From assembly GCA_021432635.1 (NCBI GenBank), contig MU270121.1, positions 1 through 64,000 on the forward strand: DNA of 64,000 nt, read 5' to 3'. The position numbers and the translations under genes were made by a program. This document shows positions 1 through 64,000 of the stretch, one piece after another. Numbering within the stretch: position 1 is the first letter of the stretch; each line of letters begins with the position of its first letter. This stretch comes from Thozetella sp. PMI_491. Taxonomy: Eukaryota > Ascomycota > Sordariomycetes > Chaetosphaeriales > Chaetosphaeriaceae. The notes under the pieces are model-generated. The model was not told the DNA's origin and made no database searches. It was given only the letters and a program-made list of their open reading frames with translations.

Positions 1-3000
1 GGGGGGGGGGGACAATCAGCCACACCAGTTGAGCCAAGATTCTGTCCTCCTGAAGCAGCTTAGGTACAACATCTGTCCAATGTCCAACATCCCTACCTCA
101 CCGCACACCCTCGTCGCGCCTCGCGGGCCTCGCGGCCAGAGTCGCACTCTCAAATTTCGCATGGCGCCTCGGCTGCTTAGGCGCTGCCAATGTCATTTCG
201 CTGCCCGGTGGTCGCAGTCGCCGCAGTGGTCCGAGGGAGAAGGCATTCCCGCGCGACGTCGTAGGGAAAGAGCGAGTGCGAAATATCGACAAGCGGGTGA
301 CGCCGATCCTCAGACCGCCTGGACGCGCGCGAGAGCTCTCGTCGCTGATGCTGCTCTTTTATCACATTTCTTTGCCCGCGTCCCCCCCCCCCTCCTCTCT
401 TCGCCCCCAGAGCTCAACGCGCGGGAAGCATATCCCTGCCGCCGGGCTGTGGACTTGGACTAGGGACAGCGGGGGACCCGGCCGGGACGGAAGGGGGGGA
501 AGGGCGGGGCTCCTACAAGACGTCAATCGGAAATTTCTCCGCCTTTAGAAGTGCGGACTCGGGAGGGCGAACCGAAGCGCAAATCATGTGCCTCTGCTGA
601 GAGCGCCCCACAAAGCTCTCCAGACTGCCGCCGGCTTGCCGGTGATCCGGTCGCTAGCCTGCAGTCCGACTGCGTCGAAAAAAAAAAGCAATCGTCAGTG
701 CATTTTGCATCTGCCATCTGCCACGCTCTGCCAGGGTGGGTCGTGGCTTGACATCATGCTTGGAGACTATTCTGGCCCTTGCAGCAAAGCTGGCCTTCCG
801 CTCTCAGCAGCTGGGTAGCATCCGTTTTATAATAAATAATTAATAAATAAATAAAAAAGGTCCAAACCCCTTGTTTCTATTTTTACATCCTCCAAACCGC
901 CTCGAGGGATTCTGCTGTGTTCCCAAAATAATTTTACAAGAGAAACTATTGAAACACTACCGAAAGCGTGTGTGCGAGTGTGTAAATGTCTGAGTGCACA
1001 ACAAGAGGACGACAGGATTAGAGAGTAAGCGGAGAGGTCAGCCACTGCCAGAAGCAGGACAAGGCTTCATGAAATAGGGCCAATATACCAAAACTAGGGC
1101 AGAATTAAAGATTTTTGGGATTTTTTTTTTAAAAAAAAAATCCTCAACTTGAGACAGGTGTAATTACCTAAATGGCGGAGGAATAAGGTCAGGCAGTAAG
1201 TTACGATCGAAAAAGGGCGCCAGTTGCCACTCTTGCGCCAATGACTTGATTACAAAGTGCAAAAGTGCAAATCGCACTGGCACAGCCCTCTGTGCTGTAC
1301 TTTCTCAAAGCTGCAGCAGAAAGACGGACAGAATCGAGCGGGAAGAAACATATTAACCGACGTACCAACTTCCAACCTGCTCATGGAGCGAACCGATGTC
1401 ATAGTAACCCTGCACCGTTCAGCGAGCCAAGTTCGAGAACCCAAGTCTCAAGTTGATTTACACCTCTGGGGTACCAACCGTGCAATGAGCTGCTGTGTTA
1501 GGTTCAAATTCTCTATCTTGGGACTGGCTATCGTATTGCTTTTCGTTGATATGTCCTTTGCCGGTATTAATTAAATCAAATGTCCCGAATTCAAACAAAT
1601 GCTGCCTCGAATCTGAGTTGTTAATGCTGTGAACACTACTTGCTCTCAAGCCTACCTAGGCGGAACCTACCCATCTTGTCCTCTCGCAGCTTTGATGATT
1701 GATTCGGAAAGCAGCTTACCGCTGGCACAACTCTCAATGACCGACAAATATGGCTATATTTTCGTGTAAGAGGCGGACAAGTGGTATCGTGGACATGGCG
1801 ATACGTCCAAGCATGCTAGTGCTTGGGGGCTCCACGACTAGCAGCATACAGACAGCCGGTTCACAAGTAACAAATTCACCCCTTAAAATATACAACTTTG
1901 GTTCGATATACAGGTTGTACGCAATTTATATGGTTAAACTATATCCACTACTCAGTTGCTCACAGCTCGCTTCTATAGAGTGCCTAATATTAGATTTATA
2001 CCTTGGTGATAGTGGGCTACCATCCGAGTCGCTCGAGCATCCAGGAGAGCACTTACACAATTTCTTAGATCAAGAGTCTTTCCTTTCCCGGTTTTATTTT
2101 CAGTTAGATGGAATCAAGAACAATCCGCAAGTAAAATTCTGCTTCAACCATTACCAAGAAAGTTTGAAGGGGTTTCTGGTACCCACTCGTTTACCCTGTG
2201 ACATCCAGCTTAGTCCGAGTTTTGTAGATTGTTGCAGATCTCATCGCCCAACCTTCATGACCTCGGTCTCAGGGCTTACAGTCCCTGGCTTGTAGTACCC
2301 TGTCTATTTCAGCTTGTGAAATTCTGCGCGTGGTCTAAGGTTTCAAGAAGCCCATCGATCCTCACCGTGGCTATCCAGCCACCAGATGAGCGTGAGTGTT
2401 TCTATGTGCGTCAGCATTCCTGGACATGTCTCATAAATTTATCGGAGAGCCAATTGTTAGCTAACTTAGGTTAATGATACTCAAGAAATGTCGCGGTTCT
2501 GGCCTTCTTAAATGATATAGCACAGTTATAGGCTCTTCATGTTTAGGATGTCTACCCAAACTAGGTTGCCAAATTACTCTGTCATATTTGTCAAGTGCAT
2601 CACTGCATCCCCTACCTCGCCTCTATGTTGAATAACTTGGACGGTGAAAATGTGATGGGAAATGGGAATGTGGCATTGAGCTGTCAATTGCCTAGCTGCC
2701 CTAGGAACGTAGCTCTATATCAGCAACCCCTTTAGTGCCACTCTGCTACGACTACCCTTGACCATTTGGCTGGTCTTTCCCACCACTTCTGATATTCAAG
2801 TAATATACAACCGTTTAAAGGCCTTGCTTCATCCAGCGAATAGACCAGAGCCTAGAACATATAGCTTGGGACCTGCCGACACAGGCACTCTGTCAACTGG
2901 ACGTTGATTTACGCTTACTCAACCATCAAGATCTCTGATTTACGTGGTATGTACGCAGGGAACGTGGTACTTGGACGTGCACTTATTGCTCCCATATTCT

Positions 3001-3059
3001 GATGCTCAAATCTAACATGGGGAAAGAGGCGCGGCTCATATTTATTTTCAGACATCGAT
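1..3059. other. gene-poor, partly AT-rich left flank
   Basis: No gene is supportable here. The first 11 bases are a G run at the window edge. From about 820 to 3000 the sequence is clearly richer in A+T than the rest of the window. It holds only short open frames; the longest runs from 1750 to 2295 on the plus strand (181 codons) and shows no domain, signal peptide or splice signals I recognise. The block could be an old decayed repeat or simply intergenic DNA. Confidence 0.5.
1118..1143. repeat. perfect palindrome GGA-T10-A10-TCC
   Basis: A 26-base perfect inverted repeat with no spacer: GGA, ten T, ten A, TCC. It lies in the AT-rich left flank far from any gene I can support. Confidence 0.9.
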
Positions 3060-4129
3060 TCAGGACATATATGTCGAGTCGTAGTAGCCGGCGCTCGTAT
3101 ATCCCGAACCCAAGATGGTGCTGATCGTCACAGCCGAGCTTAGCTTCTGAGAGAAACTAGCCCTGGTTCCAGAAGCGCCGGTGCCGGTATTCGAATACTC
3201 CCCAAAGAGCACGTCGCTCGTCCTCTCATCGCCGGTATTCCAGATGTGCCAGCCTGCTGAGTTGATGACGCTGCTCATGCTGGTTTTTTGGAAGACCACA
3301 CGAGCGTATTGGCTCCAGGGCCGGCCGAGGTAGTAGGCCCCGCTGGTGACACTGTTTCCAGACGCCGCGGCGATGTTGCAGCTGTTAAAGACGTAGAAGT
3401 TGGCGTCAGTGGCTGAAGATCGCCCCGAGGCTAGAGAGTCGAGCCAGCATCGTCAGTCCTCCAGTTCACCACGCACAAAGTGTCTGGGGGTTTGCTGAGG
3501 CCAAACTTACCAGTGATATATCCGAGGCTCGCCGCGAGCACCCGGATGTCGCACTGCTCAAACCACGCCGGCGCGTGCTGTCCGAAGACGAAGTCAGTGT
3601 TGCCTTGGATCAGGCACTTGGAGTATAGCTGATAGCCCGTCTGCGCCAGCAGAGTGTCCTGATAGCCGGTGAAAGAGCAGCCGTAATAGCCGCTGTCCGC
3701 GTAGGCGCTCAGGGCAACCGCCTGGCTGCCCTTCCCGTAGCCGTTGTTCACATTGACGTTGTACAGCTTGAAGTTGGTCGCCTTGACGCGCAGCGTGGCT
3801 GTCTCGTCGTTGGACAGGCCGTCCGCCTGGCTCTTGCTGGAGGTGATGGTCACCTGGTTGCTCGAATAGCTGGACGTGTCGGACGTGCTCCCGTAGATGG
3901 TGAGCTGAGCCGAGCGGGATGACACTAGGACCTGCTCAGAGTAGGTACCGGCGCCGATGAAGATGCACTGCGCGGCGGTGGAGGTGGTGGACAGCGAGTT
4001 GACGGCGGCCTGGATGGTGCTGTACTGGCCCCCGGACTTGGCCACCGTGATGCAGCCCGACGGTGCGCTAGTCCGGCTCTCAGCGAGAGCTAGGGCAAAG
4101 AGAGAGACGCTGGCGAAGACGGACCTCAT
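3060..4129 (-). CDS. pectin methylesterase, CE8 family, secreted
   Basis: Demethylates pectin outside the cell, preparing homogalacturonan for lyases and polygalacturonases. Two exons on the minus strand, 3511-4129 and 3060-3430. The 80-bp intron (3431-3510) has GTAAGT and CTCTAG ends. The spliced protein is 329 aa, normal for fungal CE8. The N-terminus is a signal peptide (MRSVFASVSLFALALAES). Family landmarks are in order: QDTL, then GNTDFVFGQ with the acid/base Asp, then QCDIR with the nucleophile Asp, then YITASGRSS rebuilt exactly across the splice junction, then LGRPWSQYARVVF with the active-site Arg. No carbohydrate-binding module or GPI signal is seen. The next gene upstream, also minus, is the AA9 LPMO. 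The start is the only ATG ahead of the signal peptide. Confidence 0.93.
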
Positions 4130-5133
4130 CGTGACTGCGGTGGAGCGACGAGTTCTAGCCAGAGGGCGTACGGATCAGCCATTTCGGCCAAGCCATGGCG
4201 TCGTCTTCATATACTCGGAGAAGGCTTCGCGAGGGGTGCGGGACGGGTAGAATTGGACGGGAGCCACTACGCGGCCCCCCGCAGGCATGCCAAGGTCCGA
4301 GTGATGGAATAACAGGCGCCGATTAATATCGGGAGATATACTGCGGAGAAGGTCCCATCGCGCACAACCCATTTCCTAGCCCCTTCATAAAAAGTAGCAC
4401 TCGCCGCGGCTTTCCTAGAATTACCCACCAACCTCGCCCTTACCGGGGCAGTGGGACGAGTCGGGGTGGTCGTTCATCGGATTCCACGTGAGGGCCGGCG
4501 CGTCCTCCCATTTGCGGATAAACCAGTTCCATTCTATCCGTAGCGACGGCGCTGCACATGGGTTGGGGAGTGTGGGGTCCTGCCCTTTTGGCGAAACAGC
4601 ATAGCGGCGCCGATGGGATGGGATCCTTGTGATCCACACTGGGGCGAGCCCCTGAAACCTGAGACGGAGGCTTGCGATGATGACGAGTTGCGCAACCCGC
4701 GAGCCTGCGAACGCAGATCCCCCGCGAGCCCCGGGCTTGAGCTGAGAGATCGGACGAAGCTGCCCAAGCCGAGTAATTGATGGTTGACGACAGAATTGCC
4801 GGAGAAACATGCGTGTTCATTGCTTCCAAAGTGGCAAAGTGGGAGAGATCCGTTATGTGCCTCCATCGTCCATAGGTAGTGTATGCCGCGATTCTCACTG
4901 ACTAACTTGGCACTAGGACCACGGTATTTACGAACACGTCCGTATATTGCGAGCTATGAGTTGTATCTAAGTACCGCCGTCTCGAGGCGGCTCTTCGTTT
5001 CTGGTCCCTTTCCCAACCATGCCTCTCTTACATCTTCCCAGACGTAAACATCAAGATCATATACGCTAGGCAAGTAATATACAAGAGAAGTAGAAAGGTC
5101 CATTGCTATTCCTCAGTTCTCATACCCTACTGC
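4130..5133. other. intergenic, promoter side of pectinesterase and 3' side of AA9
   Basis: About 1.0 kb between two minus-strand genes. Overlapping open frames at 4421-4898 are GC-rich shadow frames with no recognisable domain. Apart from the candidate TATA element near 4210 I see nothing. Confidence 0.5.
4207..4214 (-). promoter_or_regulatory. candidate TATA element of the pectinesterase gene
   Basis: Reads GTATATGA on the minus strand, about 80 bases upstream of the pectinesterase ATG. Assigned from motif and distance only. Confidence 0.35.
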
Positions 5134-6196
5134 TCAAGCCTGGATATCGCGGGCGTGGCTGCGCTTCTTGGCGCTACCGCAGTTGCTCGCCTGAGTCTCA
5201 GTCGCCGCCTGGGCGGTGGTGGCAGCAGCTGGGCTCGAGGTGACGGCGGCGGCCTTGTTCGTCACTGCAGCAGCAGTACCAACCACAGCGCTAGCTGAGG
5301 AAGCGATAGCGGACGAAGACTGAGCGACGTTGGTGGCGCCAGCGATCAGGGTAGGACCAGGGATGTCGTACGAAGACAGAGTGGTGTAGATGTTAATGAG
5401 AATACCAGCATCCTGGGGAGTATAGAGGGACTCCCCGAGCACGCCGGCGGGGGTGTCGGTGCCGCTACCAGTGACTTGTAGGTTGAAGCACTGCGGGTAG
5501 TTCTGAGCGCCGTTGGTCGAGCCGGCGCTGTGAAGAGCAATGATCTCATGGCGGAGAACATAGTTGCCAGGCGCAATGGAGCTTGGGATCTGAACGAGCC
5601 AGCCGTTGTTGTTCGCGATCAGCTCGTCTGAGCCCCACTTGCCGTTGGACAGACTGTAGTCGATCAGGCCAACCTCATCGATCTTGAAGAACTCGAGCGT
5701 TGTCTTGTCAACACTCTCGCAGCCGGCGTCGCCGCAGTTAGCCAAGTAGTCGATGACCGGACCTTTGTGCGACTCCGGCCAGGTGTCCCCTACCCACACT
5801 CAGAGTCAGTTCTTGCCTTAGCGACGGTGGATAGATGCCTGAAGACCTCAAATTGCCACCAATCGGCTGCGACTGTCTATCGGCGCTAGAATACGTACAC
5901 TGGATGAAAATAGAGTCACCGGCAGCAACGACAGCATGGCCGCCAGCGTTACTGGCGCTCTTGTGGCAGATGATGTCCCCAGAAGCGTAAACGGACCCGT
6001 CCACAAATCCGTTATCGGTGTCTGCCGCGGTCCATCCGACTACGGTCGGAGGGCTCGACATGTAGGGGAAGCTGGTGGGGTCATAGCCCTGAAAGGACGC
6101 CCCGTTGATGACAATGTTGCTTGTATGGCCGTGGGCAGCCACCGACGCAGCGCCGGCCACAGCTGCGAGGAAGGTCTTGGAGGTGAAGGAAGACAT
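5134..6196 (-). CDS. lytic polysaccharide monooxygenase, AA9 (formerly GH61)
   Basis: Copper enzyme that oxidatively cleaves cellulose or other beta-glucans outside the cell. Exons 5899;6196 (first) and 5134-5789 (second) are separated by a 109-bp intron (5790-5898); together they encode 317 aa. The signal peptide ends in SVAA, giving a mature N-terminus HGHTSN, so the mature protein starts with the copper-brace His. The second copper His is H107 (mature H86) in WPESHKGPV, rebuilt next to the splice junction. The axial Tyr is Y197 (mature Y176) in [14 protein letters not shown] and QVTGSG are also typical of the family. After the catalytic domain comes a Ser/Ala/Thr-rich tail of about 80 residues with no CBM1. 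The last residues are basic ([11 protein letters not shown]). The neighbour at 3060-4129 is another secreted wall-degrading enzyme on the same strand. First exon spans 5899 to 6196. Confidence 0.95.
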
Positions 6197-9146
6197 GGTG
6201 ATCGGAGTTCAGAGTCGAGGGACTTCGAAAGCTCTAGGCTGAGAGGAGGAACGGCCGGCTAGCGGAAGAGAGTGGATGAGAGAAGACGACGGTAAAGTGG
6301 TTAACTCTTTGAGAAACAAAGCCTTCAGTCAATGAAGCGAGTGTAAGTGAAGCAACCAAAAGTTGTCGAAAGAAAAGAATGACTGTGCCGGAAGGTCTCG
6401 ATGAGCCTGATGGGAACAAGAGAAGCTACGGTGAAAGACGGAGAGGCTCTATTATAGATGCCTGCCCAGCCCTAGCTGTCAAGCTCACGAGCCCGTTCCT
6501 CGGCACATCCTGCCGAAGCCATGGCGCTGTTGGGCGGAGTTTTTCTTCTAAGCATCGGACGAGGCAGGGTGATGGGGATGACGAGGTGGGCTTCGAGCTG
6601 GTCCATGCGTTTCAGGGTGACGACTACGTCGACAAAACTCCATATCTCACTTGCTATCCCCAGCTCAACATCCTCAAAGGGAAGCTATGTGACGAAAAGG
6701 GTGTATAGAGGAGGCGGACGGCGGTAGCAAACAGATTGCCCCAGCATATTGGCTGCCAGGGACCCCCCCTCCAAGATCTACATAGTCTGGCCGAGCCTTG
6801 GGGCCTCGTCAACCGTGGCAGGACATGAGACGAAATCGTAGTCTATGTCTCCCCTGTGGCACCGAGGGGCGTCTTCCATGGGATTCCTTTGTCGCAGATG
6901 ATGCGAGCCAGGGATGTGGGTGCTAGTGCATTAATCAACATCGCACTAGGCCAGTGGAGGCCAATAAATGGGCAGCAATGAGCTCGATCTGTTGGACGGA
7001 GCCGCATAACCCACTCCAAGCCTGGGCGCTTGTCGTGGAATATAATCCTGGGAGCGAAGGTGATGAGCTGGAGCGGGTGCATATGGCGGCTTCGCATTAG
7101 TTGTTGGCAGATTCAAGGGGGCTAAAAGCGTGACGAGCATAAATCACAAGCTGCGGGTCCATTTGAGTCCACTTTTGACTTGCTTCCAATCCTTGAGCTC
7201 GCCTAATGAAGACCACTCGGTCTTTTGGGCTTCTTTCCAGGCCCGTGTGATATGGACCGCGAGAAGAGCTGTCTATGAACTACGGGCTTTGGAGTGTTCC
7301 ACACTGAAACGTGATGCTAACGTGGCAGGCGGCCGCTGGTGAAGGTGCTGTCGAGAGACCGGAGCCCAGATCATGCGTACGAGTTATGGAGCTAGCGAAT
7401 GGGAAGATGGTTATCATCTTGATCCCCGAGCCTCATATTCTTGACCATGGCATCGAGGAATGAGAATGATCAAGCCGAGGCAGGAGCCATGACGTTGGAG
7501 GCAAGGGGACGACTCAGGTCGATGGATCATGACTGGGATTGGTGGGACACTGCCACGGCCTTCAGGCGTCACGGGCATCGGGTCCCACTGCGTCAGAAGG
7601 GCCCGAGCTTCTGCTCTGCATCTCAACACCGGGTTCGGGCATGAAGATGCGCGGGTCTTAGGTTGCTACCATACATAGTAAGCCCCAGACGACGCCTCCC
7701 TTACATGGGAGACGACGGTTGGGCCGATGTGCGAGGAACAGGCGGAGGGGGGGATGAAGCCGTGGGCCTTGGGCGCAACTTTCTTCTTCTCCCAGCCCGC
7801 CGTAATCGCATGGGGCCTGCGATGATGGAAGATGATAGAAATGGCATGACGGTGGTGCAACCGATGTTCTCAAATACAAGCCCAGTCGCAAGTAGCCTAC
7901 TGACCACCTGTAGCGTCTGAATTGAGGAGACGAGACGGCTCAGATGGTTGCTTGGTCAGAGAAGCACCGAGAAGAGCCAGCTAGAGAAGCAATCATATTG
8001 GAAGGACCAGCGGCAGAGGAAGAAACGTTGCGTGGAAGCAGCCGACGTCCAAGAATGCAAATCTTTCCAAAGGCGGGTTCACGGAAAAGGTGGGCTAGCC
8101 GTTGCGGGCTCGCACGGACACTGCCGAACCGAAGGCTGAAGAACTTTGCGTGGAAGAGTCATGGACGAGGGACGGCAGCTTCGATGGTTCGGCCCACAAA
8201 TTTGTTGCCCTATCAGGGAGGAACATGTTGTTCCAATGGTGAGGAGACGAGATCTTTGGTGAAACACCAAACAGACCGACATTGGTCTTCAGCTTTCGAT
8301 CGCTGAGCTATTCATATCATCTGCGCCGCTGCGCTGCAATCGCTCCCACTCTCCGAGCGATCGCATTTCTACACTTTGATCTTAGTCGAGCCGGGGTAGC
8401 GAACAGCTGGGGAAGAAAATATACGCGTCTCCGGGACGTGCCCCAGAACCTATCCATAATCCCTGAACCGTCGCAAATTGCATGCAAAACAAGCCGAAAT
8501 CACATTTGCTCAAATGTCAACTCTGCCCAAAAAGCCCAACTGCAACCCATCATCAATTCAGCGCTGTTCTCTAGAGCGCCCAATTTTCTCCAAGGAGCGG
8601 CCGTCAGGTTAAATTCACTTGACAGGGCGTGGCGTCTGCGGGGATGCTTACCTCATACCCTTTTTATCTCGTCAACGTCCACCTTCTCTACCTCCCTCTA
8701 CCTAATTACATCTCCTCCTTGATCTGAGGTTTTGTCGAAGCAGCACTACCTACTAGTGAGCTCGGCAGATCGCGTCGAATTGGAGAACATTGCACATCGT
8801 CAGTCATCTTCCTCACTTACCCGACTTCAGCGATCGAGAACATCCTTTCCCTCTTTCCCCCTCCACATGCCTGGAGGACGGAGTCAATAGCCCCCATATC
8901 GTCAACAGGCTCTGGCCCCTTACCTACATATCGTCCTCTCTTCTTGCACTCTGGTTCGTCTGGACTTGCCGATTCCAACACGGCGCTTCCCTGCAACCGG
9001 GGTCAATCAACCTAGACCAGTCAAACCTCCTCACCTAGGCAGCAGCCAGGTGCTGACGGACTACGCGTTCCTCCCCCCCAAATATCTACCTTTTCTATTT
9101 CCTACGCTTGGCACTAATCCCATCCCCAACCCAGCAGGCAGAACAC
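6197..9146. other. intergenic region and long leader of the YTH gene
   Basis: No supportable gene in nearly 3 kb between the divergent AA9 and YTH genes. The last 800 bases (about 8300-9140) are rich in C and T, as promoters and 5' leaders of filamentous fungi often are. They contain several short ATG frames, for example at 8282 and 8790, that would act as upstream ORFs if transcribed. Confidence 0.45.
6449..6457 (-). promoter_or_regulatory. candidate TATA element of the AA9 gene
   Basis: Minus-strand CTATAATAG about 255 bases upstream of the AA9 start codon. Distance and motif only; the implied leader would be rather long. Confidence 0.25.
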
Positions 9147-11810
9147 ATGTCTTTCGGCGCCGTTGGCCAGTTTGGGGTCGCAAACAAGCTTGAGCTTGGA
9201 GCTAGAGCTGCAGAGTTGCGAGAAAGGCTACTAAAGAACCGCGACCAAAAGCAGGAGCATCCAGGCCGCGCCGCCTCGGCTCCCAACGAGACCAAAACTA
9301 CTAGCAGATCCCACTCCGTGACTTCTGACCAGCCTACTGACCCAGGAAATATTAAAACCGAGGACACAACTACCACCCTTTATACAGATCTAGGGGCAGA
9401 TGAGGAGGACATCCACCAGTTGATCACCTCAATCTCCTCAGAACTTGTAAACGACGCGGCGGCCAGAAGTGCTCCGCAGACCCCGGACACTTCACTTCTC
9501 TCTGGCCTCTCTAAGGAAACTGCCTCTTCCCATACTAAACGCCCTCACAAACTGACCCCGCCAACCTCTTCCGACCTGCCCCTGGCAACTTCTAACCGCA
9601 AAACTCCTTCTGAGAAAACACCTCCTCAGGAAGGCGAAGATATTCGTGGAAATATACAGAAGAAGAGCATGCGCAACTCAAACCACACTGCTAATCACCA
9701 AACCTCCTCATCTAACCACCCAAGTATAATCCCTGTGACGAACAAACCCCGGCAGAGCCTTGTTGAGAAGAGCCCTGAACCATCCGCGACCAAAGGACAT
9801 CAATACCAGAGTGCTGTAACTGAATCTACTTCTAAGAATCCTTCAACTTCAAATAGTCCGGCTCAGCAGCCGCCAAAACGCGGCATGGATAGCACTGACG
9901 CAGCCGAGCCACCCAGCTCGGAGCGTCGTAACCAACCCTCACAGCCCGCCAGCATGCAGGCTCCTCCACGTCAACCTACCAGCTCTTCAGCAACCACCCA
10001 AAGCTCACCTAGATCATTAGCTAGTCCCGCGCTTGCTCAACTACTTAAGGAGGACAAAGATCTACGAGATTGGCTTGACATGACCGGTTATTTTGACGTT
10101 GATGTCCGGAACAGAAAGCTACAGCGGGCCCGAAAGCTGGCCGAGTTCGAGGCAGAGAAGAACAGAATTGAAGAGGCCCGCCGAAAGCTCCTCGAAGAGG
10201 ACGCCTTAGATAACCCTTTCGGCCGCTCACCACTTGCCACCCTATTACCGAAACAACTGGGCGAGCCTAATGAAAGCCAGCCCACTATCCCCGCGAAGCG
10301 TGTGCGTTCTGAGCAGGATCAGGAGCCACCCAGCGAGCCGGCGCCCAAAGCACCCCGACTAGAAAGCCGTCCCGAGCCCGATCAGCGCCCACCCCTGGAC
10401 CGGCGAGATTCTCGCCCTGTCCCCCAGGCCCCTCGTGGACATAACGACGCCCGCCCGCGCTCTCCGGAACGCGATGCTGGCGCCCGGCTGGACCGCAACA
10501 GGAGTCCCCCACGGCATCCTCGGCCTGCAGACCACCGTGAAGGCGGTCATCATGGCTCCCCTCCCTCACGGCCGCGAGACCGGTCCCCTGCTCGGCACCC
10601 TTCACCAGGCTCGCGCTTCGACCATGATGGCCCTCGCCGCCGAGACAGCTATGCCGGTGACCGTGACCGCGACGCTGGTGACCGGCGCATAAGCGGGTCG
10701 ACAGCCTTCTCGAATCGACCGCCCCGCCCCTCTTCGAAGCTCGGCGGGTTTGATCTTGGATCCAGAGGTGGTAAGTTGCCTACACCTCCGGCTGCAGCTT
10801 ACCCTCGGAAGCTCGCCGTCTTCACCCTACATGCTGTTGTTAGACATGGTCCTGGCGATCGTGACCGTTCCTTGGAACTTGGTCGCTTTGGCCGACGCTA
10901 ACTACTCTCCTGTTTTTCTTTTTTCTTTCTTTTTTCTTTATTCTTCTCGTGGTTGCCTCACACTCGCTATCTACATGTCGAGCCACTGAATTGCGGAGTC
11001 TCCTACTTTCTCATTTTTCTTGCCGCTCTCTATGGCAGCAGACAGCACCACTGACAGCCGATTAGATACCCGGTTCTTCATCGTCAAGTCTTTTAACGAA
11101 GAAAATGTGTATAAGTGCATGGAAGATGTAAGTTTTTTTGCTTCTCTTTGCTCTACTGGTCTTTCTCGACATGTTCCGCGCCCCAAGAACGCTGTTACCC
11201 TCCTGCATGGCCAGGCACTGATGATGACTGCAGGGCGTCTGGGCTACTCAGATGCAGAACGGCGAGGTACTCACGACCGCATTCGCCCAGTGTAAAAGTG
11301 TCATCTTGTTCTTCTCAATCAACAAGTCAAAGGCATTCCAGGGATTTGTGAGTCGCCTCTACGGCTTTCGGGATCCAGCACGACACGCCAGAGCGAATGA
11401 TCGCGCTGGCTGCGCTGCCCCGACGATGTGCATGCCCAAGCTGACATGTTGCTTCTTCTCACTAGGCAAGAATGTCGACTGCTCCATCACCTGACACACC
11501 TCGCCCGAGGTGGCTGAGCGGAATGCACTGGGATACGACCCCGCCATTCCGGGTCGAGTGGTTAAGCATGACGGAGGTCGGCTTTCAGTGGATCGGTCAC
11601 ATTAAAAACACCCTTAACGAGAACCGGCCGGTCCTTGTTGGCCGAGACGGCCAAGAGATCGAGGAGCAGGCCGGGCGCGAGCTCTTTCAGGAGATGGCAC
11701 TGATCGCCGAGTCGCCCCGTGGGGCCGCGGATCACCGTCCCAGCTACCGGCCCGAGGCTCGCGACCGCGACGAACCAAGGTTTATCAAGCGAGAGAACGA
11801 CCGGTGGTGA
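9147..11810 (+). CDS. YTH-domain RNA-binding protein (m6A reader, YTHDC1-like)
   Basis: Probably reads N6-methyladenosine in RNA and acts in nuclear RNA processing, by analogy with YTHDC1 and fission-yeast Mmi1. Exons 9147-10770, 11039-11127, 11234-11347 and 11466-11810 give 723 aa. The YTH domain is split over the last three exons: RFFIVKSFNEENV, then GVWATQMQ, ILFFSINKS and FQGF, then WLSGM, FRVEW and VGRDGQEIE. The expected cage tryptophans are W574 (GVWATQ) and W625 (PRWLSGM). The long N-terminal half is low complexity (Ser/Pro/Thr/Gln) with two charged helical stretches, ELRERLLKNR and a Glu/Arg-rich one near residues 310-355. Next comes an Arg/Asp/Pro region with repeated RSP and RDR motifs, like SR-type nuclear proteins. 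The open frame extends further upstream but 9147 is its first ATG. Intron 1 ends in tandem acceptors CAGCAG at 11036-11041, which give one extra Ala or not. Confidence 0.92.
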
Positions 11811-13439
11811 TAGGGATAACCAAGCACGCGCGAGAAGCGCTAGCCTCTGGGCACACGTCAAGCTTGCCGAACAACTAACCAATCGATACTAGGAGCTCTC
11901 AAAAGGTCTACTGCGTCGTCACCAAACTGCCCATCTGCTCCCATTAAGAGAGACGCATTATGGCTGGATCCTAGCTCTGAAACCGCTACTGCACCCGAAA
12001 GATTCAGCTGCTAATACATATACCCAATCGATAATAAAAGGTCGTACTTCTCACTACAAGCGGGCCGGTAGACGCGGGGAAGACCTAGCATATTTAGTTA
12101 AAAAACCACCGTTTAGTCTCAAAACTCATGGCTGCGCCTCCCTCTCTATGGGGTTCCCGTGGCGCTAGTCCCCAGATAGCTGCATACCTTACCCTCGCCA
12201 CCGTATTATACCCTCTAAGCCCCCGCCGCGCTGCATGGAACCCCCGAGTTGGCAGTCGCGAAGCTCACCTAGTTGCCTAGGTGTGAAGCCTTGGGGTTGG
12301 CCGGCCCAGCACTTTGTTGGGGCGTAGCATCGCTCCTTCCCACCCCAGCACGCCCAGCAAGGCCAAGGTTCAATTTGATGGATGTAGTGGGGGGGATCGC
12401 TGTCGCTACTGCGGCCTAGCCGCTTGCTGCATTGCCGACAGGGATCAGGACCCCTTTTCGCAGAGCTGCCAAAACTTTTTCCTTCTCGCCTCTGGCACCT
12501 ATTCAGCACTCAAACATGGCCGGATCAGCCAATGAGTGGTCTGTTTGACCCATGGCCCGCTGGCAATGATGGAAAGAGCCTCAGAAGGCTGCAGCTGCAG
12601 GCGTGGATACCGGTGTCCCTAGAGAGCCAATCCTCGGAAATCACATGGGGAAAATCAACCGGCGCTTGTGGTACACCTGTCATGTGCCGTTTCCGCATCC
12701 GCCTGCACCGGGCTTCGTCAGAGACAGTCAGTGAGTAATGACCTGGGCTACCCAAACGCCGGGAACCCGTGGGAGGCGAAAAATGGCAGGGCTCGGAGCG
12801 AGACCGTTGCACCGGACCGGGGGGCGAGGGCGGGTGACGCTCATAACTCCGTAGAATGTTCGTGGGTGCTCTTCCGGCGCTGATTAATGGCGTGGCACGA
12901 CCTCTTGACACCAGGCAATTTTAACCCCGGGGGGCTTCCAAAACACCCTGGGGGGAGCTTGAAGCCCCTTTCCTTTGGGTAGTAGCGGAGCCTTTGGCTG
13001 GAAGTTTTTATTATTATTTTGTCTCCGCTGTGCGATCTTTTCCCCTCTGCTTCGTAGCGTTTTTTTTTTCTTTGGCCTTGGATCCCGCCAGCCAGCTGCT
13101 GCTCCCTAGCCAACAAAAAGCAAACACGGCCAGCAGCCATCTTCCCTGCACCCATTCCCACCGGCCCCGTGGCTGGCGGCATACCCGCGCATTGCCAGCT
13201 ATAGCAGGAAGATCCCTCCTAGCGCTTTGCCTCTCGATACCGAGTTCCCCGTTTTCGCGGGGGTTGGGCCGGTGCCCAAGACGACGGCGAGACGCTATTA
13301 CCCTCGGGCTGCCCTCCGAACCGGACTGCAGCGTTTCGAGCCTGTCCCTCACCACTTCCCATCACCTCTCTTAACCACGCCAGACAACACCCACCCGGCG
13401 CACCAACACCCAACATCAGGCCAGACTGCTTCTTCCACC
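11811..13439. other. intergenic; 3' end of YTH gene and promoter of next gene
   Basis: No gene supported. The last 400 bases before 13440 are pyrimidine-rich, including a T run near 13060, and are the likely promoter and leader of the membrane-protein gene. Confidence 0.45.
12033..12038 (+). promoter_or_regulatory. candidate polyadenylation signal AATAAA
   Basis: Lies 223 bases after the stop codon of the YTH gene. Fungal poly(A) signals are degenerate, so this is only suggestive. Confidence 0.3.
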
Positions 13440-14341
13440 ATGGGCTGGATTCGCAACCCGTTTGTCTCGCCTTCGTCCTCGTCGGCGCAGGCCCGTTTTT
13501 CCGAGTCGGAGAACCGCATGCTGAGAGACGCCGAGGCTGGCGGCGAGAAGAAGTCCGAGTCCGCCATCTCCACCGACAACGCCCTCTCGGCCCCCCGGAC
13601 GCCAACCGGGAAATTGTCGATGCATCAGTTTGTTTACCTGAGCGTCATGCACGGAATCGGGGCCCTGATCGTCTCCGGCGGTATCAACTTTGCCATTGCG
13701 TACGGTAAGACACGTCCTCCGCATCTTGATCTTCTTTCCAGACGGCGATGGACCGCCAGAGGCACTGCACAGGGGCGCACCATCACGTGAGAGGACGAAT
13801 GCTGACCCCGGTCGCAGGAATGTATACCACGCAGGATACCACCCTACACCCGATCCGGCTGTTCGAGCTGCCCAACACGCTCGCCGGGGATGCAGCCGTC
13901 ACCATCATTCTGCAGTGCATCGTCACCTGGCTCATTGAGTTCGTCATGGTCACCGGCGACCTGCGCAACGGCAAGCTCGCCCCTATCGGCTTCGTGGCCC
14001 CGCCGAACAACCGCTTCCTGCGGTGGTTCATGTTCTTGGACGCACAGCAAAAGGCTGTCAAGCCAGGACGAGTCGGCCACTGGCCCCTCTTCTTGGCGGC
14101 TCACGCACTGCGCGGTTTCATCATCGCCGTGCCCTCCTTCATCCTGCTCTGGGGCCCGACCGTGGGCATCTTGACCGCCGTCGGGGCCAGGAGCGGCGGC
14201 GACTGGGAATTCTCAAATAAGTGGGCGCCTGAGATCTTCAAGCTGATCCTCGGCGGCGTGCTCGGGCTGCTTGCTACCCCGCCGATGGCCGCGTTCTGGA
14301 TGATGCGGGCCGGCTGGCCAGTTGACAAGACGGACGGGTGA
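13440..14341 (+). CDS. conserved fungal four-helix membrane protein
   Basis: Exons 13440-13704 and 13818-14341 (113-bp intron, GTAAGA donor, GTCGCAG acceptor) encode 262 aa. The first 60 residues are polar and Ser-rich, without a signal peptide. Four hydrophobic segments follow: around residues 64-88 (ending ALIVSGGINFAIAYG across the junction), 112-136 (VTIILQCIVTWLIEFVMVTG), 180-205 (FIIAVPSFILLWGPTVGILT) and 232-255 (LILGGVLGLLATPPMAAFWM). A short loop carries APIGFVAPPNNRFLRWFMFLD. It resembles the uncharacterised fungal integral membrane family I know as DUF2456, but I am not sure of that name. Function unknown. It converges on the GPI18 gene, whose 3' end is 366 bases away. The start codon has a good context (CCACCATGG). 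Confidence 0.82.
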
Positions 14342-14707
14342 AGTATAACTGCGCGTTCGAAAACGAATGTCATTTTTGGGCTAGATCGACGCGCCAGCTC
14401 TCTGGAAGAGTGGCCTCTGGGTATTTCTTGGGGCTTTGGTGCTCCACGGCGTTTTTGGGCATGGTATATGGAAACGCATGATATACAAGGGAAGAACTCC
14501 ACCCACAAGGGAGTGGATGACGACAGGATTGCATTAGACAGGGAGCGTACCTACAGGATACCCCACTGCTCATTCATGACGCCGCGCAGGCCTCGACCAC
14601 GCATTGTTAGAGCGGCAACACAGTATAGATAGATGCCAGCATCAACCCTAATTTGCGGGGCTCAAGGACCCCCATTAACCAGACACTTGCATTCGTCGAA
14701 CGCCAGG
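14342..14707. other. short convergent intergenic region
   Basis: The 366 bases between two genes that end towards each other. Nothing but 3' flanks is visible. Confidence 0.5.
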
Positions 14708-16348
14708 CTATGCGGGAGGCAGAAAAGAGGCAAACAAAACTCCCTGTATGGAGGCATACATGACCATGAATGTCAAGATGCCCTTCCCCAGCGGGGCCTT
14801 GTCCTTGTCCAGGAAGGAACCGGCCAGCCACCAGTACCAGAGAGGGGAGCCAGAAGAGATGCGCGAGATGATCTGAACATGGTAGCTCGTGAATGCCAGC
14901 ACTGCTAGCAACACCTGAGCTACGGCGGCAGATTGTACCAAAGCTCGCAGCCGCGAGGTCTCTACCGTGCGCTTCTCTATGCCCGACGGAAGGCCCGAAG
15001 AGACGAGGTCGACTCCAGACCTCACCAATATCAAGAGCATAGGGCCTGCCAGAAGGAACAACGGCAGATTGGACACAGTCCAGTAGCGCAAAAACCCAGT
15101 GTTCCTACCTAGTGTGAGCGCGTATAAAAAGCGGAGGTCCATTGCGAACGGCCAGCTAATGGCCGGTGACAAGTAGTCGAGATTGTAGAGTGAAACACGA
15201 ACTCACCAGTAGTGTACCTGAACGAAGGCATATATGCTGGGCAGGTGTCTAGTGCACCACGGCCGGGGCGGGCCATTGGTAGCACTAGAGCCGGGCGGAT
15301 AGACGCAGAACTGTTGATACGCCACAGCCTGTGGTATTACATACCCCAAGGCAACGAACATGCCGCTGAAACCCAGAACAATGAGGCGCTGCAAGACGGA
15401 GATAATAGACTTGACCTCTGATGCCTGGGCCTGGGGTGGCTGCACAAAGGCGGCAAGCTCTCGCACGACTTCCCAGGCAAAGGGAAGTCCGTTCAGGATT
15501 CCATTACTGCGGAAGGCTGTCGCCAGGCCAAAGGTCGCCCCGGCTAGGAGCGTCAGCAAGTTACTTCGAGTGGTCGAGTGGACGGCTGCATGGCAGCTGT
15601 AGGCAAGGAGCAAATAGCCAGTGAATGAGAGCAGGGCACAAGTGCTCTCTGCGTACGGCGCCGAGAGGAAGAGCCCAGCAGGCGAGAGCACGTGAGTAAC
15701 GGCGGCGAGGAGAGACCGCTTGCGATCTCCCCAGACCACGATGCCGAGCTGGTAGAGGACTAAGACCGAAAGGAGATGTGATGCGTTGGCCACGAGAACT
15801 CCGACGAGTGACTCGAGGGGCAGATCCCCGAGGCTGTCATCGGACACCAGACCCGCCGATCTTAGCGCTAGAAAGTCCTAGAATTAGCAATCGGAGGGCT
15901 TTACATAGGCGGTGGCGAGAAGGCAGCCTCCCGGGCCCGCCAGGACGACGGATCGTCCCGGGATGCTCGGATGGGCGGCATGACAGGCAGCCAGGGGGTG
16001 GCACCTACCACGCAGCAGGTATCCTATGACAAGCGGCAGGCCGGTGCCAAACGCCCACTCCTGCTCAAACTCGTACCAGCGGCGGGCAGCCGCGACGAAA
16101 TAGATGGCATCCCAGCTAGTCAGGCGCGCCAGGAACACTCGGGCCCACGTCGGAGCAGGAGCGGAGATTCCAACGGCCGTGTCCGGACGGGCGAAATCGA
16201 GCACCGAGAGCGCGAGACCTCCTGAGGTATCATAGGCGTCGCCCACGAGCGTGGCGCCGCACGCGATGCCGAGCAGACAAAGCTTCCACCCGGCGAAGGC
16301 TGCGAGGATGGAGAGCCTTGGGCTTTGGAGCGCGTCACGAGCGCGCAT
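14708..16348 (-). CDS. GPI18: GPI mannosyltransferase 2 (PIG-V/Gpi18)
   Basis: Adds the second mannose to the GPI anchor precursor in the ER lumen, using dolichol-phosphate mannose. Exons 16009-16348, 15207-15867 and 14708-15104 give 465 aa. Family marks are LTSWDAIYFVAAARRWYEFE near residue 65 (the acidic luminal loop), a core of many hydrophobic helices, SPAGLFLSAPYAES, FRSNGIL, and HYWNTGFLRYW rebuilt across the second intron. For intron 1 I chose the acceptor TTTCTAG at 15868-15870 because only it keeps frame with the GTAGGT donor at 16003-16008; an upstream CTAG would shift the frame. The start at 16348 gives the usual short N-terminus. An in-frame ATG at 16453 would add 35 residues and cannot be excluded. 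A telomere-like AACCCTAACCCT motif lies just upstream. Confidence 0.9.
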
Positions 16349-18436
16349 GGTCGAGAAAGAACGGCGCGGTGGGAAAAGGGGGTGTGCTTGGCGCTGAGCT
16401 GAGAGTATGTGTGCGCCTATGTGTCGTCGTCCATACAGAAAATAGGACGACATAGCCCAGTCAGCCGCGCCAACATTACCCGCGCCTCGCAAGTCTCAAC
16501 CCTAACCCTGCGTCTGGTGGCCAGCAGTGTGCATGATCCAGGTTGATCTACAGAGCCAAGCGCATGCTCGAAACAGGCAGGAATCACATGGCTCGGAGCC
16601 CGAAAGCTCCTTCCGGCCAAACAGTCATGTAACTTTGACACTCATCTGAACTTCCTCTCTCCATATCTGGGGGTCATCTGCAGTGTATCCACGACACAGA
16701 ACAGACAGGAGCCGCACTGGCGTTTTAGGCGATTCCAAGAACCGATTGGGCAGTGGGATGGGGCTGCAAGCTCGGAAGCAGGGCAGTTGAAACTAGAAAC
16801 TAGACCAGGCCTTCCACTTCGGGGCCTCGGCCCTTCGGACGTTAGGCCCCACGTAAATCCCGGCGTGGTGGAAGACCCCCGAGCACCGAGCTGCAAATTA
16901 TTCACCGACTCAGACCAAAGCCAGCCATGCCTACGGATCGGCCGGGATGGACGTCGTCGAGAGAAGAAGAAGAAAAGGCGCTCCGGGGCGCCGGGACGTG
17001 ATCGAACCTGCAGATGATGGAGTTCAATTGCTAATTTGTTGATACGCGGCACATAGCAAGAGAGGCATGCGAGGGGACTATGTATCTGCGTGGCCGCTCC
17101 CCGAGACATCTGCACCTCCGAGACAGTTGGGTCAAGCGCTCGGCGCGGCACGAAATTGGGCCGGGAGCCCCGGCGCAGGCTCCGCCGGAGTTAGAGTTTT
17201 ATTTTAGAGTTTTTTTACTTCCCTTTCGGTTCTTTGCTTTCCACCATGGATTCTAATGGACCCTACCTAGGCCTGCCCACCTCGGCGTCTTCCGCGCCGA
17301 CCCTCTTCGGACTCGAGGAGGCTCCAACAAGTCCCTTGCCGGAGCCTAGCAGGATAGCACGATTGATTTCATAGCAGTTGGGCAAAGAGGGTACTTGCTT
17401 ACGGCGCCAGGCCCCCAAATTTGCTAGCTATCCGCGGGATGATACCCTATTTGGATGGCACTCCTCAAGTACCTTTGCCTAGGGGAATGGGTGCATGTGT
17501 ACCGCGGCTGCATCCTGCGGTCAGCAGATCACACCGGGCCCACCCCTCATTCCAGTGTCTAGGCGCACGTGTAGGCTAATCAGAGGGCCAATTGAGGCGT
17601 TGGGACGGTGTCCGAAGGGCGATAACTGGGCGCTCTCGTAGGGCCTGCCTCCACAATCACACCCAAGGCGCAGGACTCCGAGATTTCCGGCGGGTGTAGT
17701 TTGTAAAAGAGGAGGTGGTGTGGTCGCACAGGGAGAGAGGGTTGGGGAGCTTGCAGGGTGTAAAGTGCCGGGGCTAACGAACCGTGGGAGCACATCCCTC
17801 AGGACAAAAGGGCTTGTTGAAATGGGCGCCGAGGCCCAAACTTGAGCGTCATTTCGAGCTCGGCGGACCGAAGCTTGTTTCTGTCAGCCTGTCTTCCCGC
17901 CAGCCCGTCCGTCGAACTCTGGCAGCCGTGGACCCGTCTACCATTGTGCTGGCTGCTTCGTGACAGGTGACGTTTAGACGGCCGCCTGCCAAGGTCGTGG
18001 GCCTTTCTTTTCGCGGATTATATTGTGGCTGCCTATGACTTCAGCACTTAGGCCCCTGGCCTTTCTCCACCGTCTCCGTCAGCGGCCCTATGGTCCCCAA
18101 TAATCGCACCAGTGGCTTCCAATTCGCCCCGCCAAGGCCGGAACCTTGGAAGCAGCCCTGATCCCGCGTTGGGTTTGTGACCTCACGACTGAGGCACTCG
18201 GACTTTTTACGTGTGTGTGTTTGTGTCCTTTTATTCGCGCGAGACCGGTGCGGGCAGCTTACGGGTCCTGCATGCCAGCGCGACCGGCTCTCAAACTTCA
18301 TTGGTTTCGTTTGCAGCCCTTGATCGCCCGTTTAAACTTCTCGATTAACGCCATCGGAAACCTATTTCCCCAGCGCTTCCTTTCAGACCGTCTCACGGAA
18401 ATCACGCGCTTCACCTTCTGCGCGCTGGCGCTGGCG
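16349..18436. other. intergenic, no gene seen
   Basis: Apart from the GPI18 promoter no gene is supportable. A stretch on the minus strand around 16990-17010 resembles a tRNA T-arm (GGTTCGATC) followed by a T run, but the stem does not pair and no D-arm or anticodon arm is found. Confidence 0.4.
16497..16509. promoter_or_regulatory. telobox-like motif upstream of GPI18
   Basis: CAACCCTAACCCT, two units of the fungal telomere repeat, 149 bases upstream of the chosen GPI18 start (44 from the alternative start). A matching element lies upstream of Sm D3. Confidence 0.4.
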
Positions 18437-18551
18437 NNNNNNNNNNNNNNNNNNNNNNNNNNNNNNNNNNNNNNNNNNNNNNNNNNNNNNNNNNNNNNNN
18501 NNNNNNNNNNNNNNNNNNNNNNNNNNNNNNNNNNNNNNNNNNNNNNNNNNN
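18437..18551. other. assembly gap (115 N)
   Basis: A run of N bounded on the left by repeated GGCGCT and on the right by nine C. The repetitive edges suggest low-complexity sequence that the assembly could not cross; its true length is unknown. Confidence 0.98.
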
Positions 18552-19904
18552 CCCCCCCCCGACTCGTACTCGCATCAGGCTCCTGTCTCGCCATTCGCCC
18601 TTCGCCTTAGCTTTCGGACGCCTATCGATTCCCGCGTTCCGTCCCCGCATCGGAGCATTTAGGCGGGTCCATGCGTGTGCATTTGGGGGATTCTCTTCCT
18701 AGGCCCGCCATTTCTCTCCAGGTGCAGGACAGGCTCAACTTTACGACGCCGCTTCCATCCATTCATTGCGCTCGACGTCCAGCGCCTGTTGCGAACCGAC
18801 TGTACGGCGAAGCCACGGGGCCCTCAAACAGGGGGTCTCCTATTTCTTAACCCCCTTCTATACTTCAGCCCTGCCACTTCCAAGCCCCAAACCGGGGTTC
18901 TGGAGACGGACCCCTCTCGTTGGAGGCGAAGCGAGTGCTGCACCCGGTGCCTCTCGAATCCCGGGCCCGACCGCGTGGCACAATTACCACCCTCACTAGC
19001 CCACAGTCGGACTGCAGGACCTACTTGGTAGTGCCTACTGAGGGGCTCAGGTCAGGGGACCTTGACTTCCTCCTCCCAAAAGGGAGCCAAACGAGCGTAA
19101 GATTCACGGGTTTGCAGCCTGGCACAAACCACGCCATTGATCGACGCAGCAAGACGCCCGCCTACAGCTCCGCTCCGTTCCCATTGGAGCCCCCAGCCCG
19201 GTGCTCACTTCCACCGATCGCCTGGGCCACGCAATAAAAGCAAATCTGGCGCAGCCCTTCTCGTTCCTTCCTCTTTTTCGTACTGTCCCTCGGCCACCGC
19301 CCCCCTTTTTTCTAAACCCCAACTCGACGACAAAAGCTCGGTCGTGTCGCGACTGCACTCTCCGGCGCCGGGCAGCACGCATTCGGTCGACTTTCCGTCT
19401 CGCTGTCGAGGAACTTCGGGGTCCGACTCGCCCTTTTGCTTGTGTGGGTCGAGAGCCTCGTGACCCCCCGTCCAGATCCAGCTCCTGCTCTGGTCCCCAC
19501 CCACTTCCCTGGGCTGACGGGGACTAACAACGACCCGCCGACTCGGCGAACCCCCCCGAGCGGACTTGGGGCCTGCACCATCTGACGCCGGCCCTGGCTA
19601 GAGAAAAACGCAAAACAGCGCAGGAGCGGCGGGTGATAAAGCACGACCCGGGTTATATGATTCGCGTCCTTTCCTGACCGTAAGCCGTTTGGCGCGCAGG
19701 CTATTCGCGTCCCCCCGCCCAATTGGAATTGCATAAGCCCGCGGATGGGCCGGACTGGCACCTTCGAAGCCCTGCAGCCTCAAGCTCACCGCAACACCAA
19801 CCATAGACAGGGGCCAGTCCCCAGAATCTTCTCGGCGCAGGACCGAGCCCACGGCTTCTAGAGCATATTATCCAGGCCTTGATGCGTCTGGGACCATCGC
19901 CATC
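18552..19904. other. pyrimidine-rich upstream region of the next gene
   Basis: No gene supported. Long CT-rich stretches (for example 19250-19320) with many short ATG frames look like the promoter and leader of the plus-strand gene at 19905. Confidence 0.4.
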
Positions 19905-21824
19905 ATGTTCTTGCACTCCGGCGCCGGCCTCCACGGCCATGAGTACTCAAGCCGGCATGCAGGCAACGGTGTCCCTCAGGCCATGCAACCTAGGCGCTCC
20001 CCTCTCTTGCGATCGGCATTCGCCCCTCCCAAGACCAGAGTAGCGTCCGCTACGCACTCTATGCGCCCGTCACTCTCGCCACAGCAACGACATGGCCGAT
20101 CCTTCTCCGAGGCGCTGCCGCGGACGCCAGAGCCCGTCGTGCGCTTCATAGAGCCCACCTCGGAACCCGAGACTCGGAGCGTCGAGACTATCGAAGAGCA
20201 CCCCTCGGAGTCGGAGCTGAGCGATGTACCATCACAGTCGACGGACTCCCGACGGAGGAGGCGGAAGAGACGAGCTCCCAAGACGAGCACCAACTATGCC
20301 CTCGGCTACCCCACGCCCAAAAAGCTGGCCCACTCCAAGATGATCCAGAAGGTCCTGCCCCGGCTGCTGCTCCAGCTGCAGATATGCGAGAACGGGTGGC
20401 CGAGGCCGGTCATGGAGGTGTTCCCGGCATCCCGCGTCGCCGGACCTGTCATCGCTCCTCGCCTCGCCAAGAAGTTCCCCAAGATGCTCAGCGCCCGGCG
20501 CCAGCTAGCGAGGGACGACCTAGTCCTCATCCAGAGGGACGATCGTACCATCGAACCCAGCCAAATGGAGAGCGACGAGGAAAAGGATACCCTCGGCGAT
20601 GATCGACTGTTGGCCGTCTACAGCCCACTGAAGAACTCGGACAACACCGAGATCGTGCTCGAGGATGGCTCCGTGTGGGTGGCCACTCCCCTGCCCTCCG
20701 GCTCCTTCGACTTTGTTCATGTCGATGCCAGCGGCAAGACGACGACGGTAAGGTGGGCCAAGAGGCAACCTGCCACCGCAACAACGGCGCTGTCGACCCC
20801 TACTTCTGAAACCAACTCCCCTATTGACCTACAGGCACAACAATCCCAGTCCCGATACACCTTTAGCATCATCAACCCGCTCTCCCGACGACACCCGGTC
20901 ATGGCCACCCTGACCGAATCTACCCTAGATGTACAGGACAGCTACATGTCCGTGTCTTCGTCATACGGTCGGTACCCACCCACGAGATCGGCGGGTAGGA
21001 CCATGTCGATGACGAGTACCGGCTCGGCCGACGAAGGCGAGCACGAGATTACTTCGCCCGGGCCGGAGCCGGAACGGACTTCGCATGTCGTTGATGACGC
21101 CACCAAGACGCTGATCGCGGTGACGGCTCTTTGGGTAGTACTCCGGTCGGGCTGGTCGCCGTGTTATACCCCATTAGCATCCTCACCAGAGCCCGCGAGT
21201 CCGACCGTTAAAAGGTCCTCGCTGCGAAAGTCCTGGAACGGTCGCTCCGAGGATCTGCTTCCGCCCCTGCCGGCGTCCGAATCTAACGAGAGCACTCCCC
21301 CGGCGCTCCTCAAGCGGTTTTCTGCACCGATACAGCGCCAGAGAAGCCAGAGCTTATCGCCTGAGCCTCTCTCCCCGATCCCTGCTGGCGCTCCCGTTGG
21401 GGCGCCACAACGAATAGTACCTAGGAGGGCCACAAGCACAGGGGCTGCATACATGCAGCGGCGGATACGCCAGGCCGAGGCACATGCGTCACAACCCTTC
21501 AACCAGACCCCGGCCCAAAACCAAGCTCAGAGCCCGTCGCAGGTGCAGGCTCAGCCGGACAAGGAGGAAGTATCACTATCATCCGGCGAGGAGAGCGGCA
21601 GCGGCAGCGGGGGGCGAAGCAAATGCCCACGGCAGAAGACTGGCGAGAAGCACGTCTTGCTTCACCAGACGAAGTCGCCAGACGTCCTTGCCAGCGTCCA
21701 CATCGCCAAGACGGCTGCCTTCGATGCGGCATCCGGTGAGACGGAGGCAACGCGAGTCGATGAGAAATGTCCAGGCAAAAGCTTCCGGGAGAGACTGAAT
21801 AGATGGTTCCACAGGCTCCGCTAG
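19905..21824 (+). CDS. uncharacterised intronless protein, 639 aa
   Basis: One open frame with no visible intron. I do not recognise a family. A Ser/Pro-rich N-terminus with basic patches (RRRRRKRRAPK, a possible nuclear signal, near residue 120) leads to a more ordered part at about 130-340. That part includes KMIQKVLPRLLLQLQICENG, DGSVWVATPLPSGSFDFVHV and RYTFSIINPLSRRHPVMA and looks like a small folded domain. A second short segment, TLIAVTALWVVLRSGW near residue 405, is hydrophobic enough to contact a membrane. The rest is low complexity, and the end, KSFRERLNRWFHRLR, is a basic amphipathic helix. The first ATG is at 19905; an in-frame ATG at 19983 is also possible. Protein-like amino-acid use over 1.9 kb makes it very likely a real gene. 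Confidence 0.8.
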   Translation: MFLHSGAGLHGHEYSSRHAGNGVPQAMQPRRSPLLRSAFAPPKTRVASATHSMRPSLSPQQRHGRSFSEALPRTPEPVVRFIEPTSEPETRSVETIEEHPSESELSDVPSQSTDSRRRRRKRRAPKTSTNYALGYPTPKKLAHSKMIQKVLPRLLLQLQICENGWPRPVMEVFPASRVAGPVIAPRLAKKFPKMLSARRQLARDDLVLIQRDDRTIEPSQMESDEEKDTLGDDRLLAVYSPLKNSDNTEIVLEDGSVWVATPLPSGSFDFVHVDASGKTTTVRWAKRQPATATTALSTPTSETNSPIDLQAQQSQSRYTFSIINPLSRRHPVMATLTESTLDVQDSYMSVSSSYGRYPPTRSAGRTMSMTSTGSADEGEHEITSPGPEPERTSHVVDDATKTLIAVTALWVVLRSGWSPCYTPLASSPEPASPTVKRSSLRKSWNGRSEDLLPPLPASESNESTPPALLKRFSAPIQRQRSQSLSPEPLSPIPAGAPVGAPQRIVPRRATSTGAAYMQRRIRQAEAHASQPFNQTPAQNQAQSPSQVQAQPDKEEVSLSSGEESGSGSGGRSKCPRQKTGEKHVLLHQTKSPDVLASVHIAKTAAFDAASGETEATRVDEKCPGKSFRERLNRWFHRLR

Positions 21825-23220
21825 AGCAGGACGCTTGGTGGTAGTTGCTTCAAGTGCGTAGAGTAGATGGCTCTAGAAGCATCGTGTACACTTGTGTTAT
21901 CGCAACACATTATGAGTCCATATGTATAAATAGCAAGCCAGCAAGGCCTTCCACATCAAATATCGAGCCGCTGCTGCGTCATGATGACGATGTTAGTAGA
22001 AATGTATACACCGGGGAAGTTTGGCCGCGCGACATTATTGCCATGCTCGATGCAAATCCGCTAGAGCGGAGCTATGTGATGATTCGAGACTTGCGAAAAC
22101 GTCCTCGTTGTGGACAAGTCCTGTACGGCTGACCGCTCGCGGCTTCATAGCGAGCGAGCTCCTTGGGAAGCAGCCATACGCAATGGGTTAATGCGTAGAC
22201 ACGCTCAATAGGCTGCTTCATTCCTACGAGCTTCCCGTCTGTCTTACCCTGATGAGGCAGAGTGGATACACTTGGCCGCCCCTTTTCTCTGCCCATCTGG
22301 TGTAAACAATAACAGTGCTACGTCAGCTTGTTTAGTCTCCCATATTCCAGAGGAGTTCTAAAAATATCTCTCTCGCCTAGTCACATCAGATCATCTCAAC
22401 CCTTCGTGCCCCTCTTCGGGGTGAGGGGAGTTGGCGGGCGTGATGGCCGGCTAAAAGAATCGCCGAAGTGAGGGCAAGGCGTCATGCTGATTAGTACGTA
22501 GAACAATCGCAGCCCGGCCTGGGCACCATAGACTCTTCCATTTAGCCAGAGCCAAGTCTGGGCCCGCCGCGTCCCCTCCTCCCTTCTGGCCAGGGTGCTT
22601 GGTCGAGCGTGCGACGCACAAGACGCAGGCCAAGACCGAAGCCAAGACTGCGCAAATAGAGGAGCGGGATGGCGTCGTCGGTGCGGTCATCTCCATTCCC
22701 AGCGTGCCGGACAGCTTTCGCGGCCGTTGAGTGCCAAGGACGGATCTCCCTGGCTCCTGGCATTCGCCAAGAGAAAGGGGCCCGGTCTGTTTCGTTTCTC
22801 CTCTCGATGCCTAGCTCGATCGACATCGATCGGCCATGTGGGTGTCTTCGATTTCACTCGCCCTCCCTAGTTGTGTGCTACCCTCATTCACGTCTCGTAA
22901 TAGTGGAGGGTCGCTATAGCAGCCGCAAGGAAATGAGCAGACAACGAAGTGGTTCCTGCCAGGCCGGGACGCATCGCTGAGCACCTCGGCGCCCAACCTC
23001 CAGTGCCCACCTGTCCACCTTGCCGGTTTTCACACAGCGAGGGGGCCGGCACCCACGACCTCCGTACAACCCTGCCGCTCCTCCTATTGTGGCCCCAGCC
23101 ATCGCTCTAGGCCCTTGGACTGGTCAAAGTATGCCAGCATAGTTGAGCACCCATTCGGAGAATATCAGCCGGAGAAATGCAACGTGGCAAAAGCAATGCG
23201 ACCTCGATCGCTCCCTTCCG

Positions 23221-23246
23221 TTTCACTTAGGGCCCCCTAAGTGAAA
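23221..23246. repeat. perfect inverted repeat, 12-bp arms, 2-nt spacer
   Basis: TTTCACTTAGGG, then CC, then CCCTAAGTGAAA. Both arms match fully. It sits in a gene-poor stretch and the arms contain TTAGGG. Confidence 0.9.
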
Positions 23247-25058
23247 AATCCCCGATCCCGACGCCTCGCGCGTCTACCTTTTGTTGTAGACTGTCTGGGT
23301 CGGTCGCGATCCCAGCGAAGATGCAACAGGAGAGGTTTACGGCTCGAAATGGTCGGCGTGGCTATCGGTTGGATAAATGTCCGTCGCCGACGGACGTTGC
23401 GCCCTTGAGGGCATATGACAGACAGAGGCATCACAAGCAGCCATGGGCGGGAGACCTCTTCTGCCTCCGCCCGGTGTGATGGACGACTCAGAGGCCAGAG
23501 GCGGCATGTGTCCCAAGGGCTATGGTCAAGATCACGAAATGATGACACAAAACCGCATGTCATCGCAGCGCCAGTAGATCCCAAGCTCGCCAAGGTATGC
23601 AGGTGGCCGCTGGTCGGCTTGCGGGGGGTCATCTTCCTGATATTGTGGATATTGATATATGCCTACGCTCTCACGCGGTTCCGTCGTGAGGAGCGAGCTG
23701 TTTTTAGCGAAACCCCACAAGAGGTCAGGCCACAGCTTCCTCCTTTTCCCACCTCAGAGGAGGACCCGGCGGCCATCCCAGGATTGGACTCGTCTTGCTC
23801 CTTCCTTTTTCATAAGCATTTTATACATTCATACGGGGAATCATCAAGGCGGCGACCATCCCTGGCAACGGCATATGTGACGAGCCAAGACCAATATGCA
23901 CCTGGCTCCGGCAGATGCCAAGCGCGACGGGACCCCCGTCGAGAACCCCCTCCCTATTAGCTGTCAAGCTTGTGTCGATTCAGCTGGTGAGATTTTAAGC
24001 TTCTTTTTAGCCCCATGCTCCCCGCAAATGGGCAATCTCGCCGAGCCTCGAAAATGCGGGGTGAGTGGCCCCTCTCTACATGAGGATACTATGTATGGAT
24101 CGACCCTAGCTCGCGGTGAGCTCTCCGTCGGCCCACATGGGACCTGCAAACCATCTACCGCAGCTTTGTTCTAGACCTTTTCCCTTGGATTGTGCTGGGC
24201 TGTTACTATGAAGCCGCGATGGTCATTGGGCAGCCCGTGTCACCTCGAGCCGCCCGCGCGTGAGGGGCCATCCCCTCCCACCCCTGGTCGTTCACCCCTG
24301 GTCGTTTTGCTTACTTTGCTGTTTTCTGGGAGGGCTTCCATGGGGATGCTTCCGAGAGGCGAAGGAACTCGACCGCAAACTAGTCGGCACGCTGTTGATT
24401 GCTAATAATTTAGACCTCAATAAACTCGGCGGGCCATTCTCTCATCCTCATCCTCGTCCTCATCCTCGATCCCAGTGATAACAGCAATAATCCCATGTGC
24501 CCGGGCGTCCCCCGCCGTCGGGCTATGAGCCCAGGAGCGCCAAGAGACGCAACGTTCGGCTACACATTCCTCCTCCTCCCGCCCGCCTAATGTCTGTCTA
24601 CCACTCATGGCTTGAACGTCTCGCGGCACAGCAGCAGCAAGCAGAAAGACCCCGAGATGTTGAGCGTTGTCGTGATCCTCGCTTCGGTGGTCCCTATTCT
24701 TCCTAACCTATACTTCCCCAGGGATGGGAGGGCACCCGGGCACGCCACCCTTGCATTCTCCATCCACCCCGTGATTCCCAATAACAACCCAGTGCCCTTG
24801 AATCTCTAGACTAGCATGCGTGTACACCAAGTATGGGTTCATGCCGCACCACCCTGGCCGGGTAGCATATATCATCGAAGCAATCTCTGTTTATCCAGAT
24901 TGATATGGCCCCGTCGTCATGGGGAGCATGTGTGCAAGGACGGCAATACGCGTAGCCGCCCTGTACGACGCTTCTAAGTCATGTAGTTCTAGACTCTTGC
25001 CTTCGTTCTCCGCCTCGGCAGCATCGGTCCCGGGATTCCCGCTGTGTGTTGACCTGCC

Positions 25059-25066
25059 TATATAAA
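25059..25066 (+). promoter_or_regulatory. TATA box of the Asp/Gly-Lys repeat gene
   Basis: TATATAAA, 132 bases upstream of the start codon at 25191, a normal spacing for a strongly expressed fungal gene. Confidence 0.55.
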
Positions 25067-25190
25067 GACAGGACTCTCGCGGCCTAAGAGAAGGTTGCTT
25101 CCCTGGATCCAGCTGTTGTCCGAGTCCACCGAGCCTCCCAAGTGCCCACTCTCTGAAAGACACCCTTCCAACTGTTCAACACTGGTCACC

Positions 25191-26465
25191 ATGCAGCCCC
25201 CGACCATCGGTCAGCTTCTTGTGACGGCCCTGCTGGCCTATACGGCCGCAGGCTACCAGATCGCCCCTCAGGCTGGAGGTGCCGCCTTGGCCCGCCGCTA
25301 TGCCGTACGTCGCGCTCACCTTCTATGTCTCGGGACTGTCCAATGCTAACTATGTTTCTAGGGAGCCCTCTTCGCCGTCTCGGCAAACGCCGCGACTATT
25401 CCCGTAAGCTTCTCTCCTTGCTTCTCGTCTGCCCAGCACCACTCCCCTTCATGTCTAACCAATATCTAGGTCACCGCCCGTGACGAGGATGTCACTGAAA
25501 TCGTGGACGCCGGAGACGCTGAAGATTCCGAGGACGCTCGCGGCCCAGGCAAGGGCAAAGGCAAAGGCAGCTTCAATGGTGCCGGCAAGGGCAAGGGCAA
25601 GGGCGGCGGCGGCTTTGGTGGTGCTGCTGGTGGTGGCGGCCCCCCGCCCAGTGGTGGCGCCGGCGGTCCGGGCCCCGGCAAGGGCAAGGGCGCAGGTGGC
25701 TTCGGCGGCGGTAAGGGCAAGGGTAAGGGCAAGCAGCAAAATGCAGAGATCGTTGCCCGCCAGGAGGGTGGTGCCTTTGGAAAGGGCAAGGGCTGGGGCA
25801 ACCCGTGGGGCGATGATGACGACGACGAGGATGCTAATGACGACGAGGGTGCACCGTCGCCTCCCCCTTCCGCCGGCAAGGGCACCGGAAAGGGTGCCGG
25901 TAAGGGAAAGGGCAAGGGGAAGGGGAAGGGGACAGACAACGGACAGGGTCAGACCCCTCCGCCCTCGCCTCCCGTCACCGGAAAGGGCAAGGGAAAGGGC
26001 AAGGGCAACGTGAGCGACGAGGCTCCCGTCGACAAGCGTGACGATGATGACGATGACTTCGAGGATGTCAGCAATATCGCCGCTGACGGTGAGGCCGGTC
26101 CCACCGGCAAGGGCAAGGGAAAGGGCAAGAGCGGTTTCGGTGGTGGTAAGGGTAAGGGTAAGGGCAAGCGCGGCAAAGGCAAGGGCGGGAGAGTGATGGG
26201 TAAGGGCAAGGCCAACGCGGTCGAGGAACCCGTTGAAAAGCGTGACGACGGCGACGACGACTTCGAGGACGTCACCGACATCACAGCCAATGGGGACGCC
26301 GGTCCCACCGGCAAGGGAAAGGGAAAGGGCAAGAGCGGTTTCGGTGGTGGTAAGGGTAAGGGTAAGGGCAAGCGCGGTAAGGGCAAAGGCGGGAGAGTAG
26401 CGGGCGGAAAGGGCAAGGGCAAGGGCAAGCAGCAGAACGTTGTGATTGACGAGGACGAAGAGTGA
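25191..26465 (+). CDS. secreted poly-Asp/(Gly-Lys)n repeat protein with Kex2-like sites
   Basis: Three exons, 25191-25304, 25362-25403 and 25470-26465, encode 383 aa; both introns are phase 0 with clear ends. No family recognised. The N-terminus is signal-peptide-like (GQLLVTALLAYTAAG) and is followed by ARR at 34-36 and a second hydrophobic piece (GALFAVSANAATIP, all of exon 2). Most of the rest alternates acidic blocks (DDDDDEDANDDE; RDDDDDDFEDV) with long runs of Gly-Lys dipeptides. Two nearly identical units of about 70 residues start at KR 241-242 and KR 309-310. Each reads KR-acidic-GPTGKGKGKGKSGFGGGKG, then a further KR at 285-286 or 353-354. These dibasic sites suit Kex2 cleavage in the Golgi, so the product may be released as several peptides. 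The many GGCAAG repeats make the DNA prone to length change. A strong TATA box lies upstream. Possible roles include a matrix or adhesive protein or a cationic peptide precursor; none is shown. Confidence 0.85.
25548..26441 (+). repeat. coding GGCAAG-type minisatellite with two ~200-bp tandem units
   Basis: Repeated six-base GGCAAG-like units encode Gly-Lys. Two larger copies, about 26030-26235 and 26235-26440, are nearly identical in DNA as well as protein. They look like a recent duplication inside the gene. Confidence 0.85.
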
Positions 26466-27377
26466 TGAGTGAAGGTCGATAGGTACTTGTACATGGACGC
26501 AAGGCAGTCAACTGAAGCTGCCGGGAGAGATACATACTACCTGCTTTGCTCAGCGATATGTTCTAGCTACGCAATTTCATCAAAAGTGTTCCCGTCACGA
26601 AAACACCAAGGCTAATCTTGGGCACCACCGAGAACTTTGGAGATACACCTGGGTTTGTTTTGGTTGTATTGGCTCGCCAAGGACAATCAGTTCAACGAGG
26701 ACCACTTATTCAGCCTCGCAAATGATATAGCGTCGTCTAATCCTATCAAGTAGTGTCCAAGTTCCACAGATACCTCGAGTGGCTGGCCTCCGGCTGGGTA
26801 AGGGGAACATCACGGAGCTGGTCTAGGAGGTCTAGGCCCCTGCGGAGGATTGTTTGAACCGTATTATCGGAGCCAAGCTAACACGCTGACTGAGCTCTGT
26901 GATTAATCCGCGCATCGCCCTATGGTCATGCCTGAGCGTCCTCCAGCTGGTACGAGGTAACCGGGAGCTAGGTTCCTCCGGGCTTATCAGCGAGGCGCGG
27001 CTGAACAGCCGAGCACAAGTCGTCGTGCAGAACTAGCAATGTCTCTGCCCACGCTCGTTGGCCGCTCTTGAATCAAGCCTACTTTAGGGCATATCATTCA
27101 TTGGCGTGGCCGTCTTGGTGCCCACCGATAGGCTCCTTCGTTTGCGATAATAGAAAGGGGAACCTATCCCCGCATCGTCGTGGCGTTTATAGGCAGGCAC
27201 CGTTGTCGTCACAGCCCAAGCCGCCAATCGTGTGAATTAGCAAGTTTATTTGACCTCACTTGGTGCTTGACCACATTTACCCCTCGTTGTTGGCAGTGTC
27301 TATATATCATTCTGTGAATTCGTATCATCGAGGATCCCATCTCTTAGAATCAGGACGAGTGATATCTACCCATAAGA
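26466..27377. other. intergenic, no gene seen
   Basis: 3' flank of the repeat protein and promoter of the reductase. Nothing further recognised. Confidence 0.45.
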
Positions 27378-28739
27378 ATGGCGACTCAAGCTGCTGTCAC
27401 TATTGCGGGCGTCAATGCTCCTTACACTGTCGGCGTTGTGCCGCGCCCTGTACCCGGGCCGAAGCAAATCCTCGTGAAAAGCATAATCACTGGCGCCAAT
27501 CCCGTGTAAGAACCAAGACCCACCGCGCTGCTGCCATGAGCAAGTCCTGATATGCGCGACTACAGGGAACCGTTTATGCATCATACCGGCCTCCTTGTCC
27601 TGGAATGGCCAGCGGTTCTAGGTTGCGAGGCGAGCGGCGTCGTTATCGAGCTCGGGGAGGGTGTCACGAAGCTACAGGTTGGCGACCGCGTGCTCGGATG
27701 CACCCGTGTCGGCCAGAACCAGTACTCGACGTTCCAAGAGACGTTTCTCATGGACGAAGATACATCTGTCAAGTTTAGCAACCTGACACTGGAACAGGCG
27801 AGCACTCTTGGCGTGGCTCTCTATGTACATTGGCGCCCTTCTCCACCGCCCCCCAAAGCTAACTACGAGCCGCTGACGCATTCTCAGACCTCCGCCTTGG
27901 GACTCATCTCAGGGAACGGGATCACTCTTCCCGCGCCGGGAACAGTAGCAGAGAAGAAAGACGAGTGGGTCATTGTCATTGGCGCCTCTGGGAGCGTGGG
28001 CCAGCTCGGAGTCCAGGTACCGTCCTCTCTCTCCACTCCACTCTCGTCAACAGACCCACGAAGCTGACGATTCACTCTTTCTTAGCTTGCTCATCTTGCT
28101 GGTTACAAGGTTCTCGCCTCGTGCTCTCCCTCCAAGGACGCAGTAAGACCGCCGCCTCGGTTATGTCGGCCTAGGCATCGCAAGAGCGTCTTGTGTGCTG
28201 ATATCTTCAAAGATTCCTAAGAAGTTCGGTGCCGAAGCGACCCTGAACAATCGCCTTAGCATCGACGAGCAGCTTGCCGTGATTAAGGAAGTCACCGGTG
28301 GCAACTTCGGCCGCGTCTTTGACGCGAGCGCTCAGGGCTTCGAGACGGCAACTAAGGCTCTATCGGTGGTTTCCACCGCCGGGGAGAAGACGTTTAGTAC
28401 GGTTGACGACTGGTAAGTGCACGCTCGAGACCTATATTCTCTCTATAGACACTAAATGTTCTCGTTAGGACGGAGATGAAGATTCCCGATGGAATCAAAG
28501 AATACCGTATCCGTCTGGGGCTCATTGGCCGTTTTGAAGATCCTACCGGCGCCGAGGAAACCAAGAATATGGCTAGTTGGGTCCCCACGTTCGAAGGGCA
28601 CATTGCTGCTGGCACGATCCTCCCGTTGGATTACGAGCTGGTGGACGGGGAAGGCCTGGAGAAGGTGATTGAGGCAGTAGCCCTTCTGGAAGCCGGCAAG
28701 TTTAGCAAGAAGCTGACGGTTGTCGTGCAGCAGGAGTGA
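27378..28739 (+). CDS. MDR-family (zinc-type alcohol dehydrogenase-like) reductase
   Basis: A medium-chain NAD(P)H-dependent oxidoreductase of the quinone/enoyl-reductase type often annotated as toxD-like in fungi. Six exons: 27378-27505, 27566-27824, 27888-28016, 28086-28142, 28213-28412 and 28469-28739, giving 347 aa. The N-terminal GroES-like half has NPVEPFMHHTGLLV, WPAVLGCEASGVV and GDRVLGC. The Rossmann half has VIGASGSVGQLGVQLAH, joined exactly across intron 3, then SCSPSKDA and KKFGAEATLN. The ligands of a structural or catalytic zinc are not evident, as in the zinc-free branch. For intron 1 I used the TACAG acceptor at 27561-27565 (60 bp, CTGAT branch); an AAG acceptor at 27542-27544 would insert PDMRDYR in frame but leaves only 39 bp. 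The acceptor of intron 4 (TTCAAAG) is unusual but is the only in-frame choice I found. The substrate is unknown. Confidence 0.85.
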
Positions 28740-29048
28740 GCTGCTCACGACACTCCGAGGCTCAGGATAACTGCGAAACATAGAACATGAAATATAGCAG
28801 GGACAGTTGATTGATACAAACATCCTGCAAGCCCATTCATGTACTGAATGTCAATTTAAAGCGGTGTTCTGTTTGAGCTAGCCTAAAGCCTCCACTGTAA
28901 ACAGGCTCCGTGCTACTCAGTCACGTTGAAGTGAAGGAGTAGACAAATTTCATAACCGTAAACGCGAATGTAGCCGTCCCCATTTTCTGTGTGCAATCTC
29001 ATCCATTAATTTACATGGAAATTTCAGGTATTTAGGCCGGGTTGCCCA
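28740..29048. other. short convergent intergenic region
   Basis: About 300 bases between two genes pointing at each other; slightly AT-rich, nothing recognised. Confidence 0.5.
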
Positions 29049-29705
29049 TCAATCCAAATCCCCTATTTCGCTCAGCCACCCGCGGACTTTCTTGCTGCTG
29101 CTCACGTAAAGCTGCTTCTCCGCCTTGACGACGCCAGTCAGCTTCTTGGAGCTCTTATCCTTGGGCTTGCCGGTGCTGCTCTTTGTTTTCCTCTTGGATT
29201 TTACCTTCTTGTGCTTGGAAGACGCAGCTCTCGAATCTTCTTCATCGTCGTTGTCGTCTTCCTCGGGGCCATTCGCCCGAGTTGGTAGTGGACTCTGAGC
29301 ATCTGCACCCTGAACGGCACTGACCGTTCTCTGCCTAGGGGCTGTCTGTACGTGTGGCCCCGGGGTGGGAAGGCCGCCGGGCACGAGCTCCGGAATCGGA
29401 TAAGTTGTCCTCACGGCACTGTAGGTGGCACCGATCTGGGCACCCGTTGGATATCCCTCAGTGAACGCATAGTCCCAGTGTCCTGCAAGCCCAAGATTAG
29501 TTCCACGCATCGCGGAGAAAGAGACTAGCAAGGTACCATTTGGGAGTAGCCTGGCTTTATAGAACCATCTGCCATTCTCTTGAGGGAACCACCGAGACCA
29601 CGGCCCCGGACCCGGTGGCGATGGCAGGTTCCCCGGGTGCTTCCCATTCTGCTTGGAAGCAGGCTGTGCTGATTCCTTGTGCTTGCTGTGGTGATCTTTT
29701 GGCAT
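29049..29705 (-). CDS. uncharacterised basic protein, 200 aa (218 if unspliced)
   Basis: Exons 29537-29705 and 29049-29482. The 54-bp intron starts GTACCT, has an ACTAAT branch point and ends GCTTGCAG. Because it is a multiple of three with no stop, the frame also stays open if it is kept, giving 218 aa. I do not recognise a family. A His/Lys/Ser-rich start leads to WSRWFPQENGRWFYKARLLP and, after splicing, NGHWDYAFTEGYP; this aromatic-rich stretch is the likely folded part. Next come a Pro-rich linker, an acidic run (EEDDNDDEED) and a Lys-rich segment that could serve as a nuclear signal (KHKKVKSKRKTK). The end, KKVRGWLSEIGDLD, looks like a short helix. The start is the first in-frame ATG (29705); the open frame runs 21 bases further without one. 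Confidence 0.65.
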   Translation of the reverse strand: MPKDHHSKHKESAQPASKQNGKHPGNLPSPPGPGPWSRWFPQENGRWFYKARLLPNGTLLVSFSAMRGTNLGLAGHWDYAFTEGYPTGAQIGATYSAVRTTYPIPELVPGGLPTPGPHVQTAPRQRTVSAVQGADAQSPLPTRANGPEEDDNDDEEDSRAASSKHKKVKSKRKTKSSTGKPKDKSSKKLTGVVKAEKQLYVSSSKKVRGWLSEIGDLD

Positions 29706-30871
29706 CGCTGGTTGTATTGCGTGCACCTCTTGATGCTCTAGGCCAGGAGAAGAGTTTAGTCACCTATGGGGTGTCGGAGGAGACGACACAGGCGGTGAGG
29801 TTTGCAGCTCTTATGTCAAGAGAAAGCAGCTGGCTAGGTGAAGGTCAAGGCAGGCACACAACGCCACTCGGCCAAGCCACCTCCGGAAGTCGCGATTTAA
29901 GGAGGCGAAGTGAAGAAGGCAAGAGAACGTGTGGAACGCGCTCGCGCTATATGTGGTTTATGCCGTGCAATCAATCATCTGCACCCACTAGGCAGCCTCG
30001 GGAGGATGTCCCGCCTTACTTTGACGCAACTAGCTGCAGCTAAGCAAGGTTGCTGTGCGCATGGGAGGGCTTCTGCATGCTGTGAGCGAACCAAAAGTCG
30101 CTCAAGGACAGCAGATCACAGCGGATAGGCCGCGCATCTTGGTCTTGTCGCGCTGGCCCCAGTCGTTCGGCGACAGGTCAGGCAGCTATGCCGCCGAGAC
30201 GGACTTCCGCGGCAGACGAGAGAGGCAGCATGCGCAAAGGGCGACACCGACACGGACGGTGGATATTTGTTGAGCAGCGGCATCCCGTGCAGCCGAGTGG
30301 ATGAATTGGGATTGGAATTGGATGACTTGGGGGGAATTTCCATTGCGGCTCCCAATCAAAGATCAAAGGGGGCTGGCTGGGAGCAGTGCTGCAGCCAAAG
30401 TGCGGTTTCTAGGCAGGCTATGCTGGTGACGGCGGTGTCGCGGCAGGTAGTGCAGAATCGGGACACTTTATGCTTGCGTCTGTGAGACGCAGCCGATCGC
30501 GCGGATACGACATCGTACCGGATCCGTGCCTTGTGTGGGCGGTGGCGGTTCCTGAATGGCGGGCCGGCGAGGAGGCAGCTGCTCGTCCTGGCCGGCTGCC
30601 CGTGGCCTGACCGCCGGGGCAGGCCGACGTGGTTCGCCAGGGCTGCTGTTTCTCCGAAGGGGGGGTAAGGAATATCTCGGGATGAGCTCCTTGCCGTGCG
30701 CGCAGCTATATCTAGTTGCGGGAGGCCGATCTCTGGCCAATCGCCGGTCGGTGTGGCTTGGACGGTTCGACAAGATATCCGGCTGCGCCCGGGGGCCTTG
30801 AACGAATTGTCTGCCGCCGACTACATTGCACATTCAGCGGCAAGGACGAAACAGTCTGGCGGTGACAAGCA
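29706..30871. other. divergent intergenic region
   Basis: 1.2 kb between the minus-strand unknown gene and the plus-strand glycosyltransferase. No gene or clear motif seen. Confidence 0.45.
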
Positions 30872-32438
30872 ATGCCACCTCGTAAGATCTTGCTAATCAC
30901 CAACAGCGACCTCGGAGAGGCCAACGTATTCTTGGCCACCTGTCATGCCCTCTTGCAGGCAGACCCCTTGGTGGAACTTCACCTGGCGACGTCCAAGCTC
31001 ATCGAAAACCAGGTCGAAGCGGCATACCAATTGGCAAAACGGTCCTCTCCCGAGGCTAGGCCTATTATATTCCATGGGGTCAAAGGTGTTCCCCTCTCCG
31101 ATGCGTTCCTGCAGCACGCACCCAACCCCGAAGGGGGCGATTACCTCCCCGCGTCCTTCCACCTGCGACCCGGGCTCTTGAATACGGCCAGGTTTCTCTG
31201 CGACATGAGAATAGTGCCGATGCCGTGGAATGGCCAGCAGCTCACTGAGATTTACAAGTCCATTGTCGACATCGTCAACAGCGTCAAGCCGGACCTGACG
31301 GTCGCAAACAGCCTCAATGCGCCGAGCATGACCGTCTGTCGACACCTGGGGCTGAGGTACGCCATTTTGAGTCCAAACACAATTAAAGATTTTGCCCAAG
31401 CCTCGCAGCCTTGGGGGGCCATGTTTTGGAAGTATCCTAGCCTGGGGTCAGCATTTCCATACCCCGTGCCGTGGTACCTCATCCCACTCAATATCTACTA
31501 CACCATCCTCGCCATTGTTCTCTATCTGAGCGACGGCAGACGTGTTCAGGCTGAGAGGCATCTGGAGAAGGAGACCGGTGCGAAGGCACTGATGATATCC
31601 GATCTTGTTCTGAATCCGCCTTCGGGGGTCAAGCTACTCGTTAGTATCAAAGAGGAGGTCGATTTTCCGCTCCGAAACATCCCCAAGCACATCATCCCGT
31701 GCGGCATGATCACACGGCCAGCCTTGCCTGTGTCCGAGTCGGACGCGGAGCTGGAAAGATGGCTCACCCGCGGGCCGACGGTTTACGTCAACCTCGGCAG
31801 CCACACCAAAGCGACCGAAGACGAGGCAGTTGAGATGGCACTGGCCTTCCAAGTGCTTCTTGATAGAGCGGCGTCCAAGCCGTCGCTGAGCGACCTACAA
31901 ATACTCTGGAAGCTGAAAAAGAAGCAAGAGTATGGTGTCAGTGCCCCCGGATGCCGGATCCACGAGGTTTTAAGCAAGGAGCTGGACCAAGACCGCGTTC
32001 GGATCGTCGGCTGGGTTACCGCCGAGCCGGTTGCTGTGCTTCAGACCGGGCAGGTGATCTGCTCCGTTAACCACGGCGGTGCTAACTCCTTTGCGGAGGC
32101 GGTTTGGTAAGCATCGATTTCTCTTATAGTCCGCCAACATGACGCTGACTGACTCCATCCCTAGTGCTGGCGTGCCTCGGGTCATACTGCCACAATGGGC
32201 CGATTGCTACGACTTTGCCCACCGGGCAGAATGGCTAGGAATCGGGCGGTGGGGCAGTAGGACCATGAAGCCCAAGTGGTCGGCCAAGGAGCTAAGCCGA
32301 GAACTCGTAGAGGTGGTTCTAGGGGGTAAAGCACCTGATATGAAGCAGAGGGCCGAAAAGCTGGCCAAGATCTGCAATCAGGATGGCGGCGGAGCAGCTG
32401 TTGCTGCCAAGCATCTGCTAGCAGAACTATATGCTTGA
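30872..32438 (+). CDS. UDP-glycosyltransferase, GT1 family
   Basis: Transfers a sugar from a UDP-sugar to a small lipophilic acceptor, possibly a sterol or secondary metabolite. Exons 30872-32106 and 32165-32438 (58-bp intron, GTAAGC and CCCTAG ends) encode 502 aa, the usual GT1 length. The N-terminal acceptor domain begins KILLITNSDLGEANVFLAT. Around 205-225 is a hydrophobic stretch (YLIPLNIYYTILAIVLYL) that may associate with membranes. The donor-binding signature starts at VGWVTAEPVAVL, continues ICSVNHGGANSFAEA near residue 400, and after the junction reads CAGVPRVILPQWADCYDFA. The usual PQ-x-D-Q has Tyr-Asp after ADC instead of the plant-type DQ pair. No signal peptide, so probably cytosolic or membrane-attached. 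The reductase 2 kb upstream could share a pathway, but no backbone biosynthetic gene is in sight. Confidence 0.92.
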
Positions 32439-33160
32439 CCCCCGAGTAGTGGACGCCAGTATGCGGCATGGGAGCCACGATTGTTGAGGGCTTGAGACAT
32501 AGTCCTGTATATAGCATACCCGGGTGGATACTTCCCGGTCTTGTTGCGGTTCCGCGGTCTTGTTGGACACGGATGTGACATGTCCGGCGTGTATTGATGA
32601 AACTCTCTACTCCTCGAGGAAGTGCCTGCTGTTACTAAGACCTATCAAGACAGTAACTTTCCATTGAAACTGTAATAATAAAAAGTTCCGGATCGTATCT
32701 CACCTATTCGGGACCTAGGTATTGTATTAAGGCCTAATAAAGTAATATAAACAAATGGTTAGCGTTGGGCTAGATATTGACAGTGGCCGTCAACTCCGAC
32801 TCCAACGAGGCAGTAGCATGGAAATTGCAGAGACATATCTACCATATAGAAAGGACATGAAGTCAATTCAAGAACTCACATGGTGGCTTTATTTTTGGAT
32901 ACTGTTCGCCTTACAAGCCCTCATTGGCCAGATGTTCCCTCATCGTCTCACTTACACGATTGACTCCATAGTCTCGCCGGTAACCCTAACCCTCCAAAAT
33001 CTCTGCCCGCTTCGGCGCGCATCAACTTGCTTCCGAGACCCTCCAAATTTTGAGCCTTGAGCTTCTGAGCAGAAGAGCTGGCGAGCATTTGGACGTCCAC
33101 TTTCACCCGCACGCGCGAACCTGTTCTTGTACCCAGCAAGCTCCCACGGCCGCAGTCAAG
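32439..33160. other. intergenic, partly AT-rich
   Basis: AT-rich from about 32650 to 32760, with AATAAA-like words that may end the glycosyltransferase mRNA. The right end is the Sm D3 promoter. Confidence 0.45.
32981..32993. promoter_or_regulatory. telobox-like motif upstream of Sm D3
   Basis: TAACCCTAACCCT, two units of the fungal telomere repeat, 168 bases upstream of the Sm D3 start. Such AACCCTA elements are known in promoters of growth-related genes in plants and fungi. Confidence 0.45.
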
Positions 33161-33726
33161 ATGACGTCCACGATTGGCATCCCCATCAAGCTTCTCAATG
33201 AGGCACAGGTACGACCCAACCCCCTCCCAAGGCCGCGAAAGCTGCGACGGACCACAAAACTGACCTTACACGCCTGGCGCAGGGCCACATTATTACCCTC
33301 GAGATCGACTCCGGCCAGACCTACCGCGGTAAGCTGATTGAAGGTGAGCGCCTCGACTCCCCCGTCTTTGTACATTCTACGTGGAGACGTCCTGTACTGA
33401 CCGCGACGCGCAGCCGAGGACAACATGAATGTCCAGCTCAAGGACATCACCGTGACGGCACGGGACGGGCGAGTCAGCCACCTGGAGCAAGTTTACATTC
33501 GGGGTAGCCATGTGCGCTTTTTCATTGTGCCGGACATGTTGCGGTGTGTAGCCCACTTCCCTTGGCCCCCAGAAGCTTGGCTCGTTTCTTGGATCATACT
33601 GACAGACCCCACGCTAGAAACGCGCCTATGTTCCGGAGTCGCAACGTTCGCGGGCGCGGTGTGGGCCTGGCACGAGGCAGGGCCACGGTCAGCAGGGCAC
33701 GCGCCGGCGGTCGCGGCGGACGATAA
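33161..33726 (+). CDS. SMD3: small nuclear ribonucleoprotein Sm D3
   Basis: A subunit of the Sm ring on U1, U2, U4 and U5 snRNAs in the spliceosome. Four exons, 33161-33208, 33283-33343, 33414-33543 and 33618-33726, encode 115 aa, close to other fungal Sm D3. It starts [16 protein letters not shown]. The Sm1 motif is [18 protein letters not shown], then [12 protein letters not shown]. Sm2 is [17 protein letters not shown]. The last exon supplies the Arg/Gly-rich tail ([11 protein letters not shown], ending [10 protein letters not shown]), a likely arginine-methylation region. All three introns are 70-74 bp and junctions rebuild conserved residues exactly. A telobox-like motif lies upstream. 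Confidence 0.96.
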
Positions 33727-34137
33727 GAGCTGTGCACTCTGTGGGAAGGAAGGTTCTCTTTCGACAGGCGACGACCCGGCGTTTGGTGGGAGATCTAAAA
33801 ACGTGAAACGGCCCGGCTGGAGCAGATGGCTCTCTTTTTTACGAGATAGATGGAGATAGGAAGCCAAGCTGGTGGATAGGGATGGTTTGCTGGCTTTGGG
33901 ATACCCCGATTCATGCTCGACCGATCAGAGCGTTGGCAAGGTGGAAGACGGAGACAGCAAGCGGCGGGGCGATTCCTCGCATGGCATGAGAAGAATTATG
34001 GCCCTGGTCAAGGGTACGTACGTACGCTATGCTGCGTCTATGGTATCATCCAGGGGTGCTGACACAAAACCCTACATGGTGTTAGTCAGACCTCAACCTC
34101 GTCTAGTATTACAATGGTGCGCCTTCGCGCGGTCCCG
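33727..34137. other. convergent intergenic region
   Basis: About 410 bases between the stop codons of two converging genes. It contains a short GTAC repeat near 34015 and nothing else recognised. Confidence 0.5.
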
Positions 34138-36045
34138 CTACTTCAGCCTCACAAGCGCGTCCTCTGCCCTCTGAACTAGGTCACGCGCTCTCCTCAGCTC
34201 ACTGATTTCTACCGCCTGGTCGGCTGTGCCTTGGGTGGCGCGGTCCAAGACCTCGAGAACGCTGGCCTCGGACGCGCGGACAGCCTTGCGGCCCTCCTCG
34301 CGTACCTCCCCGTGCCAGTACTCCCGGGCCGTCTCCCACTTCTTCTGGAGCCGTCGCAGGCTCCAGACAACACCTAGCCCAGCGACGGCGCCTGCCTCAT
34401 AAAGACCGAAGCCTGAGAGATACGTAAGACCACCAAGGATGGTGGTCACCGTCGAAGTGCCCAGTGACTGCGCAATGAGCTTCTGGGCTAGCGCTTGTAG
34501 GGCCGGGATAGTCGTGTCCAATATATAGCTGCGCGTCAATGGAATGTGTGTCGGCCACTTGTGCTCAACCTTGGGCGTTGATTGCACTCGTGCCTTGCCA
34601 TTGTCTGAGGCTGGCGCTGGAAGGGCCGGGCCGGGATAGACAGGCCCCTCCTTGTTTGTCGTGACTCCAGCTTCGCGAATCCGGCCAGCAAGGTAAACCA
34701 GCCCCCTTTCTGCCTGTGGCAGGAAGCGCTGGGAGACAATTTCAGAAGACAGCATCGCAACATCGTCGACGCGCCAAAAGAGCTTCCACCAGCCCAGCTT
34801 CCGCCATCGTCGGCCGGTGAAGGCGGCCTCAAGCTGTTCTTGGAGTTCTTCGTGTGCAGTTTGTGCCCAGTCCGACACGCCTTGCGTCAAGTTGACGAAC
34901 GCGCCACTCGAGACCTTGGCGCCGAGGGAAGAGGAAAGCTGGCGCGCCTCAGCCACGGTGATGGCAGCTCTCGTAGATTCCAGCACAGACTGGACCAGGT
35001 TGCGAACAGCCTCCTTGGTACCCTCTTCATTTGACATCGATCCAGCCTTTAGCCACTCTTTCACGGTACCGATGTTGCTCTCAGTCAGAAGATGATTGGC
35101 TTTCATCGCGTTGCTGATGTTTTCCCTAAACAAGATCAGGCCATTCTCTGCCATATCGGTGTCGACAGTGATGAATGGATAGTCTGACGTGTCCTCAGAG
35201 TTGTACTGTCTAAAGTTGATGGCAGCCGTGACGGTGCTTTTGCTTTCGAGGAATGGGAGGGACAGAACCGATGCTGCTCCCCGGATCCCATCGCCTACGA
35301 GAAGGGCCTTGTGGACTGGCGTGGTAATGGGCGTGAATCGTCCGGTGTTGGAGGTTGGTATATCCACGGTCGGTACTAGAACCGATTCCTCGAGCGCAGG
35401 GATCCCCTCATCCACACCGTCAGTGAGCGGGTTGACCTCCATGACAAGCAGCTCTAGCTTTCCCTCATTGAGAGGCGGCGAGGAGACCTGGATCTCCGGG
35501 AGCAGCTCGTCTTTGGCAAGCTTCAATGGCCCACTATCGTGGCTTGACTCCCGGCCGACACGAATGACTAGGGGTTGTGCGATATCATGGTCCTCCAGCT
35601 GGCGCTCCCAGTCCTCCCCCCCCGAGAGGGGATCTGCCAAGAGCAACTTCGAAAGCTTCTTCGCCGTCTCACCGGCATTCACCCCATTGGCCATGCCGAG
35701 GATCGCAACGCGAATCGATTCGTCCCCGGGCGGCTGCCGCAGGTTCCGGAGCGCCAATTGGACCCGCGAGAGGTTCACATAGTTGGCCGCCTGCTTCTGC
35801 AGCTGTATAAGGGCATCTTCCAAATCTTTCCGGGTATTCAAGGGCGTGGACGGCGCGGGGGTAGAAGCATCGGTCGACTGGGCGCGACGCGGCCAAGCTA
35901 GTCTGCGCTTCGTCGCTCGTAGGCTCGGCAGGGGGCGTGGCGATAGGGAACAAAAGAGACAGACGGACGCCCGGCCCCTCGGAAGAAGCACTGAGTGATT
36001 TCGGCCGGGGACCAGCGCCGGCCTCAAGCCCAGGCGTGGCGGCAT
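34138..36045 (-). CDS. mitochondrial membrane protein, probably Mmc1-like
   Basis: One exon, 635 aa. The first 60 residues are rich in Arg, Leu, Ser and Pro with almost no acid (PRLGLRPALVPGRN, then WPRRAQST), a typical mitochondrial targeting region. Around 110-130 is IRVAILGMANGVNAGETAKK. It has the setting of a dynamin-like P-loop but lacks a standard GxxxxGK[ST], so any nucleotide site is degenerate. Helical segments follow, then a hydrophobic stretch near 527-560 (ILGGLTYLSGFGLYEAGAVA) and a charged C-terminal helix ending in RDLVQRAEDALVRLK. The layout fits the ascomycete mitochondrial proteins I know as Mmc1, linked to inner-membrane or crista shape, but I assign that name only tentatively. 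The start is the first ATG; the open frame continues upstream without one. It shares a short divergent promoter with the E2 gene. Confidence 0.75.
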   Translation of the reverse strand: MPPRLGLRPALVPGRNHSVLLPRGRASVCLFCSLSPRPLPSLRATKRRLAWPRRAQSTDASTPAPSTPLNTRKDLEDALIQLQKQAANYVNLSRVQLALRNLRQPPGDESIRVAILGMANGVNAGETAKKLSKLLLADPLSGGEDWERQLEDHDIAQPLVIRVGRESSHDSGPLKLAKDELLPEIQVSSPPLNEGKLELLVMEVNPLTDGVDEGIPALEESVLVPTVDIPTSNTGRFTPITTPVHKALLVGDGIRGAASVLSLPFLESKSTVTAAINFRQYNSEDTSDYPFITVDTDMAENGLILFRENISNAMKANHLLTESNIGTVKEWLKAGSMSNEEGTKEAVRNLVQSVLESTRAAITVAEARQLSSSLGAKVSSGAFVNLTQGVSDWAQTAHEELQEQLEAAFTGRRWRKLGWWKLFWRVDDVAMLSSEIVSQRFLPQAERGLVYLAGRIREAGVTTNKEGPVYPGPALPAPASDNGKARVQSTPKVEHKWPTHIPLTRSYILDTTIPALQALAQKLIAQSLGTSTVTTILGGLTYLSGFGLYEAGAVAGLGVVWSLRRLQKKWETAREYWHGEVREEGRKAVRASEASVLEVLDRATQGTADQAVEISELRRARDLVQRAEDALVRLK

Positions 36046-36413
36046 GGCTCGGCGATGCTGATATAGGTTGGACGTTGAGCTCCGAGCCGCCTTTGCAGTT
36101 TGCAAAAGCTCTACATTTTTTGCCGGCAAAGGATGTGGAGCCAAGCCAACGCTGGCGTGGCGGCGTTAGCCGAGCATCCAAACGTCAGTGACAGGGGTCC
36201 ACCCCACTATCCGCCGAACGGCGTTCCTCTCTCTTCCACCCCTCTGACCACTTTGCCTCCGGGGAAATCCGTAGCACGCGAGAGGGCACGACCAGCCTCA
36301 CAGGTCGATAGAAGTCTTAATCGCCGCAAATCTGTGCTAGGAACATCCTCGGACCCAAGCCGCCCATCAGGAAACCAAAGGCGACCGTCGCATCTTAGTC
36401 CGCAACTCCGATT
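36046..36413. promoter_or_regulatory. divergent promoter between mitochondrial gene and Ubc7
   Basis: 368 bases separate two start codons pointing away from each other, so both promoters must share or abut here. No TATA box is seen; this fits housekeeping genes. Confidence 0.55.
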
Positions 36414-36707
36414 ATGGCACAGTCCACGGCCCACCGCCGTCTCCTCCAGGAGTACCGCGCTCTCACCAACAACCCGCCCGAAGGCATCACCGCCGGTCCC
36501 GTGTCGGAGGATGACCTCCTGCACTGGGAGGCGCTGATACAGGGCCCCGAGGGGACCCCTTTCGAGGGTGGCGTCTTCCCCGCCGAGCTTGTCTTCCCCA
36601 AAGACTACCCGCTCGCCCCACCGACCATGAAGTTCCTCGGTGAAGTGTGGCATCCGAATGGTGAGCATCACGGCCATATTGCAGGCCCCCTAACCCCGCC
36701 CCACCCA

Positions 36708-36739
<32 letters not shown>

Positions 36740-37037
36740 GCTACAGGCCTAATGCGGACTCTTTACTGATACTGGACATGCAGTCTACCCTAGCGGCCTG
36801 GTTTGCATCTCGATCCTGCACCCGCCTGGCGATGACCCGAACCACTACGAGCACGCCTCAGAGCGGTGGTCACCCATCCAGTCGGTCGAGAAGATCCTCA
36901 TATCCGTCATGAGCATGCTGGCTGAGCCCAACGACGAGAGCCCTGCCAACGTCGAAGCGGCCAAGATGTGGCGCGAACGGCGTGGCGAGTACGAGCAGAA
37001 GGTGCGGGACGGGGTCCGGAGGATGCTGGGTCTTTAA
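36414..37037 (+). CDS. UBC7: ubiquitin-conjugating enzyme E2, Ubc7/UBE2G1 type
   Basis: Carries activated ubiquitin, probably for ER-associated degradation as Ubc7 does. Exons 36414-36660 and 36784-37037 give 166 aa, the size of yeast Ubc7. The UBC fold is complete: [15 protein letters not shown], then [19 protein letters not shown], with active-site Cys at residue 90. After it comes the acidic insertion [15 protein letters not shown] that marks the Ubc7/UBE2G/Cdc34 group. Next is [20 protein letters not shown]. The intron interrupts the HPN motif just before the active site and carries ten GTC repeats. The gene converges on the auxilin-like gene, whose stop codon is 332 bases away. Confidence 0.95.
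36708..36737 (+). repeat. (GTC)10 microsatellite in the E2 intron
   Basis: Ten perfect GTC units inside the only intron of the E2 gene, about 45 bases before the acceptor. Likely variable in length between strains. Confidence 0.95.
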
Positions 37038-37369
37038 TCCCGAACATCTTGCGTCCCGGGATCGGGTATGAGATTAGAGGGGAAGGGCAAGACAGGCGGG
37101 GATGGCAACTACGACACACAAAAGGGGCTGGCGTCTCGGATGGTTTTGCGCATAGCACGGTGTTGCGTTAGATACTGTCACTAGGGCCTCCAGAGGAGTT
37201 TTGCGTACGCGGCGCTTTGCTTGAAATTTGGTCTAGGGTACTCTAATATGCTGGTGGGCTGCTTGGCACTCCCAGTTGCCTCCAGTACGAGTGGTTGGTC
37301 ATCTAGATGCTTGAAGTGCAATGTGCTCCCACAACCTAATTATGGACCTCCGTGGCTGGCGGACTATAT
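37038..37369. other. convergent 3' intergenic region
   Basis: 332 bases between the stop codons of the E2 and auxilin-like genes; nothing recognised. Confidence 0.5.
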
Positions 37370-40176
37370 CTAAAGCCCATTCTCGGCCTTGAATTTGTCC
37401 CACGCTTCGTTCAGCGTGCTGAACACGGTCCCAGCGATCATGCGCACCTCAGTGTTCGCGTCTTGGGGAAGCTATCTGATATGTTAGCATCAATCCCCCC
37501 CCAGGAATGGGTCTATGATTTGGGACACCAGGATCATACCTTGTCGGGGTGAGTCTTGGCAATAGCCTTCATGTAGTGGATCTTGACCCGGTTCGCTACA
37601 ACCAGCTCGTGCAGACCAACCTTCTTCCACCCGCTGCTCTCCCAGAGCACATTCTCTAGGCTGCCAATCAGGGCGCGCAGATTGTCCCTCTTGCCATCTC
37701 GCCACGCGGCGATTCGCGCGTCAACTTTGTCCGTCAGCGCGAATTTCTCATCGCCTTCGGCCTCGGCGGCTTTGTTCGCCTCACGCAGCCGCTGGACGGC
37801 CTCAGAGCTTTTCTGTGTGGCAAGGGCGGCAGGTCGGGGCCGAGGCTTGGGAGCTGCAGGCTTCACGGCCGGTTTGGGCGCGAGCGCCTTCTGGCAACGC
37901 TGACGGCCGGCGAGAGCGGCGGAGCCGCCTACACCTGCCTCGACGCACAGCTGCCAGACGCTGCCTGCCTCGCCCCACTTCTCCATCTGCTCGAGCGCCT
38001 CTGCCTTGCGACTCAACGCCTTGCCGTATAGATCCTTCATGTCTCGCTTCTCGCCCTCGCCGTCTTGGAGCTCGACGTGCTCACCTTCTCCCTTGCCAGG
38101 ACCAATGATGCTAATGGCGGTATCGGCATCCTCGACGGCCTGTCGTGGCTCGCCTGTCTTTATGGCCGTAAGCGCACGGTTGCAGAGAATGACAATGGCG
38201 ATAGGGTGAGTATTTGGGACTGCCGCAAGCGAGGACGAGTACGAAGAATGGGCCGCGGCGTAATCTCCCCTCTTGAAATGTGCCGTGCCGTCTTGGCGGT
38301 GCTTGTTGGAGGTCTGCAGAGCCACGGGCGAGATGCTTGGGATTTGGCGCGCCGGGCGTGGTGGCAACGCTCGCGGTGCCTGCTTAGGTGGTGCTTGTGC
38401 TTGTGCGGGCGGCGACGGCTGGGCGGGGCGCGAAGGTAGCGATTGTTGTGTTCGAGGGGCTTGCGAGTTGAACAAGAGATCCGGCTCTGGTTCTGGCTGA
38501 GGCTGGGGTGTGGCCTTCTTCCGCCGTGCAGGGCTGACATAGGCTTGCGCGCTCTGCTCCTCAGTCGCCTGCTTGCTAAGCCGGGACCGCGGGTCGAGAA
38601 GCGAAGACTGGCTGGCTTGCTGCCATTTCGGTGCTGGGGCTCCCCGGCTCTGCCCACCGAGGGCTGGCGAGTGCGAGCGAGACGAGGTATGGCTAGACGG
38701 GGGCGTCTCGCGAGCTAGCCTCTGTGGTCCCCGCTCCGGTCGGGCACCGGATTCCAGCATCATAGCCTCGTCTGTGACATCGACAGAACGCCCACCGCCG
38801 GGTGCCATGCCGTCCTGCTGTGCGGATCGCATCCACTTCGGCTGGTTAGGGTCTCCACCCTCTTGCTGAAAGTCCGCCATGGCCTTCTGTACATTCTTCT
38901 TTCCCGTCTTCCAGAGCGAGTTAGCAGTCTTAAGGAAATTATTACCCATGGCCGTCGCCGTCTTCGTGAAGTCATCACCACTGGCCGGCGATCTGTTGTC
39001 TCTCCTTCCAGGGGGTTCCGGTCGAGCGTCTTCCCTCATCCAGGCGGCACCCCCTCCGTTTCTAGGTCTGCTAGATGAACGGTCTTCGTCCACCCCCGGC
39101 CTATCGCCTGAGCTCTTGCCCTTGGCTTTCTCCTTTGCCTCCCGATGCGCGTCATCGAGGAGCCAGTTGACCGCCGCCTGTACATTCAGCCCGGCTCCAC
39201 TCTCTGTAAGACCCATGCGGGCCTTTTCGGGGGTAAAGCCGTAGTCGACCAGCTGTGCGACCGCCTTGTCAAAAGGGTCGTTGGATCTTGACACCGGCTC
39301 TGGCTCGGAGTCGGACGAGTAGTCCTCGAGCGCCTTGCCTGGCTCGGGGTCTCTGGATACGCGCGGGGCCGGCTGTGGCCGTTCCCGCCTCACTTGTTCG
39401 ACAGGCTTCCCGAGGTCGCCCAGTAAGTCATCGTCCTCGTCCGCGTCAAACGTATCCTGACGCGCGGGAGGTTTCGCCGTGAACTGGTTCAACCCGAACG
39501 GATCGTCGTCATTTCCGAGGTCCCCGTTACTCGATGGGGCCGGCTGGCTCCAAGCGTTCGGGTTGCGCAGGTCCAACCCGGCTGCGTTGGCCGGTGACGC
39601 CTTGCCCGAGGCTGGCGGGGGCGGATAGTGGCTGGCATTGTCCACCTTGGTGTTGGCGTTAAAGGCCGCGAACAAGTCATCGTCCGACTCGGCCGGCTTC
39701 CCGTTCCGTGCTTGTGTAGCGGGGGGGGGCGAGATGGGCAATGAGATTGCGGGTGACGCAACGCGCGACGTGGACTGTGACTGCTGCCTCTGCCCTAAGG
39801 AGTCCAAGAACTGGCCGTCGCCGTACTGTGCCTGAGTTTTCTTTCGCTTCTCCTCCTCTTTCTTGCGCTTCTCGGCCTCCAGGAGCTCCTGCCGTTCGCG
39901 CAAGCTGAGATTCGCTGTGCTCTTGGCGGCCCCGAAGTTGACCAGGTTGCTAAAGCTGTCCTGGGATCCTTTGGCAGCAGCGCCAGGCGGCTTGAACGAG
40001 GCGGTGCCGGAGCCTTGCGTCGAGAGTGGAGTGTTCCGTCCGGATGTAAACGGGGAGGGCGTCGGCCGCAGTGCCGGGTAGAAGCTCGAGCTCATCGGCT
40101 GCGTCTGGGTCGGCTTGGGGGGGTTGCTGCTGCTGGTGCTGGTGGCGGACCAGTCCAGGCTCGAGAGATCATCCAT
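37370..40176 (-). CDS. SWA2: auxilin-like J-domain protein with UBA and TPR (Swa2 type)
   Basis: Recruits Hsp70 to strip clathrin from vesicles. Exon 37540-40176 plus the final exon 37370-37471 encode 912 aa. Order: a Ser/Pro-rich N-terminus of short clathrin/adaptor-type motifs with a charged coiled stretch near 95-115; a UBA domain at about 298-345 (AVAQLVDYGFTPEKARMGL, ending in VQAAVNWLLDDA); a low-complexity middle; TPR-type helices from about 630 to 760 (GTAHFKRGDYAAAHSSYSSS); and a C-terminal J domain with HPDK and, across the 68-bp intron, LPQDANTEVRMIAGTVF and WDKFKAENGL. In intron 1 the true acceptor is the second of two close AGs, CAGATAG (37472-37477); the first would shift the frame. 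The domain order is that of yeast Swa2/auxilin, with a longer disordered part. Confidence 0.94.
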
Positions 40177-43100
40177 GATGGTTGGTTGGAGGCTCTAAAA
40201 TGCAGTTGAATCATAAACTTCGTCACCTCATTTCAATTGTTCGTAGGACATGCGAAAGGCTCGGCGCGGCAGCTTCGTGGATTTGGGCGGTGTTTGGGGT
40301 TCAATAGCTTGGGGAAGCACGAGATCGTCCACGAAAGCGGCCGGCCGCTTTCCACCTCGAGATGTGGCTTGAAGGCATTGGAGAGGGTGTGGCGCTGTGG
40401 GGATGGTTTGGTGGGCCCTGCCTGGGTGGAAGTTACCGCCTGCGCCGCCGACGCTCTTTCCACGTTAACAACCTTGAAAGGCATGCTCACTATGATCTGT
40501 TACGGGAACTACTGCGAAGGTCAGTATAGCGCAGCACCAATCAGGGTTTCTAGTTTGAGGTGGGTGCACAGACTAGGCGAGCAGCATAGGCGAGTACAAA
40601 CTACAAGCTCTAGCAAAGCGGGAGCCACGCTCCTCTTTTGTGCATCTGAACTCAAGCAGGTAGGTACGCTCCCACTCCTTTACCGCAGAGACTCGCAGCT
40701 GCCAGGAGCGAGCACTGTGCTCATAAACTGCGCAATTTAGCGGCCAGGCCGCACACGAAGACTCCTCCCTCTTGTGATTCAAGAACAGCCAATCCCTGGT
40801 TGCAACACCCTGGTCATCCAGGGGCAACGCATAAATCTGGGTCTCGCATCTCGCAGCAAACACCCAAGGCTCGGGGCAGGGTAGGGACCTAGATGTACAG
40901 CAGAAACAGCACCGGCCACCTTTCGTCCAATCTCATGCGTTCGCTGACGACATTGTCGCGACGCCAGTTGCCTTTAAGCTCCTGTCGCACACGCTTCTTT
41001 TTTTGCCCGAGCAAACAAACATTCTTCTCTAGCGGCCAGCAAGCCATTCTCGCCAAACAAGAAATGGACACCTTCACGCATGGGATCGGTGGCATGCACC
41101 CACATAACACAGGGGCGTGAGAAGGGATGCGCTGGCTTCGGCTGTCAGATGGAGAGAATGCATTGGCCATATACCGACTTCTCGCACTCTACTTCACCAC
41201 TTCACTTCGTATCTGTGGATTCTACAAACTGGTTCCATGAGATGGCCGACGCGTCAGTGCCCGGCGAGTCGGCTTCCATAGAGCTTGTCGTCGGAATCCT
41301 GGTCCTGGTGGGTGTGTGATGTGGGAGAATGCGCATCATGAGGGCCGCAAAAATGCTTCTCAGAATAGCTTCCATGACAAGCGGTGCTATCGTCGCAAAA
41401 ATAACCCCTCAGTGGTCCTCGCCCTCTTTCCAACCCGCGACCTGGCTCTAAGATCGTGAGATAAGATGGGGCCTGCAGGCGAATAGATAGCTATCCGCCC
41501 ATGACCAGACAGCCCAATGACGTTCCATAAGCCCCACCTTCCGCACCACAAGCGTTTGTTTCATCATGGGTCAGCGCACCCCCTTGCAGTCTGTGTCGTC
41601 GCGTGCTTCTGCTTGTCGAAGCTTGGCGGGGTAGCTGCAGGCACTTTAACTGCTGCGGTCCAGACGCCCCTCTCTGAACGCTCCTATCCTCGGATGCGGT
41701 TGCATTCATCACGGCTAAGCATATCGCATACTACCAACAACAACCGGTGGGCCTGAGCGCACACCGACGACTGCATCGTGAAGGTGCTCTGGAGGTTGGA
41801 ATCCAGCGGCGCTTGGAAGGGGAAAGGGAGGACGCTTGATCTCGTAGGTGCCAAGTCGCTGCGCTAATTGGCAGGTTGCTGCCAAGGAGAAAATAGGGGG
41901 CGCCGAGCTCTCTATTGTGACGACCCCAAATGCTAGCTGACCCAGGGGGTTCGCTCGCTATCGAGGCGCTGGTGGTTCGCTGTGGTGGAATGCACGTGCA
42001 GGCTGAGCCGCCGCAGGCCTTTCCAAAATTCGCCCTTGGCATTCGCAGCCAGCCCGGCTCTCCATTCCGTTGGTGCTGGATCCCGGGCAGCGAAGGACCC
42101 TTCCCTCGCCCTGGCGGCGCAGATCTGCGCTGACCTGGCGATCTCTTTTGCCCTTCCTTCCCGTCTGTGGTACCAGCCCGCGCACGGCAAATTTGAGCTT
42201 AGCCTACAGGAAGCCGTCTGCACAGGACGTTGCGAGGCTGTAGCAGAGGACAGGCTGCCTTGTCCGTGATCTCGGCATCCCGCAGAGGGCACCCGGCAAG
42301 CGGTGAGCAGCGTATAGAAAGGGAAGATGCACGGTAGTAGTCGCGATCGCACGGGAACCCTGCGTCCCTTTAAAGTGTGGCACCCAAAAGTCGGCCTCCG
42401 CATTACAGGCCCGCAAGCGCAGCGGGTACGGCCCCTAGCCAGGGTCTGATGCAGAGTTGTGCCTTAATTTCCTGGGGCTGCCCTTTTGGTTGGGTTCTGT
42501 TACACGACACCTAGCCAATCAAATGACACGATCTAGGGGCTGGTGTTCCAGTTTAGGGAAGCTGCCTCTGGGACGCCCGGTGGCTCTTGCCAAGAACCCC
42601 CGGCTGGCCGTCCTCCCCCAGGAATTTATCTTCAAGCCCAGTCCATGTCTCGCATTCCCTTCCTCGCCCCTCGCTCGTGATGGTGCTTCTTCGCTCCGTC
42701 CCCTCGGTCCTCCCTGCCTCGCCGCTCGCTACTTTGTGAGCCTTTCGCTTCCATTTTTGGCCATTCTCTCCATTCTTTCCTTGAGGCCAACCTTCCGTTC
42801 TTTTCTCCATCCTCGCCTCAACATTGTTCTTGTTGTAGGCTCCCGTCTTTCATTCTTTCTCCAGAGTGTTGACCGCAACGACGTTCGTTTCTCCCCGCAC
42901 TCACGGATGCATCTGGCCTTCCGTGATACCATCAACTAGTACCTTCACCTAAATCTCCATTCGTGTTCGAGGTTGTCTTCTTCACGTAATCCGGGCAGGA
43001 ATATTGCAGAGGAGACGAGAGAGCCGCCTTCAAAACTGGACAGCACAGGACAAGGTCGGTATTCCGCAGGCGCAGGTCCCATCTCGTCTTTCCAGATATC

Positions 43101-43962
43101 ACCAGTTTCGGGCAGTGGCGCCACTCTCTCGCTTCTTGAGCCAGAACTCAGCTGTAGTGGATAAGCAAACCGATATCGATTATCACGAGGACTGTCTTGT
43201 GGCGGAGTTAGAGTGGCCTGGCCAGCTGGGAAACTGCCCCTTTACCAGCGCTTCGGGTAGAGGTTGGGGTGGCTGGAGTACATGCCATTGGAAACCACCA
43301 GCCTGGGCATCACGACAGTCGACTATTCATAGCCCCGAGTTGCACCCTTTGGCCTCCGGTTCCGTGAGCTCTTCAGCCTTACCGATTGTCGACCCAGAGT
43401 CGGCCGACAGGCTGAGATCAAGGTCCCTGACGAACCATTCTTATCCTTCTCGCCGGTGCTCGCTCGACTTGTCTATCTCCAGGAGAGTCGGGTTTGATCC
43501 TCATCCGACCAAGCCAGCCCTCACCTACAAATTCGAGCCAGACAGCAATCATCTGAACGAGGGCAGCTTGGTGAGTTGCCGCCACCTGTGACAAGCAACA
43601 TTTGGCAACAGCAACATCCTACTTTTACCTGCCTGCACATCGGGCCTGGATAATCGTTTGGCTCCGCAGCATCTGCCTACCTTCGTTCACTTCGCCAATG
43701 CGGGGTGTGTTGACCAGGAGACCTCTCTCTCAACCACTTTCGCGTTACGTCATTGCCTTCGCATCGACCGCGTGAACGCGACGGTACTTCGCGCTCACAT
43801 TGCCTTGGCAAATCTCTTCTCAGTCTCAGCAACGATCAAGCAGCGCTCACAATCGTCGCTCTGCTTCCACCATCCCTTCATCCCACAGCCCGATTCATTA
43901 TCCCCGCCATCAATTACCCTTTTACATCAAAACTACACAACGACACTCTCTGATCTCTCACA
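40177..43962. other. 3.8-kb divergent intergenic region with long leader
   Basis: No gene supported between the divergent auxilin-like and DUF1996 genes. From about 42600 to 42900 the plus strand is markedly CT-rich. From there to 43962 several ATG frames occur (for example 43004-43591, 195 codons, without a recognisable domain). This looks like a long promoter and 5' leader with upstream ORFs for the DUF1996 gene. Confidence 0.4.
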
Positions 43963-45780
43963 ATGAAGGTCTCGTCGATCCTTGCGATTGGCTCGGCCAT
44001 CACGCTTGCTTCGGCCTTCTGGCGCATGGAGTGCCGTGGCCGGACAGGCATAGGTCGCATTGACCCTATGGTGTCTCCTGATGAGATTTCTCAGCACGTC
44101 CACACCATTCATGGCTCATCCGGTGAGTTGTATATTCAATTATCTTGTTTCTTCAGTTTGAAGTAGAATGAGTGGCTGTTCGGTTTGCTCTCGGGACCTC
44201 CAAGCCCGCTGGCACCTTGTCTGCGTGACAAATCCCGGTCGGGTTTCAGAACAAATCAACCATCAAAACCCCCGAGTGAGAAGCTAACCACAAGAATCAA
44301 TCAGGCTTCTCGGAGAGCGTCCAATATGGAGATCTTATCTCTGCCAATTGCACTTCCTGTGCCGTCACCCAGGATAAGTCTGCTTACTGGACTCCTGCCG
44401 TATACTTTCATCACGACAACGGATCCTATGAACTCGTCCCTCAGGTCGGCGGAATGTTGGCGTAAGTAACTTAATTCGAAGACCATAGAAATGGTATTAA
44501 AACCTAATCACTGCTTAGTTACTATTTCCTCTTTGCGGATGCGGCCAACCCGACTGGCGGACTCAAGGCGTTCCCTGAGGGCTTCCGTATGATCGCTGGA
44601 GACAGTCTCCGCCGTAACTACTCGGTTGCGGGCCTAGATGTGACCCAACCTGATCCCGACAAGTCTTTCTGGGCTTCTCTTGGACAGACCACCCAAAAAG
44701 ATCTCGCCCAGCGTGCCATCGGCTTCAATTGCCTGAACTATACGCCTAGCGCGTACACTGAGGGCACTTTGTTCCGGCACTATTTCCCTCCCAGAGACTT
44801 CCTTGACAGGCAGTGCCTAGATGGTATCAGAATAGAACTCATGTTCCCGTCGTGCTGGAACGGCAAGGATCTCGACTCGGCGAACCACCAGGACCACGTT
44901 GCCTATCCCGACCTTGTCATGAACGGTGCCTGCCCTCCAGGCTTTGAGACCAAGCTTCCCGGCCTCATGTACGAGACCATCTGGGACACTTATGCTTTCA
45001 AAGGCATTCCTGGGGAATTTGTTATCTCAAACGGAGACCTTTCTGGTAAGTCTAGCGGCGCAACAAGGAGGGTGAGATTTAGCTAACCAGCCTCTAGGAT
45101 TCGGCTACCATGGTGACTTCATCATGGGCTGGGACGAAGACTTCCTTCAGAGCGCCGTCAACACGTGCCTGAACCCGTCCGGTCGCATCGAGGATTGCCC
45201 CCTCTTCACTCTCCAGGACGAGTTTACCCAGAACCAGTGCAGCATGGATATGCCTGCCCAACTCGCCACCGAAACTGTCGCTGGCATGGTGGGTACCCTG
45301 CTCCCCGGTGATGTCCGCATCCAGACTGGGCCCGAGCCCGCCACGATGCGTCCGGCTACCGATGCCGCCCCGCCTCCGGCTGACGCCACTCCGGCTATTG
45401 TCGATGTCCCCACTCCGACACCTTCCCCGGCTGCAGCGTCAGTGCCAACGTCCGGGACCGATGGCGGTGTCTTTCTTCCCACCCCCACCGACGCGCCGGT
45501 GGCTTCGACCGAATCCCCAGAGGGTACCGTCAACATACAGCAGATCGAGCCCACCGCCGCTCCCGAGGCAGCTCCTCCGGCTGGACCAGAGGACGCGTAC
45601 AGCACCCAGTGGATCACCAACGGCGCAGTGGTGACCGAGCTCATTTGGGAGACGGCCATCGTCTACGTTACCGAGGAGATCACGTCAACCGAGGTGGTCA
45701 CGATCGGGGGTGCCAAGGCGCGGCGCGATGATCATTGGCGGGCTCACCAAGCTCCCCATGGCCGCCAGTTCCGCGTTTGA
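43963..45780 (+). CDS. secreted DUF1996 protein with Pro/Thr/Ala-rich tail
   Basis: Function of the family unknown; members are extracellular or wall-bound in fungi. Exons 43963-44122, 44305-44461, 44519-45045 and 45098-45780 give 508 aa. Signal peptide KVSSILAIGSAITLASA is followed by the family start FWRMECRGRTGIGRIDPMV. Typical DUF1996 blocks follow: HVHTIHGSSGFSES (across intron 1), SCAVTQDKSAYWTPAVYF, FPEGFRMIAGDSLRRN, CPPGFETKLPGLMYE and GFGYHGDFIMGWDEDFLQ (across intron 3). Conserved His and Asp residues and paired Cys are present. After about residue 330 comes a Pro/Thr/Ala linker that is probably O-glycosylated, and then a Thr/Val-rich end without a clear GPI site. Intron 1 is long for this window (182 bp). 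Confidence 0.92.
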
Positions 45781-46655
45781 CTTTGACGTCAAACTGGCTC
45801 GGTTTTCCGCGTAGCTTGTCGGGGTTGACAGCTCCTGGGAGCATTTCAGCGAAACAAGCTAACCTTCGTGGCTATAATTTGCTTTGATGTTTTTAAGGGA
45901 ATGCATTCATGGCGATATCCTCAATGCAGGAGGATCGATCTGCTATCATCAACATTTTGGCGCTGCGAATTCATAGGGCAGGCGAAGAAATGAGTGGCAA
46001 ATGAAAGTTATGATCTCAGTCCCCTGGTTCTGCCTCGTGCTCCTTGTCTCACTCTGCTGCTGTGCCGGCGTGTATGATGTAGTTTCGAGTGGCGAGCTGG
46101 CCCCCCAGCTTTCACTCAGGAGATCTGTGACCCACCGCCTCTCTTAAGGACAAAGGAGGCTTGCAGCGCAAAGAGAGGCTGCTTCTGTTGTGATTCTATC
46201 TACCTCGACGACATCATCTAGAAAACGTCGTCCCTTTGAGCGCGCACGAATGTGCCCCTCGAGTCAGTCAGTTGGCGGGGCAGCACATATCTAGCTAATC
46301 AAGCCGCATGACTCCCTCAAGGGTCTGGATATCATGATCAAGCATCGGGGCTCCATCTGATTGGAGATATTTTCCCACCCTTGCCCTTTAGAGGCAGAAT
46401 GTCTCGGAAGTGGAATGGCAGACATCAGTGTTGCTCGGTGTCACTCATTCCAGCTGGTCGCCCAAGCACCAAAATGCTGGCACGAGCATCTCTTCACGGC
46501 CTCGTCTCGTCGTCCGGGACACGCCTTCTGCCTCCATCCTTTGTTTGTCCCCCATGTCAGATCACCGACGAACTTGCGCCCTCTGTGATGCATCACACCG
46601 GCGCGCGTGGTGAAGTGAACACCAAGTTGCGCTCCACGGACGCTCACATAGGAAG
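45781..46655. other. intergenic, no gene seen
   Basis: 3' flank of the DUF1996 gene and promoter of the next gene on the same strand. Nothing recognised. Confidence 0.45.
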
Positions 46656-49517
46656 ATGTATGGCATCAGCGACGCGCCTGGCCGCAGCTTCATCATGGCA
46701 GTCTCACACAGTCTCCGGATGTCCAGAAGAGACGTCAGCTCGTCTCCGGTATACGCCGGCTCGCTGAGCCTTGGCGCCCTCATGGCCATCGTCCTTGTCG
46801 GCGCCATCGTGCTCGCAGCAGGCATGGGAACTCTGGTCCTTTTTCTTTCCCGCCGGCGAGCTTCCCAACGCGCTCGCTATGTTGAGGACGGCTCCGGCGA
46901 GGATACGGACATCACAGCTATAGCGCCCCGCCCAGCAGTGAGAAAACTGCAGAAGCGAGATGCAATTATGATCGAAAAGATGCGCTCTGCCTCCCCCGTT
47001 CCACCGACAGAGGCTGTCGGAGACCGCAACTCGGCCCCTCCGACCTTGCCTCCCCTCACAATCAAGCGCATAAGCTTCAACCCCTTCAGAGCCTCTTGGT
47101 CAAAGCCGGCCCCCGCCCACAAACCCAGACCGTCCTGGATCGACGAGGACGCCCTCCACGGGCCAAAGGTCACTAAGCAGGAGGAAGGGAGGCGCAGGTC
47201 TATCCGCGAATCCTGGCCTCTCAAAAACATGATGCCGACCCTGCCGAGACTAGTAGGTTCGGGGTCGAGCCAGCAGAATGCCCAGGCCCAGAAAGAGCAG
47301 GAGCCTCCAGTGGCCTCCGGTGCGGCCTCTCTTCCGGCATCCCATGACCAGTTGCACGAAATCCCAGCTAGAAACCTCCCACGACCACCAAAGTCGGCTC
47401 TCATTGTTCATAGGAGGCAACCTCCTCGAAACGCCATCCAGATTGCCGGCAATGTCTACATCACAAACGACCCCCAGAGGCTGCAGAGCACCCTTAATAT
47501 CACCCCCACCCGACAAGCAGCCCGGATGTCATCGACCGATTCGACGCTGTCCGAGATTCTCAAATCCACCGAGAGGAGGTTGCAGGAAGGGACGTCCACA
47601 GGCGTCGCACGCAGGAACAAGGCGGCGGCGGCAGCGGTCCCGCTCAAGACGCATACCTCGCCGTTGAAGCCATCCACACCTGCCCGGGCATCCCCGCGGC
47701 TGAGGTCGAAATCGGCGACTCCTAGCCCCGGAGGCTCCCAACCTATGACGCCGCCACACAACCGCCAGCTTTCGGCCACCTCTCTCTTCTCGGAGCCGGA
47801 TAGCCTATTTGAGGACCCCCGACCAAGTCCCGTACCCGATGCGCTCGCAAGTTCTGGCCGCAAGCCTCCGGCGCGATCAAGGTCGTATTCACTGAGCAGC
47901 TCTGTCTCGTCGTCACTCTCCACCGTCTATAGCATGGATGAGACGCAGGAGGGCACTACCATGATTTCCACCCCGCCGAACAGCAGCCTCCCCGAGCTCC
48001 CCCAAATTCTGACCGAGTCCGCCGCCTCGTCGAGCGATCCCTTTCTAATCTCCACATCCATGCTGCCCTCTAGCCCAGGCTCCAGCGGCGACCAGGGCGG
48101 GTGGACAGAGTCACACAGCCCCAGGGAGGGGCTGACGTTGAAGAGGCCCCCGAAGCTGAGCAATTCCTCACCAGAACAGAACGCTTCCGTAAGAAAACGG
48201 GATGCCGGTGCTCCCAGCCAAGGGTCTCTTGCTCCCGAGTCCACCTCACCTGCGCAAGGGAAGCGCTCAACCATGGGGCATCCAAACGAGTTCTACGATC
48301 CGCCCACGCCGCGCGGCGAATGCCTTGACAACTTCGACGTCCTTGCCTCGGCAGTGCGGGCGTCCCTCGACCAGCACGCCTTCACAAGCCCGCGGCCATC
48401 GCCATCGAAACCGTGTCTCATCATCACTAGCCCGAGTGACGCAAGCTCTATCCGCACGCTCGCGTCCGGCCTGTCAGTTGGTTATATATCCCCTGGGCAG
48501 GTCCTCAAGGCAACTAAGAGTTCGCCTGCCCTCGGCAGCCAAGAGTTTGGGCCAGGAGATATACCCGCTGTGCCGCCGTTGCCCGAATTCGCCAAGAAGA
48601 GACTGGCCGAGGGTGACGGACCGCCGTCTCCCACCCGCAAGGCCCACCAGAGGCGCCCGAAGCCGCGTATCAGCAGCACGTCTTCGTCCTTGTACTCGCA
48701 GGACACCAAGGACGACCTTGCTAGGTTGGTGGGCGAGACCAACTCAGCGAGCTGCCAGCTAAATGCGCTCGCCGGCATGACCCTGGCGCCGAGCCACGAC
48801 CCTGTGAAGAGGGAATGTCCTCAGCCCCTGGAACGGTCGGGCAGCGCGCGGCTCGGCCTCGGCGCGACCATTGCAGAGCTCAGGCGCATGAACAGCGCCG
48901 TCAGCACGTACAGCACGTACAGCAAGTGCTCCACCCAGGCCAACGATGAAGGGAGCCCAACGCTGCCGGATCTACGTGGCGGTGGCTTCAGTCCCACGCA
49001 CAGGAAGGGCGGCAGCAAGCACTACCTCTCCATGGGTTCGCCGCCCAAGCCGGACGCCGCAGGTAAGACAGAACCGGGAAGCCCCTCCCGGAGGACGGTT
49101 CAGAACAGCGGCAGAAGGCTCTTGCGGCGAGACACAGATCAGAGCGGCAGAAGTATCAGAGGAGCGCCGAGGTTGGAATCAGGTAGCGTCGCCGAAACGG
49201 AAGAAGAGATGTTCGGGAGCAGTCCGCTACTGACATTGAAGATGCCGAGGCTAGAGGTCCCCTCGGAGATGAGCGACAAGAAGCAGGCCGGTGGCTTGAG
49301 AGAAGGTGACGGCGGCAATCGAGCAACACCCCCCAAGATGGGAATGCTAGCGGTGGACAACGGCGAAGGGCACGGCAAGCGGCTGCTGAAGCGGATCAGC
49401 ACCGAGAGCCTCGGCCTGTACGACAAGGACGGTTTCTTGATCAGCTCTCCTATCCGGGTCACCTCTCCCGCAAAGGAGCCCGAAACGGCGAGGCGGAGCC
49501 CGGGGTTGAGGGTTTAA
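46656..49517 (+). CDS. uncharacterised one-helix membrane protein, 953 aa
   Basis: A single open frame of 953 codons. One strong membrane helix lies near residues 34-66 (LMAIVLVGAIVLAAGMGTLV), followed at once by SRRRASQRAR, so the long remainder should face the cytosol and the short N-terminus the lumen or outside. The cytosolic part is mostly disordered, Ser/Pro-rich and basic. It has short patches that look conserved: TIKRISFNPFRASW, AIQIAGNVYITNDP, GATIAELRRMNSAVSTYS, and near the end RISTESLGLYDKDGFLIS. No catalytic motif or known domain is seen. The first ATG is at 46656; an in-frame ATG at 46695 (MAVSHSLRMSRRDV) would also keep the helix. An upstream spliced exon cannot be excluded. 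Confidence 0.75.
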   Translation: MYGISDAPGRSFIMAVSHSLRMSRRDVSSSPVYAGSLSLGALMAIVLVGAIVLAAGMGTLVLFLSRRRASQRARYVEDGSGEDTDITAIAPRPAVRKLQKRDAIMIEKMRSASPVPPTEAVGDRNSAPPTLPPLTIKRISFNPFRASWSKPAPAHKPRPSWIDEDALHGPKVTKQEEGRRRSIRESWPLKNMMPTLPRLVGSGSSQQNAQAQKEQEPPVASGAASLPASHDQLHEIPARNLPRPPKSALIVHRRQPPRNAIQIAGNVYITNDPQRLQSTLNITPTRQAARMSSTDSTLSEILKSTERRLQEGTSTGVARRNKAAAAAVPLKTHTSPLKPSTPARASPRLRSKSATPSPGGSQPMTPPHNRQLSATSLFSEPDSLFEDPRPSPVPDALASSGRKPPARSRSYSLSSSVSSSLSTVYSMDETQEGTTMISTPPNSSLPELPQILTESAASSSDPFLISTSMLPSSPGSSGDQGGWTESHSPREGLTLKRPPKLSNSSPEQNASVRKRDAGAPSQGSLAPESTSPAQGKRSTMGHPNEFYDPPTPRGECLDNFDVLASAVRASLDQHAFTSPRPSPSKPCLIITSPSDASSIRTLASGLSVGYISPGQVLKATKSSPALGSQEFGPGDIPAVPPLPEFAKKRLAEGDGPPSPTRKAHQRRPKPRISSTSSSLYSQDTKDDLARLVGETNSASCQLNALAGMTLAPSHDPVKRECPQPLERSGSARLGLGATIAELRRMNSAVSTYSTYSKCSTQANDEGSPTLPDLRGGGFSPTHRKGGSKHYLSMGSPPKPDAAGKTEPGSPSRRTVQNSGRRLLRRDTDQSGRSIRGAPRLESGSVAETEEEMFGSSPLLTLKMPRLEVPSEMSDKKQAGGLREGDGGNRATPPKMGMLAVDNGEGHGKRLLKRISTESLGLYDKDGFLISSPIRVTSPAKEPETARRSPGLRV

Positions 49518-50299
49518 TAGTACATGTTTCTCTGGTGTATTAGAAGGACTTTGTGCTTCATTTTCAGTCTTTTTCCAACTTCCCGGTGCTCAGCGGGTTG
49601 CATGGGCCGGGGTTTGCTTACCTTTCAATGTTTCTCTCTTACGCTTCGAGGAGTATTAACTCTCATACCCTGTTCTAGACTACTATTCTGAGCTATTTTT
49701 GGGGGGGTTTCGGTAGCACCCGACCGTTTGGCCTTTTTCGAACGCCTCATTCCTGAGCTTACACAGTCGTTTGTAGAATATCTCACATCTGTTGCACCTT
49801 TATTCTGTGACTGACCCACGAGTTTGTGTTTCGCTCTGACTGCCTCTCTCTCTCTCTTGCACAGCTCGTCTACTCGGTTTGCAACACGGGCATTGGCGAC
49901 TTGTTTGGGTATAACTACCCTATGTGCATAGCGTAAGCTCTACATACGGGTGGTCGTTGAGATTGACCCTTGACACATACATAGGGGCAGCTGTCAGCAG
50001 CTGCGAGGCGGCCGGGAGAAGCTGCCACTGTTTGGTCCCGAGTTGTCCCCTCAGTCATCCACTTCGTACCCTCCGTTAGTTGCCTAGCAGTCGACCAGTT
50101 CCAGATTGCAAAAGGGCTCACCCAGTACTACCTTTCGTACAACTAGGGGTGCTTAGGAAACAGGAAGTACCGTCATATATTGGTTTGCGTCTATTTATCC
50201 TCGCCTCCACCTCTATCCAATCTAGCCTAGTCCTCGTTCCCCGCGCCCTAACAGCCCATTCATCTGCACCACTGCGTTCACTCCAACCCCTGGCCCACG
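49518..50299. other. intergenic, no gene seen
   Basis: Contains a short CT repeat near 49845 and the likely promoter of the GH18 gene. No open frame worth listing. Confidence 0.45.
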
Positions 50300-51451
50300 A
50301 TGGCCCCGGTGCCCTCTCCCCCGGTGCCACGCATTATCACTTACTACCAGACCCACCACGATGCTCAAGGCAAGCTCATTAGCCCACTGTCGCTGATCCA
50401 GCAGCCCGGCATCGGCCTCACGCACCTCATCCTGGCAGCCATCCACCTTAACGAGGATCCGGATGGCATGACCCTCAATGACCACCACCCATCGCATGAA
50501 CGCTTCATCACATGTGTGTCTTCTCCTTTGGGCCGTCACCTCAGAGAAACCCCCCTTTCCCCCTCCCTCCCGGGGCGCCAGCACGTTGTCTGACGCGATG
50601 CAGTATGGGCCCATCTCCGGGTCCTCCAGGCCGCTGGTATCAAGGTGCTAGGCATGCTCGGCGGCGCGGCCCAGGGTTCCTACGCGCGGCTGGACGGATC
50701 TGAGGCCCAATTTGAGAGGTACTATGTGCCGCTCCGGGACATGGTGCGCACGCGCGGCCTCGATGGCCTCGACCTGGACGTCGAGGAGGTCATGTCGCTG
50801 GGCGGCGTCGTGCGGCTCATCGACCGCCTGCGCGCCGACTTTGGCCCTGATTTTATCATCACCCTCGCCCCCGTGGCGGCAGCGCTCCTGGACTCGCGCA
50901 GGAACCTGTCCGGCTTCGACTACGAAGCGCTGGAGGTGATGCGCGGCAAAGACATCGCCTGGTACAATTCTCAGTTCTACTGCGGCTGGGGGGACTGCAG
51001 CAACCCGCTCATGTATGAGATGATCTTGATGAAGGGCTGGCCTGCTGAGAAAGTCGTCATCGGCCTGGTCACAAACCCGGAAAACGGCCCTGGCTTCGTG
51101 CCGTGGCACGTGCTTGGCAACGTCTTGCCTCTCATTCTCGGGCGGCACCCGCGCTTTGGCGGCGTCATGGGATGGGAATACTTCAACAGCCTGCCTGGAG
51201 GGAGAGAGCGGCCGTGGGAGTGGGCGCGCTGGATGACGGCACTTCTGAAGGGAGAGAGGACGGTGCTTGACGACATAGAGCGGGTGACGGGCGAGCGGGT
51301 TGTTGGCTTGCCGCTTCCCACATCCGGTGCCGCTGATAAGAACCCTGGGCATATCGACCGAGCTCCGGCCGAGGTAGACCACGATGACACGAAGGCAGAA
51401 GATGCCCCGGTGCCTGATGGATTCGAATATTACTCCGATGGTGGGCAATAG
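50300..51451 (+). CDS. GH18 hydrolase, cytosolic ENGase-like
   Basis: Exons 50300-50513 and 50604-51451 (90-bp intron) give 353 aa. The barrel starts at once (PRIITYYQTHHD, HLILAAIHLN), with no signal peptide. KVLGMLGGAAQGSY is the strand-3 motif and DGLDLDVEE at 125-133 is the GH18 signature, with catalytic E132 and the paired D128 and D130. IAWYNSQFYCGWGD and GGVMGWEYFNS are the later barrel strands. The absence of a signal peptide and the compact size fit the fungal GH18 group related to endo-beta-N-acetylglucosaminidases that act on free or misfolded glycoproteins inside the cell, rather than wall chitinases. A chitinase of another type is the alternative. The last 60 residues are acidic and disordered. 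The catalytic motif looks intact. Confidence 0.88.
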
Positions 51452-53400
51452 CAGCAAGTGAGAGCGCTACAAGCGCCACAACCTCGGCAGCGCGCCGGGG
51501 ACACTTGATTCGCCGCAGCGGCCTGAAGGAGCCGTGATGGGGGTGGCTTGGTGGACCGTTGCAGAGGCGGGCCTACATGTCTTGAGAAATCCTCTTTACA
51601 GAAGTCCCGCTGCTCCTCGAGAGTTTTGCTCTCTCATGGCATCGACGAGCACGGCAGACAGGCGCCGACGCATGGTATTGATGTAAACAAGCCAGTAAAC
51701 TGCTCTCCTCCGCCCCGAAACAGGTCTGCCTTGCGAGCCGATGTGGTCGTGAAGAGGTCGTTATCGAGCCTATTGGCGCGTTCTATTCTTGTTCCTACCA
51801 CCCTCACTCGGTTACGTGCCGATGCCAACCGGTTTTTTTCTCTTCCTATCAGGCCACGGGGAACGGCGGGCACTGTTTCCACCGGAGCCCCTATTCCAAC
51901 TGAGAAGTAGATTCCGCGACCCAATCTCACCAGCATCTAGATCGCTCTGTGATTCTCTTCTCGGAGTAAAAGGTGTGGCAAGTTTCATCCATCGATGGCG
52001 AACCCACTAGGGCCTGCCGTTCCGGGTAGAGCCGCCCGGGGCCGGGTGAGTCCTGAGCTGCAAAGGGCCTAGGCGTCAGAAGAATGGTGGTGGTCGTGGT
52101 GGTGGCGGGACCGTCTTGGACCGCTTGCCGATCCCGGGCTGACCACAGGCCATCGAAGCCGGCAACCGTGGCCGCGCAAGCCGCCTGCTCCTTTGATCTA
52201 GGTAAGCAGTTTAATTATTTCCTTCCCGATCCGGCTCCCTGAAGCGGGACTTCGGTAGGGCGTCCTTGTTAAAAATAGGCCGCTTTTCATTACCGAGAGG
52301 AGGCGCCCTAAGTAAGCAACATGCTCCTGGGCCCAAGCTCCTCGCAGGGCCAGAGCATATGGGGCTCTACCGAGGAGACGTGAGGGGGAGGGGCAATGTT
52401 GGGGTCAGCAAGGCAAATTCGGTGAGTTGTGTGGCGACTGTCTAGTTGGACAAAACGACTGATCGACCTGGATGGTACAAGCGATGGAAAAAAAGACATC
52501 TTCGCGAAACACGACGTCGAGAACTACACTAGTTAGGCTCAGCTCCTGGAGCCAAGATAACTAGCAACGCCTCGAAGACGCTTTGGGAAGTTTATTCAGG
52601 CCTAGTTTCCTTATCTGGGAATAAAAATCGAGCCTGTCGTGTCTACGTGTATCTGACCAATCTGAGGTCCGGGTGCTTTATACATAGCCCGGTTACCCTG
52701 CAGAGGTAGCTGCGCAGTACCTAGTAGCAAGGCATATTCGAGGATATTGGAGTCATGTAGTGAGAAGGTTATCTTGACCTGGTAGACGCGCCATCAGTCC
52801 CGTCAAGACCCTCGTGCAGGAAAGTACCTTGCGTGAGTATCGATCGTGGTCTATGTTTTCGATCCTCACGAACTCTAGTAGACAGTGAATCACGGCCTTG
52901 GGCTGGCTGAGACGACAGCAGCAGCCTGCCTCGTTGGACGTATTTGTTGCCTGGATCGAATCTTAGCGCCTCATGTACTGCGAGGTCGTGCAGGCGAAGT
53001 CTACAGGAGGCAAGCCGGACACACCCTCCTCGAGGCCAATACCACAGTTCAACAGGATGTGTTGGCTGCCGACCGGGTGGCCGTCACTCTTGAGACTCAA
53101 GATAGCTTCGTAAAATATTCTGGCTCCTGAGGCTCCGACTGATTGATTAGCCCATGGAAGTGCTGGCAGGGGCGGCAACACCTTACGGAGACACAAGCTT
53201 AGCCACGAGCCATGTGTCACGTGTACCACCTCATCAGAAAGAAGGTCATAGACATCTCACAGCGAGTGGCGACGGAGACTCCATGACCAATAGCTGGTGG
53301 TGTTGTTTGGCACTGGATAAATAATATCTTTCATGGCGGAGATAAGCGTCATCTTCCGTCGCCCTTAAAGGTGCTGGCGCTTGCCGGTCGAAAGAGAAAA

Positions 53401-53422
53401 GAGAGAGAGAGAGAGAGAGAGA
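53401..53422 (+). repeat. (GA)11 microsatellite
   Basis: Eleven perfect GA units in the gene desert, preceded by AAAGAGAAAA. Confidence 0.95.
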
Positions 53423-56400
53423 TAAACAGTTTACGGCCAACCTCGTTGAGGGACGAGCAAGAGTCGATATTCGCGTCCTCCTCACCGCCATGTTCTCTCA
53501 ACTCTCCCCTTTCACTGACACTAGTCTCCCCTCTTCCTCTGACCTAAGACCCCCATCATGGGAAAATTCCTGCGTTGGCCATCCACAACCACGCGGAGGA
53601 AGCTCGGCCGAGCGCGGAACGACGGGAGGAAACATTGCAGCCAGAGCACTCTCTCTGTCTAACAGGCCGCTGCTGGGATGATCCTGGATGCTATCGTGCT
53701 TAACAAGTTGCACGTTGTCACGGCAGAAGCCATTCTCTTAGGGCTGGACGCAGACGCAGCCTTTGGTGGTGGGTTGCTTTTTCAAGGTGGCTTTGATGCC
53801 TAACGACTTCCTGCACGCAAGCTAGCCGAACGCGGTCTCGTAAGCAACCCTCTCTTACGCTCCTCCCTGCACATCACCGAATGGGCGCCTGTGGCGCGCT
53901 CGCCGCCAGGAATGCTCCTGCTCGCTGCAATGCGAGCGCCCAGATCGCATGCTCTGGTTGTGGCTTCGGCAAGGTCGAGAAGGGAAAGAGAATGATGCGA
54001 AACGGGAGGTGCAGATGCAGGAATCGGCTGACTGTCGGCCCTACGGCCTATGGGGGCTCCGAGGGCCCTGGGAGTGGGAGGGTGGCCCTGGATGCAAGAG
54101 TGACACTTTTTTCTTAGAAGATTCCAGCCCTACCGGCCGGCATATGCCTCGAACCTCGCTCAACCGCCGCGTCACGTATGCCGAGCGGTGTGACACGAGC
54201 GATACCACCCGGCGCTGAGCTCCATGGCGGGCTGCGTTTTGCATACATGGCCGACCGAAGGCCGCAGAGCGTATCACAAGCTGGCGGGCGCGTGGTAGGA
54301 TTCAGCCACAGAGGCGCATCCGGTGTGCTCTGGCGGCTCTTCCGCCATTGACCCGTCAACTCGGTAGCAACCCGCTAGGGGCCGGGGCCGGGGGGCTAGA
54401 GGATCCTGCTAGCCCTTCGTCTGATCTGATAGAGGTAGAGCCGCGGTCGCCAGGACCGCCCGCACCCGTGCAGCCCATCGTGCAGTAGCGTGGAATGGCG
54501 GAGGCGGGCTAAGGAGTTCACGGGGTTTGGAGGGATTGTGCGTAAACCCGTGGCGGTGACCGGATGACGGGCAACGTGTTAACTCGCTACTGCCAGTCGA
54601 GCTGGTCGAGGGTGTGTCAGCCGGCCGAGCCTCTCAGGGTCCAGTCGCTTACCGGGTCTCCGTTCTCCTACAAGGATTTCGGGGGCGGGAATATGGGGGA
54701 GAGGCTATGCCTCCAAGTGCATGCAGGAACTTAGTAAGTCCTCAAAGTCGCGGACGTGAACACGACATCCAGGTGAAGCTTAAGTCGCCTAGCGAGCCCA
54801 ACGAAGGAAGGTTGCGGGTTGCCCGAACCGGAAACCACGTCGCCACTGACAGTTTCTGGGGCAAAAGGGAGGAGGGGGGAAAGGGAGCGTGTTTGCCTGC
54901 TGGTCATGGCTGGCATAGGAGATAGCATGATTCAGCGCCTGCCACGAGGGGCACGATGCCCAAGAGATACGACATAAGGAGACGCCGAGGGAGGGGGGAC
55001 GGGAAACGAGCATGACCTCTGGCTAGCGCGGCTTGCGCAGTACTAAGAGGAAGCCAGTGGTAAAAGACGCTTAGTGTCCCGGGGGCTGAAATGCACTTGC
55101 GCGCTGTCTAAGGCAGCGGCAGCTGTTCGCGAAAGGCTCGTTGTGAGAGCCATTCCAGCCAGGATCGCTGCGGCTAGTCCAAGCGTGTAGCCACCCCTAT
55201 TTTGGCGCCGTTTGAAATGTGGAAGCCTAGAAACTGGGCGCCGTGCCCCCCGAACACTCGGAATCGCCCCGCGCCAAGAATCCCATGTCACTGACCTACC
55301 GCCGCCGCCAAGCTTTCCGCCCCGGCTCGGCGCGGGCACCTCAAAGTTCTGGTAATCTGCCCCCTCCCCCCACCGCTGCACACACTCGCCACGGATGTTC
55401 CCCGACAGCGAGACTGCGAATAATAGTGGCGCGTCCAAATTGGCGCTCGGTCACGTTGCCGAGGTGGCCTATGCCCCGTGGTCTCGGCGCACTGCTCGAT
55501 GCTGTCCGAATGTGACAAAAATCAAGCCATTATGACGTCCTCCTGCTCTCTAGGTACCAAATTGCAGACGTTGTATTGGACCTTGAGGAGCCGCACTAGG
55601 GGGGACCGAGCCGATGGGGTGGTGCTGCAAGGAGCTTCGGAGAGGGACAAGAAGCTGGGACCACACATCCCTTATGCACGGTACAGATCTCCTTCTAAGC
55701 CCACCTGACGGTGCGGAGATACCTAAGCTGTACATGATCTGTGGGAGCTTTGTACGAAGCAGGGGGGGCTTCCGGAACCAAGCAGCCTGCATATTTCACC
55801 GAGCTCCGCCTTGGCCCGCCCGGGGAGCCGCTCCGTCGTCGTACACCGTTGGCGTCCGGCGGCCACCTGGGCCGGGTCGGTGAGATCTTGTGGAGTTTTG
55901 CATGTCTTCTTCCAAGGGGGCGATGCTCTCTAGGGTCCTTAGGACCAGCACGCTGAGTAACACTCAATGAAAGAAGCAAGACGTGGTCCATCTTGAAAGC
56001 GGGCTGCCCCCCAGGGTATCCGCAGCGAGTTCACCGCATCGCGGACAGGGAGCGGGAGCCTTCAAGACGTCACCGTGCAGTAAGGGGATGTCCTGCCAGG
56101 CCCGAGTCTAGACTAAGCCTGACAGATATCAGATGAATGTATGGGGAGGGGGAGGAGAGAAGTGGGAAGTGGGAAGCGGGAAGTGGGAGGTGGGATAATC
56201 GTCTCTTGAATGTGCTCTCCGACGCTGCACTCGAAGAGCAGCTTGTTCCTAAGCTAACGACTGAAAATAGACTGTTCCAGAGCATGGGACCGACAAAACC
56301 GGAACACTCGTCAGGGGGGTTACGGGGGGGAGGGGGAGAGGCGGATCGCCCGGCAACGGTGCTCCTCCAACTCCACGTGGTTCCCGGGCTGTGACTCAAG

Positions 56401-57160
56401 ATCGACAGCAAGGCAAGATTAGGTAAGGTAAAGAACGGCGATGGCCGTTAAGACGCAGTGATGTGAGATTTGGCGCTGGCGTCGACAGGATGTTGACCTT
56501 GGACGGCGACCCAAACGGGACTAGGCTTGGGAGCCAGCCTGCAATGTCAGCAATGGAGTGACGAGAAGATTAGTTTCAAAGTGTGGAAAGCGCAGCGCAA
56601 AAGGAGAGCCCAGCCAACCTTGGCTAGCAAGAAAAGTTTCGTTGGTGCTGACAGAGGCACTTCTGTGCGAACACTTGCTCAGCCTTATCAGCAGGTTGAG
56701 GCTTCGACCATCTGCCAAGATAGCCCCTCATGTACATACTGAGTACCCTAGCATTTGGTGCATTTGACAGCCCTGCGACGTGCATAGCGCCGAACTCTGT
56801 GCGACCTGCAGTGCAGCTGGCGAGGCACAGCATCCTGCCCACCGCTCTGGGAACCCCTCTTGGCATCCACACCTGGCACATCTGCCACAGGCCCCGGGCA
56901 AGGGCTTTCTTTTTCGATGGGACCAGCTCGGCTCCATGCAGATGAGGTGACATATCAAGCAGCATGGACAAGCGTCGCGGCCTAGGCTAGCGACTCTCAA
57001 GTATCCCGAGCGGAAGTCACAGCCAGGATTCCCGCCCCGCCGTACCTCGTACCCGAGGAGGCTGGATGAGAGACCCCCATAGCCTTATGTCATACTCATT
57101 TGGGGGCCCTGGGGGGGCGTTCACCGCCTCGGCCGAAAGAGACAGCTCTTGTGATGCCTT

Positions 57161-57172
57161 GGGGGGGGGGGG
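57161..57172 (+). repeat. G12 run upstream of the microprotein gene
   Basis: Twelve consecutive G about 75 bases before the TATA box at 57245, with further G-runs at 57100-57117. Could form a G-quadruplex or simply be a length-variable homopolymer. Confidence 0.9.
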
Positions 57173-57244
57173 ATAGCATTAGAGGATAGTTTCGGGAGCG
57201 GTACGGCGACCTGAATAAGCCAGTTGGGAGAAACTTCGTCCGGG

Positions 57245-57251
57245 TATATAA
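57245..57251 (+). promoter_or_regulatory. TATA box of the YGRSGYNK microprotein gene
   Basis: TATATAA, 151 bases before the start codon, followed by an A/C-rich leader (57290-57395) typical of strongly expressed fungal genes. Confidence 0.6.
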
Positions 57252-57395
57252 GGACCACGAGTCTCCCGAGTTGGAGGGCCTGATCTGCTCCATCATCAGC
57301 ATCAACAACAGAAAACAAGCCTCGATCTTCTACAACCCTCACCAACAAGCTCGCCTTCAAAGCACCTCCTGCTTCTAACACAGCAAACAATCGCA

Positions 57396-57676
57396 ATGGC
57401 TGCCACCATGAGCTTCACCACCAGCAACCTCGTTGCCTACGGCCGCTCGGGCTACAACAAGTAAGTCACTAGTTCCACAGACACTGGCCTAGGGTACTAA
57501 CCTGAACCTCTAGGGATGACAAGGATGATGATGAGCAGGAGAACAAGTTCCGCAACTACGGCCGCTCTGGCTACAACAAGTGAGCACTTCCGGGCCTCCG
57601 GGCAAGGCATCCAGGGCGATATGCTAACAAGTGCGGCAGGGACGACAAGGGCGACGAGGAGGAGGAGCAGAAGTAA
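57396..57676 (+). CDS. 55-aa microprotein with duplicated YGRSGYNKDDK peptide
   Basis: Three exons, 57396-57460, 57514-57579 and 57640-57676, encode 55 residues. Not recognised. An N-terminal Ser/Thr stretch leads to YGRSGYNKDDK at 15-25. After an acidic linker the same eleven residues return at 37-47, and the protein ends in GDEEEEQK. Both introns (53 and 60 bp) cut the same Lys codon after AA, directly after the YGRSGYN motif, and both have consensus CTAAC branch points. Exon 2 is exactly 66 bases, so skipping or duplicating it keeps frame. No signal peptide or membrane segment, so it is probably cytosolic or nuclear and disordered. Evidence that it is real: a TATA box, an A/C-rich leader, perfect splice signals, and a repeat that only appears after splicing. 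It converges on MSS1. Confidence 0.8.
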
Positions 57677-58085
57677 ATCTGAGGCTTATCCTCTTCTCTG
57701 CTAGGCTGGGTCCGCTCCGCACCTAACGACGAGCCATTGCAAGCTCAACGAGGGGCCCTGTCCTGTGTTCAAGTACGGATCTGGATATGATGATAGACGA
57801 TCTCTTTCTATGTCTTTCTCTTCCCACGCTGGCTTTCGCAGGGGATAGTGAAGGGTGGAGTGGGATGGGGCAGTTGTACGATAAGGAGCCGGGCAGTTGA
57901 GAGAAGCGAGGCCAGCGCGTTGTGGTTTCCTTTCACGCACTCCTTTGCAGTCGGACGAAAGTCGATGAGTTTCCCTTTGTATCCGGGTGGAGGAGACGAG
58001 AAGAGCTGTCTTGAGTCCCTCTTTCTCTTTCTTTCGCTGTACGAGTACTAGTAGAGATAAATGGCCAAGATCTTGTCGTTATCTT
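57677..58085. other. convergent intergenic region
   Basis: About 400 bases between the microprotein stop and the MSS1 stop, holding only 3' flanks. Confidence 0.5.
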
Positions 58086-59949
58086 TCACTTTCCTACACA
58101 GAACCTGCAATCCCGTTAGTCGCACAGCATGGTCAAGAATCATACAAACTAGAGTCTATACTTTTCGAATATGACCCCCAAAACCTCCTCGACATCGCCG
58201 GATTCCCCACGCCCAGTTATGCTTGCTAGGCTCATGGCTGCAAACCGCAGGTGTTCCGCAGCGAGAACAATATCCGGGTCCAACTGGGGATCATGAGGGT
58301 GCGCCTCCCGGAGGAAATCTTCCAAGTGGCCTCGGCATCGCACGAGAAGGTGCCGTTGTCGTTCGGTCACGCTGAGGAGATCCTGCATATCGCTAGGCAG
58401 CGAGGTAAGGCCCGAGAATGATTGGACCAGGCGCTCGATGAGGGCATGAATACCACCAGGGTCGGTTAGTCCACTAGTTGATGCTTCAGCCTCCCTGCAC
58501 GATATGCTGAGTAGGTGCGCCCCTTGCAGCCCCTCCACCTTGCCGAGCACAGATCCCCGGAACTCTGCAAGGAGAGAGCCCAGCGCGGCGGAGTCACCTG
58601 CAACATCGCACTTGTTGATGACAATGAGTCGCTCGGGCGCTCGGGCGGCCAATTGGAGAGTTTCAAGATCATAGCTGATGCAGTGGCCCCCATCGTCAGC
58701 AGGCTCAACAGAGGCAAGGGCGATGACGATATCAGAATCCAACGCCTTCTTTCTCGCTCTCCGGATGCCTTCTTGCTCCACGACCCCGATCGCCGATGGC
58801 GTGTTCGGGGGCACCTCTTGGGGGCCGTGCGTCTGTCCTCCGGTCCGTATGCCTGCCGTGTCGGCAAAGGAACAGAGGAAGCCGCGAATATCCAGGCTAG
58901 CTTCGACAATGTCCCGGGTGGTACCGGCTTCATCGGAGACGATAGATGCCTCCCTTCCCACGACCTGGTTCATCAGAGAACTTTTGCCGGCATTCGGCGG
59001 GCCTAACAGGGCAATGCGAATACCATTGCGAAGGAGCTCATTGCGCTGGTTTCCCATCTCGTGCAGATGGATGGAATGTAGCATTTCGCCCACCAGTCGG
59101 GTCACGTTGCTCAGTAGCTCGTTGGGAGACTCATCAAAGTGTTGATCCTCCTGGAAGTCAATCAAAGCCTCAATTTCGCCACGGGCGAGCAGCAGCTTCG
59201 CCCGCCAGGCTTCATAGGTACGACCCAAGGTTCCGGACGCCCCTCGCACTGCAGCGCGGCGCTGTTGCTCCGTCTCGGCGGACAAAACATCGCCGAGAGA
59301 CTCTACTTGGGCCAGGTCTAGCCGGTCGTTAAGGAACGCGCGCTGGGTAAACTCTCCTGGAGCGGCATAGCGGATACCACCAGTGCGTGAGCACTTGGGA
59401 ATGGCTGCCAATGCGGCCTTCACCGTAGCAGGCCCTCCATGCACGTGAAGCTCGAGGACATCTTCGCCAGTGACCGTCTTCGGGCCTGGGAAGTAGAGGA
59501 CTAGAGCGCTTGCGTCCACAATGTTGACATCGCTCCCGTCGTTTGGCTCGACCAGTGTCCTGACGGCTGCATACCGAGGCTTTGGAAGCGGCTTGTGTGG
59601 GCATAAGCCGCGGTACACCTACTCGGGCTTAGCTGGTTGGGGTGTCAGAATGGTGAGATGTGCCTACGTTGATGCAAGAAGGGCCGGATATACGGACAAC
59701 CGCTATGCCCGCTCTTCCTTGAGCCGACGACAAGGCGTAAATAGTGTCTTGACCGCTTGCGCCATGAAACGATCTTTTCAACGTAGCAGGATGGCCTGCA
59801 GCCCTCCAAGCTGTCCAAGAAGACGCTGATAGGCGTCGAAGCGCGTGACGAGGGACGTAATATCGGGGCTGCCACAGGAACGATACCCAGGTGAAAGCGC
59901 GACTAGCAGGAAGACTAAGAGCTCCTAGCCCCGGCGCATGTCGAAACAT
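58086..59949 (-). CDS. MSS1: mitochondrial tRNA-modification GTPase MSS1/MnmE
   Basis: With Mto1 it installs the carboxymethylaminomethyl-type group on wobble uridine of mitochondrial tRNAs. Exons 59668-59949, 58162-59618 and a 19-base last exon 58086-58104 give 585 aa. The N-terminus (MFRHAPGLGAL and a long Arg/Ser/Leu-rich run) is a mitochondrial targeting region. DTIYALSSAQGRAGIAVVRISGP begins the TrmE N-domain, with APGEFTQRAFLN and LDLAQVESLGDVL. The G domain has GPPNAGKSSL (about 299), DEAGTTRD, DTAGIR and NKCD. Without the last intron (58105-58161, GTATAG donor, ACTAAC branch, TTGCAG acceptor) the frame would end wrongly in EKYRL. Spliced, it ends EKFCVGK, the family's essential C-terminal Cys motif. 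The open frame extends upstream of 59949, but this is its first ATG. Confidence 0.95.
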
Positions 59950-60980
59950 TGACCCAACCACGGCGTTTGCAAGCGAGAACGGGATACAGAGGGGGGTAGG
60001 AGATCGTGAAGAAGCGGAGGAAGAAAAAGATATCAATCAGGCTGCCCAATGGAAGGAACAACCACCCTAGCTCGAGGCGTCAAGTATTTCACCATGAAGC
60101 ACGGGCCACCGCTTCCGTGAGGTCGCCCCAGTCCAATTGGCGCATGCCCAGAAAGGAAATTCCACGAGCCTTTGATTTCAGTCAGCTTGCGTCCTTTACT
60201 ACCTGAAGCGCCTAGGCAACACTGAAGTCTTGTGGCGCAGTAGGTGACGGAGGGAGCTGCCTCATTCTGATGCTGTGCCATGGTGCTCGCTGTTCGATGG
60301 CTAGGTTACGGCTTAATTGTGCCCTCCAAGGGGCATCATTCCCGCACTAGAGCTGCCAAATGACGACAGGAGTCTTCGTGGCCACTCGCTCCAAGCTAAA
60401 GCAAGGTACTGGGTGGTTCACGAAACTCATTACTAGGGCCGGGAAGGGAGGGAAAGCTCCCGGCAAGCCCCTCTATTCGCTGGAGATGGGGATGCTACAG
60501 TGGGCGGGAAGGCCTCCGTCACTGGGGGGGGCCCCAAAGCCTACTTACTGCCTTTAGCCGTGGTGCTGGTGGACATAGAAGAGAGAGGTGGGTCTCCGAA
60601 TGCGACGGGCCCCGGCACTGCACCACACCGATCGAGGGTTGGGCTGTGTGTGAAACATGGAATGTCAAGCGCCCGAGACAAACCTTCCAACTTCGAGAAC
60701 ACCAACTCATTCCAGCCATTTCCTGGCCGCTCCGGCAACGAAAGCAAATTTCAGCGACACGACGACTGATTCCTGACCGGTTGAGCAGGCCGCATCCGCA
60801 AGCCTTCTCAACAACCCTTCTTCTTTATTTTGCTACCTGCCACTCGTGTGCTCGTGGGCTTTTTTGGTGGGCGCCTGCAACCCCGCATCAGAGCGTCACT
60901 CTGCTCTGCTCTGCGCTGGTCATTCTTCCCAATCTCTCCGCTGCTCCCGCCATCGTATCGTACCTCCGCCAGCCGACACC
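59950..60980. other. divergent intergenic region
   Basis: 1.0 kb between MSS1 and the Mso1 gene, holding both promoters. No TATA box or further gene seen. Confidence 0.45.
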
Positions 60981-61804
60981 ATGTCGTGGTATTCGCAGCT
61001 GCTCACCAACACCACCTCGCGCATCACCAATCTCCAGCGCACCATCCTCGCGAGCGAGAACGACGGCGACACCGAAGACGACACCAACGTCTGCCGAGTC
61101 CTGCGCGCGTACTACACAGAGAAAGGCCGCTCCTTCCCGGCCTGGTTGCCTCCGGACCCTAAGGCCCCGCCACCGCAGGCACCAGTGCTCCAGCAGCAGC
61201 AGGTGGGCAGCCGATATGGCGGGCTCGTCAGCCAGCCCGGCGCCAGCGGTCAGCTGAGCAGTCTGTGGGACAACAATCCGGTCAACCAAAGGCAAGATCC
61301 GCAGTCGCTGCGGCAGGGCCGCGGAATGCCTCCCCCCATGAGGGGTGCAGACCCCCAGCAGGTTAGCAGCCGAAATCCATTTGCGAACCGGAATTCGGAC
61401 CCGCGAGAGGATGTCCAGGCGCGGCCGCTGCCGAGCCAGAGGGCAGGAAGCTACCAGCAGGCGAACGCCTATGGGCGGAACAACAGCGACAGCTCAGCGC
61501 CATCCGGTGCTGGCAGTGCTCAGGATCGTCTGAAGCAGAGATTATGGGGGGGAGGAGCGAGGACAGCAAGCCCGGCAGCCGGAGGCCCGTTCCAGCCGCC
61601 AGCTCAGCAGTCGAACAGCAACAACAACAGGTATGGCGGCGGCGGCGGCGGTGGAGATTACGAGGATCGCTTCGCGCCAGGAGGCATGTACGACGCTTCA
61701 GGGGGCTCCGGCGGCGCATATGGAAACCGGGGAGGAGGGAGCGACAAGCCTTTCATGGCAGCGAATTCCCCCTGGGCGAGCAACGAAAGCGACTATGCAG
61801 GCGG

Positions 61805-61835
<31 letters not shown>

Positions 61836-61898
61836 GCGAGAATGGGTCTGCCGGGTGGTCCCAGGCGCGGGCTCCCGACCGGCCCCCGAATGCGATGA
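60981..61898 (+). CDS. MSO1: Mso1-family Sec1-binding exocytosis protein
   Basis: In yeast Mso1 binds the SM protein Sec1 at sites of SNARE-driven fusion with the plasma membrane. One exon, 305 aa. The conserved Sec1-binding part fills residues 1-65: MSWYSQLLTNTTSRITNLQR, then GDTEDDTNVCRVLRAYYTEK and FPAWLPPDPKAP. The rest is disordered: a Gln/Pro region, NPFANR, then DRLKQRLWGGGARTASP. It ends in a Gly-rich segment with two poly-Gly runs of 7 and about 13 residues, encoded by GGC repeats. The start codon follows GCCGACACC, a good fungal context. The next gene downstream, on the same strand, is a Rab GAP, another membrane-traffic protein. Confidence 0.93.
61799..61836 (+). repeat. (GGC)n run coding poly-Gly in Mso1
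   Basis: About twelve GGC-type units with one GGT interruption, in frame, coding a poly-glycine run near the C-terminus. Confidence 0.9.
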
Positions 61899-62727
61899 AG
61901 AGAGACGCTGCAGTGATGGTCGTCCGAAACAAGAGGGAGGATGGGTGGGCAATCGGTCCAGCAACCGAGAGGTGCTAGCACGATTCGTCCGGGCCGTGGA
62001 GACAGCACGTGCCGCTCTGGCCTGCAATGTCAGATGCCGGGTACCCTTTGGGTCTACACACACATATCTATTTATCTCTGGGCGGGATGGCCTCCCAGTA
62101 GTTGGAGAGTACGATCCGGACCGGAAACGCTCCAGCACCCCATTAGGCCAAAGGACTACAGCATTTATAGAGACTAACCACAGTGCCAGGATGTAGGTAG
62201 AAGTCGAGGCTTCGCTTTTAGCAATGCAGCTAGATGATTCCATTCCCATGCCTCGGTGACCGCTTCAAAAGAAAAGACGGTAGTAGAAGACGCAAGACGT
62301 TGGTAGCATCATACGTGTCGATAGGCATGATTTGGACGCGGGCAAATGGACCTGAGCAGATGACGACGCTTGAGTGCGCGGAAGGCAAAAAGCACACCGC
62401 ACGAAGGACGCCCCACAGGTAGCAGTACCCCGGACCCGGCGGGGCGCTATTAGGTGAGTCAGGTAGAGATACCGCTCTGCCCCTCCACTACGTCAACGTC
62501 GGCCTTCTCTAGCGCGGGGCCGTCGGCTCAGCCGCTTTCACACGCCTCACATGGGCAAGCAGCATTAAGGTAGTCGAACCTTTTCAAAACTTTGCCCCGC
62601 CTGACTCCTCTGCAGCCCGGAGGGACCACATGCGTCGGTAGCCATCCTCGTGAACCACTGTGACGCCGGGTTCGAGAGAGGGAGATCGAACGAGTAAAAA
62701 CACAACCGCGGCGCGCCTTTTCCCACC
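61899..62727. other. intergenic, no gene seen
   Basis: 3' flank of Mso1 and promoter of the Rab GAP gene; nothing recognised. Confidence 0.45.
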
Positions 62728-64000
62728 ATGACGAGAATCACGAAGGCGATGCAGAATCCCCCACCGGCTCAGACCGCACCACCAGCTCGACCGGCGTCTC
62801 CTGCCGGAAGTTTGTACGCCATGAGCGACGACGAAGAAGGTGATTACAACACCATCACCCACACCGAGACCGGCCGAGGGGTCAAGCTACTGTTTTCCAA
62901 GAGCAAGGCATGTGCCCTCCTTCTCAGCCCGGCAAACCCGAGCTTCCCGCGGAGCGAATGCTGACATCCACCTCCAGGTCTATGTGCACCCGACCCCGTC
63001 CGCCAAGGACAATATCCCCGGCTACATCGCGCTGCTCCAGCAGAAACCTGCCAGAAATGGCCGCCCTACGTCCTCGTCCTCGGCCGACCCCCGCTCCACC
63101 TCCTCGTCCGACCTCCTGCTTGCCTGGCTCCCGGAGTCGTCCCTCGGAGAGGCAGAGAGCATCTATGTGAAAGTCGATCTTTGCGATGGCGACTCCCCCC
63201 CCAGACAGTCCTATCTCGTCCCACCCCCACCGACCATCACGACGAACTCGAGCTCTGTCGGCACCTATGCATTCGCGATTCCTGTGAGCGCTGTCTACAG
63301 CCTCCTGGTGCGGCCCCCGAGCCTTGGTTGGTGGTTCGGTAGTGTCATCATCAACAGCCGTGCGGGCGATAGTTTCCCGGCGCTGTTCTTCCACGATAGC
63401 GAGTGTCAGAGCACCATTCTGCAGAAGAAGAAGCGGGCGCGGGAAACGTTTGACCCATTCGGCGCCAATGGAGAGATGTTCTGGGGTGGCGACGAGGTGT
63501 TGCGCTGGCTACGCCGCTATGTGCGTGTTGAGCGCAGCGGGGCCGAGCCGAACATCTACTTGGTCGAGCCCACGTCTGAGGACAGCGCGGCGTTCGGAGG
63601 GAAAGTGACACGGAGCACGGCTGGTACCATCGGCCGACGAGACAGTGGCCTCGATGCCCGGCCAGGAGCGGCACGGGGAGAAGGCTCGGCGGCCAACAGC
63701 CGAGACGCGAGCATGGACCCGTTCATGAAGTTTGTGAAAGAGACGGGCTGGAACCTCATGGAAAAGTTTAGTAAAGTGACGACCTTCACCCGTCAGGCTG
63801 CACAGGATATGCTGGATAACCCCAGGCTGCCTCCTCAAGTGAGGCGGATGGTTCGGAACCCTGAGGTGCAGACTCTGCAAGAGGAGTTCGACAGTGCTAG
63901 GATCTACCTCGCGAGATGGGCCATGGGCATCGCTGAGCAGAGCGAGAGGGACCGCAACCAGAGGATCTGGACCGCACGAGACGTGATGGAGCTTGAGGAC
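62728..64000 (+). CDS. GYP7: Rab GTPase-activating protein, Gyp7/TBC1D15 type (5' part)
   Basis: Should stimulate GTP hydrolysis by Ypt7/Rab7-type GTPases on late endosome and vacuole membranes. Exons 62728-62907 and 62978 to the window edge are read without a stop (401 residues), so the gene is cut off on the right. Seen: a Pro-rich start, then DEEGDYNTITHTETGRGVKL and LFSKSKVYVHPTPSAKDN across the junction. Next is the N-terminal PH-like Rab-binding region of the Gyp7 family (YAFAIPVSAVYSLLVRPPSL, then SFPALFFHDSEC and WGGDEVLRWLRRYV), and DPFMKFVKETGWNLMEKFSK, a stretch found just ahead of the catalytic part. The TBC domain itself lies beyond the window. The 70-bp intron starts with GC rather than GT (AAG|GCATGT) and has a CTGAC branch point and a CTCCAG acceptor. 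The ATG at 62728 follows CCACC; the ATG at 62821 is an alternative. Confidence 0.9.

Follow-up and report, generated by a model that had tools for sequence, protein, structure and literature searches.

Introduction

Fungal Kex2-processed repeat proteins (KEPs) have been collected by pipelines that, as described in PMC6339444 and PMC7329392, look for a signal peptide followed by three or more similar fragments flanked by dibasic sites. According to the second of these sources, KEP sequences vary widely, most being unique at the genus level at least, so that an odd KEP is unsurprising in itself; the same source gives Tyr as a requirement of ustiloxin-type RiPP cores. Rep1 of Ustilago maydis is described as a Kex2-processed precursor of surface peptides that form amyloid-like, water-repelling fibrils (PMC8528282). 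The review that describes it also states that Kex2 substrates preferably carry an aliphatic residue at P4, that Ala is allowed there too, that P2 is variable and that Asp at P3 is unfavourable (PMC8528282).

The gene considered here lies in a stretch of 64,000 nucleotides (the window) from Thozetella sp. PMI_491, and its product looks like an unusual variant of this class of precursors, the unusual part being a charge-balanced block design. Like KEPs, the protein has a signal-like start, repeats behind Kex2-type sites and no listed UstYa match on its contig, and its genome holds repeat precursors with (Gly-Lys)n (GK) runs. Unlike KEPs, it has two kinds of KR-bounded fragment that occur in just two copies each, two of its four unit boundaries are monobasic, and its units are long charge-segregated polyampholytes instead of short cores. 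It resembles Rep1, with which we compare it by description only, in being a repeat precursor proposed to give self-associating surface peptides; whereas Rep1 peptides are water-repelling and amyloid-like, those of the window protein would be hydrophilic and would associate by charge. With the precursors of ustiloxin-type RiPPs it shares repeats, Kex2-type sites and a genome rich in UstYa matches; it differs from them in the lack of a listed UstYa match on the contig and of Tyr in the units.

Results

Gene model

The window is part of contig C107 (162,594 bp) in a genome of 72.3 Mb and 157 contigs. Splicing of three exons between positions 25191 and 26465 gives a protein of 383 aa without an inner stop, and the three-exon model is consistent throughout. 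The gene coordinates of the original prediction, made from the letters of the window, were right, and both of the phase-0 introns that it proposed run from GT to AG, with CTAAC as branch site, in our sequence-based model. The features are as follows.

25059..25067, plus strand: TATATAAAG, a putative TATA-box-like element about 125 nt 5' of the ATG
25191..25304, plus strand: exon 1, residues 1-38, with a hydrophobic, signal-peptide-like start (by hydropathy only)
25305..25361, plus strand: intron 1, 57 nt, phase 0, GT..AG, CTAAC, in-frame stop if retained
25362..25403, plus strand: exon 2, residues 39-52, with a second hydrophobic stretch; its end reads SANA-ATIP
25404..25469, plus strand: intron 2, 66 nt, phase 0, GT..AG, CTAAC, in-frame stop if retained
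25470..26465, plus strand: exon 3, residues 53-383 and the stop, containing all repeat units
25482..25760, plus strand: unit 1, residues 57-149, after VTAR56; acidic head and GK runs, apparently a diverged copy of the repeat of units 3 and 4
25761..26039, plus strand: unit 2, residues 150-242, after IVAR149; a short GK stretch, a DDDDDED block, a proline linker and GK runs
26040..26243, plus strand: unit 3, residues 243-310, after VDKR242
26166..26171, plus strand: KR at residues 285-286, inside a GK run, with Lys at P4; absent from the C6 relative
26244..26462, plus strand: unit 4, residues 311-383, after VEKR310; acidic C-terminus
26370..26375, plus strand: KR at residues 353-354, inside a GK run, with Lys at P4; absent from the C6 relative

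The start ATG stands in the context CACCATG. Hydropathy places hydrophobic stretches at about residues 8-20 and 37-46, which makes a signal peptide plausible; residues 1-34 contain no basic residue, and this counts against reading the protein as secreted.

Coding evidence

Units 3 and 4 are 78% identical over 204 nt, ungapped, and match at 46 of 52 residues at the unit starts (alignment count). Third positions account for 23 of their 44 nucleotide differences. The ratio of non-synonymous to synonymous changes per site, a measure that ignores gene conversion and multiple hits, is 0.40 for this pair in the frame of the gene and 0.49, 1.01, 1.21, 1.28 and 1.42 in the other five. Taken alone, the unit pair of the window leans weakly toward the coding frame. 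Coding support is stronger in a relative on contig C6, described below: its units 2 and 3 show seven differences over 141 nt, and six of these are synonymous in the frame of the gene, against at most three in any other. Computed over all unit pairs, the same ratio is 0.26 for the related gene on C49 and 0.13 for that on C45 (10 of its 11 units used). Within exon 3 of the window gene, Gly is encoded by GGC 53 times, GGT 33, GGA 11 and GGG 6 times.

Two reverse-strand ORFs were rejected as genes. The longer, of 350 aa, was set aside for the ratio of 1.42 in its own frame and for the position of the gene signals on the plus strand; the other, of 195 aa, has a ratio of 0.49 and was rejected on the plus-strand gene signals together with the C6 gene, where that frame gives 0.50 versus 0.04.

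Repeat units and their boundaries

The protein had been predicted to carry two near-identical, KR-headed units. These are present as units 3 and 4, and the count becomes four if monobasic sites are included. When units were shuffled with their GK runs kept, the similarity to unit 4 was reached in 1 of 2000 shuffles for unit 1, 77 of 2000 for unit 2 and none of 2000 for unit 3. An earlier control (0/1000 for unit 1, 5/1000 for unit 2) flattered the similarity because it broke up the GK runs, and the GK-keeping control was used in its place. With acidic heads alone, the likeness of unit 1 to unit 4 was reached by 49 of 2000 shuffles and its likeness to unit 3 by 502. Unit 1 thus appears to be an older third copy of the repeat of units 3 and 4, and the resemblance of unit 2 to unit 4 appears weak.

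On the spliced protein the KR sites end at residues 242, 286, 310 and 354, the four positions originally given, and RR occupies residues 35-36. Residues 57-383 contain four KR pairs, where shuffled sequences average 1.3 (P about 0.02). The unit boundaries seem to match the pattern aliphatic-x-[A/K]-R better than KR alone, and this pattern delimits the four units: it occurs at VTAR56, IVAR149, VDKR242 and VEKR310, the next residue is always Asp or Gln, and RR36 likewise has an aliphatic residue at P4. By the published preference, Asp at P3 makes VDKR242 an unfavourable Kex2 site (PMC8528282). Arg with L, I, V or P at P4, a residue set picked after the sites had been seen, accounts for 5 of 11 Arg in the window protein (P 0.008 versus composition). 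The figure is 6 of 11 with Ala added (P 0.02) and 4 of 9 from residue 51 on (P 0.087); in the C6 protein after residue 25 it is 4 of 5 (P 0.001), with P ranging from 0.0006 to 0.007 over four variants. The second KR predicted within each GK run is there in both window units; it has no counterpart in the C6 gene, whose GK runs contain no KR. The genome has a single match to a convertase P-domain, at C4:515486-515803.

The criteria of Le Marquer 2019 and Umemura 2020 were applied by hand to fragments grouped by eye. Cut at KR and RR, with the C-terminal piece counted, the window protein yields two copies each of two motifs, short of the strict KEP count, and is filed here as KEP-like for that reason. 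Under a looser rule of our own, in which aliphatic-x-x-R is counted as well, three similar units (1, 3 and 4) stand behind VTAR, VDKR and VEKR. The Kex2-type repeat architecture that was initially proposed is supported by the sites and the repeats, and by a gene of the same design elsewhere in the genome.

Charge pattern

The separation of negative and positive charge that drew attention to this protein is borne out. Its charge segregation delta exceeds that of all 1000 of 1000 shuffles, and kappa for residues 57-383 (61 basic, 53 acidic) is 0.42, where the highest value among 300 shuffles is 0.227; the maximum by which kappa is scaled is our own approximation. Single units reach 0.49-0.52. 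After trimming of trailing basic residues, units 1 to 4 would carry net charges of +2, -2, +1 and +2 on 24-30 charges, and the C6 units, trimmed likewise, +3, +1 and +1. These seven units are nearer neutral than chance, with P 0.003 if they are independent, which copies are not; with four roughly independent units P is 0.055. We regard the charge balance as suggestive.

Neither the window protein nor the C6 protein has KR or aliphatic-x-x-R between acidic head and GK tail, so cutting would yield near-neutral block peptides and not unmasked cations. The suggestion of cationic peptides masked by acidic propeptides accordingly finds no support at these junctions, where the contrary signs are a lone Arg76 in unit 1 (EDAR; P4 Glu, P3 Asp) and, in C6, the KK pairs that open each GK tail. 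One KEP survey counts KK as a cleavage site (PMC6339444). Cuts at KR286 and KR354 would free residues 287-310 (+4 as cut) and 355-383 (+2), with the pieces 243-286 and 311-354 at net -1 and 0.

Relatives in the same genome

The gene at C6:1293879-1294753 shares the design of the window gene. It has a signal-like start, one phase-0 intron and a GK-bearing first part, followed by three units that begin QTDDPEDDDDEDV, QEQEEDDEDVDG and QEQEEDDEDVDD, stand behind LEAR, PEKR and PEKR, respectively, and each run into (GK)n. The similarity of its first unit to unit 4 of the window protein was not reached by any of 2000 shuffles in which the GK runs were kept. In comparisons of acidic heads with C6, the values for units 3 and 4 were reached by 79-161 of 2000 shuffles and those for unit 1 by 745 and 1200. 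Whether the two genes have a common ancestor is not settled by these comparisons.

Signal-like starts and Kex2-type sites were found in four further genes. The gene at C49:193190-194221 can be classed from its sequence as a KEP: it starts MKTSNFLLSLLATSATYVAAAPA and has six parts of the form QNRPPPP..GKGKRR (GNRPPPP in the first), of which the first five are each followed by an acidic spacer of the type TVEDEAVFDELEAR. Here RR and LEAR/LEVR sites do part the cationic polyproline-GKGKG pieces from the acidic spacers. On C45, from position 263846, eleven units of the type HHQGKK..CVAARD(V/I)E..KR stand behind KR without a long GK run, and the gene reads clearly as a KEP. The gene at C21:195961-194804 (minus strand) has three HHQGKGTTTG units behind IKR, VRR and EKR. 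That at about C67:191186-191377 (minus strand) has one HHQGKG unit and then VRR-QNG, joining the HHQGK and QN kinds; DNA farther downstream reads by eye as an NAQGA repeat. The starts of the C21, C45 and C49 genes match one another, and that of C67 is alike by eye; the starts of the window and C6 genes differ from all four.

Of 11 regions with (GGNAAR)4 that were considered, ten were scanned for GK-bearing frames, and the eleventh holds the C6 gene. Other places were rejected. On C22, C27 (both places), C49 at 500 kb and C70, inspection by eye shows GK runs but no repeats bounded by Kex2 sites; those on C51, C83 and C112 hold no convincing gene, and those on C11, C15, C17 and C21 (180 kb) only short frames. 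Six weak matches outside C6 and C107, on C16, C17, C4, C70, C42 and C59 (E 0.001-2.6), are, in the matched part, other charged low-complexity stretches. The frames on C49 at 500 kb and on C70 at 150 kb encode long repeat proteins rich in Ala/Thr or in Pro; these contain GK runs, and their ends read RSLLARLEF and RSLVARLLF.

Neighbouring genes and outside searches

The exon-3 ORF matched no Pfam family at E 0.01. Among 17 unspliced window frames, exon 3 included, pectinesterase, AA9, PIG-V mannosyltransferase, alcohol dehydrogenase, Mmc1, DUF1996 and MnmE scored above the cut-off, and no modification cluster was evident near the gene. Genome-wide, UstYa matches fill at least 149 rows, with exons counted apart and 150 of 203 candidates scored; this looks large for one genome. 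Among the matches listed from those 150 candidates there is none to UstYa/DUF3328 on C107, in agreement with the earlier remark that no such oxidase is visible nearby, and none on C49; the distance to the nearest listed match is about 220 kb for the C6 gene, 511 kb for that on C21, 238 kb for that on C45 and 72 kb for that on C67. Residues 57-383 contain neither Tyr nor Cys, and a cyclic-peptide product is not supported. Ustiloxin-type cyclisation of the window peptides is unlikely, given the absence of a listed UstYa match on the contig and of Tyr from residues 57-383.

A sequence search of the PDB gave no match at E 0.01 among 177,635 distinct sequences. Pattern searches returned 600 stretches in viral contigs and 514 in prokaryote genomes, none confirmed as a relative; as these collections are not meant to hold fungi, such nulls say nothing on fungal orthologues. 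In the open-licence literature, HHQGK appeared only in oak proteomics, GKGKGKGK in no fungal work as judged by title, and secreted fungal repeat polyampholytes in nothing related, again by title; Kex2 together with lysine-rich and glycine-rich proteins gave nothing, and Kex2 with low-complexity tandem repeats only Glomeromycotina surface proteins.

Discussion

We propose, as a tentative reading with a probability of about 0.4, that the window gene encodes block polyampholyte peptides, cut out by Kex2 and balanced in charge, that self-associate outside the cell. The protein, probably a disordered precursor, would be expressed and enter the secretory pathway, where Kex2 in the late Golgi would cut after aliphatic-x-[A/K]-R at residues 56, 149, 242 and 310, removing a propeptide and freeing four peptides of 68-93 residues. 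Trimming of the trailing basic residues would then leave near-neutral block polyampholytes in which acidic stretches are combined with (Gly-Lys)n. Once outside the cell, these may bind one another, and perhaps charged wall polymers, by electrostatics, and the product would be a hydrated coat, glue or coacervate. Association between chains is described as most favourable at kappa 0.1-0.3, near-complete segregation favouring contacts within a chain (PMC7503639). The values of 0.42-0.52 found here lie above that range, a point that weighs to some degree against single units forming coacervates; compact neutral peptides or attachment to the wall would be the alternatives.

One could also envision a secreted protein that stays whole, or is cut once near residue 56, and serves as a multiblock polyampholyte in wall or mucilage. 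That a dibasic site marks no more than two of the four unit boundaries would suit such a polymer, as would the modest excess of KR, the weaker P4 signal once Ala is counted and a repeat number under the published KEP count. However, an aliphatic residue or Pro occupies P4 ahead of every unit in both the window and C6 proteins, and boundaries of this kind, together with GK runs, are found in repeat precursors of this genome; we consider the uncut polymer doubtful. Signalling, pheromone-like or host-interaction peptides, with the GK runs as spacers or carrier, seem unlikely products: no short core is evident in the window units, which are long and low in complexity, even though an HHQGK start recurs in the C45 and C21 genes in the manner of a short core, and known linear KEP products are reported to comprise, among others, a mating factor, effectors, an aerial-hypha factor and a cytolytic toxin (PMC7329392).

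Release of cationic (Gly-Lys)n peptides from acidic masks is what the arrangement of sites in the C49 gene would permit, and in the window protein KR286 and KR354 could set free the two positively charged pieces; Arg76 and the C6 KK pairs, KK being a site in one survey (PMC6339444), are even placed at head-tail junctions. Against this, head and tail are not parted by KR or aliphatic-x-x-R in the window or C6 protein and the pieces 243-286 and 311-354 remain balanced as cut, so that we judge such release quite unlikely. An expansion of low-complexity (GGNAAR)n without selected function would account for the 50 overlapping occurrences of (GGNAAR)4 in the genome, compared with 9 of the reversed pattern, and for its presence in frames of other kinds as well. 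It fits poorly with wobble bases that vary in the Gly codons of exon 3 while GK stays, with the ratio of 0.40 for the window units and with the predominance of synonymous changes in C6, and appears very improbable.

Alongside the reading of the window protein as a source of self-associating peptides, it is tempting to speculate that (Gly-Lys)n is one electrostatic module set on varied Kex2-bounded cores, namely acidic heads in C107 and C6, HHQGK in C21 and C67 and QN-polyproline in C49 and C67, and that a secreted mix of charge-balanced and cationic peptides forms an extracellular coacervate or coat. This wider idea is doubtful at present. For the window peptides themselves, the units are short enough for synthesis, and the idea of self-association is thus directly testable. 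If it is true, convertase-sized, charge-balanced block polyampholytes would be a further way in which coacervates or coats arise outside cells in nature, and fungal peptide precursors would become tied to the physics of charge patterning.
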